Positions 1-64,000 of a stretch of DNA of 64,000 bases are shown one piece after another. The stretch is from contig CM060195.1 of NCBI GenBank assembly GCA_030549335.1, forward strand, positions 1,103,501 through 1,167,500, in the 5' to 3' direction. The stretch comes from Pontederia crassipes (lineage: Eukaryota > Streptophyta > Magnoliopsida > Commelinales > Pontederiaceae). The position numbers were made by a program, and so were the translations under genes. The notes under the pieces were generated by a model, which was not told the origin of the DNA, did not search any database, and saw only the letters and a program-made list of their open reading frames with translations. Every line of letters starts with the position of its first letter. The first letter of the stretch is position 1.

Positions 1-289
1 AGGAGCTAGAGCTGAGTTCATTCAGCAAGGGACAATGTGATTCAACATTTCTTCCTCTTGTTTCCTATTTTTGCTAAAACAAGAGGGTTCAATTTGGACA
101 AACTTTGGTGATGGTGATTCCTGCTCGAAAGAGTGATCTGATTTCCTAACTAAGGCATACAAATTGAGAGGTTGGACCGATGCTAGGACATGTCGAAGAA
201 TTACCGTTTGCCAAAGGGTCAGTTGAGTGGACGCACTCGAGCTTCCCATGTTTTCTAATTTTGAGAGATGATTTATTAATTTTGGAACT

Positions 290-860
290 TCGACCATATA
301 TCTTGACGTTGCTACCTCTCGCCCAAGAGAGTATTCTATTTTCAATCATTGCATGCGTGTCAAGAGGTGGGGCAACGACTAAGTTGCATCTAAGAAGTGT
401 CGATAGTTAGTGTTGTAATGAGGCCGAGAGGTGGCCCAGGAGTACCCCAAGGTCAATTATTTTGCTAAAGTTCCTCTTTGCATGAGGTTGAACGTCATAC
501 ATCATCGATGACAATAACATCTCTCATCCGAGATGGTACTTCATTCCTCAATGGTTGCTCTTGTGCCAAGAGGTGGGGTGCCAATAGGTTATAATAAAGA
601 GATGTTGTCAGTCAGTACTGAACAAGTCCGAGAGGAAAGCTCAAGGCATTTTCTGAATTGTTTTGACTATGTCAATGTTCTACCTTCGTCCTAACTATTT
701 TTTTATTTTATAGTATCGATGACTCTCATTCGATAGGGTAATCTATTCCTCAGCTATTTCATGTGTGCTGAGAGGTGGAGCGACAATTGAGTTATGTCTA
801 AGAAGTCATTGATGATTAGTGCCATATAGGGCCAAGAGATTTTATTTGAGTTTTTTTATC
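290..860. repeat. Degenerate tandem repeat, about 205-bp period, three units
   Basis: Three related blocks begin near 320, 535 and 735. Each carries a version of AAGAGGTGGGG, at 361, 569 and 769, followed about 60 bp later by another CCGAGAG or CCAAGAG motif. The units are only moderately similar, so this is an old array. It has no coding capacity. The stretch 900-1250 is unique-looking DNA with a few CGAGAG-type motifs; I see no gene in it. Confidence 0.55.
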
Positions 861-1249
861 ATTTTTATCTCTCCAAATGGACGGACTTAAAGGAATCCAT
901 CCGAGGAGGATTGTAACTTGCCGGGACTCAATACGGATCGAAAGATTGATTGAGTCCGGACATAAGACACAAGATTCCTATAAGTCTAGTGATAGAGGTA
1001 TGCCGACACATGCCTCCATCTAGATACTCGGCGTTTAAGAACGTTTCATCCTTGTGAGAGCATGACAGATATGTTCTGAGCAATAATCCCATGTGTGCAA
1101 GTCCAGCAACCGGTGAGCACAAGAGTGTGTGACCTAGATGACATTCTCACGAGAGGGAGAGTGTTCATGCATAAGTTGCTAGTTTATGTGTTTTACACTG
1201 GTTCAAGAAACATAAATCTCGAAACTATCTCCTAATTTTAGTGTATTTA

Positions 1250-1917
1250 TTCTGATATTTATTCACACTTACATTAAGAAATTATAAAAATTAATATAAC
1301 TTTATTTGTTGTGACTTTTACTTGTAGTGTTTCACTCTATGATTTCAAATGACTTTCTTAGATTTAGCTTTTATTTCAAAACGGCTTCCATCAATTGTGC
1401 CTTTGATTTTATTAAGGTGGATTGAATTTTAAGTATTATATTGACTGTTTTGCAACCTCATCGTGCGTACTAAAAATTTATAAATTTTAAAACTTATTCG
1501 AAATTTTTTACTAAATATGGACATGTTCATAAGTGAGAACATGTTGTCACCAACTTGATACTTGAGTTGCCAGCCTTTCCCTGAAATTATTTTCTACATT
1601 ATTATACAATCTTACACTTACGCGCACAAATCGGTCACATAAATAATTATGAGTTTATCTTCATTGAAAAATGGCCCATGATTCAAACTTTGAGCACTTT
1701 AGTTAAAATCACAATCAATATTATTATTCCATTCCTAACAAAAAGGAGCTTAGGATAGAGAATCACGTCGATTTTTCTCAACTTTGAAAGTCGAATACAT
1801 ATCATTTTTTTCCCCATCGAATTACTTGCGACATGAACTAGCAAATTGAATTTGGCGAAATTAAGCATCTTGTACAATAAATTATAAATCTATTAGGTAC
1901 TTAACTCTTTCACACGC

Positions 1918-1956
<39 letters not shown>

Positions 1957-2930
1957 CTCCCTAGCTTATTTCAATCATTGATCTACTTTGATCAAAAGTT
2001 ATTAAATTTTATCATTTAAAAATTAATTATCTTAATAATTGATGAATGAATGATTGAGATGCACTCAACATCCCTACATAATAAAAGATGCTTTGAAAAT
2101 ACATTAATCTTATATATATATATTTACATATTAATTAATTAAACATCATGTAACAATAATCACGAAAAGGAAAACACACGTACATTGTTCACACACCAAT
2201 GTTTTTTTTGCGTGAGTTGCGTCGACACGTGTAACTTTTGACTGGTGACATGGACGCGTGGACCTTGTCAAATAATATAAAACTTATTGGGTGCATGCTT
2301 GGAAATTGGAATCACCGATGACATCAAGTTAGATGCATTTGGTCCTTGATGCAGTCATTAAGAAATTTTCAAACACATAGTTCACACTTCATATGAATAG
2401 TATAAGATGCAATTTTGATCCAACCATGTAGAAAAAAAAGCTAAAAGTATTCATGAAAGACAGAACTATATATATAAATTATATAAGACAAAAGGAATTA
2501 TTTCTATTGTATTCAAATAAGAAAAGGTTTCCATTCCTGTTCTTTACTATGACCAAGCACGAATACTACTACTAATAATAGTCCTAGCAAAGTTATCCTT
2601 GAGTTCCCAATTAAATAGAATACATGCCTGAGTGAACAGCTCCCTAACCAGACTAATGAAAGTAGAGACTTTTTTTTTTGCCTTGACCTCATAAAAAAAG
2701 TTGACTTTCTAACGTAGCGTCTAATTTTGACTTGACATCTTAACTTCAGATATGCGAGTTGACTAACTTTTTAAAACGTTGAATGGATTTAGTAAACTAG
2801 ATGGATAAATATCTCAGGTGTTTGTCAAATTATGTACTTATTTCATCCCCATGAGAAAACTACGAAGAAATAAGAAAACAATAATGGTTCAAATTACCTG
2901 TTTGACACGAGTGTGATTATGGATATGATT
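1250..2930. other. AT-rich intergenic DNA with an (AT)n tract
   Basis: No coding exon is supported here. A pure (AT)n microsatellite of 34 bases occupies 1921-1954 and a shorter TATATA run lies near 2113. The rest is AT-rich non-coding sequence. Confidence 0.6.
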
Positions 2931-2932
2931 TT

Positions 2933-3374
2933 GGGGGCGTTTGGATGAAGGATATATTGCAGAGAATAAAATATTTTATTCGGAAGAATATGATATTCTT
3001 CTTATATTTTTTTCTTCTCTTTATTTGGTTTAAAAAAGAATAAAATTTAAATATATACTATTTTATTATTAAAATATTTTATTATAAATACTTGACATTT
3101 ATTATTATAAAAAATAATAATATATGATTATATTATAAAAGAAATAATTAAAAGGTGAAAACGTCGAGAATATCATTATTCTTTCATTTTGATGGAATAA
3201 AATTTTCAACGGAATATATGCTTTTATGTGATAATATAGTGGTATTTCGATTTTTAAGAGTATGATTTCAGCAAAATCGAAATTTGATCACGTTATTCTT
3301 ATTCTTCACACTGTTTGATTATATTCTCGAAATAATTAAATATTTCGTCGTTTATTCGTCAACCAAACATCCTC
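2933..3374. mobile_element. Putative MITE
   Basis: The left end reads TTGGGGGCGTTTGGATGAA. The reverse complement of the right end reads TTGAGGATGTTTGGTTGAC, giving imperfect terminal inverted repeats of about 19 bp around an AT-rich, non-coding 440-bp core. Ends containing GTTTGG are common in plant MITEs. I could not find a clear target-site duplication, so the superfamily is undecided. Confidence 0.45.
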
Positions 3375-4280
3375 AATTGGTGTATTTTTTCCTTCATTTT
3401 ATCCTTGTTGTTCAGTCCTAAATGTTAAAGCAATATTTCCTCGTATGATTTTCACTTGTCTTGTGAAGGCCGACATGAATCAACCAAAAAAGGGATCAAA
3501 GTTTTGGGTTCTACTTTCCATATTGTAAATTAATGGATACATCGAATAATTTTTGTAAGGAAAAGGACTATTTTTGTTTTGAATTTAAAATTAATTTGTA
3601 AGTGGAGAACCGTCTAAATAGGACATATATAAATACACTGAGCCTAATTGCTTTCCAATAAACAAGTTAGGCAAAATGAAGAAATAAAATGAAAGCTGCA
3701 GTTAGTGTCGTTAATAGTAAAATTCAATGCAAATACTCTTCAGGAAAATACAAGTTAAAGCATTTTTTTTATGATGGGTTATGTAAATAAAATATTATTT
3801 GAATAAATTATGTTACTTTTCCAATAATGTATTAAATAATTTATTTAATCTGTAGAATACATAAGAGTAGAAAATTTCCGTTTCTTTTTTCCTAAATTAT
3901 ATTAATTAACTTATAAGTGTTATTAATTTGCTACGAAACATAAAGATTATGGAACTTTTGTTATAGACCAGTTTAGCTCTCGAATTATAAAAAATACATT
4001 AATTATAAGAAAAGTAATTTAATTTATTAAAAGGAGTTTTGATAGGATTAAATTATTAATTTAAATACAAAAGTTAAATTCAAAATAAATCTTTCTTAAA
4101 TTTATATCATATTAAAATGATTATATAATAATTTTTTTTAATTATCGGTGCAATTTAGCACTACATGTTAATACTTTGATTAAAAATATAAAGTTAAATG
4201 ACTAAATAAACTTGGAACAAAAAGTTAAATGCTTAATTAACGTGCAAAACACAGAAAAAAGTGTGAGTATGTATCACTTA
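3375..4280. other. AT-rich intergenic DNA upstream of gene 1
   Basis: Very AT-rich with no open reading frame of note. I see nothing in it beyond homopolymer and AT runs until the promoter-proximal motifs that start at 4282. Confidence 0.5.
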
Positions 4281-4281
4281 C

Positions 4282-4318
4282 GGCCCATGGATTAGTAGCC
4301 CAACAAAACATAGGCCCA
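4282..4318 (+). promoter_or_regulatory. Cluster of site-II-like GGCCCA motifs in the gene 1 promoter
   Basis: GGCCCA at 4282-4287, AGCCCA at 4297-4302 and GGCCCA at 4313-4318 lie 75-110 bp before the ATG at 4392. Clustered TGGGCC/TGGGCT (site II) elements, here on the opposite strand, are known TCP-factor sites enriched upstream of plant genes for ribosomal and mitochondrial proteins. This fits the predicted mitochondrial product. No convincing TATA box lies between them and the ATG. Confidence 0.5.
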
Positions 4319-4391
4319 TATAGATTTCTCTGACTCTGACAGCCCTCTTCTCCGTTCAGTCTTCTCCTCGTTGCCTGGAGAACTTTTTTTC

Positions 4392-7340
4392 ATGGCGACT
4401 GCCTCGAAGCGACTCGCCCATGGCGTCCGCCGTCTCCTTCTCCACCACCAGTTCCCCTCCAGACCCCTTCCTCCGCCTCCCATTACCCCCTTGCAAAGCC
4501 GCCTCTTCCATTTCGCCTCCCCGAGCCCCTCCAAAACCTCTCTACCGGGATCTCAAATCGGAGCTCTCTCACGTTTCCTCTTTCCCGCACCCAAATCTCT
4601 CCATCCGAGCTCGAGACGTTTGCACATTCTTGGCTCTGGCGTCAGGGGGCTCGGACGATTCTCTGAAAGAGGCAATTTTCTTGCCCGCGGCCATGGTTTC
4701 CGGCTTTTCTCGGCGAAAAGTTCGAATCTTGGAAAGTTCGGTGGGCTGGGAAAGTCCGGGGCCTGGAAGCCGATGGGCATCGTCGCCTCAACGGTTGCGC
4801 GGTATCGCGAAGCGGCCGGGCTGCAGGTAGAGGCCTTCTGGAAGAGGAACTACATGTTCCTCGTCGGAGCCTTGGGGATCGTCGTCTGCATCGCGCTGTG
4901 GCGGATAATGTTCGGTATTGCTAGCACTTTCGTCGGGCTGTCGGAAGGGATGGCCAAGTACGGGTTCCTTGCTCTGGCCACCGCCATTGTGTGCTTCACA
5001 GTGAGTTGTAGTGCTTCACTTCATTTTGTGCAATGTGTAGGACAAATTTTGGCAATATAGATGTATGGTTAGCTCTTACTAAAAGAAAATGATTGCAAGT
5101 GGCATATACTGTGTGGATTGCGAAGTTTGTGAATTTTGCAATTCGAAAGTGACTTGTTGTCAGTCCATATTAAATACTAGGAGAAATTTGGATGCTTAGA
5201 GCTAATAAAACTGAAATGTCTTGGAAGCTCTTGTCATGCTAGCTAGTGAGGACAACGGCTATGAATTTTGAGCCTGCGCCTCTTTGCTCCAAGAGTACAC
5301 GTCATTATACCAAATGGATACAATGATGGTGAGACTCGTTTACAGAGTGGTTTAACATATGTATAACTGTCTTTTTTAGCAATATCAACTTAGAGCTGAA
5401 TGATAATTTCAACAAATACAATGAAACATTCTCAAATAAATACATAGAAATACTTGAGTAAGAACATATGAAAGTATACACTTATACCAAAAGTGATGAT
5501 AAATAATGCACTGTGATTTTATAATTACCATGAGAAAAGAAAATTGGTTATTTGTGAAAAGATAAATGGTTGACCCCACAAATAGATGATGCACTTAATC
5601 AAAGTCAGGAATAACTTGGGATTAACTGTTATTGTGCTTACTCTGTGACTTCTTACTAATGAGAAATTCTGTGCTCCTTGTAGTTGCTATAACAAATTCT
5701 ACTTAGTTGTCCTGACATTAGCATAATTGTTGTGAAGTGGCTTTATACAGTTGTTGCAAAAAATCAGAGAAGCTTTCGGAAGGAAGCCTTTCATTACCAA
5801 TTCCTTTTTTGATTGGTTTTTTTATCATGTCATTATGCTACCATTTGCGATCTATAGTGTCCGTGTTGAAAGAAGCAAAACATGCCTAATTTATTCATAA
5901 TTGCCTAATGTTGGATGAATGACAAGTAAAACGACAATGAGAAAATAGTAGGTAAAGGACTAAAACATGTGAGAAGTCCGCCATTAAACTTTTTAAATTC
6001 TCCTAAGAAAAATTAAACTTTTTAAATTATCTCCTCTGTGATCCTGTCCCATCAAAATCAAGTACGAATAGTTCTTCCCTTTCTCATGGAGTTCTTGAAA
6101 AGTTGACATATTCCTACTTATTGATTAGTTTATTAAGATGATATGATTCCTCATATACAATATGGACGGCTCATTACTAGAGGTATTCTGTAAATTGGGT
6201 AGTCAAATTTTCAGTATCTAAAGTACTTCTTTTTTCCAGGGCATATATGTTCGTGCTAGATTCACTCTTAACCCAGACAAGATTTATAGAATCTCTATGA
6301 GGAAATTGAATACGTGTGCTGCAATTCTTGAGGTTCTGGGAGCTCCCCTAACTGGGACAGATGTGAGAGCGTATGTGATGTCAGGAGGTGGACCAAAATT
6401 GAAGAACTTCAAACTGAAGCTTGGTGGTGAAAGGTGTTTCCTCATTTTTCCCATCCGAGGATCTGAAAGAAGAGGTCTAGTAAGTGTTGAGGCCAAGAAG
6501 AGGAAAGGGCAGGTAATTTTTTCATTACCATACATTTTTGTTTATGCAAATTTCTTTGACGCATAGCATGTCTTTGTGTTATAAACATTCTTGCCATTAA
6601 GTTTTGATTGCAATCAAAATGGTTATTGCTATGAGATATTGAATAAGTTGTTAGCCTGTGAGATATTGAATAATATATATAATTCTATTTGCCACCTTAT
6701 AGATCTTTAGTCTACCAGAATAGCCATTCAACTAGCAGAACCCTTTTCCAAGTCTGAGATTGATGATCCCAAGTCTGAGAATAAGCTTTTTAGTTTTTCA
6801 CTCTTTTTTTTTTGTGATGGAGTGGTTAGCTTCTTATGTTAGTGGAAGTGATCTCTCAGGAGGCTAGTATTTGTATTATTACATATACAAAATACTGAAG
6901 TAATATGTTTTTCTCTTGGCAATGCCATGCTTTTGACATTAATTATTGATAAGAACTTTCTATGCTGATCGGTATCCATCTTTTCACCTCTCAAATTGGT
7001 ATGCTTGAAACAGACTTTCTGGATGATACTTTCTTTTTTGCAGTATGATATTAAGCTGCTTGCAATTGATATACCTATGGCAACTGGACCTGATCAGCGA
7101 TTGTTCCTTATTGGTGATGAGCAAGAATATAAAGTTGGAGGTGGTTTGATATCTGAATTAAGGGATCCCATTGTAAAAGCATTGGCTGCAGAAAAGGAAT
7201 TCGAAGATCTTGATCAGAAGGAGGACGAAGAAGATGAAATTAGAGAACGTGAGGAGGCAGAAAGAAAGCAGCGAGAGAAAGAAGAAAGAGCCATTGAAGA
7301 GGCAGAAAGAAAGAAGTCCAAGGAGACAGAGATAAGATGA
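4392..7340 (+). CDS. Predicted mitochondrial inner-membrane protein with Coa1/Tim21-like domain
   Basis: Exons 4392-5000, 6240-6512 and 7044-7340 join in frame (phase 0 introns, GT-AG) to give 392 aa. The ATG sits in a good context (ATGGCG). Residues 1 to about 110 are rich in Arg, Ser and Pro with almost no acidic residues, like a mitochondrial presequence. Two hydrophobic segments follow: about 154-174 (YMFLVGALGIVVCIALW) and about 190-208. The region 204-320, with LEVLGAPL and GLVSVEAKKRKGQYDIKLLAI, resembles the Coa1/Tim21-type fold, in which a Gly-rich loop is followed by a V-E-A-x-K strand. The C-terminus from about 345 is a charged Glu/Lys/Arg coiled coil. Known Coa1/Tim21 proteins act in cytochrome oxidase assembly or inner-membrane protein import. 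That role is inferred here from fold resemblance only. GGCCCA motifs precede the gene. AATAAA-like sequences near 7450 may mark the 3' end. Confidence 0.72.
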
Positions 7341-7850
7341 CAGGAAGCTAAGATCCAAGATCTCACATCTGCGTCACTATTTTTTTCCCATGTGTCAATA
7401 CAACACCTCCCTTGTTGCATGCTTCTTTGGAAAAAAAAAGGAGAAAAATGAATAAATAACAAAACTTCCTGTTTTGTTTAGAAGTCATGTTTGCTTCATC
7501 CTTATGGTCCTATAATTCCGCTTCTTGATTGTGAAGCAGGAGAGCGTTCGGTAAACCCAGTTGGTTGCATTTGATGCCTCTGCTTTCTTAGATGATGAAT
7601 AATTTTACAAAATATTGTATTGTCTATTCTTTTCCATGTTCATGTTCTTCAGCCTCTGCATCATCCATGAATTGCATGCCTTCCAAAGATTTTTTTTCTG
7701 CTGATATGTTTATGACAGATATGAATGCCATTATTTTTCTTTCCATTGCAGCACACGTATTCAAGAAAATAATAGTTCCCGTTTTTGTTTTTTGCTTTGT
7801 TGATTGATTAACTCCAGTTATATTCAACTCATGCAGAGGTGTATACTTTG
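7341..7850 (+). other. Probable 3' UTR and downstream flank of gene 1
   Basis: Follows the TGA at 7338-7340. It contains AATGAATAAATAAC at 7447-7460, which could serve as a polyadenylation signal. No domain or further exon is recognised; the short open frames here look accidental. Confidence 0.35.
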
Positions 7851-10220
7851 GAAGTCATAATACCATTAACCATCTATTAGTTTGATGCACTGGCAAATTT
7901 AAAAGAAAGATGATAGCACAGATATTTTAAAAGAAAGTTCATTCAACACTTTTGGTGGAGCAAGACTTGCGAAATTGCTGTTGAAATATGTTTATGTTAT
8001 GATTTTCAACGTCAAAATTAGCGTTTAAAGTAATGTTTAGAGATTTAAACATTATTTTTTTACTTGATAAATGACAGTGTTTAATGTTTCACATGAAAAT
8101 ATTAAAAAGTTATTTTTATAAATGTTAGCAGTTTATAATTTTTTCTAATTTCATCCTTATCTTATTATTATTGAATTTTCTCAACTTATCTTATTATTTT
8201 CTGGTAACAATGAATAAAAAATTAATTTAATAATTAATATTTTTGTATCATGTGTGCATTATATAAAACTTATTGTCAATATAAATATCTATGAATTTTC
8301 TCAAAAAAATAATTGTGAGATTTTATTTTATTTTATTGAGATATAAATAATTTATTTATTACATTATAATAGAAATTGTATAGTACTTGAATTAAATAAT
8401 TTATCATTATCTAATTATGTTATTTTATATTTATCAGTTAATTCTAATTGCTAATGATCATTTGATATGCGCTAGTTAAATCATTATTCTTTTTATCAAA
8501 GTGCTAATAATGTCAAAGAGAGTCTAAAACATATATGAAATGTTGGGCAATTTAGAACCCTTTTAAGGTTTTTGATAAATTCTTATTCAAGTAGAGTACA
8601 AAGTTAAATATAAAATGTTGTAAATTGATCTCGTTAGCGTATAGTGTTTAGAGTTTAACAAGTGTATCTTTTCAAAATTAAAATTTTTAAAAAATATTGT
8701 TGGAGTTAATATCTTTTTTTTCTATTTATGATATGAATGCATTACCATCTTGTTGGGCAATATACTTTAGTACAGTATCTGTTAGTAGAGTATAATTTTT
8801 TTTTATTAATTTAAACTCTTTTTAAGGTGTTCAATACATTCTTAGAAGTTCAAATTAAAAGACTACAAATTATTCTAATTGGCCTATAATATTTAGAAAT
8901 TAACAAATGTATCTTTTTCAAAATATCCTTATTGATTTTCTTTAGATAATTGTTTTTACTTCTTTGTTCCCTATTATAAAACATCTGATATTTATTCTTT
9001 TATTACTTCACATCTCTATATTTTTCTATCAAATTAACTAGCCCTATAATTTTATTTTATTTTGATCAATATTTTTTTTTCATTTTTCTTAGATAACAAA
9101 ATTACTAATTGTTATGTTATAAATTTTATCTTAATGCGTTAAGAATATCAATTATATTTTTATGTTCATTTGTGCCATTTTATCGCTATAGTTATATTTA
9201 TCAAATACTCATATTAATTTTACTAATTTAACCTTTTTTCATTATGAATAAAATTGTTATTCATTAGTTGAATTGCTCTCGAGGGCGTGCGTTACCTTTT
9301 TACCTTACCTAACAATCTACGTTGCCTAATAGATAATAGAAACATTATCATATATTAAATTACCAGTAATGTGTATTACCTTATTTACTATGTACAAATA
9401 ATATTTTCAATAATTTAAATGACACTTTATGATTTTTACTAAAATACCATTTATCACTAATATTAAGTTAAATATTATATAATTCGACTAAAAACTAAAA
9501 AATATAATAAATTAAATAAATATAATTATAAATATTTCATATATTTTTAAATGAAAATAATGGTAATGTATATAATATTTAAAATAATAACTAAACAATA
9601 ATATGCAATTCATATCAATAACAATAATAAATAATTTTAAAATAAACTGATATCATTAATTATGATGGTAATAATATTATTTATTATTTTTATATAAATT
9701 TTTATATTATTTTTATATTTTATTTGTTTAATATTAGAAATGGCAGGAATGAAAAAAAAAGATTATCATTTGGATGACAATATAAATGAACACCCCTTTT
9801 TAGTTAATATGAATTTCTACTTCATAGATAATCTGCATTTTTACGTAATTCAGATTACCTGCAAATTTAAAAAAATAAACAAGGCAACATGGGGCAGGTA
9901 ATTTAATTTCATATCACTAATAATATAGGAAGATTAATTGTAGAAAAACGTCTCTCGGTATCATGCCATGAAAATTATCTTAATGAATTAAGAATATCAA
10001 TTACATTTCTATGTTCATTTGTGTCATTTTACAAACAATTATTATATTTATCAAATATTTATATTAAGTTTACTAATTTAACCATTTTCACTATATCGTA
10101 ATCCTTGGAAGTGTGATAGGACATTTTGTGTAGTGCATAAAAAATTATCTTAAAAAATAATTCTTATCACAATGAAGTAAATCTTTTGTTAAAGTTATGT
10201 GTAACTTTAATAACCACGCT
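7850..10220. other. AT-rich intergenic DNA
   Basis: No gene seen. It holds one imperfect direct repeat, listed separately, and many A/T runs. Parts of 7990-8330 resemble 23500-23770, including a CTCAACTTATCTTATTATTT versus CTCAAGTTATCTTGTTACTT core. This suggests a dispersed AT-rich repeat family. Confidence 0.5.
9126..10090. repeat. Pair of about 120-bp direct repeats 850 bp apart
   Basis: The block at 9126-9245 and the block at 9974-10090 share long near-identical runs, for example AAGAATATCAATTA, TTCTATGTTCATTTGTG-like and TTTACTAATTTAACC. By eye identity is about 80 percent or better. The sequence between is AT-rich and non-coding. It could be an old non-autonomous element flanked by short LTR-like repeats, or a segmental duplication. 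Terminal TG...CA ends are not evident. Confidence 0.5.
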
Positions 10221-10519
10221 TCTCTCTCTCTATATATAGCATTAAACTCATATACATATATAGGTGTATAATATAGGTATAGTAGTACATAAGTATAGTT
10301 GTTGGATGTGACATTGTGACATACCAACACTTATATAAAACATAAAAATATCAACACAAGATAAAGATTCACTTCCAAACCAAGATAGCATCATAAATGC
10401 ACCTTTGGGATAATAATAATAATCATAAGGTATTAATAATAACTAAAGACACCACCACCTCCATTTTATTTTATTTCATTTTATGTCCCCTCCACCACCC
10501 GCACCTTTTCAAATTTAAT

Positions 10520-10865
10520 TTGGACTTGCATTTGTGGGCGAAGGGGGAGGAGCCTTCACGACACTCCACTGTCCCTAGGGCACGTCCGCAACCGTCGTCG
10601 CCTATCCATTTCCGATCCCTATCCGCCAGCCGTTCCTCGGGGCTCCGGCGGCCTTGCCGCCGCCGAAGCACATCTCCGACCCGAAGAAGAACTCCGGTAC
10701 CGGCCGTCGCCGACTTGCTTGCCGTATCGAGCTGTTGCGTCCTTATCCTTCTCGCTTCCTCGGGGCTTTGCTCTAGGAGCAAGACGCGCTCCACCGGAGG
10801 TCAATGCGAGGATAAAAATCTCATATTTGCTTCAGTTTCTTGCTTGGGGCTTCGCGGATCTTGCC
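10520..10865 (+). other. Candidate non-coding first exon (5' UTR) of the first serine/proline-rich gene
   Basis: A sharp GC-rich island (about 10540-10810) in AT-rich surroundings ends near a good donor, GCC|GTAAGC, at 10866. The coding exon of the downstream gene begins after a convincing acceptor (TTTTGGTCTTCAG) at 12710, only five bases before its ATG. An upstream leader exon and a leader intron of about 1.85 kb are therefore needed. A CTATATATAG box at about 10230-10240 lies some 300 bp upstream and could be a TATA element. The open frame through the island shows no recognisable protein. The extent is an estimate. Confidence 0.4.
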
Positions 10866-12710
10866 GTAAGCAGTTGATTGATGTGGATTACTTGCCGGAT
10901 CATACGTGCATTTGTAGTTTTGTTCTTCTATTGCGAGGTTTTAGGATATCTTTGCTGTCTCTTACGTGTCTGATCTGAGCATCTTATTGATATTTCTAAC
11001 CCAAGAACTTTGGTAGAATGCTCGTGGCAAGATTCTACTTTGTTGTCTGTTAGGGTAAAGTTTGTATTTCTGTATTATTTATGGTCAAGTCTCAGGGATT
11101 TTGCTTCATAGTTCAATATCCATCCATAAAGGGGCAATGCCTTAATCATTAAAAACTTCAATTTTCTTCAGGTAGGCAGGTGAACTTGTTAGTTCTAGCT
11201 TTTTGGGCCTGTTACTTGTTATAAAAAACTAGAGAAATTATTGTTCATGCTTTCCAACTTAAAGTGAAGTATGGGAGCTTATGGTTTGACAAGAACCCTT
11301 TCGTGGTCAGTATGTGACGACAGACCAAATTTGTGCATCCATGATGCAAATATTTTAACATGAGCAAAGATGCTATTCCTTTGTCATGGACTACTGGGTT
11401 GCAATTTAAGTGGTTGTTTGGCAGTTGGAATGAATATGATCAGCCATCTGTTGACATATTTTGAATTTTGTCCTCACTGTCATTTAAATATGAGGTCAAT
11501 ATTGTTCCTGGATGCGGGTGCAAGTTTAGCGGACCCTGTACAATGTGAGCCTCTATTAAAGCCTGTCTGTTCAGGAACTTCTGCCGTGCCGTTTCAAAAA
11601 AAAAAAAACTTCTGCCGCCATTCAAAAATGTAATTTGGCAGTCGATATGATGGTTGAAATATGAATATGCCACTTTAAGTGAATCAGGGTCTCAGTTTTA
11701 ATTCTCATGTTAAAATATAGATTCTTAAGATGTATTTTGACACATATTTATAGCATGAAGAGCACATAAGAGGAAATACTATACTTTTTTCCTTAGTGTA
11801 CTAAGCCTCATTCCAGATGGTTAATGTCATTAATTTAATACAAATATAGTAGTATCCCAAAATGAAACATCCATCATGCCCTGTATTTTCCTGATATTTT
11901 AGTGTATATCTTGGGCTATTCCTTTTGAATTTATGTTAGTATGAACCATCATTAAAAAATCTTACTGTGTAAATAAGGATGATGTGAGAGGCATCACCAT
12001 GCAGCTTTCTCAAGTGGTGCGCTGCTATGCCTTCTTGGTTTATGATAATTGCTACACAGTCTGGATGTGTCACTAGTTATATAGTTTGGGGCTGTTCATA
12101 TATGGAAGGTGCGGTGAATTGAAGGGATTTGTACGATTTGGTTTGGACCAATTGTCGATGAAACCAATGGGTATGTGGAGTTGATATGAGTACTGGGGTT
12201 ACTATTGCTTGCATGCCAACTGTTTCCTTTATTTACTGTCTGGCTTAAATTTCCTCTTTTACAAAATATCTTAATCTCTCTTAATTATTCAGTTACTTTT
12301 GTGTAAAGATTTCATGGTAGAAGCTTCAGCAACCTTGGTTGTTGATTTAATGAAATCTTTCAGTTTAGTAAATACATATCATTAACAAAACTAGTAAATA
12401 CTTACCCATTACAAAAGTGTTAACTTATCTCAGAGAAGACATTGATATTCTAGTGCCATTTACCAGAAGTTTCATGATATCGTACTGCATATGATCAGTT
12501 TACATTGTGCAGTTTACCGGAAGTATTAACCCATCTGGCTGTTAACTGTATTACGTGGACACTCACTATTGGAATATCTCCTATAGTAGATTTAGTACCA
12601 CTCTTCTCTCCATGAATTTCTGTTCTGTGCTTTTTTGGTGCTTAATGAATTGTTGAGTTCATATAAATGACACAAGACTAGGGTAGTTTTGGTTGAATTT
12701 TGGTCTTCAG
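10866..12710 (+). other. Probable 5' UTR intron
   Basis: Runs from a GTAAGC donor at 10866 to a CTTCAG acceptor at 12709-12710. It is T-rich, has no recognised coding exon, and holds an A12 run near 11598. Long leader introns are common in plant genes. The assignment depends on the leader exon being real. Confidence 0.38.
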
Positions 12711-12715
12711 TAGAG

Positions 12716-15261
12716 ATGAACCGGATCTCAAGAGACTCTTTAACTGGTGGGAGAAACATAACTGTTGGACCAAAGCAGCAGCTTTGCAGAGGAATTCGTG
12801 GAATTGCAATACGAGAAGGATCAAGGGAAGAGGATGATAGTTTGGACCTGTTCTCCAGGATTCGCCAACATCAACTAGTTTCTTCACATAATGAAACTGA
12901 TTCCCAGAATGGTAAGACTATAAGTTCTGATTTCATTCTTGTGAATTCTTACTGGCCTTTACTTTAATCATACGAGTAGTCAAACAGTCGATGTTAGTAG
13001 TCAAGAAAGTATTTGATATTAGGCATTTAGCATAACACTAATGAAGTTTGTCTAGATCATACTGGGAATAATATGTTTTTTATGACTTCTCATTTTTTTT
13101 TCTCTGGATCATTTAATTACATAATCTGTTCAGAGATTGTACTGCTTTCTAAAACTATGGCAAATAAATTTCTGATTAGACATTGATGATACTTGCTTCT
13201 TAGCATTTGGATTATGTTACAAATGAAGGAAATAAAAAAACCTTTTTATTACAACAGGTTCAATTTCATCAGACAGAAGAGGAAGTGGATCACCAGTATT
13301 GTTGAGGAGCAGAATGGATGACCTCTTGTCTGCTGATAGTGGAAAGAACGATTATGATTGGTAAGTTCAACTATATTAGTAATTTCTCTTTCAACCAATC
13401 TTCCCTTGTTTCTCCAGTTGTGCACAACGTAATTGTCCATGTCTTATGTTAGACACTGAAACTAATTACAAATTTGATTTATTTTACTTTCTCTTGACAG
13501 GCTTCTCACTCCTCCTGGAACTCCCCTAATTTCTCCCTCACGATCCAGTGACTACCAGCCATCAAAAGTAGCTCCAAGGAGCAATTCAAATATTAAATCA
13601 GCCGCAATTGCGAAAACTTCAAGGGTGAGTTTCTTGTTTTACCATCATGTTAAGAAGTAGTATATTTAATCCATATTGAATGCACCATGAAAATTTTGAT
13701 TCACTTTACACTGTCTTCTTACCTTGCCCATTAACTATGTCAGTGTCTTCTACATTGCATTTTAAAAACTTTAATGCAAATTGGATGATTACACAACTCA
13801 CGTATCCATCCTTCTTTCAAAAAGAAAAAAAAGCTGTTTTCATTGTGAACCCTAGAAAAAACTATCAGTGTGATAGCACTGCTCAAGCATATAACCGTAA
13901 TTGGTAAATAATTCTTGCAGTTGCATTGCGGTCTGACACAAGTTTTACATCTCTTTTAGATCCCTAATTTTCTCATTCCTCTTGCAGTTTTCTGGATCTC
14001 AGTCAGAAAAGGCCAGTACCGGTAGACCTGCAAGAAGCAGTTCAACGACTCGGTCTTCCATCTCTACTGCACACACATCTTCCAGTTTTTTGAATACTAA
14101 CAACCGGACATCAGTTCTCAATACTAGCTCATCATCGGTTACTTCTCGACCTGCAAGCTCGAGCAGCCGCCCCAGCACCCCAGGAAGCCGTCCAAGCAGC
14201 ATGTTAACTTCAAGAACAGCAGCAGTCTCAACCTCTCGGTCCATGCCATTGAGGTCTTCAACCCCAACCAAGAACCGCACGTCCATGACTGCTCCTGTAG
14301 ACAAGCCAAAATCATTGCAAAATTCGAGGCCTGTGACTCCATCTTCTCGACCGCAAACACCATCCGCCTTAAATTCTAGGTCAAATGGTCCACCCGCTCG
14401 GTCAAATTCCCGATCATCAACTCCAACTCGACGTACTCCATCATTACCGTCAAACCAATCTACCTCTGTCAACCGTGCTGCAGGGTCATATAACCAAAAT
14501 ATCAGCTCTGCACGTCCAAGCTCTCCGGGTCCACGAATCCAAGCTCCAAAAAAGCCATTGGCTCTTCCTGATTTTCCACTTGATGTTCCGCCAAACCTTA
14601 GGACTAAATTGCCTGAACGAGCATTATCCGCAGGCAGGCAAAGGCCAGGATTGGCATTGACAGTTCGATCAAATATGAATCCTGAGACAACAATCCAAAC
14701 TGGTTCAAATCGCAGGCAAGCTTCGCCTGTCATCACAAGAGGTAGGTTACAAGAGAACTCATCCAATGTGCGGTTAAACACTAGTGCAAGTGAACTTAGG
14801 CCCAACAACAAGAAACCAGTTGGAACAGAGGCTGCAGCTCGTAGACCAATCAAGCCTGGTTCACCAGCAGAGTGCACTGGATTTGGACGCACAATATCCA
14901 AATATTCCATGGATATGGCCATGAAGCATATGGTTGGTTTCTCTTTCTTTCTCTCTATATATGTATGTATTTATGTATATTAAAGTTTTGTGATACTTCC
15001 ATGTTATGTATATGTAATCACATTCAACTTTTTATTTCTTGTTAATTATAGGACATTCGTCAAAGCATCAATGGCATCCGCGGAACTTCTCTTATCCCTC
15101 AAAGCATCCGATCCATCTCTTTGAAAGGTCAACCTGGTCGGTCATCTGATCCATCAGTTGCGACCTTTGGCAAAGTAATTTCTCTTACTGATGACAGTGG
15201 AGTGTCTGATACTATTACATCAGATAATGACAGCATAACTGGTGCAGTTTTAGGTGATTGA
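12716..15261 (+). CDS. Serine/proline-rich BPP-like protein, upstream tandem copy
   Basis: Exons 12716-12911, 13258-13360, 13501-13624, 13988-14932 and 15052-15261 join to 525 aa with GT-AG introns throughout. An N-terminal acidic motif (EEDDSLDLFSRIRQ) is followed by DYDWLLTPPGTP at 97-108. A long basic Ser/Thr/Pro/Arg-rich low-complexity region then has repeated SRPSTP/SSRPQTP motifs. A conserved block follows at 334-362, including LPERALSAGRQRPG at 349-362. This layout is that of the plant basic proline-rich family often auto-labelled FLO11-like or mucin-like. Some Arabidopsis members (BPP) are reported microtubule-associated proteins; that role here is inference. There is no signal peptide or membrane segment, so it is not a true mucin. 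Compared with the downstream paralogue it lacks the C-terminal SSRYDAILLKED/WLHS tail and ends in an acidic stretch. Confidence 0.8.
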
Positions 15262-17100
15262 AATATTACTTCTAGTTGTCCATGGAAGTCGATTCGGGCT
15301 GGGTAAATGTACTGGCCCTCTCACAAAAAAAGTAGTGGTCTTTGAACTTCAGCTTTTATTATGATGATGTGCTCAAAGAGCATTCAAGGAGCAATTGGAC
15401 AGTTACCGTTGGGAGAATGATATGATCTGAGCCTGCTGTTCACCAACTCAGATACTGTCCTATGTAGTTTCTTCTCTAATGGATCTTATCTGTATCATCC
15501 ATCCATGGTTCAGATATGTTGTAATGAAAGCTGCGACTCTTGCAACTGTAACTGCATTGCAAAAATTTACTAGCTTAAATCTTTTTTCTTTAAAAAAATA
15601 CTCAATTATGCATTCGTTCAGCAAAAGAACGGACAAATGGCTTCAAACTGACAGCGTATTAGCAACCTGTGTTGAATGCATCAGAAATCTTTCTCTAGGT
15701 GCATTTAGGAAGAAGAAACGTAGCATGCAATTTATATATACACACATATTCACTATTACAAGTTTATATTCGAATTATATGTCGAAGTATAAAACTTATA
15801 ATTAGAATACAAAGGCGTTATACATTAAATTGATTTAAATACTTAAATGAGTAAGCTTACATGTCCTCAGCTAAGATTTGTAACCAAAAGAGAAGCTTTT
15901 GTAACAAAATGGCTAAAAGAAGTGGTACTTTAAAGTTTTAAGTACTATAGCAAATGCTGTACATACTCCAAAAAAAATTAACTTTTTAATAATCAGTCTC
16001 ATTCCCACGTAAATCAAATAAAACAATGGTCCAGTATAATCGGATCCGGGTACACGGTACACTTTGGTACACCTCATTTAACCGTGCCATGCGTCTCGGA
16101 AAATGAATCCAATAGCTGTTAGGGAATGAACCATCTAAAAGAGTTGGGCCTCGGATGAAATTAAAGATTCGATGGAACGATCTAGAAATAAAAAAATACG
16201 ATTAAAGATGTGGTAAGAGGATTCGCTAGAAGAATCAGGTTCGGACTTGTCTTCTCTTAATTTGACTAAGTTTGATTGAATCGGATTGACTCGAATTAAA
16301 TTTTTTGATCGTAAATTCAGTTCGAGTTAGGTCGGATGGATTATCCATCATTCTTTCTTCCTTTTGTTTAATTATTTTTTTTACATTTTAAACTTTTCTT
16401 AATATAAAAGACAATTTAATATTTTATTTTAAACTATGAAAAAAATTTCAAAGGCTTTTTTATATTTTTTATTATAATCACATAAAGCATCTAAACTATT
16501 TTTTAAAAAATAATTTAATTTAAATAAAAATAGAAAAAATAAATCATGGGATCAGATTGGATCCATTTGGATTAAATTTTTTCTCACATCGAACCTTGTT
16601 TGGATTGTACTCAGGTTGAGTCGAGTCCGAACATTTCGAGTCGAATTGATGGGTTCACCGTATCAGCCCGATCCATTGCATATCCATAAAGACGCACTGG
16701 TTCGAAATTCACTGAAAAATAACGATAAAATATGACTAAAAAGTTTCGAACTATCATTTTCATAATAATCCTATTCTTGTTGAAGTTCTAGTGTTCAAGT
16801 GTTTTGCTGTTTCCCTTTCTTGTGATATGTAATGTGATACGCATGTGACTTGGAAAAGGCAGTTTAGCACATTCCCGGAGCAGAAGTGACCACTTCTCTC
16901 CACTTCATCTCCCTTTGCATCACTACTCACATGATTCCAAATATTTACTTCCATCACCTTTTGGTTGATTGTTGCCACATGATTGTTATATTCTTGGAAT
17001 GCGATTATTGTGGTATGGACATGTAAAGTCATAAAGTATAGTGCCATGATGTAATGCATCATTTCTAAAAGTTTGATCAAAATAGCAATTGGTTAATTTC
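15262..17100. other. 3' flank and intergenic DNA with a possible MITE
   Basis: The first 400 bp probably include the 3' UTR of the upstream serine/proline-rich gene. Between about 16247 and 16640 the sequence GTTCGGACTTG on the left is matched in inverted orientation by CGAGTCCGAAC on the right. Both ends carry repeated TCGAATT/TCGAGT motifs, which suggests a non-autonomous DNA element of about 400 bp. No target duplication was found. No gene is recognised. Confidence 0.35.
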
Positions 17101-17118
17101 ATTTTCACCTGATTAATT

Positions 17119-17253
17119 CAGTACCGGAATGTGAGGGAAAAGGTTTACAAACCCTGGTCAACGCGATGATTTCAAGAATCGATCCCAGAACTATAAGCAC
17201 CCGTCAAAGCACTTAGGACGCAATCCGCTACCATTGCGCCAAGGATTGATTCG
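17119..17253 (-). mobile_element. tRNA-derived SINE or SINE fragment
   Basis: Read on the minus strand, the head contains GGCGCAATGGTAGCGG, like an RNA polymerase III box A, and then GGGATCGATTC, like box B, about 40 bases later. Imperfect flanking repeats occur at 17102-17118 (TTTTCACCTGATTAATT) and 17254-17269 (TTTTCACCCATTAATT), consistent with an old target duplication. It does not fold as a tRNA with a proper acceptor stem and CCA-side, so it is called a SINE and not a tRNA gene. Confidence 0.5.
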
Positions 17254-18210
17254 TTTTCACCCATTAATTTGATAACCATATTTTGTCTTCTCCTGTGCTA
17301 CTTGGAACATCATTCATATTAATATCAAGGCCATACATACATTAATTAAAATATATACACCATTAGTCGGACGACAAATTTTATTATGTTACATAGCTGT
17401 CAGATTAATTAGACAATAGCGAACAATGATTACATATCGTGAGGGTTGCATCATAGTTCATACACGTTGGTACCATCATTTTTCTCATTTATGTATATTC
17501 TCACATGAGCATTTATAATCCTTTATGTGCTATTGCATAACTTTCATTAACACCTAACTAATATTGTTCAGATTCATAACAAGGTGTGCATGTCTAATTG
17601 AACTCCAGCTCATTTATGCCCTATTTGATACAAGAACAATTCCCTAAAATAAGGCTTTGTTCTCATTTTTTTTTGTCAAGCACTAATTTTCATTGGAGAA
17701 CGAAGAAAAAAAATAGAGAATAAGTTATTTTTGCCCACCTTAGAACATTTTTATTCTCATCACGAGAACGTAGTGAAAATAAATGAAGCTTCTAAAATTT
17801 ATTAACCCTTTACCAATTCTTAAACATATATATATGAACAAAAAGGACAAGGCCTTTTAGCTTGCAAGCTTCCACTGGGTAGAACTTGAAAGAAGAAGCC
17901 AAACAAATAATTGAAAGCCATCACATGTATCACAACATATCCTTTTGTTTTCCAGCAGCATCCTCGCCACAATTTGACGCCATACCTGCCAAAACAGACA
18001 GTTGAACGAGGCCTTTCCCTGCCATGTGATGTCTTAAATACGTTGTTGACAAATTAAGAGCACCATCTTAACCTGATCACAATAAGATATGCATGCTATT
18101 AGATCTATATATTGGGTGTTTCAATCTTCAGATTTTCCTTTGTACGATCCACATGATGAGCTAGACAATATATATATATATATATATATATATAGATCAC
18201 ATACAAGGTG
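17254..18210. other. Intergenic DNA with AT microsatellite
   Basis: No gene seen. A (TA)n tract of about 28 bases lies near 18168-18194. Confidence 0.5.
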
Positions 18211-18233
18211 AGAGTAAAAGACTGATAACAACA

Positions 18234-18401
18234 ACAACAAAGCCTTATTTCACTAGGTGGGGTCGGCTACATGGATCATACGACGTCATTCGTTGATCCA
18301 TGTTCATAAGATTCGACAGGATTTTATGCTGGTTGTCGGGGCCTAACACAACCCTCCTCCTTTATCCGGACTTGGGACCGGCTATAAAATATAGGCGGAG
18401 T
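18234..18401 (-). mobile_element. Au-like SINE with target-site duplication
   Basis: On the minus strand the body ends in AAGGCTTTGTTGTTGTTGTT, the (TTG)n-tailed 3' end typical of plant Au-type SINEs, preceded by GCCGACCCCACCTAGTG. A duplicated TAAAAGACTGATAACAACA flanks it at 18215-18233 and 18402-18420; the last bases may belong to the tail. Length and tail fit a nearly complete short SINE. The tRNA-related head is less clear. Confidence 0.75.
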
Positions 18402-18420
18402 TAAAAGACTGATAACAACA

Positions 18421-20185
18421 TAAAATATATTCTTCAAGATTAACTCCTTGAGTCAAAAGCTTCAAATTAACTTCTGAAGCAGAGTTTAGAGCTTAAAAGA
18501 TAATTTCTTTTGTTTTAAATCTTTAGAACTTAAAAGATGTATATCTCGTGTTCTCATAACATTCCTCTGAGAAAATAAAGAAAGATGCTGACGTGCAATA
18601 TTTTTTTTGTTGTTTTATTCAGCAAGATGACATTTAATTATTAACTTAAATATTAAAGTTAGCAGATTCATGCATGTAGTGTTTTTTTTTCTATGTATTA
18701 ATGATAAACTTCTTTGCAGCTTATTCAATGCCACGATTCACAATCTAGGAACAGTGATTCTAAATATTCTTGTCTGTGAAGAATCAGAAATATGGATCGT
18801 CTCTTAGCTCCACAGTTAATCAAATTAAGAAGAGAAGAAAAAAATGGTGCAGCTCATTGATGGGGGAGGACTATTTTAGTCCTATTTCTGACCAGTCCAA
18901 ACCTACAGGCCTCTGAATAATCACCAGACAGCAAATCCACTGCGAATTATTTCAGAAATGGTGAGCAATCAGAGATGCTGAAATGGCATGTGGCATGTCG
19001 AAGGCCTCAGGCCCCTCATCGAAGGTTTCCCTGGCCCTACAGAACAATGCGCCATAACCCCATAATTGCTCATCCCACCTTCCATCCAGACCTTAATGAC
19101 GCCACTAGCCCTCGGATTTGAGACCTGCAGATTAGTAAGAAATTTATTTTCATGTAGCCTAGAGCCCCTGGTAAAGCATCCGGTTGTTCTTGAACTCTTT
19201 AAGCTTTTGCTGAAGTGGATGAGCATGTCATAACAAATGAGTATGTGATAAGTACAGATTTAAGGCAGATAAAAGAGACAGACAAACTAGGGATCACCAT
19301 TATTCTCAGTTAAAGATGCAAAACCTTCAGAATTTGTCAGGATTACAGTGGAATTTGGTTGCAATTTGCAGCCCTTCCTTGTTAAGAAAGTGATTAAGTT
19401 TACTAGTGACATTAAAATAGTGTTGACTGGGAGAATTGCTGAGGAAGTTTCTACTTATTAAGATTCCTAAATCCTTGTGTTTGTTTTATTTAGCAGAGTG
19501 CAAGAGGGAAGCTTGTCCCTTAGCACTAGCAGCCAGATCAGGCGGTGCAAGCTTGGACCATCTCATGTCAATAATTTCTCTCTGACATGTCAACTCAGTT
19601 GTTCCGAGGTCATTCCCTGATATTACCATAGCTATACATCATATTCGGAACAGCTACTAAAATCCATAGCACAGGAACACAATGCATATACTCATTGTCC
19701 ACAGAAATGGTAAAAAAAAAAAAAAAAAAATCTTTCCATCATAATTGAGAGGAAGAGACAAGGAATCTGAGATATCTTACAGCATCTAAGAAGCTTTGAA
19801 TCATTTAATCTGAGACTGCATAATAGAAAAAAAGTGCAATTGCAAGGTTAAAATCCTAGTAAACCATTTTTAATCGCAGAAGTGAGAAATGACGTGCAAT
19901 CAGAGGCGAAGGACACGGGAGTCGATTAACAGCACGCAGCAGCTCAGCAGTTACAGCTGAAGTACAGATGCTCTGTCAGGTTCCTTCTCCTGTTCCATTT
20001 AATACTCCGCAAGTGGAGTTCCCTGCCTTGGAATCTTACTGCCAGATCTGAAGACAATTCCATCTTACGTCTTCCCTTATCCGTTTCTTGTAGGCCGATG
20101 CCTCACTCATGACACAAGCACAAATGCGCCTTGATACAACAGCTTCTGGACTTCATGTCCTCCTGCTGTGAACACTTTCGGAGAA
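18421..20185. other. Intergenic and 5' flank of the downstream serine/proline-rich gene
   Basis: No coding exon is supported. A poly-A run of about 19 bases lies at 19710-19730. The 250 bp before 20186 are less AT-rich and may contain the leader. By analogy with its paralogue this gene may have a leader intron ending just before the ATG, but the acceptor here is weak. Confidence 0.4.
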
Positions 20186-22710
20186 ATGAATCAGATCAAG
20201 AAGGAAGGGAGAGTTCTGGGCGTCGGATCGCTGCAGCAGCTCCGGCGAGGAGCCGCAGGATGTCCCAAAGAAGGTGATGATAGCCTGGACCTGTTTTACA
20301 GGATCCGGCACAATCAGTTAGTCCCTTCGCGTTCTGAATCCAACCAAAAGAATGGTGTGCGCTTTTCTTTGTCTTCTTTCTTTGCTTTGCAACTATTTAC
20401 TCGTGTATTGCTGTGAACAAAAGTTCTACCTGTCTACTTGAATCCTTCTCTTGAGGTATTATTCAATTACGAGGAAATGAGACACAGATCTGGTGATTGT
20501 TGCAGTGCCTAGCAATTTCGACAGGATTGGATTCGGATCGTCAATGTTAGGAAGGAGCAGAATAGATGAACTCTTATCAGCTGACGTAGGGAAGCATGAC
20601 TATGACTGGTAACGGCATCCCTTACGAGCATGACATGCTCACCTTCTTGAAAGTGGCAAATTCATGTCTTCTCTTTCAAGGATTTCTTAAGATAACATGT
20701 AAATATTGCATCTGAATATGCAATCGGACAGGCTTCTCACTCCGCCAGAAACTCCCGTCTTTGCTGCACAAGAAGCCGTCCAACACCTACCGACCAAAGC
20801 AACTCCAAGGAGCCATTCAAATGGGAGAACAGCTACGACTGCAAAAACTTCAAGAGTGAGAGGACATGCCTTCTGTTCATGTCTAATTCTTAGCAGCTAG
20901 AAATAGAAAAATCTGTTTATGAATTTGATGTATATAATATGAACAATTATAGTCCCTGTCCTGATAATTTCATGTGAACGAAGAAAGTACAGCATTTGCT
21001 TGGAGTAGATTTGATCTCACAATTTTCTGGTCTTTCCTGCATTTGCTGGATAACTATAAGCTGCAGGCTTTTTGAATGAAAATGCAATCCTTATTTGCAG
21101 AAGTTATTCTACATATATAGCATTTACTTGGTTGATTCAAAAACCAGATTTGTGAACAGAAGAAATAAATCCTGAGATTCGAATCACCTTTGTGATCTCC
21201 CTGCAGTTTTCTTCGTCCCAGCCGGAGAATACGAGTTCTGTTCGGCCGGCGAGAAGCAGTTCAACAACTCGTTCTTCCGCCTCCAACACGTACTCGATCT
21301 CCAGCTACGTCTCCAGCAACTACAGGGGACCGCAAGCTCTGAACACAAGCATGGCCTCGGTCACTTCCAGGCCGACGCCGCCCAGCAACCGCTCCGTCGG
21401 TGCATCTCCGGCCAGGGCAACTCCGGCGGCATCCTCCCGGTCAACTCCTTCACGGCCATCCACGCCTACCAGAACTAAATCATCCCCTGCTTCTCCCAGG
21501 GATAACAAATCAAAGCCGCAGCAGAGCTCTAGGCCTGCAACTCCAACTGCTCGACCTCAAACCCCATCAAATCCTGGTCCAAAAACTCCTGTAGCTCGTT
21601 CGAACTCGCGGCCGTCCACTCCCACTCGACCGTCAACTCCAACTCGACGCGTTCCAGCATCTACTCCATCTCCGCCTCCGACTGTAACGCGTTCAGCTTC
21701 TGCCGGTCGCGTCCCAGCTACAAGCAACCGGAACGGCGGCCATGCATCGCGCCCGAGCTCGCCAGCCGCGCGCGTCCGGCCTCCGGTGCAGCCGTTGGTA
21801 CTTCCTGATATGCCCCTCGACGCGCCGCCAAACCTCAAGACAAAACTGCCTGAACGAGCCTTATCCGCCGGGCGGCAGAGGCCCGGGACGCCATCTGGAG
21901 TTCGCGCGAACTTGAGCACAGAGGTGACTGTTCCGGCAAGCTCAAACCGCAGGCAGTCCTCCTCCCCTATCGTCACACGAGGCAGGCTCCAGGAGAATTC
22001 ATCGAACACTCACTACAACGGCACGGCGCCGGAGGCCAAAGCAGCCGAAAAGAAGAAGCCGGTGGTGTCGGATGCTGCGGGACGCAGATCAATCAGGTCT
22101 CCTTCACCAACGGAGTGCGGTGGACTTGGAAGGACAAGCTCGAAGAAGTCCACGGACGTGGCTCTCAAGCACACGGTTAGCTTCCTCACTGTACTGTTTG
22201 CATGCTTCTGCCTTCAGCAACGTAACAACGTCAAACTTTTTGCACGTTTACCTGCTGCAGGACATCCGACAGGGTGCAGGGAGCGTCCGGGGCGCTTCTG
22301 TCTTCCCTCAGAGTATCCGTTCCGGCACGCCGAGAGTCTCTCCTGCGATTGCGAGCTCCTCCGACTCGGCTGTTGGCCCCCATGCTCATGGCAACGGAAA
22401 GCCAGGGAAAGTTCTCATGGAGGGCGACAGCACCAATGAAGCGATGCCTAAATGCAACAACAACAACAACAACAACAATGGAACGATCTTTCTGAATGGA
22501 AGCATTGCTGCTAGATTTCCTGAGAAACATTCCTTCCTGGCCAGAGTGAGTCAGAAGGATGTCTATGAGAGTTCAAGATACGATGCAATCCTGCTGAAAG
22601 AGGATTCCAGGAACATGAGTTGGCTGCACAGCCTCGATGAGAAACCTGATCAGAGCCCCCTGTTCGACCACCGATTCGCGCCGCTGCCTGAACCTTTCGG
22701 CTATATATAG
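20186..22710 (+). CDS. Serine/proline-rich BPP-like protein, downstream tandem copy
   Basis: Exons 20186-20354, 20506-20608, 20732-20855, 21207-22175 and 22261-22710 join to 604 aa. Exon number, intron phases and the lengths of exons 2 and 3 (103 and 124 bp) match the copy 5 kb upstream, so this is a tandem duplicate. It has EGDDSLDLFYRIR, then DYDWLLTPPETP from 88. A basic Ser/Pro/Arg region follows with RPSTPTR repeats, then LPERALSAGRQRPG at 346-359. A C-terminal tail (SSRYDAILLKED at 559-570, WLHSLDEK, ending LPEPFGYI) is, as far as I recall, conserved in the family. Eight consecutive Asn residues (521-528) come from an AAC microsatellite. Exon 4 is much richer in G/C at third positions than its paralogue. 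A microtubule-related role is possible by family only. Confidence 0.83.
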
Positions 22711-23170
22711 TAGGATGTCTTCGCCGGACGTAATCCGCTAATCTTCTTCTATATATATCTGATTGAAGAAGATCTAAAATATGAATTTTAGAACTAAATA
22801 TTCAAAGTTTGTATCTGTAACTAAATTCTTGAAGTCGGTGACTGTAGCTTAAGTTGGAATTCCAGACTTTATCCGGAGACCTGCTGCCATACGGCAAAAG
22901 ACAGCTACGGAGTAAAGGAAATGTGTAGACGAAGAAATAAAGGAACGAAGTTTAAACATGTTAACTCTGCATGCATGGAGGCAAATTGGGTTTCTTTTAA
23001 CCTCTTTTTTACTTATGAGCAGCATCTTTCTATTTTGGGTTTTTTCTCTCTTGTTCCATGTGCAACTACTAACATTTAAATAAAAACACTGCGAGAACAG
23101 GGGAGCATTAAATTATATTATTTTCTAAGGCTTTATTTGATGACTTAATATAGTAGTGTGTTAAGGTGAT
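22711..23170. other. 3' flank of the downstream serine/proline-rich gene
   Basis: Contains an AATAAA at about 22935 that could be a polyadenylation signal, then AT-rich DNA. No gene. Confidence 0.4.
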
Positions 23171-23173
23171 TTA

Positions 23174-23428
23174 GGAGTTGTTTGACTAAGCTCATAAGTC
23201 ACTTATAAATTATTTTAAAAAAAATATAACTTAAAAATACTGATAAGGAGATATAAAAAAAGCAGGGGAGGAGGAGTTAGTTGTCTTATAATTAATTAGT
23301 TTGTTATTAATATACATAGTTTTATTTAAACGTGTAGTTGCTTACTTTTATAAATAATTTTTAACCAGTAAAATACTTATCATGACTTTAACTTATTAAT
23401 TATTTTATATCAACTAAGTCAAACGACC
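23174..23428. mobile_element. Tourist-type MITE with TTA target duplication
   Basis: Left end GGAGTTGTTTGACTAAG and reverse-complemented right end GGGTCGTTTGACTTAG form a terminal inverted repeat with one gap and two mismatches. TTA flanks both sides (23171-23173 and 23429-23431), the duplication expected for PIF/Harbinger-related Tourist elements. The 255-bp core is non-coding and AT-rich. Confidence 0.65.
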
Positions 23429-23769
23429 CTTAATAAAGGGTGGGTGAAATTAAACGTGGTGAGTCATATAAATGGGACGAGTTGAGTTAAATTATATTTG
23501 ATAATGTCAAAATTAACATTTCAAATAGAGTTTATTTTTAGGCATTGGGATGATTAACAAAAAAAAAAGAGTTTGAAGGCTCAATAGCTAATTTTTTATT
23601 TGATTAGTGTTAGCACTTCGAATGAAAGGTTTAAAAAACTACTTTTACTAATATTTAGCGTTAGAGATTTATATTTTTTTATAAATTTTATCCTTACTTA
23701 AATGTATTTTTTTTCTCAAGTTATCTTGTTACTTTCTTATTTTTATTTTATCATCATTCAATTATATTT

Positions 23770-24112
23770 TGTTGATGTGCTTTGAATTATGTACAATGTA
23801 CTTAAAATTATGAAAGAAAAAAATGAGAATCCATGATGAAAGCGGAGGGCTTGTGCCTAATGGCCCAAGCCCGTAGCTTACCATTGATTCTCGTGGGGGT
23901 GGGGGGAAGCCCCCCACGATATGAACTTCTATAAATATGAGAGTTAGGATTTTATCATGACGTATTTTCTTTTGCTCATAGTAATTTTTTTTTACCGGCG
24001 ATCTTCTTTGCCCGTGAATATTTCTTTCTTATTCACACCGATCAAGAATGTTTTACCACGTATCTTTCGTTGTTTTGATTGTTCATCGGTCCTCGACGTT
24101 TTACCCCTAACA
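23770..24112. mobile_element. Solo LTR, 343 bp
   Basis: Starts TGTTGATG and ends CCCCTAACA, flanked by a perfect 5-bp duplication TATTT (23765-23769 and 24113-24117). A CTATAAATATG box at about 23929 and a GC-rich inverted pair (GTGGGGGTGGGGG/GCCCCCCAC) sit inside. No internal retroelement domains are present, so recombination between two LTRs has probably removed the rest. Its small size suits a copia or TRIM-type family. Confidence 0.72.
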
Positions 24113-24532
24113 TATTTTTTATTATATTCATGCTTAATTAATTACACATTATTTATTTGTTAATGATAATAATAATAATTTAATAATTAATATTTTGTAT
24201 ACACAATATTGTCAAGGCTCCATTTACTTGTCAAGGTTCCATTTCATTTTTTTTCTCGGTGGATTACTAGTGCTAAACTAATTCATAAAAAAAATTAGTT
24301 GTATACTTGTATGCGGAAAAGGAAAGAACCCTTACAAGGAAAAAATGACCTAAAAGGGGAAAGTAAATATATAAAAAAGGGAATGGTTATTATGAAAAAC
24401 AAACATAGATAGAATAAGTGAGACAATGGAAATAAACAAAATTTTTATTTTTGAAATGAAAGTTTATTTAGAGGGATGAAGTGGAGGGAAGGAAACATTG
24501 AATCAGTTGCCGATGTTACAAAGGAAACAAAA

Positions 24533-24537
24533 ACACC

Positions 24538-24569
<32 letters not shown>

Positions 24570-24619
24570 CAATAACAATAACAACAACAACAACAACAAT
24601 AATAATAATAATAATAACG
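24533..24619. repeat. Compound trinucleotide microsatellite (ACC)n(AAC)n(AAT)n
   Basis: Runs of ACC, then AAC with interrupting AAT, then AAT repeats, with no coding context. The rest of 24118-24898 is AT-rich and holds nothing recognised. Confidence 0.85.
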
Positions 24620-26562
24620 ACAAGATAGGTACTAAGAAAAATTAAGAGCGTGAGGAAAAATAGATAGATTATAATTTAGATAGAAAGTAACAAAAATGTT
24701 ACGAATTATAGCATTTTTGGTAAATGTTATAAATTACTTATTGAACAGTTCATATTGCATACTTTTACTTTAAAAATAATTTTTTTAACAATGCTATTTT
24801 TTAAAGTTAATTCAACCAATTTGTATTCGATAGTAACTCACTTATCACCTAGTTAATAACATTCATATTGCATGTTGTTAGATTTCATTATATAAGAACT
24901 AGTGTGATGGCTCGGGCGATGCACACATAATATAAAATTAGATGAATTGTATGTTTATAAAATAAGTAGATATTAGTTTGATATTTTAAAATTATTTAAA
25001 GAATATGTAATTTTCTTTGTGTCCCATTTATTTTACTCTCTTCTTAGAAAAAATATTATCATTTAAGTTAGAAATATTAGTCTATTTGATATCTATATGA
25101 ATTTCACAATACATATAATTATATATTATATTTGTTTCAATATATTGCTCTAATTATTTGGATTATGAAAATTTTAAATACATGATGAATACTTAACGAT
25201 ATATTCATGCAAATGATGAATTATTCTTATTTTTTTGTGAAAACCTTGTATTATTTTGTTAAATGTTATGTATTATTATTATTATTATTTAGTGTAAAGA
25301 ATTTAACTATTTAATTGGATAATTAAACTTAAATGTCTGGCTATTGCTATATTTGTCCATGATTGCAAATAGGTAGAAATAATATTTATAAAAAAAAATC
25401 AACATAGTCATTGGTTCTAAAATCCATATTAGCTCTATCATTATTAAGCCACTTCTGCAATAATGATATTTAGTTGTTTATTTTCAACATATGCAACTTT
25501 AACATTGTAGATGATGCACACAATATACAATAAAACTTTAATAAAATAATTTATTCAACACTAATTATTATAATATAAAATAATTCGTACTTGTTAATAT
25601 TAATAGTTATTTATCTAATATCATGGATCTTCCTAAATTATGATCTTTTATGGGATGGACCTTGAATTTGTTCATTAAGTTACACTATTATTTTTTTTGA
25701 AATTATAACTTCCTAAATATTATTAATTATTTGTTCATTTGTGCTGTTGTGAAGTGCATTGAAGATCACAAACTTCAGTCTGCCTTAAAAAATGTAATCA
25801 TGCCTTTATGTGGGTTATGAATTTATTTAAATATAATAAGAAATTAATATACCTTCATAGCATCTTCTGTTCTATAGGGATACTGAGCACATCTCAGTCA
25901 TTGTTTTACTTATCAACAAATTTGATCAAAAGTTATTAAATCATATCATTTAAGTGCATCATTTATTTGAATCGTTGATCAGTGAAGTGAATCAACAACA
26001 AAGTAGGAGGTGATCTAGAGGTACATTAATGTCTTATAATAATGCTTTTATCATTTTATACTATTATGCTCTTATGAGTTTTAAAAATACATTCAAATAT
26101 AATTACATATATATGTTAATAATTTTATATATCATTTTAAAAATATTGTATTATAGTACATATATTATTATTAATTTCCTCACTCAATTTAAAAGTATTA
26201 AATTATGAAAGAAGTACTTAGCATAAATTCTACTATTATTCTTAGTTAATTTAATTTAAAATAGTAGATTAAAACTAAATTTTAAACATAAGCCATGTGC
26301 GATGTATGTTAGACATAGAAAAGTGATCTAATCAAAATTTTATGACAAAATATAGCATATGTTTGTATTTCTAGAAATATTTAAAATATAAATAATATTT
26401 ATTTTGTAAGAAAAAAATTATAATTTTAAATTTATACACAATACGAACAATTTTTGCATCATTTTAGCATTAATCTATTAACAATGTATGTTAACTTAAT
26501 CTTGTGCATTCGTATCGGGAAGAACTTAGCTTCCTCTTTTTCCTATGTTTGCTACATTGTTC

Positions 26563-26770
26563 TCCAGAGATGTCTCTGGAAAACATCCGAAAAGTCCCTT
26601 ACGACTTCAATTGTTTGAGCTTCATGGTTAGCATTTGTCTAATATCCTCTGCATCCACTCCTCAACATTTTCTGGGCTTTAATTGCAGACACCATCATTT
26701 TGGTTGTAGTCGAGGGAGTGCGAACATATGGTGACTTGAGGACCCTTTTGTGTATCGATAAAGATTTTCT
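26563..26770 (-). repeat. Left terminal redundancy of the permuted element
   Basis: Matches 33881-34102 in direct orientation, sharing for example ACGACTTCAATTGTTTGAGC and ACCATCATTTTGGTTGTAGT. It encodes the linker between protease and RT up to the DISG motif, where homology ends. Compared with the right copy it lacks about 15 bases near 26640. Confidence 0.85.
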
Positions 26771-26818
26771 TCAGCCTGCAATGTAAATATACGTCGTGGT
26801 AGAACAACCAGTCCATAC

Positions 26819-28142
26819 CTAAAATGATGTGTAATCCTCCATGGGAATGATGATCAAGTCTGCAGAAAAATTTCTTCCATCTACCTCTATGGGTACATTC
26901 GGAAGATACTTCTTAGTATGAATAGTACCCATAGGCATTGTGATGTCTAGCGGACAATCAATATCTTGTACTTTCATATTCAACATAGCAGCCAAATCCT
27001 TAGAACTGAAAGAATGGATGGCACCAGAATCAAATCGGATTGTAGCATGCATATCAGCTATAGGAATTGTAACTTGTATGACCTCATGATCATCGTGATC
27101 TCCCTTGGCTCGCATATTGTACACCCTGCCTTGAACTAGCTTTCCTGGACTTTCGCCCTTATCTTTGTCATGCTCATTCTTCCTTAAATCTGGGCAATCT
27201 CCAATGAAATGACCATGCCGACCACATTGGATACATACACCTGTCTTGCGGCGACATTCTCCCGGGTGAAACTTTTGACAATGAGGACAGGGGTTTCTAT
27301 TTTGTTGTTGTTCATTGTGAGGAACATAGGGCCTTCTATTATCTTCCCTTTTACGATCATCTCTCCTGTCATGCTTGATGAGTCTTCTTTTATCCCAATG
27401 CGGCTTGCCTAGATCGAGAGATCCTGTTGGTGCCTTTCCCTTCTGTTGTGTCTTCAACTAGGCTTCATGTTCACTTTCAAAATCATAAGCCAATTATGTT
27501 GCATCATCTAAATTTTGGCAACGCCCACTTATAACTTTCTCTTTCAGACTGGTGCGTAATCCACTGATGAACCTCTTTGCTCGGGACCTGTCAGTCTTCT
27601 CCATAGTGCAATATTTCTCAAGCTGCAAATAGTTGGTCAAGTACTGGGCCACCATCATATTTCCTTGATTCAATTGCAGGAATTCTTCTTGTTTTTTTAT
27701 CTTTCTTGTACTGAGGGAAGTAGCGTTCCTCAAATACTTCTTTAAAATTCTTCCAAGTGATAGTAGGCTGACCAAAGAATTTTGTGTTTTTGGTGGCCTT
27801 CCACCAATTCTTCGCGTCGCCAGTTAGACGATTAACAGCATACACAAAATTTTGACTTTCAGCACATTGCATCTCTTCAAAGGTCTCCTTCTTGGTGTCC
27901 ATCCATTCCTCTGCTTTGTCAAAATCTTCAGTGCCAACAAATTGAGGGGGTTGTAGTTTGAAGAATCCGTCAATTGTATCCTTAGAGGTCTCCTTTTGTT
28001 GCTCTTTTTGGGTAGCACGCAATAATCTTTCTAAGAGGTTGTTATGTTCATCAACTATAAGGCCAATAGTAGTCTGCGCTTGTTTATCCCCGTAATCTTC
28101 TTGCTCAGCAGAGGAAGTAGATGGGACTCGTTTTGGCGACAT
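26819..28142 (-). pseudogene. Gypsy gag and protease, frameshifted
   Basis: The gag start at 28142 opens MSPKRVPSTSS and includes the capsid-like W-W-K and F-x-x-x-Y-F-P features (TGDAKNWWKA, FEERYFPQY). The frame shifts near 27690 and again meets stops near 27460-27490. The downstream part has a CCHC zinc knuckle (CIQCGRHGHFIGDC) and an aspartic protease active site reading FDSGAIHSF, where the usual Thr after DSGA is Ile. It ends at a stop at 26819. The capsid would package element RNA. As it stands the unit is inactive. Confidence 0.8.
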
Positions 28143-28296
28143 CTACATTCACACAATGATAATAGGATAACATCATATTATAACAGTTCAAACTTTTAAA
28201 AGTCCACATACCTTTTTCTTGATGATGTTGTGGTGGCTCATGACACTTGCACATGTACTCTTGCACTTTTAGGACATCAAAAGAGTCCTAACCTTA

Positions 28297-28307
28297 GGTT
28301 GATACCA
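28297..28307 (-). promoter_or_regulatory. Primer binding site of the permuted gypsy element
   Basis: The minus strand reads TGGTATCAACC directly after the LTR end ...ATTACAACA. The first eight bases match the 3' end of plant initiator-Met tRNA (TGGTATCAGAGC). The position fixes the LTR 3' boundary and confirms minus orientation with gag downstream. Confidence 0.7.
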
Positions 28308-31013
28308 TGTTGTAATGCCCTGAAAATACACCCGAAAGCACCATCGAATTTCCCTTCGACACGTGTCCGAATGCACTTCCGGAGCGCTACTCTTGACTTT
28401 TACTTTGACTTTAACTAACTCAAGATTAGTCAACAAAAGGAAACTCAATTGAGGAAACAAACTTAATTATATACATAAATGTCTTTAATGCAGAAATAAA
28501 ACTTCATAATTCAAATAAAAGACTTCAAATAAATACAACTCTAAAGATGTTGCTTTAAACATAGCAACACTTTAAAAATAAGAAAGATATAGGGACTTAG
28601 ACTAGAATACTTTTCTTCATGTGCAAGCAGTCTTGTCATGAGCATCACCATCAAGCAAAGCATCAGGACCTCTATTCCTGCACATCTGCAGGATCCGGTA
28701 TAGGGGAGAAATTCTCATAGTGAGTATTACTAAGTAACGTCCATCCTAAAAATAGCATTCATATGCATACATTCATAGTCATAAAATTATAAAACATATC
28801 ATTCTTTTCATAACCCGACATAAATAACATAACAAAGGCATCTGAGTGCAACATATATCATAAATAAAAAAACATTCATAGACTATGAACGTACCTTTCG
28901 TCACTTTCATTTCTTTTTGTTTCATCTTTGCTTTTTTTAACTTTCATCATTCTTTCTTTAACTTATGCCTTAGAAGTTATACATTTAACTTCTTTCTTTA
29001 ATCTTATTATTTTGAAGGGCTCTTCTTTTTCTTAGGGTACATAATGTCACTTCATGCATCATCTCGTCAATGGCTATACACACCATGACGGGGCTCTCAT
29101 TATGGAGCAAGAATTCAAAGATTCTAATTGGTTGCACAGGGTGGAGAGTCCCGTACAACAAGAGTGGTGATCATCGGTGTGTTACCTTCACCAGCCCATA
29201 ATTTCACTATTTTGCCTTCAGCTACACTACCCACCCTTATCTTTAATTTTCGTTTTGGCATCTTCGTTCTCCCATATCAATTCATGAGCATGATGACCCT
29301 CCTTTTACAGCTTTTTATCTAGATTAGATTACAATGTCTATATTTACATTTCATAATTAAATTGTGTCATGTAAATCTTAATTTGAAACATCATACCATA
29401 CGAGACATACGCCCTTTGACAATCGACAACTTCTAAACCAACACAATTTAATCTCAGGTTAAGCATAAGAAATCAAAGGACGAACATTAGCTCAATTAAA
29501 GAAGGAACTTCACTTTAATCACAAATACTTAGAGCAAGGGCACTAGCTTAATAGTTAACGAATAAAACATTAACATTGTAAATAAATAACACAAGCGTCT
29601 CGAATTGGTTGAACTCAATACTCAAGGTGCAATGTGCAAGATTTTTGTTCAGGTGCGATAAAATCTAATTAAATGTTCATATTTTGTCACAATATTAAAA
29701 TACGAAATATTTACTTTTAGCATGTTGGTAAAATGCCTAACATTGAGTCTGATCATCTATTATATTTTAATTGTTACATGTTGGTAGTCTGATCATGTAA
29801 AATCATTAACTAAGGTATCATGAGAAGGATTATGACTATATATTATATTATATTATATGTAATGTTAACATCTGAGTGCAAGTCTTTGAGAATGCTACAT
29901 GGAAGATCATGCAATGTGTATAACGTATAAAATGACACATCAAATTTGTCCTTTTCTTCACTGTCATGTAACAATTAGCACTAGACAAGAATAATCATTA
30001 CATTTGGTTCATGCACTCTAACCCCATCAGCACCTACCGAGAGTAAAAGGCCTCCCTAATTAAATATGTATATATATGATAGACTATATCAATTTATCTC
30101 TTAGTAATATGCTAGCACCAGTATAGACGAACGTGGCATATTAATGTATTAGTCATTATTATGGTCAACATTGCGTTCAAGTAAAGTAACATAAGGTAAT
30201 AAAATTTACATGACCCGATGATGCATAGCTCGGCCATATAAAATAACACGTTAAATAGCAAGAAGTCGCCATTACATCCATAGTAAAAGCTAAGGCAGTT
30301 TAATCTATTTCAAAGTGAATAATCTGAACCTATCGTAAAGGATGTGAACATGCAATTTAAGACACGGAGCATCGATCATGCAAATGATGTGTACATACTT
30401 TCTTTGCATAAATATGAATCAAAAGTACCTAATCTATGAACTGTCGCAGGGATCATATCCAATTATCCGAACTATGAACGTTAATTCATGAATTTAATCT
30501 AATAAAGTTTAAACTCAGCATTCCCTAATTATTTCGTAATGGGTCTAGGAAACATTATCGCTTTCTACTAAGAAGACGATAAAATAAATTGGATCCTCGT
30601 TACATACCGCTTTGACGATAGCTTTTTCGTTGTGTTTCCGATCTTCCTTTGTCCTCTTTGTTATCTTCCCTAAACCTACGTTTTCCTCTTCCCTTTGTTC
30701 GTTCTCACTGGTTACTATTGTTGAAATCTCGTCGGAGTGAGCATTGGAAAAACAACAAAGGAGGAAAAGGTCACCGTGATTTTTACCTCTACTCGTGATG
30801 TGAAAATAAGAGGCAAAAGAATGTTTTCCCCTGGAAGAAAGAGATGGATTCTACTAGGTGCAGAACTAACGGGGGATTGGTGCTGTGATGCAACAATTTT
30901 GATGGGTAAAGGAGGAGGACGTGGGGGTGTGCAAGGCCTAAGAACCGGTCCCCCTTGTGACCTATTCACCCCATTTTTATTATTATTATTGTTTTATACA
31001 CGTGGATGTTGCA
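28308..31013 (-). mobile_element. Single LTR of the permuted gypsy element, about 2.7 kb
   Basis: On the minus strand it starts TGCAACATCC just after the end of pol and ends GGGCATTACAACA next to the primer site. Thus pol lies on its upstream side and gag on its downstream side, and no second LTR copy exists in the window. The region is non-coding and contains AT-rich stretches and a short GC-rich patch at 30890-30960. The exact upstream boundary is my best estimate. Confidence 0.6.
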
Positions 31014-34000
31014 TAATAACCTTCTTAAAAATAAATTCGTCCTCGAATTTACGAAAAATAGAATCTTACCAAATAAACTCGAAAATTCTTTGCGCATTTC
31101 TTCTTCGAGTTTCCAAGTAGCTTCATCTTCTTGATGATAGCTCCATGCCACCTTCACCATTGGTACCTCTTTATTCTTTATGCGCTTCTTTGTATACTCG
31201 AAAATTTTGTTCGGTGCTTCTTTGTATGATAAATCCTCTTCCAAGTTGGGTTCCTCAATTCGAATTATTTTTGCATCGCCGTGCAAATATTTTCGAAGCA
31301 TGGTGACGTGAAAAACGTTATGCACACGTCCATAAGATGGTGGCAGTGCCAATCTACAAGCCACTTCGCTTACCAAATCCAAAATTTCAAATGGACCCAT
31401 ATATCGAGGGCTTAACTTTCACTTTTTGCTAAAGCGTATTACTCCTTTGGTCGGTGACGTCTTTTACATAATCATATCACCCACTTTATAAATTTGCTCT
31501 CTTCTACCATTGTCTGCATAAGTATTTTGCCAACTATGAGCTACTTTCATCCTTTTTCTAATTAAGTCCACTTTCTTTGCATACTCTTGTGCTTGCTTTA
31601 CTTGTTCCTCCTTCCAACAAGTAGGCGAATGACAAGGCCGACCGTATAGAACTGCAAAAGGAGCCATGCGTATGTTGGAATGATAGTTATTATTGTAAGC
31701 AAACTCTATCAATGGTAGGTGATCATCCCAATTGCCATGCCAATCCAAGACACAAGCTATCAGCATATCCTCAAGAGTTTGAATTGTCCTTTCTGATTGT
31801 CCATCACTTTGCGGATGAAACGCGGTATTGTAATTCAGCCTAGTACTGAATGCCTTTTGGATGCTCCTTCATAATCGAGACGTGAATCGAGGGTCTCTAT
31901 CTGACATTATGGAAACTAAAATTCCATGTAGTTGGATAACCTCCTTAAGATGCAAGTCCATCAGACTCTCGATCGACTATTTTTCTTTCATTGCCAGGAA
32001 GTGAGCTGTCTTCGTTAATCTGTCAATAATTACCCAAATGGAGTCATGGCCCTTCTTAGTGCGGGGTAGACCTGTAATAAAATCTATCGTGATTCTCTCT
32101 CATTTCCACTCTGGAATTCCTAAGTCTTGAAGTAGTCCATACGGTCTTTGATGCTCCACATTCACTTGTTGACATACCAAGCATTTAGAGACATACTCGA
32201 CTATCTCACGCTTCATGTTGTTCTACCATAAGGTTCTCTGTAAGTCTTTGTACATTTTGGTACTGCCTGGATCGATCGTGAACTTTGACTTATGGCCTTC
32301 ATCTAAGACTTCGCTTCTCTTCGTAGTGCTTCATTATTTGGAACCCATAAGCAATCACGATACTTGATTCTGCCATCCTTTGAAAGTGTCATGCCAGTTT
32401 GCTCCTTGCTATACAAACTAACCATATATTGATATTCTGTATCTCTGACTGAGCTTTGATGATTCTGTTCACTAAGTCTAATTGGATTCCAAGATGTACC
32501 ATCAATGTACCTCGGTGATTGTTGAATTTCGGCCTCCATTGGATAACTTTCTCAAACATCTTCCATCTATGCACTCGTAAGCAAGCAAGTGAACCTTTTC
32601 GACTGAGTGCGTCGGCAATCGTATTTGCTTTGCCCGGATGGTAGTTGATAAAGACTTCATAGTCCTTTAATAATTCCATCCAGCTTCGTTGTTGAATGTT
32701 AAGATCCTTCTACGAGAAGACATACATCAAACTTTTATGGTTAGTGTAGACTTCGAATTCTTCACCATAGAGGTAGTGACGCCAAATTTTCAAGGCAAAG
32801 ACGATAGCATCTAGCTCCAAATCATGAGTTGGATAGTTGACTTGATATTTTTTTAACTGCCTTGAAGCATATGCTACCATTTTTCCATGCTGCATTAGAA
32901 CACATCCTAGACTTGTACCACATGCGTCGCTATAAACCACGTAGCCATATAGCCACCACTGCCTGAGGGTATAGTGAGGATTGATGCAGTGGCGAGTCTA
33001 GACTTCAATTCTTGGAAACTGCTCTCGCACTTCTCCGACCACTTGAATTTGACATCCTTCCTTGTTAGATTGATCAAGGGCGCTGCTATTTTGGAGAAGT
33101 CCTTTATGATCCTTCAGTAATATCCTGCTACGCCTAAAAAACTCTGAATCTCGGTTGTATTCTTTGGCTGCCTCCAATTGGCCACTGTTTCTACCTTTGC
33201 CAGGTCAACGTATATGCCTTGTTTAGAGATAACATGTCCGAGGAATATAATTTCATCCAACCAGAATTCACATTTGAAAAGCTTGACGTAGAGTTGGTTC
33301 TTCCTCAATGTCTCCAATACTATCTTCAGATGTTCTTGATGTTCTTTTGGATTCGACGAGTAGATCAATATATCATCTATAAACACAATGACAAATCGAT
33401 CGAGGTATGGTTGGAACACTCTATTCACAAGGTCCATGAAAGCTGTAGGAGCATTCATCAGTCCAAAAGACATTACTAAAAATTCGTAGTGTCCATATCT
33501 AGATCGAAATGCCATCTTTGAAATGTCTTCGTCGGCTACTCTTAGCTGATAGTAGCCGCTTCATAGATCAATTTTTGAGAATACCGAAGCTGATGATAGC
33601 TAATCGAATAGGTCATCAATACGTGATAAGGGATATTCTTAACCGTTGCTTTATTTAGCATCCTATAGTCGATGCAAAGTCGAAGTGATCCATCTTTTTT
33701 TCTTTACGAACAACACTGGTGCACACCAAAGCGAGACACTCGATCTTATGAAGACTTTATCAAGTAACTCCTGAATTTGCCTCTTTAGCTCTTGCATTTC
33801 TGCAGGTGCCATTCTATAAGGAGTGGGGTAGTCCTTGGCATGAGATCGAATCGAAAGTTGACCTCTCTTCGTGGTAGTAATCCAGAGATGTCTTTCGGAA
33901 AAACATCCAGAAAGTCGCTTACGACTTCAATTGTTTGAGCTTCATGGTTAGCATTTGTCTTGGTGACGCTTGTTAGATATCCTCTGCATCCGCTCCTCAA

Positions 34001-34102
34001 CATCTTCTGGGCTTTTAATTGCAGACACCATCATTTTGGTTGTAGTCGAGGGAGTGCCGCATATGGTGACTTGAGGACCCTTTTGTGTACCGATAAGGAT
34101 TG
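31014..34102 (-). pseudogene. Gypsy pol (RT, RNase H, integrase, chromodomain), broken
   Basis: Pieces read in order on the minus strand. The linker contains [16 protein letters not shown] (about 33900). RT has the catalytic FIDDILIYS near 33370. RNase H begins [14 protein letters not shown] near 32935. The integrase has the catalytic-Glu region HPQSDGQSERT near 31810, then LPLIEFAYNNNYHS. The tail has KIFEYTKKRIKNKEVPMVKV and a W-rich end (WSYHQEDEATWKLEEEMR) typical of chromoviral elements. Multiple frameshifts and stops separate the pieces, so no active polyprotein is encoded. At its upstream edge it lacks gag and protease, which lie instead at the other end of the insert. Confidence 0.85.
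33881..34102 (-). repeat. Right terminal redundancy of the permuted element
   Basis: Direct repeat of 26563-26770. Homology stops at 34102, after which the sequence becomes AT-rich flank unrelated to the protease region found next to the left copy. Confidence 0.85.
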
Positions 34103-36861
34103 TTTTTACTAATTACTTATGAATCTAAAAAAATAAAACCTCTAAAAGAGAAAGTCATGTACAATTACAAAAAAACAAAATTTATGCATACAAATACATT
34201 ATTTACATAAAATTAATTGGCTAGATTTGGAAGTTCATGCAAACAATTCCCAGAATATTTGAAGTTACAAATCTCACATAAATTAAAAAAATGATGAATA
34301 CTATCATAACAAAACATATGGTCAGAAATTAACTTGTGCATTAATTTTTTTTACAATATTAGATCAAAATAGATGATCTGTAACTGTGTTTGCACAATAC
34401 ATTTTTGTACATAATGAGATTGCTAACTTTTAGAAAATAGTAATTACCTTATAAATATAATTGGTACATGCTCTTTTAGTAATATAAAAAGAGTAAAATC
34501 AATATCCATTTAAATAGGTGGAGTTAATATTCTTGTTTTTCATTAAAATTTTAAATAATAATTTTGTACAGAGAATACATAATGCGATGGCAGCGTCGAC
34601 ATAAGAATTGAAAGAAAATAAAAGTGACTCATAACTCTAAACAATAATAATCTTGAAAAAGTTAAAACATAAAATAGAATAATTTGTTGAAGAAAAATGC
34701 AAGTAAGAAAAATCTCACTTAAAACTAACATAATAAAGAAAAAAATATGAAAAGAATGAGCCATAGAAAGAACTAAATTGAATAAAAAAGAGAGAAAAAA
34801 AGAATAATTCCCATGAGAAATAAAAAAATAATGATATCTTAAATAAATAAATAACTTTAGAGAGTAATATTTGTATCAAAGATATAAACAATCTTGAGAT
34901 AAAGATATGAACATAGTATTGACACATCCGGATGAGATAGTTGATTGTGGAAGTACTTTTGATGTAAATGTCTTATTTATAGTAAGTTCTATTGTTAATG
35001 TAAATGAATTATATTTCGTAACCGTATAAGTAACCACCTAATAAGATATTATTTTATATTTACAAATTAATTAATCATCCATTTATTTGACTAATGACTA
35101 TAATAAGATATTAATCGATCTCTTTTATACTAATAAATAATTCATAAGACAATTACACTACATGATATATATATTGATTCATTTTATACTAATAAATAAT
35201 TAATAGCATGATTGGACTATACTATAGACACATGTCAGCATCTATTATGCTAGGTTTCTTCTTAAATACATTAAGCATTATGACGTTAATGATATTTTTT
35301 TAAAAAAATAATGATATAATTATGCCAGATGTGTTTTTTGTAATATAATATTTTCCTCACACTCTAACTAATAACTGAAGCATAAAGACTTTTTTCACTA
35401 TCATTATTTTTACTACATAAAATCAAATTCTAGAATAAGGGAGAAATGAGGAATTTACTTGTAGATTATTTTTAAAATTCTAAAGAAAAAGTTGGGAAAT
35501 TTACTGTAAAATAATAATTGAGATATCATGCTAATGATATATTGTAAAATTATGTAGATATCATTTATCTTCTTTGGCATTAAATTAATTAACCACATCT
35601 ATATTAGTATATTAGCGACTTTAGTATTGAGTTATAGTTAGTACTACGTTCAATTCAACTACGTTTGATAGTAACCATAATAGTTTATTTAAATACTTTA
35701 GTATTACGATAGGATCAGTTAATATACTAAGTTAACATAGCCACATTTAGTATCCATTATTTAACTACTTTATTATCAATTAACTAATATACCCATCTTT
35801 CCATCACAAATATTATCATAGTTTAATAATTAATTCAAGTTATTCAAATAGAAATGTATAGTTATAATAATTGTATAGATAATAGATATGATTATTATAT
35901 AATTATCATATTTTGTAATCATAACTTATATTTTTAATTTATAATTAATATTTTTTATGGACACTTGTCAATATATTTTTATGCCAAGTGTTCATTTCCT
36001 CGTTGCAAACTTCTTTGCTTTTAATATAATTACGATGCAGGAGTGTTATAAAATAATTAATAAATATAAAAGGAATCATTTTTTAAAAAAATAGATATTA
36101 TTATATTTATAAATAATAAATTATAAAATAATAATAGTTAAAATTGATGTAGTTAACAAAAGATTTTTCGCTGATAATCAAACTAATCTATTATTTTAAA
36201 ACTTAATGATCACATCAATTTACTCACATTTTCCTCCTCTTTTAAAAAATAATATTTAATTTATTATTAAAATATATACTAATGTCATATTAATATTCTG
36301 TAAAACACATAATTAAAAATACTAACAATAAATATAATTATTTTTAATGACGAATCTCTGATCTCTAGAGTTTTGATATCTTATATATCTCCTCATAATT
36401 ACGTATATCTGTAAACTATTTTAGTGTTTAAGACATTAGTAATTTGCTACATTCGATCTCTTTTTTTTTCCTTCAACTATTTCTATTATTTGATCTTAAA
36501 TTTCTAATTAACTTCCCACTTAACATATAAATTATTATTTCAATTAGAAAAAATCATATGATTCGTCTTATTGGTCAAAGTCAAATTTCATAAAAGTTAT
36601 CCTTTTATTTTTTAAATCACTTATTGGCATTTCCTTATAAAATCAAATAAAACAAATACAAATCATCTTAATAAATGTCATTAAATAAATAATGATTTAT
36701 CGTTAAATATCATTTCTATATTGTACGGACATGGAAACTTGTCAACCATTATTATAATAAAATTATATGGTTAGATAATTACTCATGTAGTGTAAATAAT
36801 TGTCATAATTAATTTATTAAAAATTATTATACCACAAAAGAATAGTATCTCTTTATCAAAT
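34103..36861. other. AT-rich DNA, partly Helitron-like
   Basis: No gene. The part 35870-36035 resembles 61700-61940 (shared run ATTTATAATTAATATTTTT and a TTAATATA end motif), supporting a Helitron 5' end. From 36036 to 36861 I see only AT-rich unique sequence. Confidence 0.45.
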
Positions 36862-38800
36862 TGATGCATGCATTATTATACATGTTTTACATACATCATT
36901 TAGATTATTTTTCATAATTTTTTTTCATTGCATGCATCTATTTTCTCATTTATTTCTCTAAAATTTGTTAGAGTCCAAAGCTACCAACTTTTATTGTATT
37001 TTAATCTCAGGAGTGTCAAGTTGGAAGTGCAGAGCGATTGTCCCGAAAGAGCGCGAAAATCGAAGCGGAAAAGTGGCAGAGTCACTATCATGAAGAAGAA
37101 CCCGGGCCGGGTCATCAGTACACCCGGGCCAAGCCGATCATTAGACCAAACTCGAGTCGGACTTTGCGTGACAGAAGAACTCGGGTCGGGTATATTATAA
37201 CCCGGGTCGGGTTTAGTTATCAAACGACTCAGATTTTCGCCTTGTTGAATACGAAGTTAACATCTCAAAACGGCGTGCAACCCTAGGGGGACGTTCTCCT
37301 CTATAAATACTACAGTTTGGAGGCTTTGTATGCATTCCTGACTCGTGAATTCTCGTGCCTTAGTCACCCAACTTCCGAGAAAAATTTTAGTGCTGAATTT
37401 TGAAGCAACTTGAAGTCGTTCCGGTGAACCCCTGCGACGACCACACGGCCGAGGCTCGTGATAGAGGCATCACCGGACTTTAGGAAGCATACTTTAGTGA
37501 TATTTCTGATGAAATTCTTTTTTATCGTTATTGATTTGATGTCAAAATAATTTTGTATGGAGTAGTTTTATTGTTATGAGAAAAATAAGGTGAACCATAT
37601 TTATCTCTCAATTTATTTGGATATTAGACTTCTGTTAAATTGCAATTCGTGCATGGTTAATGTTAGAATATTGAATAATCTTCATGTCATATTATTCTGC
37701 GAGTTTTTGCATGATTAGTCATTGAATTTTCTTTCGAAATTCAATTTGATTCACGAATTCTGCAATCATAGAACCCGGGCCGCGTTTTGTCTCCGATTAA
37801 ATCGTTGTTGTTTTTCTCAGTGGAGCCCGGACCGAGTTGTTTGTGCCCGGGGAGAGTTGTTCGGAACCTAGGTACCTTCTTCTTTGCTTGGGCCATGTTG
37901 ACTGCGCAACGTAGAAGCGAGGGTTCTGTTTGATCCGGGCCGCGTTCTGTAGAACCGGGCCAGGTCAGGGTGTTTTTCTTGTCGGAACCGATAGTTATTT
38001 TACAGACCCGGGCCGAGTTCTGCATAACCCAGGCCGGACATTAAGTTTGGGTTTCTAATCGCTATACTTCAGATTTGTTTGTTATTACTTGTGGATTTGG
38101 AAGGATTTTTACTTTATGCATCATGATCATGGTTATGTGCAATTTGATTGAGTTTTCAACTGGTTGGACTTAATCTTGATTAGAAAAGTTAGGTTCTCAA
38201 GATTTTGACTCCTTTATATTTAACGATCATTCTTCGTGCTTAATGCATCTCGATTAAAATTGGATTATTGTGTTTTGAGTTTTCAGAAATCATAGTTTTA
38301 TTTTAATCAGAGATAATTAGTTCTCAAGTTTTTTTAGCACTATATTTGTGTTTATAAGTTGCATTTTTTTAAAGCAATTCGATTCAAAATGAAATTATAG
38401 TTGATTGAGGTTTCAACGGCTTTAATGACACTTTTATCGGATTAGTTTGATTCTCAAATTTTTTATATCAATATTTATAAGCAACTCCTTTTCATTAGAA
38501 ATTTAATTGACGATTTATTGATTATTTGAGAGATAACAGGAGATACAAAGTTAAACTCTAACTCATCATTATTATTGATTTTTCCTCTGCTAAGCACCGT
38601 TTTCATTCATTTTTCTCACTTTATTTTTTTCTTAATTGATAATTTGAAAGTTAATTCCTCGATTGATTTTTCACAATAACTTTTAGAGAAAAAGATTATT
38701 AATCTTCAGTCCTCGTGGATTCGACATTCTATTCACTCTTTATTACTTGATACAATCTAGTATACTTGCTAGTATATTTGCGCTTAATTTGCACGCATCA
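36862..38800. mobile_element. Solo LTR, 1.94 kb
   Basis: Begins TGATGCATGC and ends GCACGCATCA, an imperfect inverted pair, flanked by a perfect 5-bp duplication CAAAT (36857-36861 and 38801-38805). A TATA-like CTATAAATAC sits at about 37301. No gag or pol is present, so it is a recombination product of a larger, probably gypsy-type element. Two patches (37100-37210 and 37770-38035) are full of CCCGGG-containing motifs. Confidence 0.75.
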
Positions 38801-38805
38801 CAAAT

Positions 38806-39411
38806 CTTATATATAATTATTTTACGTAGTTTTAAATGTTGAGCATAACACATATATTTCTGTAATGAAATATAATATCAAATGATAGAGATGAAATATC
38901 AAATAATTCATAAAACTCAAATTGCCAAAAGATGATTGATATCACCATTGGTAAGATTAATTTTCTATTTTGATAATAAATACATATTAAACATAAGAAT
39001 AATAATGTGTTATGCTGGGTGAACTAAACTTATTAATATAAAATAAATATAATTTTTCGATGATGTTATCATAGAAAAAACTAATATGAATTGTGATATG
39101 ACCATGTTTTTCCATTTTAAATGAAATAACAAAAGAAAAATTCATAAATATTGGATTTGGCATGACAATATCCAGAAATTTTCATAAATAACAAATAGGT
39201 ATTAAAAAAGAGAAACAATGCAAGATGTATTGTAAACTTTATTAATATAAAATAAACATCATTTTTATATTAACATCTAGATAACAAAAAATGGCTAATA
39301 GTAGCTACGACATAATGTCATTTTATCTTAATAGATTAAAACAGTTATAAAACCTATATATAATTAAAATTAATGATTGACATAATCTAAAAAATATCGA
39401 ATATCAGGTAT
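38806..39411. repeat. AT-rich dispersed repeat flanking the long-inverted-repeat element
   Basis: The part 39121-39190 is similar to 61031-61098 (shared TTTCATAAATAACAAA and a GGATTTGGCATG/GAATTTGACATG segment). The part 39364-39411 is similar to 57387-57421 (TTAAAATTAATGATT, GACATAATCT, CAGGTAT). The same AT-rich family therefore borders both sides of the nested elements. Non-coding. Confidence 0.55.
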
Positions 39412-40280
39412 GGGAAAAATGGACCGTCTCCCCTACGTGCACATCCGCCCGATGCACATCAGATGGATGCGCATTATCAATTGGGAGCCAGTTCGCGCAC
39501 GATCGACCGTTCGCAATGGCTCGATCCCGGTTCGCATAGGAATGATTCAGCGTGGGGGAACAAATGGGCTTGTCAAAGAACCGACCTCCTCTTTCACCCT
39601 AATCTTCTCTGTCGCCCGCCTCTTCTCTCTCTCCCCTCTCGCGACGGCATCGTCGCCGACCCACATGTACCCCCGCCGCGACCTATCGGATCTGCGCGGA
39701 GTCTCACCGGCGACGGCCTTCGCCGACCCCCCGACCAGACCTGCACATAGCGGCGACCCTCCGGCGACCTCGCTGTACTCGAGCTCGCCCTTCGCCGAGC
39801 ACGATGACGGCTTCGCGACCTCGAGCACCGGCATGGCCTCCAACACCGGATCTCGCCATTCGCCGACCTCGCCCTTCGCTGAGCATGACGAATCTCGCCC
39901 TTCATGCGACCTTGAGCACCGGATCTCGCCCTTCGCCGAGCACGACGATCGCGATGCGACCTTGAGCACCGACCCCGAGCACCGGATCTCGCCCTTCGTC
40001 GAACCCCTCGCCGACCCCACCGATCAACCGCGCCAAGCCTCACCACCCACCGCAACCCCTCGCCGACCTCAACCCCGTCGACCCCCTCACGTGCAACGGC
40101 AATACCTAGGCAATCTCGTGCAGACCTCGCCTCGCCATTGAACCCCTCGTCGACCTTGCGAACCCCGCCAAGCCTCGCCGACCAGATCCGCGATCCACGA
40201 CTGCACGACCGCCAATCAAGCCTCGCACGCCGCATGACCGCCAAATCGTTATTTGTTAATCATGCTGTAATTGACTTTTT
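39412..40280 (+). repeat. Left arm of the inverted-repeat element
   Basis: GC-rich in its middle. It contains about four imperfect copies of TCTCGCCCTTCGCCGAGCAC between 39780 and 40010. A long open frame through the arm reflects the GC-rich repeats and matches no protein I recognise. The arm ends near TTGTTAATCATGCTGTAATT, which also appears inverted near 40960. Confidence 0.65.
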
Positions 40281-40589
40281 AATCCATGTTTAATCCGCAG
40301 GATTTAATCATTATTTGTTTAATCCATGACTAATCATGTACCAGATATATATTATGTATAGATAAAAAAAATTAAATTGCGCATTCACGTCAATAATCGC
40401 CTCGAACATTTCTGGAGATTAATAATCAATAGAAGGTTGAATGGAATTTATACCTCAAATGAGTGACAACTTAGTGAACATAATATATTATTTTCATAAT
40501 TACGAACAAAGATTGATTATTGAGTGATGACTTATTAATGAATTTGAGTTACAACTTATTAATGAGTGACAACCAAATTCTAATTCTTT

Positions 40590-40905
40590 CTATAGCTCGA
40601 TCTTAAAGAGTGTTGCATGCTTGAGACGTTCAGCAATGTCCGCAAGGGAGCCGACAACAGCCAGCAGGAAAATAACAAGCGTGCACATGCTCAAGGACCG
40701 GAGAATCCAGTGATCCACTTGGCTTCACAATGTACACCGTCCCCGAGTAGTACACAGTCAAGACAAAGAAGGAGAGCGCGCCGAGCAGACCCAAGATCGC
40801 GTTGAAGGGCAGCATGAGAGATCAAGGTGGTCAGCACGACGAAGAGTGTGCGAAGAACAAGCTTGCACACCGTGAACCTTATTCTTAGCAAGGACACAAG
40901 CATTT
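40590..40905 (-). pseudogene. Captured amino acid permease (AAP-like) fragment
   Basis: On the minus strand one frame gives LVLRTLFVVLTTLIS. A second frame continues with LLPFNAILGLLGALSFFVLT and VYYSGTVYIVK. A third then gives a hydrophobic run similar to LLAVVGSLADI. Together these follow the C-terminal membrane segments of plant amino acid permeases (AAP family), where a phenylalanine-rich LLPFF...LLGA...LTVYFP...MYI stretch is characteristic. At least two frameshifts and no start make it a non-functional fragment. It sits between the two inverted arms, so it was probably captured by the element. Confidence 0.62.
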
Positions 40906-40919
40906 ACAACTAATCATGT

Positions 40920-41052
40920 ACATGATTATTAACAACTACACAAATTACAACATGATTAACAGCTAAAACTAAATAATTGCAACTAATCCTGTGCATACAA
41001 TTAACAACTGAGTTCGGCGGAGTGCGGCGTTGGGTGGAGTGTATTCGAGTGC
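40920..41052 (-). repeat. Inner piece of the right arm
   Basis: Reverse complement resembles the inner end of the left arm (CTGTTAATCATGTTGTAATT versus TTGTTAATCATGCTGTAATT). It is separated from the rest of the arm at 48844 by the copia insertion. Its last five bases AGTGC are one copy of that element's target duplication. Confidence 0.55.
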
Positions 41053-41369
41053 TGTTAGACGTACGCCCATAATGGGCCACGGAGCTTGGCCCAAAGTTCA
41101 TTTCATTGCATAACTCCTCTCAATATGTGGTTCCGTAAACCATATCCTAAACTCTATAAATAGAGTTTGAATCCTGCATGAGTAAATGGGATGTACTGTG
41201 GTATCATTCTTGTCGAAATTCTGTTGAATTCTGTGTAGGTACTTTGAATTGTGATAGTGCGTCGGCTTTCCGGAGTGATCGTCGTCTGTCCTCGAATATA
41301 AAAATACAACGTAAAGGAATCTTATTAATTCCGCTGTAATAGATTAGTTTTTCTATATTAAAACCTTCG
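41053..41369 (+). repeat. Copia 5' LTR
   Basis: Starts TGTTAGACGTACGCCC. It ends AAAACCTTCG where the 3' copy has AAAACCTTCA, so the final base appears mutated. The box CTATAAATAGAG at about 41154 is a likely TATA element. TGTCAGAGCC follows directly, a partial match to the initiator-Met primer site. Confidence 0.9.
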
Positions 41370-43449
41370 TGTCAGAGCCAAAATGATTTTTTTCGTTAAT
41401 TTTTTTGTTTACAGAATTGTGCAAAAAATTATGTTTTTTGCACCTTTGATTATATGACTATAATCAAAGAACAAAAAAATCAAACTTTTTTGTTATCCAT
41501 CGTGTACTAATTTCAAAAGAAATTTTGGTACAGAATTTTAATATAATTTTTTCAAAAAAAAATTTATTACTGCTCTACGTGAACATGGCACTGTTGCGTG
41601 AATAGTGCCATGCGGCACTGTTGCATGCGCGCGCAGCGCACTGTTTTTGCATGAACAGTGTCGCATGGCACTGTAGCGCAAACAGTGCCATGCGACACCA
41701 TTACACGCGCGCGGGCTTGAGGCCCGCAGCGCAGTTTTGCGCACAGTGCGCGCGGGCTTCTGGCCCGAGCGCACAGTGGGACAAATTTTGGCCCAGTATG
41801 AACAGTTACATTTTTTTTGAAAATTATAGTGTATTAGGAAAATTTCGGGAAGATTATATTAAAATTAAAAATTATTTGTTTTATGATCCAAAAAATTCTG
41901 GAAAATTCTCTGAAATTGTATTGATGATTCATGACATATAATATGCATTTTTAGTTAATTTTCGTAATTATTATGCATGTTGGAAATTTTGTGACATAAT
42001 ATGACATATGTTATGATAATGTCTTGCATAATATGACATATGTTATTATTCTCTGAATTTTTTTTTTGTCTTGCATGTTATTATGTTATGATAATTTGAA
42101 AATTTATAGAAATTTTCTTGAAACCTATATGACATAATTATGAACATTTCTTGGTATGTCATGTATACAAAATTTAAATGTGTCATGTATATATTGGAAT
42201 ATGTTTTGAAATTATGTTATGAACATAATTATATTACATTATGTTATATGTGAAAATAAAATATTTCGTGCACAATGTTATTTTTTAAAGGTTCATTTTA
42301 TGATATGTAACTTATAAATAATAAATTTTCTTTTGTAAGAAAATTTTTGGAAATGCATATATTTTCTTGTTACCAAAATTAGTCTTTGATGTAACAAATA
42401 TATTTTCACATGATATTGCATTTTTTGTGTTAAAATTATGCAATTAATAATATATGTATGATATGATAACATTATTTTTTGTTGTATGAATGTTTTCACT
42501 ACATATATGTAATTAAGAAATGTGTGGCAAATAATTTTCAATTTGTATGAAAATTGATATTTTAATTATTTCAATGCCTTATGTTATACATATATGTCTT
42601 ATAAGCATGTAACGTTTACATGTTATGTAAATGTATAAATTCATAATAATCTTGTTTATTATCATGCATATATTATGTTAAAAGCATGTGACAAATAATT
42701 TCATTGTGTGATAAATGAATTGTATAATTATTTGTATACTTTGTAATTCATAATATTTTTATGTCATGTTTGTGTTATGCATAAAAATGTCAATTATGAA
42801 TGTGACATGTTTCATGAACTTAGGAATTTAATAAAATTGGACCTAAGTTAATTATTTCCATAATGAAACATAGGTAGTCCAAATAGGACTAAGACATTTA
42901 AATTATATGATGGTCACGGTAGTAATCTTTTATTGAGTAGTGTGTGACATGTGCATGTCTAAAAAAGTACTGAAAAGATATTGTAAGTGAGAAATTTAGT
43001 ACCCTCTTTCTCTGTGGACTTACCTGGTGTACAGTTAACGCAATCTTTAAATATTACTTTATTTACGTGACACGATAAACATTTTTTTTAATTATTTTGG
43101 TGTCGAGGCGAAGGGGTGATAGTTCCGCACCTTGCAAAGATAAGAAAGAGCCCCCATCACATAACTCTGTTTGTCTGACCAAATTTTTTGAAAATGATAT
43201 GTTAATCACATTATATATTTTAAATAATTTTGGATATCCATTTTTCCAAAATTACTAGAATAGTACCTTGGCGCAATTATATTATTTTTAATAACTTGGT
43301 AATGTTTTTGGAATAGTGGAAGATGAGTGGGAGCTTTGCTACCATCTCGATGTCACTACCCTCAAATATTATCATTTTATTATTTTTGAAATATATGCGA
43401 CGAGAAACGTTCTAACACTCATTTATTTTTGAACATGATCTTGGACTAA
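41370..43449 (+). other. Copia leader region
   Basis: Two kilobases with no gag reading. At 41580-41790 there is a GC-rich patch of repeated GGCACTGT/AGTGCCATG motifs that are mutually inverted. From 41940 onward the DNA is AT-rich with repeated ATGACATATGTTAT units. An unusually long leader for a copia element; part may be later insertion. Confidence 0.6.
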
Positions 43450-44291
43450 ATGGCAACCAAGCAAATAATTGCTGAACTGAACAAATGTGACAAGTTGAAT
43501 GGTGACAATTATGACATATGGCATAGAAAAGTACAAACATCCTCGAAGAAGAGAAAGTTATTGAATGCATCAAAAACACCATGGCTGAATCAGAATTTGG
43601 TGTTACACCTCAACACAGAAGGAATTTGAACGCTTACAATGCATGGAAAAAGAAAGACAAAAGAGCTCGCATTGTGTTGCTGAGCAGCATGGACAATTCC
43701 TTAATGCGTGAGTACGAGGTGCATGAAACTGTCAAAACCATGTGGGATGTCCTTCATGAGAAGTTTGCTAGTATATCAACCACGAAATTAAGGTTACTTA
43801 ATATTAAGTTCTATTCTTACCGTATGCGCCCAAATCACACCATGCGGCAGCATTTGCATGAATTATCGAACATGATTCGTGAGTTGAAAAGTGCTGGTGT
43901 TCCACTTACTGATGAACAACAAGTGCAGGTTGTTATTCGTTCCCTTTCGGCGCGTTGAGAACAAATGGTTTTGAACTTAACTCACAATGATAACATCAAG
44001 ACCTTTACTGATGTTGCACGTCATCTGGAACCGGAAGAAGAGCGCATTGAGACAGCTAAACCTTTCGGTCAAGCATATGTTGCTGAATTCAGTGCGAAAG
44101 GTGAGAGTAGTTCAAAATGGAAAAGGTCGCACAATAAGAAGGGTAAAAACAAGACTGAAAACAAAGAAAAAAACCAGCGCAAACGTGGTAAGCACGGTGG
44201 GAAGTTTGATAAAAGTAAAGTTAAGTGTTACAACTGCCACAAGAGTGGACACTTCGCTCGTGAGTGCACTGAGCCAAAGAAGAAAACATAG
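43450..44291 (+). pseudogene. Copia gag, frameshifted
   Basis: Opens at 43450 with MATKQIIAELNKCDKLNG and the typical NYDIWHRKVQ. The frame then breaks near 43540 and resumes at 43581 with ESEFGVTPQHRRNLNAYNAW. There is a stop at 43956-43958, then a continuation to a CCHC zinc knuckle ([14 protein letters not shown]) near 44230 and a stop at 44289-44291. This would be the particle-forming protein. It is disrupted in at least three places. Confidence 0.85.
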
Positions 44292-45329
44292 ATATACTTA
44301 TCTGAACAAACTTTCGTTTATGCTTCTAGATGTGCATTAGTCGCCGACTCTCATCCTTCGTGGATTGTAGACTCAGGAGCAACTGACCACATAGCAAAGG
44401 AATGCGACGCCTTTGTGGATTTTCGTCGATTCAGTGCCGGAACCAAGTGGATTTATGTTGGCAACAATGCACATGTGGAGGTCAAAGACATTGGTACATG
44501 TAAATTGGACCTTTGCGAAGGACGTATCCTATACCTCCATTATGTCCTCTACGCTCCGGATTTTCGACGGAATTTAATTTCAATATCTCATTTAGATGAA
44601 CTTGGTTATGTAATAACATTTGGTTCAAGCTATATTGATGTGATGTTAAACAATATTTGTATTTGTACTGCTTACAAGCATAATGGTTTTTATGTTATTG
44701 AAATCTCTATAGATTTTCAAAATTCTAGTTGTTCATTTGTATCATTTTCTGATAAAAATGTTGATGTCAAAATTTGGCATGCCAGACTTGGACATATTGG
44801 GCAAGATCGTATGAATCGACTAGCTAGAGAAGGCCTTTTAGGCAATCTCGCTAAAGTCATTATGCCCACGTGTGAAGATTGCCTTGATGGTAAAGCAACT
44901 AAAAAACTATTTGGAGTAGGCAAACATGATGAATCTTCCTTAGAAATAATCTATTATGATATCTGTGGTCCTATGAATGTTAAGACTAGACATGGTTTCT
45001 CTTATTTCATTACTTTTATTGATGATTATTCACGATATGGTGTGATCTATTTAATCACACATAAATATGAGGCATTAGAGTGTTTCAAACGATTATTGCA
45101 TATGACTGAGAATCAATTGGATCACAAAGTTAAAGTCTTGCGTACAGATCGTGGGCGTCAATATTTATCTGATCTCTTTAGAGAATTATGTGATGAAAAA
45201 GGTATTGTGAGGCAACTAACAATTCTTGAAACTCCGCAACAAAATGGTGTTACAGAAAGACGAAATCGGACTCTACTTGATATGGACCGATCAATGATGG
45301 CGCAAGTAAATCTTCCTATTTCTTTCTAA
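44292..45329 (+). pseudogene. Copia protease and integrase
   Basis: In frame with the end of gag apart from the stop at 44289. WIVDSGATDHIAK near 44365 is the aspartic protease active site. WHARLGHIGQDRMNRL near 44778 is the GAG-pre-integrase zinc motif. The integrase core has the three expected acidic sites: YDICGPM (D), LRTDRGRQYLS (D) and PQQNGVTERRNRTLLD (E). The frame stops at 45327-45329, within the integrase tail. Confidence 0.88.
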
Positions 45330-47459
45330 GGTGATTCCTTATTGACTGCAGTCTATATATTGAATCGAGTTCCATCAAAGTCTATAAATTCTACTCCTTA
45401 TGAACTCTGGACAGGCCGAAAGCATGAACTTAATTATTTGCGCCCCTGGGGTTGCGCAGCCTACGTACTTCATACTTCTCATAAGTATGGAAAGTTGGGT
45501 CCTCGAGAAAAAAAGTGAATCTTTATAAGATATTATGAGATCTCCAAAGGATATGTTTTCATAGGTAAAAAGGATGATAGAACTATTACAAAGATAGAAA
45601 GTAGATATGCTACATTCCTAGAAGATGATTTTCTTAAGTAAGGCGAAATAGATAAAGATCTTCACCTCGAGGAGGAGGAAGATCATGAGTTGGCTCATCC
45701 GACGGATCAATCTGTTGAGGAGTATGTCTCCTTACCTCAGAATTCTGATCCGAGTGGGAGAGAATCATCACCAACTCAAGAACGAGATATACCCGAATGT
45801 TCAATACGTCAGACTAATTGGAAAAGTATCTCACGTCGTCGTTTTGAGATTGAGGGGGAAGCTTTTATAGTTGGTCCGGAAGACGAACATGAGCCTAAAA
45901 TAATTGAGGAGGCTCTCTCGTGCCCTAGGAAGGAAGAATGGATGAAAGCGATGGAAGAAGAAATGAAGTCAATGAAACATAACCAAGTTTGGGATTTGGT
46001 TGATCTCCCACCGATAGAAGACCAATAGGAAATAAATGGGATCAAAGTCAAACGTGGTGCGGATGGATCCATAGAAAGATATAAAGCTCGCCTTGTTGCA
46101 CAATGATATACCCAAAAAGAGGGTATAGATTATGATGAAACTTTTGCACCAATTGCAAGATTTTCTTCAATTCACTTAATCCTAGTTATACTTGCTCATA
46201 TGGATTTAGAACTACATCAAATGGATGTAAAGACAACTTTTCTAAATGGAGAACTAGATGAAGAAATTTACATGAAACAACCTAAAGACTTCATTGTAAA
46301 AGGTCAAGAGCGCAAAGTATGTAAATTGCGATAGTTCATATATGGACTAAAACAATTATCTAGGCAGTGGTATTTGAAGTTTCATCGATCAATAATTTCC
46401 TTCGAATTTTCTATGATTGATGAAGGCCACTGTGTGTATATATGTGGCTCCAAAGATAAGTTTGTTTTTCTAATTCTATATGTCGACGATATCTTACTAG
46501 CTGGGAATAATAAGGAGTATATAAATACCATTAAGCAATGGTTATCCTCTATCTTTGAGATGAAGGACATGGGTGAAGCAGCATATATACTTGGAGTAAA
46601 AATTCATCGAGATCGTTCAAAGAGATTCATTGCTCTTTCGCAAGAAACCTATATAAAAAAGGTTCTCGAACGTTTTCGAATGAATAACTACAAATCCATT
46701 GATACTCCTGTGGCGAAAAGTGAAGTTTTAAGTCTTAATATGTGTCCGAAGACTTCAGAAGAAAATAGTGCTATGGCCTCTGTTCCTTATGCCAACGCAG
46801 TCGGAAGTATGATGTACATCATGTTATGTACTCGACCCGACATATGTCATGCTATTGGTCTGGTCAGTCAATATCAGTCTAATCCCGGACACCAACATTG
46901 GAAGACTGTCAAAAGGATTCTCAGATACTTGAAGGGTACAGTTGACTACGCACTATGCTATCAAGGAGGAAGCCTAAAGTTAGCCGGATATATGAATGCT
47001 GATTGGGCTGACGATGTTGATGAACGCAAGTCCTCCTCCGATTACGTCTTCCTGCTTAGCAATGGCGCTGTGACATGGAGCAGTAAGAAGCAAGATTGCA
47101 TAGAATTGTCAACAATGGAAACAGAATTCATGGCGTATACCGAAGCTGCAAAAGAAGGCCTTTGGTTAGGCAAATTTCTTCCCCATCTGAGAGTAGCTAA
47201 TGTTGCTTCAAAAATTAACTTATACTGTGATAATCAAGCTGCCATTGCATATGTCAAAGATGAGAAATATCACTGTAAAGGAAAGCATATCGACACTAAG
47301 TATAAATTTGTACGAAATGAAGATGTTCAGAAAAGGATCATGATTCAATATGTGTCTACACATCAGAGTGTGGCTGACCCATTTACGAAGCCTATTCCGA
47401 GAGATGTATTTATTAGACATATAAAAGTTATAGGATTGCGTACTCCTAATTGTACTTAA
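45330..47459 (+). pseudogene. Copia reverse transcriptase and RNase H, interrupted
   Basis: Continues after several stops (for example 45516, 45640, 46026, 46104 and 46332). VDLPPIEDQ near 46000 and MDVKTTFLNGELDEEIYMKQP near 46220 mark the RT start. The catalytic YVDDILLAGN lies near 46480. RNase H shows ADWADDVDERKSSSDYVFLL, ELSTMETEFMA and LYCDNQAAIA. The last 361-codon stretch from 46374 to 47459 is open. The earlier part is broken, so no functional polyprotein results. Confidence 0.88.
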
Positions 47460-48514
47460 ACATTTTATTTTTAATGAAAGTATTCATTTTCTTTGTTTAA
47501 GTTATTATGAGTTGTTATACACAAGTAGAGTATGTCAGTCGGGCACGAGATTATCAAATCACACGGATAATCGCCTCCGGCGCTTAGAGTATAGCGAGTG
47601 GAAAAGAAATGGTTTAAAATCATAATATGATCTAAAATCGCCCTGATTTGTTCGGGAAGTCTTGAACACGAGTTTACTTCAACTTCGTGTAACCTAAAAA
47701 GGGGAGCCAGATATGAGACCTCATTTAAGGCGCCGAAATTTTGGGCGACTAGTGGGAGGACTCAGGTCAGGCGCCATAGATTGATGATTGGACTTAAGTC
47801 TGTGCGGTGTTATTGAGCAATGACATACGCTCCTTCAGTGGGAGTCTCCACCGCAATGCTTGAGTATATTATCAAATATGCTTAGTCGACCCTAAGACGT
47901 GACGAATAGTCGAGTCTTCGTCACATGTGTGAGTCTTTAAGGATTGAACAAGTCCGGAGATTGCCTTTCGACTCTTGACTATATTTTAAAGTGATATGTT
48001 AGTGTTGCTACTTTAGCAAGGTACTCAAAGGCTAAAATTATATCCGGCCCGTCGAGCCACGTCTAGGAAAGCAGCTGACTTAGAATCGAGAAATATGAGG
48101 CGAGAGAAAGATTCACTGGTGCTGCATAAATTTTTATATGTTGTTGGCCAACTATAAAGTGTACATATAAAATTGAGTAACCGCGGAGTTAGACGTAAGT
48201 CGTCTAAGCTGTGCAAGCAAGGTGATTCTAAGGCAAAGCGAGTAAAATGATTGCTTAAGCGACTGTATGAGAATATGATTCTGGCTCGCATATTGATTGA
48301 GCGACTTTTGTAGTCTTGGCTCTCAAGTTAGTTGAGCACTATGTACCCCTAACAGGTCATAGTATATGCTCTCAAGTGGTTGAGTAATTGTGTATCCCTA
48401 ACAGGTCACAGTTCTCCCGTATTATGTTGTGAATGTACTCGTGGGTCGCACGATTCATTTAGTATTCACAGAAATAAGATACGACATATGACCCATTATG
48501 TGCAAGTGGGAGAA
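47460..48514 (+). other. Copia 3' untranslated region and polypurine tract
   Basis: About 1 kb between the pol stop and the 3' LTR, non-coding, with two near-repeats around AACAGGTCATAG/AACAGGTCACAG (48350-48415). It ends with the purine tract AAGTGGGAGAA at 48504-48514, just before the LTR, as needed for plus-strand priming. Confidence 0.65.
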
Positions 48515-48838
48515 TGTTAGACGTACGCCCATAATGAGCCATGGAGCTTTGCCCAAAGTTCATTTCACATGCAGTTGCATAACTCCTCTCAATATGTGGT
48601 TACGTAAACCATATCCTAAACTCTATAAATAGAGTTAGAATCCTGCATGAGTAAATGGGATGTACTGTGGTATCATTCTTGTCGAAATTCTATTGAATTA
48701 TGTGCAGATACTTTGAATTGTGATACTGCGTCGGCTTTCCAGGGTGATCGTCATCCGTCCTCAAATACAAAAATACAACGTAAAGGAATCTTATTAATTC
48801 CACTGTAATAGGTTGGTTTTTCTATATTAAAACCTTCA
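48515..48838 (+). repeat. Copia 3' LTR
   Basis: Starts TGTTAGACGTACGCCC and ends ACCTTCA. It matches the 5' LTR closely, with an extra ATGCAGTTG-type insertion near 48570. Followed by the AGTGC target duplication. Confidence 0.9.
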
Positions 48839-48843
48839 AGTGC

Positions 48844-49526
48844 GTTCGGCGGGATCATGGCTGTGCGAGGTCGGCAGCGTGACGGGGTCGGCGGGGTGGG
48901 CGAAGTGGTGACGGTAGGACGGGTGAAGCAGCCTTGGAGCGAGCGAACTCGGCTACGATGGGTTGGGCGAAGCGGCGACGGCGGGGCGTGTGAAGTGGCC
49001 ATGGGGAGAGCGAACTCAGCGGCGGCGGTGCGGGCGAAGCGGCAACGGCGGGGCGGGTGAAGCAGCCGTGGGGTGAGCGAACTCGGCGACGGCGGGGCGG
49101 GCGAACTTGACGACAGAAAAGAAAGAGGGAGAAAAGGAGAAAAGGAAAGGAAAGAGGGAGAAACGGGAACCTTCTCGGGAACCATCATTGTGCTCGGCGA
49201 AGGGCGAGCTCGAGCATGGCGAGGTCGCCGGCGGGTCGCCGTTGCGCGCAGATCTGGCCGGGGGTCAGTGGGGGCCGTTGCCAGTGAGACTCCATGCAGA
49301 ATCGGTCGGTAGCGGCGGGGGTACTCGTGGTTCGGCGACGACGCCGTCGCGAGAAGGGAGAGAGTGAAGAGGCGGGCGAAAGAGGAGATTAGGGCGAACG
49401 AGGCGAGGAGAGAGGATATTAGGGCGAAAGAGGGGTTCGCTTCTTCGACAAGCCCTTTTGTACCCCACGCTGAACCGATCCTGCGCGAATCGGGATCGAG
49501 CCATTGCGAACGATCGATCGTGCAAA
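48844..49526 (-). repeat. Middle piece of the right arm of the inverted-repeat element
   Basis: Reverse complement aligns with 39490-40240: CAATGGCTCGATCCCG, then TTCAGCGTGGGG, then TCTCGCGACGGC. Its interior (48860-49110) is a GC-rich minisatellite built on GGCGACGGCGGGGCGGGCGA, which differs from the left arm's repeat. So the arms have evolved separately. Interrupted at 49522-49526 by the gypsy insertion. Confidence 0.65.
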
Positions 49527-51445
49527 TGTAACGCCCCCAAATCGACCCCCGCCACGAGGCGAAGACCAATATGGAGACGCTACGGCATGCTATAACTTGA
49601 CCATAATATTGACCATATCTCAGTCAAAACTGAGACACGTCAGCGGAAAGAAAATAAAATAAAAGAAGATAACATAATTATACGGAAGTCTAAAAGTGGC
49701 TATATCATTGCTAAGAAAATAAAATAGGTTCTACATCATGAATCTAAAATGCGGAAGGTAAATGAAAACTAAATAACACTCTAAAAGCCCTATGGTTCAT
49801 GTGTCGTTTTATCGCCAGAACTTCATCACCACACGCCTACTCCACCACGTCACTGACCTGGTCCTGTGGAAATCAGACACAGGGGAGGAGGTCCTCCCGT
49901 AAGCTTTATAGCCTAGTGGGGAACCACATGATATACAGTGCATGACATGAATATAGTAATCAGCGATAAATAATCATGCTTAACTTGAACGTGAAAGATA
50001 ACATATCAATATCATGGATCATAATGAGAATAAGATCAATAGATATCATGAATCATGAGGATCAATAATATATATTAAACTTGGAATCATGACATACTTG
50101 ACTTGACTTGAACTTGCTTCTTGATCTTGGTTATTAATTAGCAATCATGGTGACTTTAGGTGCCTTTAATTCTTGGGGTATGCCCAGCAAACGATACGAC
50201 CTTATGCGAGTCAATGGGTGATCAAACCATGACCAAGGGAGCGACCCTTATCTTGATGCACTTGGCTTGGACTGACAACCCATCATTAATCTTTCATCTG
50301 AATTTATTAATCGCTTTAATAACTTGTAGCTCTTTGTTCTTGATTCAATCGATACGATAGGATCAACGTGAAATAAATCAATAACAGAGTAAATCATGTA
50401 AATCAGTGAGGGATCTCTGTGGGGTCAGAAAATATGATCAATCATATATATATAATATCTGGATAAAAGGAAAATAATTAATAAATATAATAAAAGATTT
50501 TCTGGGGAATCGGTCGACCGGTTCAGGGGAACGGTCGACCGACTGTCTGCGGGTTGGTTGATCCGTTCAGTTGAACGGTCGACCTGATGGGGAAGGATCG
50601 GTCGACCGGTGACAGGAATCGGTCGACATGTGCAGAAAGCGGCTGCATGCAAGTTATCGGTCGATCGGTTGCCGCGATGCATACGGACCGGTCGACCAGT
50701 AGACATCCAGAAAACTTGCAGAACCCTCGAATTTTGTGAATTCTTCGGTGCAATCTCAATCTAACCTAATTCCTATCTCCTAGCAAATCAATCACATAAT
50801 AATAGATCAACAAACAGTGAATTATGCATACAAATAATCAATCAATCAATCAATTCAAGAAAATCAAGCAAGGCAAAATAAGGAACTTGAACCATATTTT
50901 CCTCTTCTTCTTTACTTGTACGATTAGGGCATGATTTAACATTATTCAGGGGTCATGCAAGGTGATTTCGATTCACCCACCTGGTCACGATGGATCCTAC
51001 CCTTGATCCGTTAAAAATTCGTTTGAATTCCGCCCCTGTTTCCTCCCTGTTCTTCCTCTCGGTCACCCTCTGCAGAAATTTCAGCAAGGGCGTAAAAAGG
51101 ACAGCACTCGAAAGACGATGAAAGGAGAACAAGTAGATTTCCGCACGCCTTGAAATTGAGATGAAGGAGAGGAGGGATTTGTCGCTGGATTTCCTGCAGC
51201 CTGGCGGCGCTCCAGAAGTCCAGCAGGGTCTCATGAGTTTTGCTAAGGGAGAAAGAATTTTAACAAATTTGGTCTCATCTTATATAGACCCCTCTCTCCT
51301 AAACAAATATGATTAGATCAGATTTAAATCTTCTTCCTTTACCAACTTTGAGTGGCATTGGGTCTTTTTATTTCTTTCTCTCAACCGTGCGTTTAAATTC
51401 TGGTTTATTTTCCTCTTTTTTTTTATATTTTTGTTGGTTGTTACA
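49527..51445 (-). repeat. 3' LTR of the gypsy-type element
   Basis: Near-identical to 55365-57286; by eye only a few dozen differences over 1.9 kb. It contains a 190-bp cluster of palindromic GGTCGACC motifs at about 50511-50700 and a C/T-rich end. Confidence 0.93.
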
Positions 51446-51475
51446 TTCTTACCCCCTTAAAAAAAATTCGTCCTC
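51446..51475 (-). promoter_or_regulatory. Polypurine tract of the gypsy-type element
   Basis: Minus strand reads AAGGGGGTAAGAATGT with a poly-T run before it. It directly abuts the TGTAAC LTR start, the expected plus-strand priming site. Confidence 0.7.
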
Positions 51476-51715
51476 GAATTTTGCACTAGGTAGGGAGCTT
51501 ACCGAACAGATGTGGAAATTCTTGGCGCATTTCCGATTCAAGTTCCCATGTCGCATCATCGCCTTTATGGAAATGCCAAGCTACTCTGACCATGGTTACG
51601 TCATTGTTCTTCTGACGTTGCACCTTGCGCTCCACTATGTGCGTTGGATACTCAGCGAAGGTCAAGTCTATGAATTCTTAACGTCAAGCATCATCATCTA
51701 ATAGGATTTCTGATG
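51465..51715 (-). pseudogene. Integrase C-terminal/chromodomain remnant
   Basis: On the minus strand it reads TFAEYPTHIVERKVQ, then NNDVTMVRVAWHFHKGDDAT, then WELESEMRQEF, the same kind of tail as in the permuted gypsy element (VPMVKVAWSYHQEDEATWK). Upstream of it the coding sequence is lost within about 100 bp. Confidence 0.75.
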
Positions 51716-54700
51716 CTCTACTTTTTTTTCCCACATTAACATGCTGAGTACTTGGGACTTATTTTCGTATCTCCATGCTTCATGTCATTACTATTTGTTC
51801 ATCCTTATACATCCGTGTCCTTCTCGAATGGATCGCAACCCAGGCTTATGGTTACATCCTTATACTTCTTTGTACTTTTCAAATGGATCGTAACCCAGGC
51901 TTATAATATTCATCTCATACTTCCTATAAGACTTATTCCTAAATGGATTGCAACCTAGGCTTATGTTATTTATCTAGTACTTCTCTCTTTAGGACTTCAT
52001 CATTTGGGTTTCACATGCTTGGTTCCTTCATCATTACATACGCAGCCTCATGAAGCCTAGCGAGCATCACTTGTGTCCGAGTGTATGTGTAACTGAGTTC
52101 ATTTTTTTATCAAAATGGTACTTCATGGAGAACTCATAATCTTTCAAACTTCATGTCATCTTCATTGTCACATATTAGAATACTACTAAAAGAAAACATA
52201 CCTAGGACTTTTTTTTAATCGATGAACACTTCAATTTTTTCTACATAAATATGGGCATAGTTTGAACACAATGTTCGTGAGGACCTAAAAGTTTGAGGGG
52301 TATTCTTAGTCCAATGGCATCGCTCAATTTATAGTGATCATTCATTTCCAGGAAAAATTATCTTCATTACTTCCTCTTCAGCAACTCGAACTACTGGTAC
52401 TCACTCCCTAAATCGATCTTAAGAGCGCTTAGCCTTAAATAGGTCATCTTTGCATGGTAACAAACACTTATATCTTGATGATTATTTTATTTAACAACTT
52501 GTTAATAAAACTCTAGATTCATAGAGTCATTATTCTTCTTTACCAAAAGAAGTGGAACATTTAAAAATGAGACCCTCCGTCTCCTAAACCCCTCATCTTG
52601 CGTTTATTAGATTTGTCTTTTTAGTTCATGTGTCATGGGGCATTGGAAATCAAGGTCATTCTTGAAAGGAGGTCGATATGACACTCAATTTCTAACTATA
52701 ACTTTTAGATCTTTAAATACCGACAACTATCTTCTTCTTTTTTATAATGCTTATACATCTTAGAAGGAAGAATAAAATAGGAATCTCATCGTAATCCTCC
52801 TAAGAAGTTTTTAGCCGATGTGAAAAATGGATCTTATCTTCAATCGTCATTAGTGTCACTAGCATTGACTTTATGGTCACTCGATCTTCATCTTAAATTA
52901 GATATCTTAAGGGATTAAACAAAGTATAAAAATGAATAATTGTCAAATAAGACAATTATGTTTGGTATCAATCAAGAGTCCTTTAAATCAACTAAGGACG
53001 GATCATTCTTGGCATTCTATGTCATTGGAATAGGGTTGTTTCTTAATCAATGTCATTTGTTATCCTTTTTTTTTATCTCGACCTATTGTGCCAATGCTTT
53101 ATTTGATATGGTTGTGATGAGAGTTGCCCTCAATCTTAACTTCTTGGCTTACATTGATTTGTTTATTGCAATGTCAGGTCATATAATTTCATGGGAGGCC
53201 AGTGATTATATATGACCACAATAAATCCTTTTCTTGAGTATCTTGAAGCACTCTGAATCAATGTTAAGGTCGAACGATATCTACGCTGAGAGGTCGCTAC
53301 ATAGTATGTTCTAATTCAGAATTAACAAAATAATTTATGTGCACTACATAACATAAGTCCTTAGTCAAACATCATGAATGCAAGTTGACACATGGAATGA
53401 ATTCAAACAATAAGACAGATACAAAACAATCAACAAAATAGAAGACAAGCAATCATTCTTCTTCTTCGTGCATCATTTCATGATCCTTTGCATTAACGAT
53501 ATCTTATAGTACATGGGAGAGGGTCGGGATAACTTTAAAGTTGGAAAAGAGAACTAATCCATTTATAAGACTTATGATCAAATCATAAGTGGTCCACTTG
53601 ATCAAGACAAAATCTTGAACATTTTTCATCATACTGACGTAGAGGCATCTTAGAGAACATTCTATATATCATCTTATATCTTGCATCTTAGAGGACATTC
53701 TATGTATCACCCGATGACTTGCTTAACCCATTATCTAAACATATATATGATTTATTTTCCCTCTTGAACCATCAACCATGATTATATGATTGAATACCCT
53801 ATACGTTTTGACATTATTATGAAAACTATAATTATATTAAAACTTGCATAATCATCCCTCTCGGGTGCATAACTTGCTTTTCCAAAAATTTTGTAGGGGA
53901 CATAAAATTCCTCATACTTTACCTTAACCCCCCCCCCCCCCCCATACTTTCTAAAGATTTCTTCACTTGGTATTTTGATCTTTTAATACTTAATGGTTGG
54001 AGGCTCATATCCTCCTCAAGCTTATCTCAGTTAAGAGACATTAAATCTTTTCAAAATTTCTCACATTCATTTTAATCCTTTCATGCCTTGCTTGTTCTTA
54101 TATAATTCTGGTATTAACCATATTAGTCTATTTTGAATATATATATATATATATATTGTGATGATAGAGAATTCATTCTTTAATAATGGCTATATAAAAA
54201 TATACTTCATGTTAATAAAATTTTAAGTCTACTATACACTAAACTAAGTTGATTAAATCTATTTATTTATTTATTTATCCTTATATATTTATAAGTATAT
54301 TATGTTATATGTACATATGTGTGTGAGTATGCTAGGTCTAAATGTTCGGTTAACTTAAATAATCACTTATTGAAAATTTCTCCTAATATTTATTCAAGCT
54401 AATGTGACTTCTAAACCCTTTAAGCTTCTATATTTGTCCATCCATACCTTATACATGATTCTTGGACAGCTTACTAATTCTTTAAACTCTTGTGTACGGA
54501 TATTACATAACTTGAACATAATTAATAATTTTATTCTTATTTTTTCACATAAGGTAGTCCAACTAAGAATTTTGTATAACTAGTTTAGATTTGCTTAGGG
54601 CAATTATCAACATAATATAAGGGGGCCATATGAAGTCTAAAGCACGACGAGCATTATGGGTCCATATTATCAATATATATAAATATAAATCAGATAATTT

Positions 54701-55348
54701 ATTAAACCCCTATGTTGGTAGACTCATGGAACCACATAAGTCATAATGATAAAGCATAACATAGACATGCTTAATTTCACTTCTACTATTTGAAATCATC
54801 TCACACCTACGTGTTGTGTGAGTCGAATTCTTTAATTACCCTTATAATTCCCTCATTTATTTTTTTTTAAATCTACATCTCTTTGCAACTGATATGCCTA
54901 TTCATTTCCCTCTTCATACTGCTGCAGTCAGCAGAAGAAGTCTGTGAATAAAGCAATCATGAAAGAGAAGGAAAACATGAATTATAAGAAACGTAATCGT
55001 TTCTTATATTTTATTCTTTAACTATCTATAAGACTCATTTCTTTCACGTAGGTATATTTATTCACATGCTTGTTACTTATTATATTCCAATTTGTTTGTA
55101 ACATTTATGACCCTTTTTGTCAAGTCACTAATAACATTTAAGTTGATTCCTACCATACAGAAATAATCTCCTTAGGAATCAACCACTCATGTGAAATACA
55201 TATCAATACATCAATAAAGAATAACACAAAGCAAGAAATATCTTACTTGTACTTTACGGTGGAGGGTGTGGCGACTGCTCGGCGATAGCACATGAACCAA
55301 TACCATACTATTCTATACACTAGGACGTCAAGAGAGTCCTGACTTTAG
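51716..55348 (-). other. Decayed interior of the gypsy-type element
   Basis: No gag zinc knuckle, protease or RT motif is readable. A stretch near 52530-52660 faintly resembles the minus-strand RT entry region of the permuted element, so some of this is very old pol. It includes three 58-bp repeats with AATGGATCGCAACCCAGGCT (51823-51965), a C16 tract (53928-53943) and an AT microsatellite (54138-54157). Confidence 0.55.
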
Positions 55349-55360
55349 GCTCTGATACCA
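55349..55360 (-). promoter_or_regulatory. Primer binding site of the gypsy-type element
   Basis: Minus strand TGGTATCAGAGC is a 12-of-12 match to the plant initiator-Met tRNA 3' end. It lies four bases inside the 5' LTR boundary. Confidence 0.9.
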
Positions 55361-55364
55361 TAAA

Positions 55365-57286
55365 TGTAACACCCCCAAATCGACCCCCGCCACGTGGCGA
55401 AGACCAATATGGAGACGCTACGGCATGCTATAACTTGACCATAATATTGATCATATCTCAGTCAAAATTGAGACACGTCAGCGGAAAGAAAATAAAATAA
55501 AAGAAGATAACATAATTATACGGAAGTCTAAAAGTGGCTATATCATTGCTAAGAAAATAAAATAGGTTCTACATCATGAATCTAAAATGCGAAAGGTAAA
55601 TGAAAACTAAATAACACTCTAAAAGCCCTATGGTTCATGTGTCGTCTTATCGCCAGAACTTCATCACCACACGCCTACTCCACCACGTCACTGACCTGGT
55701 CCTGTGGAAATCAGACACAAGGGAGGAGGTCCTCCCGTAAGCTTTATAGCCTAGTGAGAAACCACATGATATACAGTGCATGACATGGATATAGTAATCA
55801 GCGATAAATAATCATGCTTAACTTGAACGTGAAAGATAACATATCAATATCATGGATCATAATGAGAATAAGATCAATAGATATCATGAATCATGAGGAT
55901 CAATAATATATATTAAACTTGGAATCATGGCATACTTGACTTGACTTGAACTTGCTTCTTGATCTTGGTTATTAATTAGCAATCATGGTGACTTTAGGTG
56001 CCTTTAATTCTTGGGGTATGCCCAGCAAACGATACGGCCTTGTGCGAGTCAATGGGTGATCAAACAATGACCAAGGGAGCGACCCTTATCTTGATGCACT
56101 TGGCTTGGACTGACAACCCATCATTAATCTTTCACCTGAACTTATTAATCGCTTTAATCACTTGTAGCTCTTTGTTCTTGATTCAATCGATACGATAGGA
56201 TCAACGTGAAATAAATTAATAACAGAGTAAATCATGTAAATCAGTGAGGGATCTCTGTGGGGTCAGAAAATATGATCAATCATATATATATAATATCTGG
56301 ATAAAAGGAAAATAATTAATAAATATAATAAAAGATTTTCTGGGGAATCGGTCGACCGGTTCAGGGGAACGATCGACCGATTGTCTGCGGGTCGGTTGAT
56401 CCGTTCAGTTGAACGGTCGACCTGATGGGAAAGGATCGGTCGACCGGTGACAGGAATCGGTCGACATGTGCAGAAAGCGGCTGCTGCATGCAAGTTATCG
56501 GTCGATCGGTTGCCGCAATGCATACGGACCGGTCGACCGGTAGACATCCAGAAAACTTGCAGAACCCTCGAATTTCGTGAATTCTTTGGTGCAATCTCAA
56601 TCTAACCTAATTCCTATCTCCTAGCAAATCAATCACATAATAATAGATCAACAAACAGTGAATTATGCATGCAAATAATCAATCAATCAATCAATTCAAG
56701 AAAATCAAGCAAGGCAAAACAAGGAACTTGAACCATCTTTTCCTCTTCTTCTTTACTTGTACGATTAGGGCATGATTTAACATTATTCAGGGGTCATGCA
56801 AGGTGATTTCGATTCACCCACCTGGTCATGATGGATCCTACCCTTGATCCGTTAAAAATTCGTTTGAATTCTGCCCTTGTTTCCTCCCTGTTCTTCCTCT
56901 CGGTCACCCTCTGCAGAAATTTTAGCAAGGGCATAAAAAGGACAACACTCGAAAGACGATGAGAGGAGAACAAGTAGATTTCCGCACGCCTTGAAATTGA
57001 GATGAAGGAGAGGAGGGATTTGTCGCTGGATTTCGTGCAGCCTGGCGGCGCTCCAGAAGTCCGACAGGGTCTCGTGAGTTTTGCTAAGGGAGAAAGAATT
57101 TTAACAAATTTGGTCTCATCTTATATAGACCCCTCTCTCCTAAACAAATCTGATTAGATCAGATTTAAATCTTCTTCCTTTACCAACTTTGAGTGGCATT
57201 GGGTCTTTTTATTTCTTTCTCTCAACCGTGCGTTTAAATTCTGGTTTATTTTCCTCTTTTTTTTTATCTTTTTGTTGGTTGTTACA
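55365..57286 (-). repeat. 5' LTR of the gypsy-type element
   Basis: Starts (plus strand) TGTAACACCCCC and ends GTTGGTTGTTACA. The GGTCGACC cluster is at about 56349-56545. TATATAGACC at about 57121 may mark the promoter core on the minus strand. Confidence 0.93.
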
Positions 57287-57291
57287 GCAAA

Positions 57292-57386
57292 TCTCTCTAC
57301 TTTCTCATCGTGAACCGGTTGATAATGTGCATCCGTCCGATGCGCATCGAGCGGATGCGCACGTAGGGGGGACACCCGTTTTTCCC
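57292..57386 (-). repeat. Outer end of the right arm of the inverted-repeat element
   Basis: Reverse complement begins GGGAAAAACGGGTGTCCCCC and continues CTACGTGCGCATCCG, matching the left end at 39412 with scattered differences. This defines the outer right boundary of the 2.4-kb host element. Confidence 0.7.
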
Positions 57387-58080
57387 TTAAAATTAATGAT
57401 TTGACATAATCTCAACAGGTATAGGAATTCATGAACAAATACCAAATATCAAGAATATAACATGAATAATTTCATGAATAATTGTATTATGCAATGAAAG
57501 TAACACTAAATACTGGATATATCTATCTATATATAAAAGCAGAGATCGAAAGTGCCACGTGTCAAGCTCTCATAAATTGAATATGTAAAATGATAATATT
57601 TCAATTATATAAACATGGATACTTAAAAGTTAGTTATTAAAGATATACAATGTTATTACTTATAATTTAAATTTCTATATTTGTAACTATAAATAGAGGG
57701 ATTTTCAATGTTCATTTGCATACTCAACGCCTTCTTTAAAGGCAAAGAATACGTGCGGACCTACAAATATAGGTCTGTGCATGATAAAAAAAAACTTATA
57801 TATAATTTCTTTTCGTCCAAAAAATGTTATAGAAAAAATTATTTATATGTAATTTATTTCTGTCTAAGAAAAAATGTTAAATGGCATGATGAACTTTCAT
57901 TTGCATACTCGAAAAAGTATGTAGGAACCAAAATATTATGTCATGATATGAAGTTGGAGTTAACAACATGCATTTCATACTCTAATAGATATAAACACAA
58001 GTTAAATGTATTATTCAATTATTATAAATTAAGCAATTTTTCTATAACAAATAATATATGAAATAAATTATATACTTTTT

Positions 58081-59140
58081 GTGTTATTTATAATCATATA
58101 TTATTTTCACTAATAATTTTATAGTTGTATATAGTTATTTTTGTTGTAATCATGTTATTATTGTGTCAAAGGAATAAAATGTTTGCATATATCAAATATT
58201 TTATATTGGATAGTTTGTTATGAACCGATATAAGATATGTAATCAACTAATAATAAAATAATTAATCAAGCTTAATCATTATGTTATTATTATTAATATT
58301 TTGTTAATTTATTATTATATGAATATCTATATGTCATAGTTCCTTATAAATACATAATCTAATAAAATAGTCAACAAAACTTAATAATTTTGTTATTACT
58401 ATTAATAGTTAATTTATTATTATATGTATATAAAAAATATTGTGTTAATAATATTCATAAACATATATTATTTCTACTAATAATTTTTAGTTGTATATAG
58501 TTATTTTTTATTGTTATAATATTGTTATTCTATGAAGGAGATACTTATTCATATCAATCATTTAACAACTATGATTCTTAAGCATTTTAGTATTATTGAA
58601 TAGTTTGTTATAGACTCATATAAGATATGTAATCAACTAATAATAAAATAATAAATCAAACTTAATCAATATATTATTATTAACAGTTTGTTAATTTATT
58701 ATATGTATATTTATATGTCATAGTTCACTATAAAATTGATATCGAATACGTAATCACCTAATAACAAAATATTCAATCAAACTTAATAATTTTGTTATTA
58801 TTATTAAAAATTTGTTAAGATAAGTATATCTATACGTTTGTTTACATATATATTTTTTGTGTTAATAATATTTATAATAATATATTAGTTATATTAATAA
58901 ATTTTAGTTATATATAGTTTCTTTTTGTTATCAAGTTGTTATTTTGTCAATAAAATAGAAGATTTACATATATTAATCATTTAATAATTATGTTTTGTAT
59001 TCATTTAATTTTTATTGAATAGTTCGTTACAAATTGATATAAGATACATAATCAGTTAAAAACGTAATATTAAATCAAACTTGATCATTTTGTTATTATT
59101 ATTAATAGTTTATTAATTGATTGAGATATTCTAATAAACT
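58081..59140 (+). repeat. Tandem repeat inside the Helitron, three units of about 360-415 bp
   Basis: Units begin near 58081, 58442 and 58858 with GTGTTA...ATATATTA. Each then carries TAGTTATATATAGTT-like, GAATAGTTTGTTA and ATAAGATATGTAATCAACTA motifs in the same order. Non-coding. Confidence 0.7.
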
Positions 59141-59195
59141 AATAACAAATTATTCAAAAGCTATCATATATAAAGATGCTTGAGTCAAAAGCTTG

Positions 59196-59199
59196 CATT

Positions 59200-59252
<53 letters not shown>

Positions 59253-59264
59253 AAGAGAGAGAGA
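59196..59264. repeat. (TA)n and (GA)n microsatellite
   Basis: A long TATATA run broken by single C bases, then AGAGAGAGATAGAGA. A second (AT)n run of about 28 bases lies at 60334-60361. Confidence 0.85.
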
Positions 59265-60325
59265 TAGAGAATTAATAAATAATCATCAACATTTTAATTA
59301 TAATATTATGATAACAATTATAATGAACTAACATTCATTAAAATAATAGTTTAATAAATTTAATAAGTATAATATCATTTAATGCTAACAATTTTTTTTG
59401 TTAAAGTTAACATATATATCATTCATTTATATCCATATTTATATATCTACATAAAAGAAAACGTAGAATATGCGAGTATCACTCTCTCATTAAGTTACGT
59501 GTCACTAAAGTTAGTTTTTAAAAGAAAAAAATGGTAAAGTATGTTAGCTATGATAGATAATAATAAATAAACTAATTTATAATAATGATTAATATATATC
59601 ATAATAATAACTTAAGTGTAATTAACAAGATTATATATATTTATAAAAGCAAAGTTAATATTTGTCAAATGACAACTCTCACAAATTCACATATTATTAT
59701 ATTTTAATATGATAAAAGGTTAAATTATATTTGTTATAATGAGTAACAATAATGTATATAAGCATAAGTAGAAAGTGTCACATGTAGAGCTCTCATGAAT
59801 TCAAATATAAAATGATAATATTTTAAATATATTAATACTCTAAAGTTAGTTATTAAAAACACATATTTTTATTTATCTAATTTTTCAAAATAATATATTT
59901 ATAGTTATAAATAGAGGGGCTTTCAGTTATCATTAATATACTCGACACTTTCTTTGAGGAGAAAGAGTATATGCAAACTTACAAATATAAGTTTGTACAT
60001 GATAAAATAACATACACATATATACATATATATAATTTCTCTCTATCTAATAAAAATATTAAATGTTATATATATAATTTTTAAGAATGAAAAAATATAA
60101 TTTTTTATATAGATTACTGGAAGAAAGTTATAACTATTAAGTATATATTTCAAAATAAATCATTATAAAATATACTTAAGTAAGAAGTGAATGCATTGTG
60201 GTTGACATTTTCTAAAAAACTAATCAACAAAATATAATTAACTACAAATTATAAAAAATATAAGTAATAAAAGAATTTACATATCATTATCATATTTGTC
60301 ATTTCATCATCAATCTCTCTCTTTT

Positions 60326-60365
<40 letters not shown>

Positions 60366-61030
60366 GCATATATAATTAAGTGGAAAGGTAAAAGTTGACC
60401 TATGACACTATTTCATTAAGTCACATATAAGGTTTAAAATATTTAAATAATTTTAACAGTATATATAATAATTTATTTTATTTATGTTATATATCTTTAA
60501 ATATGACATTTTTACGTTGTCACATAAAAAATGAAAAGGATAAGATAAATAAGCAAAATAATATACATTGTTAAAAATATGAAAATAAATAGTATTTACT
60601 TAATTCTAACATATGATGTTGTTAAAAAAATATAGATATCAATTGCTATTTATATCTATATTATATCAAAATTAGAAATATATATAGTTTGAAAGGAGAA
60701 GTCATTGTATTTCTATGTTGTCATATGTAAATTAACATAAATAAAATAAAAAATTTAAGTAATAGATGTTAAAAAAGTAACGAAGTTAAATGGGGTAAAG
60801 ATATAGTAAAAAATAATTAAAAATGAAATAGAATATAATAGATTTTTAAAAAATACTTTCAAATAAATATAATTTATTATAACATATTTACATATATAAG
60901 TTTCTAAGGCGAGAAAATGATTAGATAGTTTATAAATTTTATATCAAAATAAAATTTCATATTTATAATCAAAATTTTTATATATATAAATTTTTATGTC
61001 CTCCGCGCATCACGCGGGACATCATACTAG

Positions 61031-61700
61031 TAAAATAATAAAAGGAAACCATAAATACTGAATTTGACATGCCAACATCAGTTTCATAAATAACAAAACA
61101 AACAATAAAAGGAAATAAAAATAAAAAAGTAAATACCGAATTTGACATGCCAATATAAGAAAACTAACATTTAGAAACTTTGAATAAGGAAGTTTCATAT
61201 TTCTCTTTAACTTGTGGAAGGAGTTCATTTCCTCCTTCATGGTGAACCGTATGGTTAGTTTTACCAAACAATTTATGTGTAACCATATTTATTACATTAC
61301 CTTCATTAAATAACTAATAGACTAACCGCCTGGAATAATCATCTAATTTTTTTGCATCACTCTAAAATTTTAATCGGAAGATTAATAGCATCTTAACCAC
61401 TTAACAAAGAAAAATAAAAAAGGAGATGGTTACTCATAAACCATATTACTATGAATCGTCCAATAAATATTATAACAAATGGATTAATAATTTAATTATT
61501 ATGATATAATATATGGAGATGTAGAATTTTTTTATGTTATTATTATGATATGATAATGTATTGAATAACTATATATATTAGGGTTTAACTTGTTTGAAAA
61601 GATAATTGTAATATATATATACATATAATCATTAAAAAAATAATTGTATAGATATATTAAATATCAAGTGAGAAAGTGTGATGTGACATTTTATTATTGT
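61031..61700. other. AT-rich dispersed-repeat DNA
   Basis: Starts with the family also seen at 39121-39190; GAATTTGACATGCCAA occurs twice, near 61060 and 61138. No gene. Confidence 0.5.
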
Positions 61701-61940
61701 ATCACCATTATTTCATCGTATGAATAATAAAATTATATGCTTATTATGTAGTAGCATATTTATAATCATAACTGATATATTTTAATTTATAATTAATATT
61801 TTTAGCCAATTAGAGTCGTGTAGTTACATGACAAAGTGTCACTTAAGTTTCAAGTATTAAATATTAATTTTTCTTTGGAAAATTGTGAGAATGCGTGGCA
61901 TGAGACTATCCTCTTTTTAATATAGTATAGATAGATAGAT
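61701..61940 (-). mobile_element. Minus-strand Helitron 5' end
   Basis: Minus strand from about 61940 reads TCTATCTATACTATATTAAA and continues through CATGCCACGCATTC, a standard Helitron 5' start. It shares about 100 bp with the end at 35870-36035. I could not find its 3' end with a hairpin and CTAG, so it may be a truncated copy. Confidence 0.5.
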
Positions 61941-63030
61941 TATTTGGCAAATCATAATTAAGATGCTTGTGATTGCAAATCGCCAAATTTACTAGTTTGG
62001 TGGAACCAATAATTGGAAATGCTGGTTTCCACCGTTCCATTTTTGAATTTTTTTTAAATTTTTTTATGTGACAGATCCTTTTTTAAAATTGTTTTTTTTT
62101 CTTTTTTTTCTCTCTTACATTTCTCTCAAAAAATAATTTATTTATTAAATATAATAGATTTAATATAAAAATCAATTTAATATTATTTATTACTTATACT
62201 TTCATAATATTTTGTTAAATATAATTTATTAGAAGTAAATTTTGTCATATTTAAATAATATACATTTATATTTTTTAATAAAAAATTAATTTACACTGAT
62301 ATTTTTATTATTTAATAAAATTATATTTTATATTTATAATACTTATATTTTTATTCAAAAATTAGAATAAATTAATCTATTACGTTATTTTTTTTTTCAA
62401 ATTTCTCATCGTTACGTTCTATTATATCCAATATACTTAGATTAATCGATTAATTTAATTATTAACGTAGAATTAAAAAAATACTATTGTACTATCTAAT
62501 TAAAAAAACATCAAACTCAAGGAGATTTTTTACTTTTTTTTTTTGTTCCGTCAAGTAGTCATGTTTTAATATTTATAGATCATTTCCACGTCAGATTTGC
62601 AAATGTTCAAGTTTCAGATTATTAATTCTTGTAAGTCGTCAAGTGTGCTCCTACTCAATTCCAAAATTTAAGGTTTTATTTCTACCAAGAAAGTTCAAAA
62701 TGAGTAATAAATTCTTGTAAAGTAATTTGAGTTCATGTTCTTACGTAGATGATATTGTAAAATTTGGAAAATAAATGCTTCGTAAGCAAAAATCCATTTT
62801 CTGTTTGGAAAAGTGAACCTTTTGTCTCGAATTTTAATGTACCTATCCAATCAACGGAAAAATATTTTCCCAGTGACCAATGTATGTGATGCTACCAAAC
62901 AGAAAAAAAACCATTTTAAATAAATATAGTTTGTGATTTAATTAGCGTTTTTCTCCTCCCAAAAAATCAATAGAGCAACAGGAATATATTTTAGTATTAT
63001 GAGAAAAAAAAGAAATAAAAAAAGAAACAG
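61941..63030. other. AT-rich intergenic DNA
   Basis: No gene or mobile element recognised; many A/T runs. Confidence 0.5.
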
Positions 63031-63035
63031 TCAAA

Positions 63036-63220
63036 TAGACAGAATGGGCCACAACTTCGGAATAATAGCCCATAAATATTTTAGGCCACTCTTTCGGTAC
63101 GCTAAAAATAATCCACAAAATAATTTAAAAGGACGAAAAGCCCGCAACTAAAAATATTTGACTCGCTTTTTATTCGGGAATCCCAAGGATTCTGGACTCT
63201 TCACCCGTATTTATATAACC
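63036..63220 (+). promoter_or_regulatory. Candidate promoter of a gene running off the right end
   Basis: TGGGCC at about 63044, AGCCCA at about 63068 and AGGCCA near 63083 resemble site II motifs. ATTTATATAACC at about 63210-63221 is a good TATA box. A C/T-rich leader (CCAAAACCCCTTCGTCTACC) follows at the expected distance for a transcription start. Confidence 0.5.
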
Positions 63221-63234
63221 GTGCCAAAACCCCT

Positions 63235-63344
63235 TCGTCTACCTCGTCTTTATTACGTCTCTCGTAGCCCTCGCCACGTCTATCTCAAACCTTGATCGAT
63301 CGATCGATCGACACCTGAAAAAGAAGGAAAAGAAAATTCAATCA
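63235..63344 (+). other. Candidate 5' UTR exon
   Basis: C/T-rich leader with a (CGAT)n run at 63296-63311 and an A/G-rich end. It ends at a donor CA|GTAATG (63345), followed by T-rich sequence to an acceptor TTTACACGCAG at 63539-63549. This leader-intron layout is common in highly expressed plant genes. Confidence 0.42.
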
Positions 63345-63549
63345 GTAATGTTTCTTCATTCTCTCTCAAATCTCTCTGCCGTTCATTTCTTTTTGTATTT
63401 GGAACGGTTGATTATTGTTCAGTATCCGGTGTTTTCTCGATCAGATTTTGATCTCATTTGATCCGGAAGTTTGGATGTGTCAATAGATCTTTCATCGTTG
63501 GTCTCGTGCGCAGAAATTCTGTAATAATATCCCTCTTATTTACACGCAG

Positions 63550-63710
63550 TTGATGGGGTGTTCTGATCTTTCTATGTTTGCCTCTTTTATGGATTTGTTG
63601 TCGAGCACATGGCGGCGACTCATCTATGTCATGATCACCGGTACTCGTGGATGTCATGACTTCCCTGAATTGAAGATTGATTTTTGGAATTATATGTGCA
63701 TGTGTTATTT
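63550..63710 (+). other. Candidate exon with a small open frame
   Basis: Bounded by a good acceptor (CGCAG at 63549) and a good donor (GTAAGG at 63711). ATG at 63553 opens MGCSDLSMFASFMDLLSSTW; if unspliced the frame stops at 63712-63714 after 53 codons. I do not recognise the protein. It could be the first coding exon, an upstream open frame in a leader, or chance. From 63715 to 64000 I see nothing assignable. Confidence 0.3.
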
Positions 63711-64000
63711 GTAAGGTACACGAGTATGAGCTATGGAGAACTCGAAATCGGCAATGCTTATGGTGCTTTGAACTGCACTTGCATGAATTATTGGGAAAAA
63801 TAAAGCATAGCGCAGGAAAATAATGGTCGTCAACGTCTTTTGTGATTATAAACATCTTGAGCATGTTTACATAACTTCAAAGCAATGCGAAGATAGGAAA
63901 TGTTTTTTTGTTATATTTTATAAACGATGTCGTAGCTGATTATAGAAGAAAAGGTAAAAGTATTAATGTTATGGGGACCTTGAAAGTAGGTGCTAGTAAC

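Follow-up and report, generated by a model that had tools for sequence, protein, structure and literature searches.

A circularly permuted Ty3/gypsy-type unit with one LTR at a site empty in paralogous repeats: a probable captured circle

Introduction

Retroelement DNA is already known to be captured by end joining, and yeast Ty1 is a further case of the capture of retrotransposon DNA at breaks. LTR-sharing tandem retrotransposons are known to retain their outer LTRs and target-site duplications, and in endogenous pararetroviruses (Caulimoviridae) permuted units are joined through illegitimate recombination. Retrotransposon DNA is captured at double-strand breaks in mouse zygotes (PMC4516963). 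The prevailing view is that circles of LTR retrotransposons are a dead end (PMC10462705), and in flies they have been proposed to guard the genome against reintegration (PMC12132167); in fly testes, one-LTR full-length circles made up 43.9% of nomad circles and 73.9% of copia circles (PMC12132167).

Among the matches listed for open-access titles and the starts of abstracts, no report describes a circularly permuted (one-LTR) LTR element in a genome, which is not proof of absence in print. The locus described here has a permuted order, one seamless LTR, the length of one unit and terminal redundancy, and it stands at a site for which there are paralogous empty copies, with target sequence deleted, microhomology at the junctions and no target-site duplication.

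Results

A permuted unit with a single LTR

Within the window, the whole 64-kb stretch of DNA that was analysed, the insert at 26566-34097 reads on the minus strand linker, RT, RNase H, integrase, one LTR, gag, protease and linker. An earlier note had proposed a permuted one-LTR gypsy element with the linker at both ends, and the direct repeat, the order of Pfam matches and a canonical locus on C12 all bear this out; the limits it gave, 26563-34102, agree with ours within the ambiguity of the junctions, where microhomology allows the ends to be placed as far out as 26563 and 34101. The parts of the insert are as follows.

26566..34097, minus strand: whole insert of 7532 nt, a Ty3/gypsy unit in circular permutation and terminally redundant
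33886..34101, minus strand: linker copy (link5), 5' end of the insert on the sense strand
33114..33885, minus strand: reverse transcriptase region, degenerate, with RVT_1 in 33114-33560
32300..33113, minus strand: RNase H region, degenerate, with RT_RNaseH in 32710-32997
31014..32299, minus strand: integrase region with SH3_Tf2-1 domain, the latter in frame 30966-31418
28311..31013, minus strand: single LTR, TGCAACATCC...GGGCATTACA, between the integrase/SH3 end and gag
28297..28307, minus strand: PBS-like TGGTATCAACC, 3 nt past the LTR
27458..28310, minus strand: leader and gag, with Retrotrans_gag in two frames
26819..27457, minus strand: zinc knuckle (by eye) and protease (RVP_2)
26566..26766, minus strand: linker copy (link3), 3' end of the insert, with a 15-nt deletion

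Ten pieces of the element were compared with Pfam, and the models matched were RVP_2, Retrotrans_gag (two pieces), RVT_1, RT_RNaseH and SH3_Tf2-1. Four of the ten pieces had no Pfam match, including 31464-31868, which from its position and sequence we take to be the integrase core, and no chromodomain model matched among the ten. Judged by its gag-PR-RT-RNaseH-INT order and its SH3/chromodomain-type end, the element is a Ty3/gypsy chromovirus, presumably of the Tekay/Del lineage.

The LTR, bounded by TGCAACATCC at 31013 and GGGCATTACA at 28311, is joined seamlessly to the end of pol on one side and to PBS/gag on the other, and TGGTATCAACC at 28307 presumably serves in primer binding. Its 3' 1.08 kb matches the LTRs of the retrieved family stretches, and for its 5' 1.6 kb the only match among these is a partial one at C6. 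An LTR of about 1.08 kb, at first suggested by the many family matches that begin at one place, was rejected in favour of one of 2.7 kb because the sequence of the LTR start directly adjoins the integrase end (C12, C7) and because 5' halves vary. The repeat period, 7.32-7.34 kb, equals the internal region plus one LTR, and the internal region comes to about 4.63 kb (7335 minus an LTR of 2703).

One retrieved locus, C12 around 3303813-3295990 (-), has the complete canonical order LTR-gag-PR-linker-RT-RNH-INT-LTR, with an internal region of 4585 nt from its coordinates; this order and the comparable internal length indicate that the window element is permuted. Self-integration was considered for two other loci, at C9 and C12:65.24 Mb, and was dropped because the former keeps 6 nt inside the LTR end and in the latter gag is preceded by an LTR end and PBS of its own.

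The terminal linkers

The two linker copies are 91% identical without gaps, with 15 nt missing from one; by BLAST, 26563-26766 matches 33881-34101 at 86.0% counting gaps. The direct repeat can be followed in four gap-free stretches, of 75 nt (88%), 46 nt (89%), 44 nt (100%) and 47 nt (91%), whose starts lie 7320-7336 apart. The K2P distance of the pair is 0.094; of the 54 other pairs that the 11 compared linkers form, 13 have a smaller distance. The insert's two linkers have no state private to the pair, the linker tree does not pair them, and they are not clearly sisters.

Because linker divergence cannot separate one molecule from two, a tandem or concatemer source has to be weighed, namely a linear piece just over one unit long, from a genomic tandem array (LTR-internal-LTR-internal-LTR) or an extrachromosomal concatemer, that was end-joined at a break. 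We regard this origin as possible, if rather unlikely. It requires no added step for the redundancy, and many other linker pairs are as close as the insert's; the family, moreover, does have tandem or LTR-sharing forms, at C7:1260237-1275732 and C12:3287234-3303813, the latter with a second RNH-INT-LTR after the canonical element. However, a length of one unit plus only about 0.2 kb would have to be chance, and no donor was found, the best matches being spread over four different loci. These best matches elsewhere reach 86% for the 3' part of the LTR (40 of 177 candidates scored), 90% each for gag and RNase H (among the retrieved copies compared) and 83% for the whole integrase end, with part matches of up to 87% (40 of 1962 candidates scored).

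Flanks, empty sites and junctions

Both flanks belong to another repeat, AT-rich (23-25% GC), and not to the insert's family.

25100..26565, plus strand: left-hand flank, host repeat; homologous to other copies as far as 26565
34098..35600, plus strand: right-hand flank, host repeat; homologous to other copies from 34098 onwards
26563..26565, plus strand: left junction microhomology TCC (host CTCC, family linker AATCC; by eye)
34098..34101, plus strand: right junction microhomology GATT (host AGATTG, family linker GGATTT; by eye)

Left homology ends at 26565 in 4 of 54 non-self matches, and right homology begins at 34097-34099 in 14 of 52. The earlier note had asked for an empty site in relatives; paralogous copies inside the same genome supply one, the element being absent and the flanks 163-176 bp apart in six of the seven retrieved copies of the host repeat. 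The seventh (C6) has its own deletion at the site and also lacks the element. The permuted order is thus bounded by flanks that adjoin elsewhere in the same genome, and about 165 bp of target was lost at insertion.

As marks of a truncated tandem array the earlier note had named a second LTR just outside either end and flanks homologous to the same family. The flanks, as described, are of another kind, and no LTR of the family was found outside the ends in the rest of the window, where BLAST with eight element pieces found no further family sequence beyond two matches in a different element, one of 71% to the integrase end at 51456-51611 and one of 41 nt to the leader at 55321-55361. These results bear on the possibility that a tandem pair with one LTR in common, inserted by integrase, afterwards lost sequence on either side up to points inside the linker. 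Both tandem forms and truncated copies are indeed present among the retrieved loci of the family, and a family copy at C6 stops, by eye, about 10 nt from the end point of link3. Nevertheless, with flanks only about 165 bp apart in the empty copies, and with no outer LTR or other family piece found in 64 kb, two deletions would have had to remove kilobases of element but almost no host and to end within 0.2 kb of each other in pol, and we regard this history as highly improbable.

The junctions carry microhomology of 3 and 4 bp, and random junctions would reach or exceed these two lengths with a probability of about 0.002. Compared with the retrieved empty copies, neither junction has a target-site duplication. 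A duplication of AACAAT at both junctions, suspected by eye, was rejected because at the left junction the empty copies that keep the stretch have CATGTGATCTCC or almost the same letters. The signature of integrase-type insertion is absent: the insert ends in the PR/RT linker and not in LTR termini, and there is no duplication.

The earlier note had offered two routes. The first, a circle opened in pol and inserted, is supported by the paralogous empty sites, the target deletion and the microhomology, which point to a single insertion of a permuted unit. The second, integration through a single crossover at a short homologous piece, which here would be a resident linker fragment, would account directly for the redundancy, and integrase-independent, homology-based insertion has been described (PMC12786077). 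It would require prior insertion of exactly that fragment, however, and the empty copies show no linker at the site: BLAST of link3 against the seven retrieved stretches gave no match, and the whole insert gave only short, weak matches to them. For the C2 stretch, three of four local alignments scored within the range of shuffled sequence; in the fourth, against inverted link5, the score was reached by 10 of 300 shuffles. A crossover of this kind is the least probable of the origins considered, and we give it hardly any credence.

Divergence and lineage

LTR pairs of the family differ by K2P distances of 0.081 in C7 and 0.15 in the canonical C12 element; set against these, the linker-pair distance places the insertion within the divergence range shown by insertions of the family itself. 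Between the flanks and C6, the nearest empty copy, the K2P distances are 0.043 and 0.065, below the linker-pair value, so that the linkers could perhaps already have differed at insertion, a gap estimated from few sites, of unclear significance and between sequences of different base composition.

At diagnostic sites the window element has 56 A and 1 B states in gag (2 other), 33 A and 11 B in protease (1 other), 8 A and 9 B in RT, 2 A in RNase H and 1 A in each linker. The RT tree places it on the clade B side of a split (support 0.919), and the protease tree places it outside the core of clade A (support 0.997). One basal lineage explains both placements, and as we read the part trees both halves of the insert would fit a single lineage at the base of clade A. 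The data also leave room for a mosaic of two elements, for which the RT tree and the mixed RT sites would speak; against this, a single basal lineage accounts for the RT and protease trees alike.

Discussion

The permuted unit with its additional 0.2 kb or so was most likely captured by end joining, and not inserted by integrase or by crossover at a resident linker, because target was lost, the junctions show microhomology, no target-site duplication is seen and BLAST detects no linker in the lost stretch. The best explanation, and in our judgement a probable one, is that a one-LTR circle was opened in the linker and entered the host repeat through microhomology-mediated end joining; the extrachromosomal state, the circular form and the origin of the redundancy are what we infer. 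Such a circle of a Ty3/gypsy chromovirus would have arisen while the family was active. Opening a circle does not by itself give redundancy, and the overlap therefore needs an extra step: the circle may have been opened by a widely staggered break within the protease/RT linker, or it may have been copied through a little over one full turn, and in either case some 0.2 kb would be present at both ends of the resulting molecule. This molecule would then have entered a break in the AT-rich repeat, with loss of some 165 bp of target.

It is also conceivable, if improbable, that the insert is a fossil reverse-transcription intermediate whose redundancy is a flap, as in the central DNA flap. Plus-strand synthesis would have started at the internal purine tract GAAGAAAA, run around a one-LTR circle and overrun by about 0.2 kb, and this plant Ty3/gypsy family would have a second polypurine primer that determined the break point. 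GAAGAAAA does lie directly upstream of the insert's 5' end point, in the other linker copy. We note that a nearby purine run is unremarkable, because there are 47 runs of at least 8 in 7.33 kb.

Among known systems, LTR-sharing tandem retrotransposons likewise read RT-INT-LTR-gag-PR across one LTR, whereas both ends of the window insert are in the linker and its flanks form an empty site. In contrast to Caulimoviridae, the window element combines an LTR with gag, protease and a Ty3/gypsy-type pol end. The captures in mouse zygotes (PMC4516963) are similar in that DNA of LTR retroelements lies in a break with a few bp of microhomology, mostly with no target-site duplication and with both ends truncated. 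Those captures are partial, however, whereas here a whole rotated unit has a single LTR inside and redundant ends, and is found as an old insertion in a genome assembly. A copy of the linker at each end, a single internal LTR with no outer ones, and an empty site, whether paralogous or orthologous, together make up a signature that can be searched for, and that would allow the rate of circle re-insertion to be measured across genomes. One-LTR extrachromosomal circles (PMC12786077, PMC12132167, PMC10462705) share with the window unit a seamless pol end-LTR-PBS-gag and a composition of internal region plus one LTR, but they are free and the window unit is part of a chromosome. Circular forms of LTR retrotransposons are common, and a rotated one-LTR unit that occupies a site with known empty copies would, in a plant-like genome, be an inherited counterexample to the view that they are a dead end.

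Structure of the permuted insert

Read on the minus strand from 34097 to 26566, the insert runs protease/RT linker, RT, RNase H, integrase with its SH3_Tf2-1 end, LTR, PBS-like sequence, gag, protease and linker, which is the order the earlier note had claimed. The linker copies at its two ends, link5 (33886..34101, at the 5' end on the sense strand) and link3 (26566..26766, at the 3' end), align over 221 and 204 nt respectively, in keeping with the roughly 210 bp claimed for them. Their identity is 86% with gaps (BLAST) and 91.2% without, 15 nt are missing from link3, and the period of the repeat, 7320-7336 nt, equals one LTR plus the internal region. Between the two linkers lie:

31013-28311, minus strand: single LTR
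Between the LTR and gag, minus strand: PBS-like sequence TGGTATCAACC

The reading frames are interrupted by stops and shifts. Six of ten translated pieces have Pfam matches (gag twice, RVP_2, RVT_1, RT_RNaseH and SH3_Tf2-1) and the integrase-core piece among the ten has none; we take that piece to be the integrase core from its position in the element, and the element presumably belongs to the plant lineage Tekay/Del.

Empty sites in the host repeat

The genome (1.13 Gb, 43 contigs; the window is C13:1103501-1167500) was searched with each flank, the right query being 34095-35600 and the left query 25100-26590, which extends 25 nt past 26565. Among the best 40 of 181 candidates scored, the right flank has at least 53 matches including itself, and homology starts at 34097-34099 in at least 14 of the 52 non-self matches; among the best 40 of 815, the left flank has at least 55 including itself, and homology stops exactly at 26565 in at least 4 of 54. 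Left and right flank matches adjoin in the same orientation at:

C2:12172585 and 12172754
C9:50733032 and 50732867
C10:27566374 and 27566210
C6:50276241 and 50276411

That the flank homologies are neighbours in other copies indicates that the permuted unit is inserted within a copy of another repeat, the insert ends being the limits of host homology. The empty site that the earlier note proposed to look for in relatives is seen here in paralogous copies from the same genome: the flank homologies are separated by 163, 163, 164, 167, 168 and 176 bp in six of the seven copies compared. Nor are the flanks homologous to the rest of the element's family, as that note had envisaged for a truncated array; they are another repeat. 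The copies on C2, C9, C10 and C5 (two) share 93-96% identity with one another, and the C6 copy, the nearest of the seven to the window, has its own deletion on the left side of the gap. The host repeat also contains local direct repeats (window 26270-26565 and copies L029-L035), and overlapping flank stretches match two adjacent places in each of L029-L035.

Junctions and mode of insertion

By eye, TCC at the left junction is common to host CTCC and family linker AATCC, and GATT at the right junction to host AGATTG and family linker GGATTT. Of 200,000 junctions drawn at random to join the C2 empty copy with a 3.2 kb stretch surrounding the C16 linker, 6.4% had microhomology of at least 3 bp and 2.1% of at least 4 bp, jointly about 0.002. 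About 165 bp of host was lost between the junctions, and there is no target-site duplication at them. The best fit is capture by microhomology-mediated end joining, a single DNA molecule being joined, as we envisage it, into the host repeat. Integrase-mediated integration is ruled out, since the insert is neither bordered by LTR ends nor flanked by the short duplication that this route leaves. The single crossover at a short homologous piece, which the earlier note had offered as an alternative, is very unlikely because it requires a linker at the empty site and none was found in seven empty copies: BLAST of link3 against the stretches from these seven copies gave no match, and that of the whole insert short weak matches only. 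When the C2 stretch was aligned locally with the two linkers, 95 and 58 of 300 shuffles reached the observed scores on one strand; on the other strand 282 and 10 of 300 did, the 10 belonging to inverted link5, a weakly unusual score that we treat as chance. A tandem pair trimmed in place is possible but a poor fit, as two deletions, each taking kilobases of element, would together have cost the host no more than about 165 bp, and both would have to stop at the same point to within 0.2 kb.

Family copies

A genome search with the linker gave 20 matches, which we group into 16 loci, and surroundings were compared, as 20 stretches, for 10 of the 15 non-window loci. The full canonical order LTR-gag-PR-linker-RT-RNH-INT-LTR occurs at one of the ten (C12 ~3303813-3295990, minus strand), with a second RNH-INT-LTR beyond it (3291436-3287234); in the compared stretches the other nine are incomplete, duplicated or rearranged. 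Two same-strand linkers lie within 10 kb at 2 of the 16 loci, the window and C7:1260237-1275732 (L009, L010), where 6.3 kb is duplicated and two gag-PR-linker-RT units are flanked by outer LTRs. The two C7 linkers are identical except at 1 of 225 sites, and an interruption in gag is common to both units, which points to a recent local duplication.

Other rearrangements were seen. At C9:7595808-7597348 (L012, L013) an LTR with 6 nt of the PBS side is joined to an inverted RT-linker-PR piece, TGG being common to both sides by eye. An inverted family pair at C16:39852420-39863314 (L014, L015) is 97.5% identical in its RT parts versus 88-89% in gag and protease, a pattern such as might be left after gene conversion. 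The 5' 1.6 kb of the window LTR (29394-31013) matched one of the compared stretches only, on C6 and in part; the 3' 1.08 kb matched at every compared locus having an LTR match, and the boundary at 29393 recurs across several copies. The 5' halves of the LTR seem to have been exchanged within the family.

Elsewhere in the window, LTRs at 49524-51445 and 55362-57286 are 97.7% identical over 1.92 kb. Within their 3.9 kb interior, only 51456-51611, at 71%, matches the family's integrase end and 55321-55361, over a short length, its leader; tblastn with one translated family piece each for gag, PR, RT, RNH and INT found none in this element, which looks like a young one lacking its own enzymes. A direct repeat (41053-41368 and 48515-48837; ~320 nt, 92% identity, 7.46 kb spacing) and an inverted repeat (39497-39818 and 49175-49523; ~330 nt, 77%) may represent a further pair of LTRs and a fragment.

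Source of the inserted molecule

A one-LTR circle accounts at the same time for the unit length, the rotation and the one seamless LTR, and to that extent the proposal of such a circle opened in pol is supported; the redundancy is not explained by a circle alone, and could come from staggered nicks with filling-in or from copying slightly over one turn. A tandem or concatemer fragment also accounts for rotation and redundancy, but its length would be this near one unit only by chance. The K2P distance between link3 and link5 is 0.094 (12 transitions and 6 transversions over 205 sites). The comparison took in 11 linkers at 9 loci, for which 10 of the 18 non-window matches were aligned and the near-identical second C7 copy was left out; the 54 other pairs, the within-C16 pair included, average 0.131, and 13 of them are closer. 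Link3 and link5 have three common states unlike the majority of other copies, all of which occur in other copies, and are not paired in the linker tree. Divergence of this kind does not settle the choice between circle and tandem or concatemer.

Family LTR pairs (3' 1.08 kb) differ by 0.081 on C7, 0.15 in the canonical C12 element and 0.074 between the middle and last C12 LTRs, and, given 0.094 for the linkers, the event falls among the family's own insertions in divergence. Distances of the flanks to the C6 copy are 0.043 and 0.065, below the linker divergence; the AT-rich host may change more slowly, or the linkers could already have differed at insertion. In trees of the family, gag and protease of the window group with clade A, and RT falls on the side of clade B (support 0.919), its diagnostic sites being divided between 8 A and 9 B. 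These placements might suggest a mosaic of two sources; in our reading a single basal lineage of clade A accounts for them.

Relation to known systems

One-LTR circles are described as common (PMC12786077). Individual parts of the mechanism are already known, and we found no comparable case in the open-access literature searched. The combination of a whole rotated one-LTR unit, its redundancy, end joining and empty sites seems to be new.
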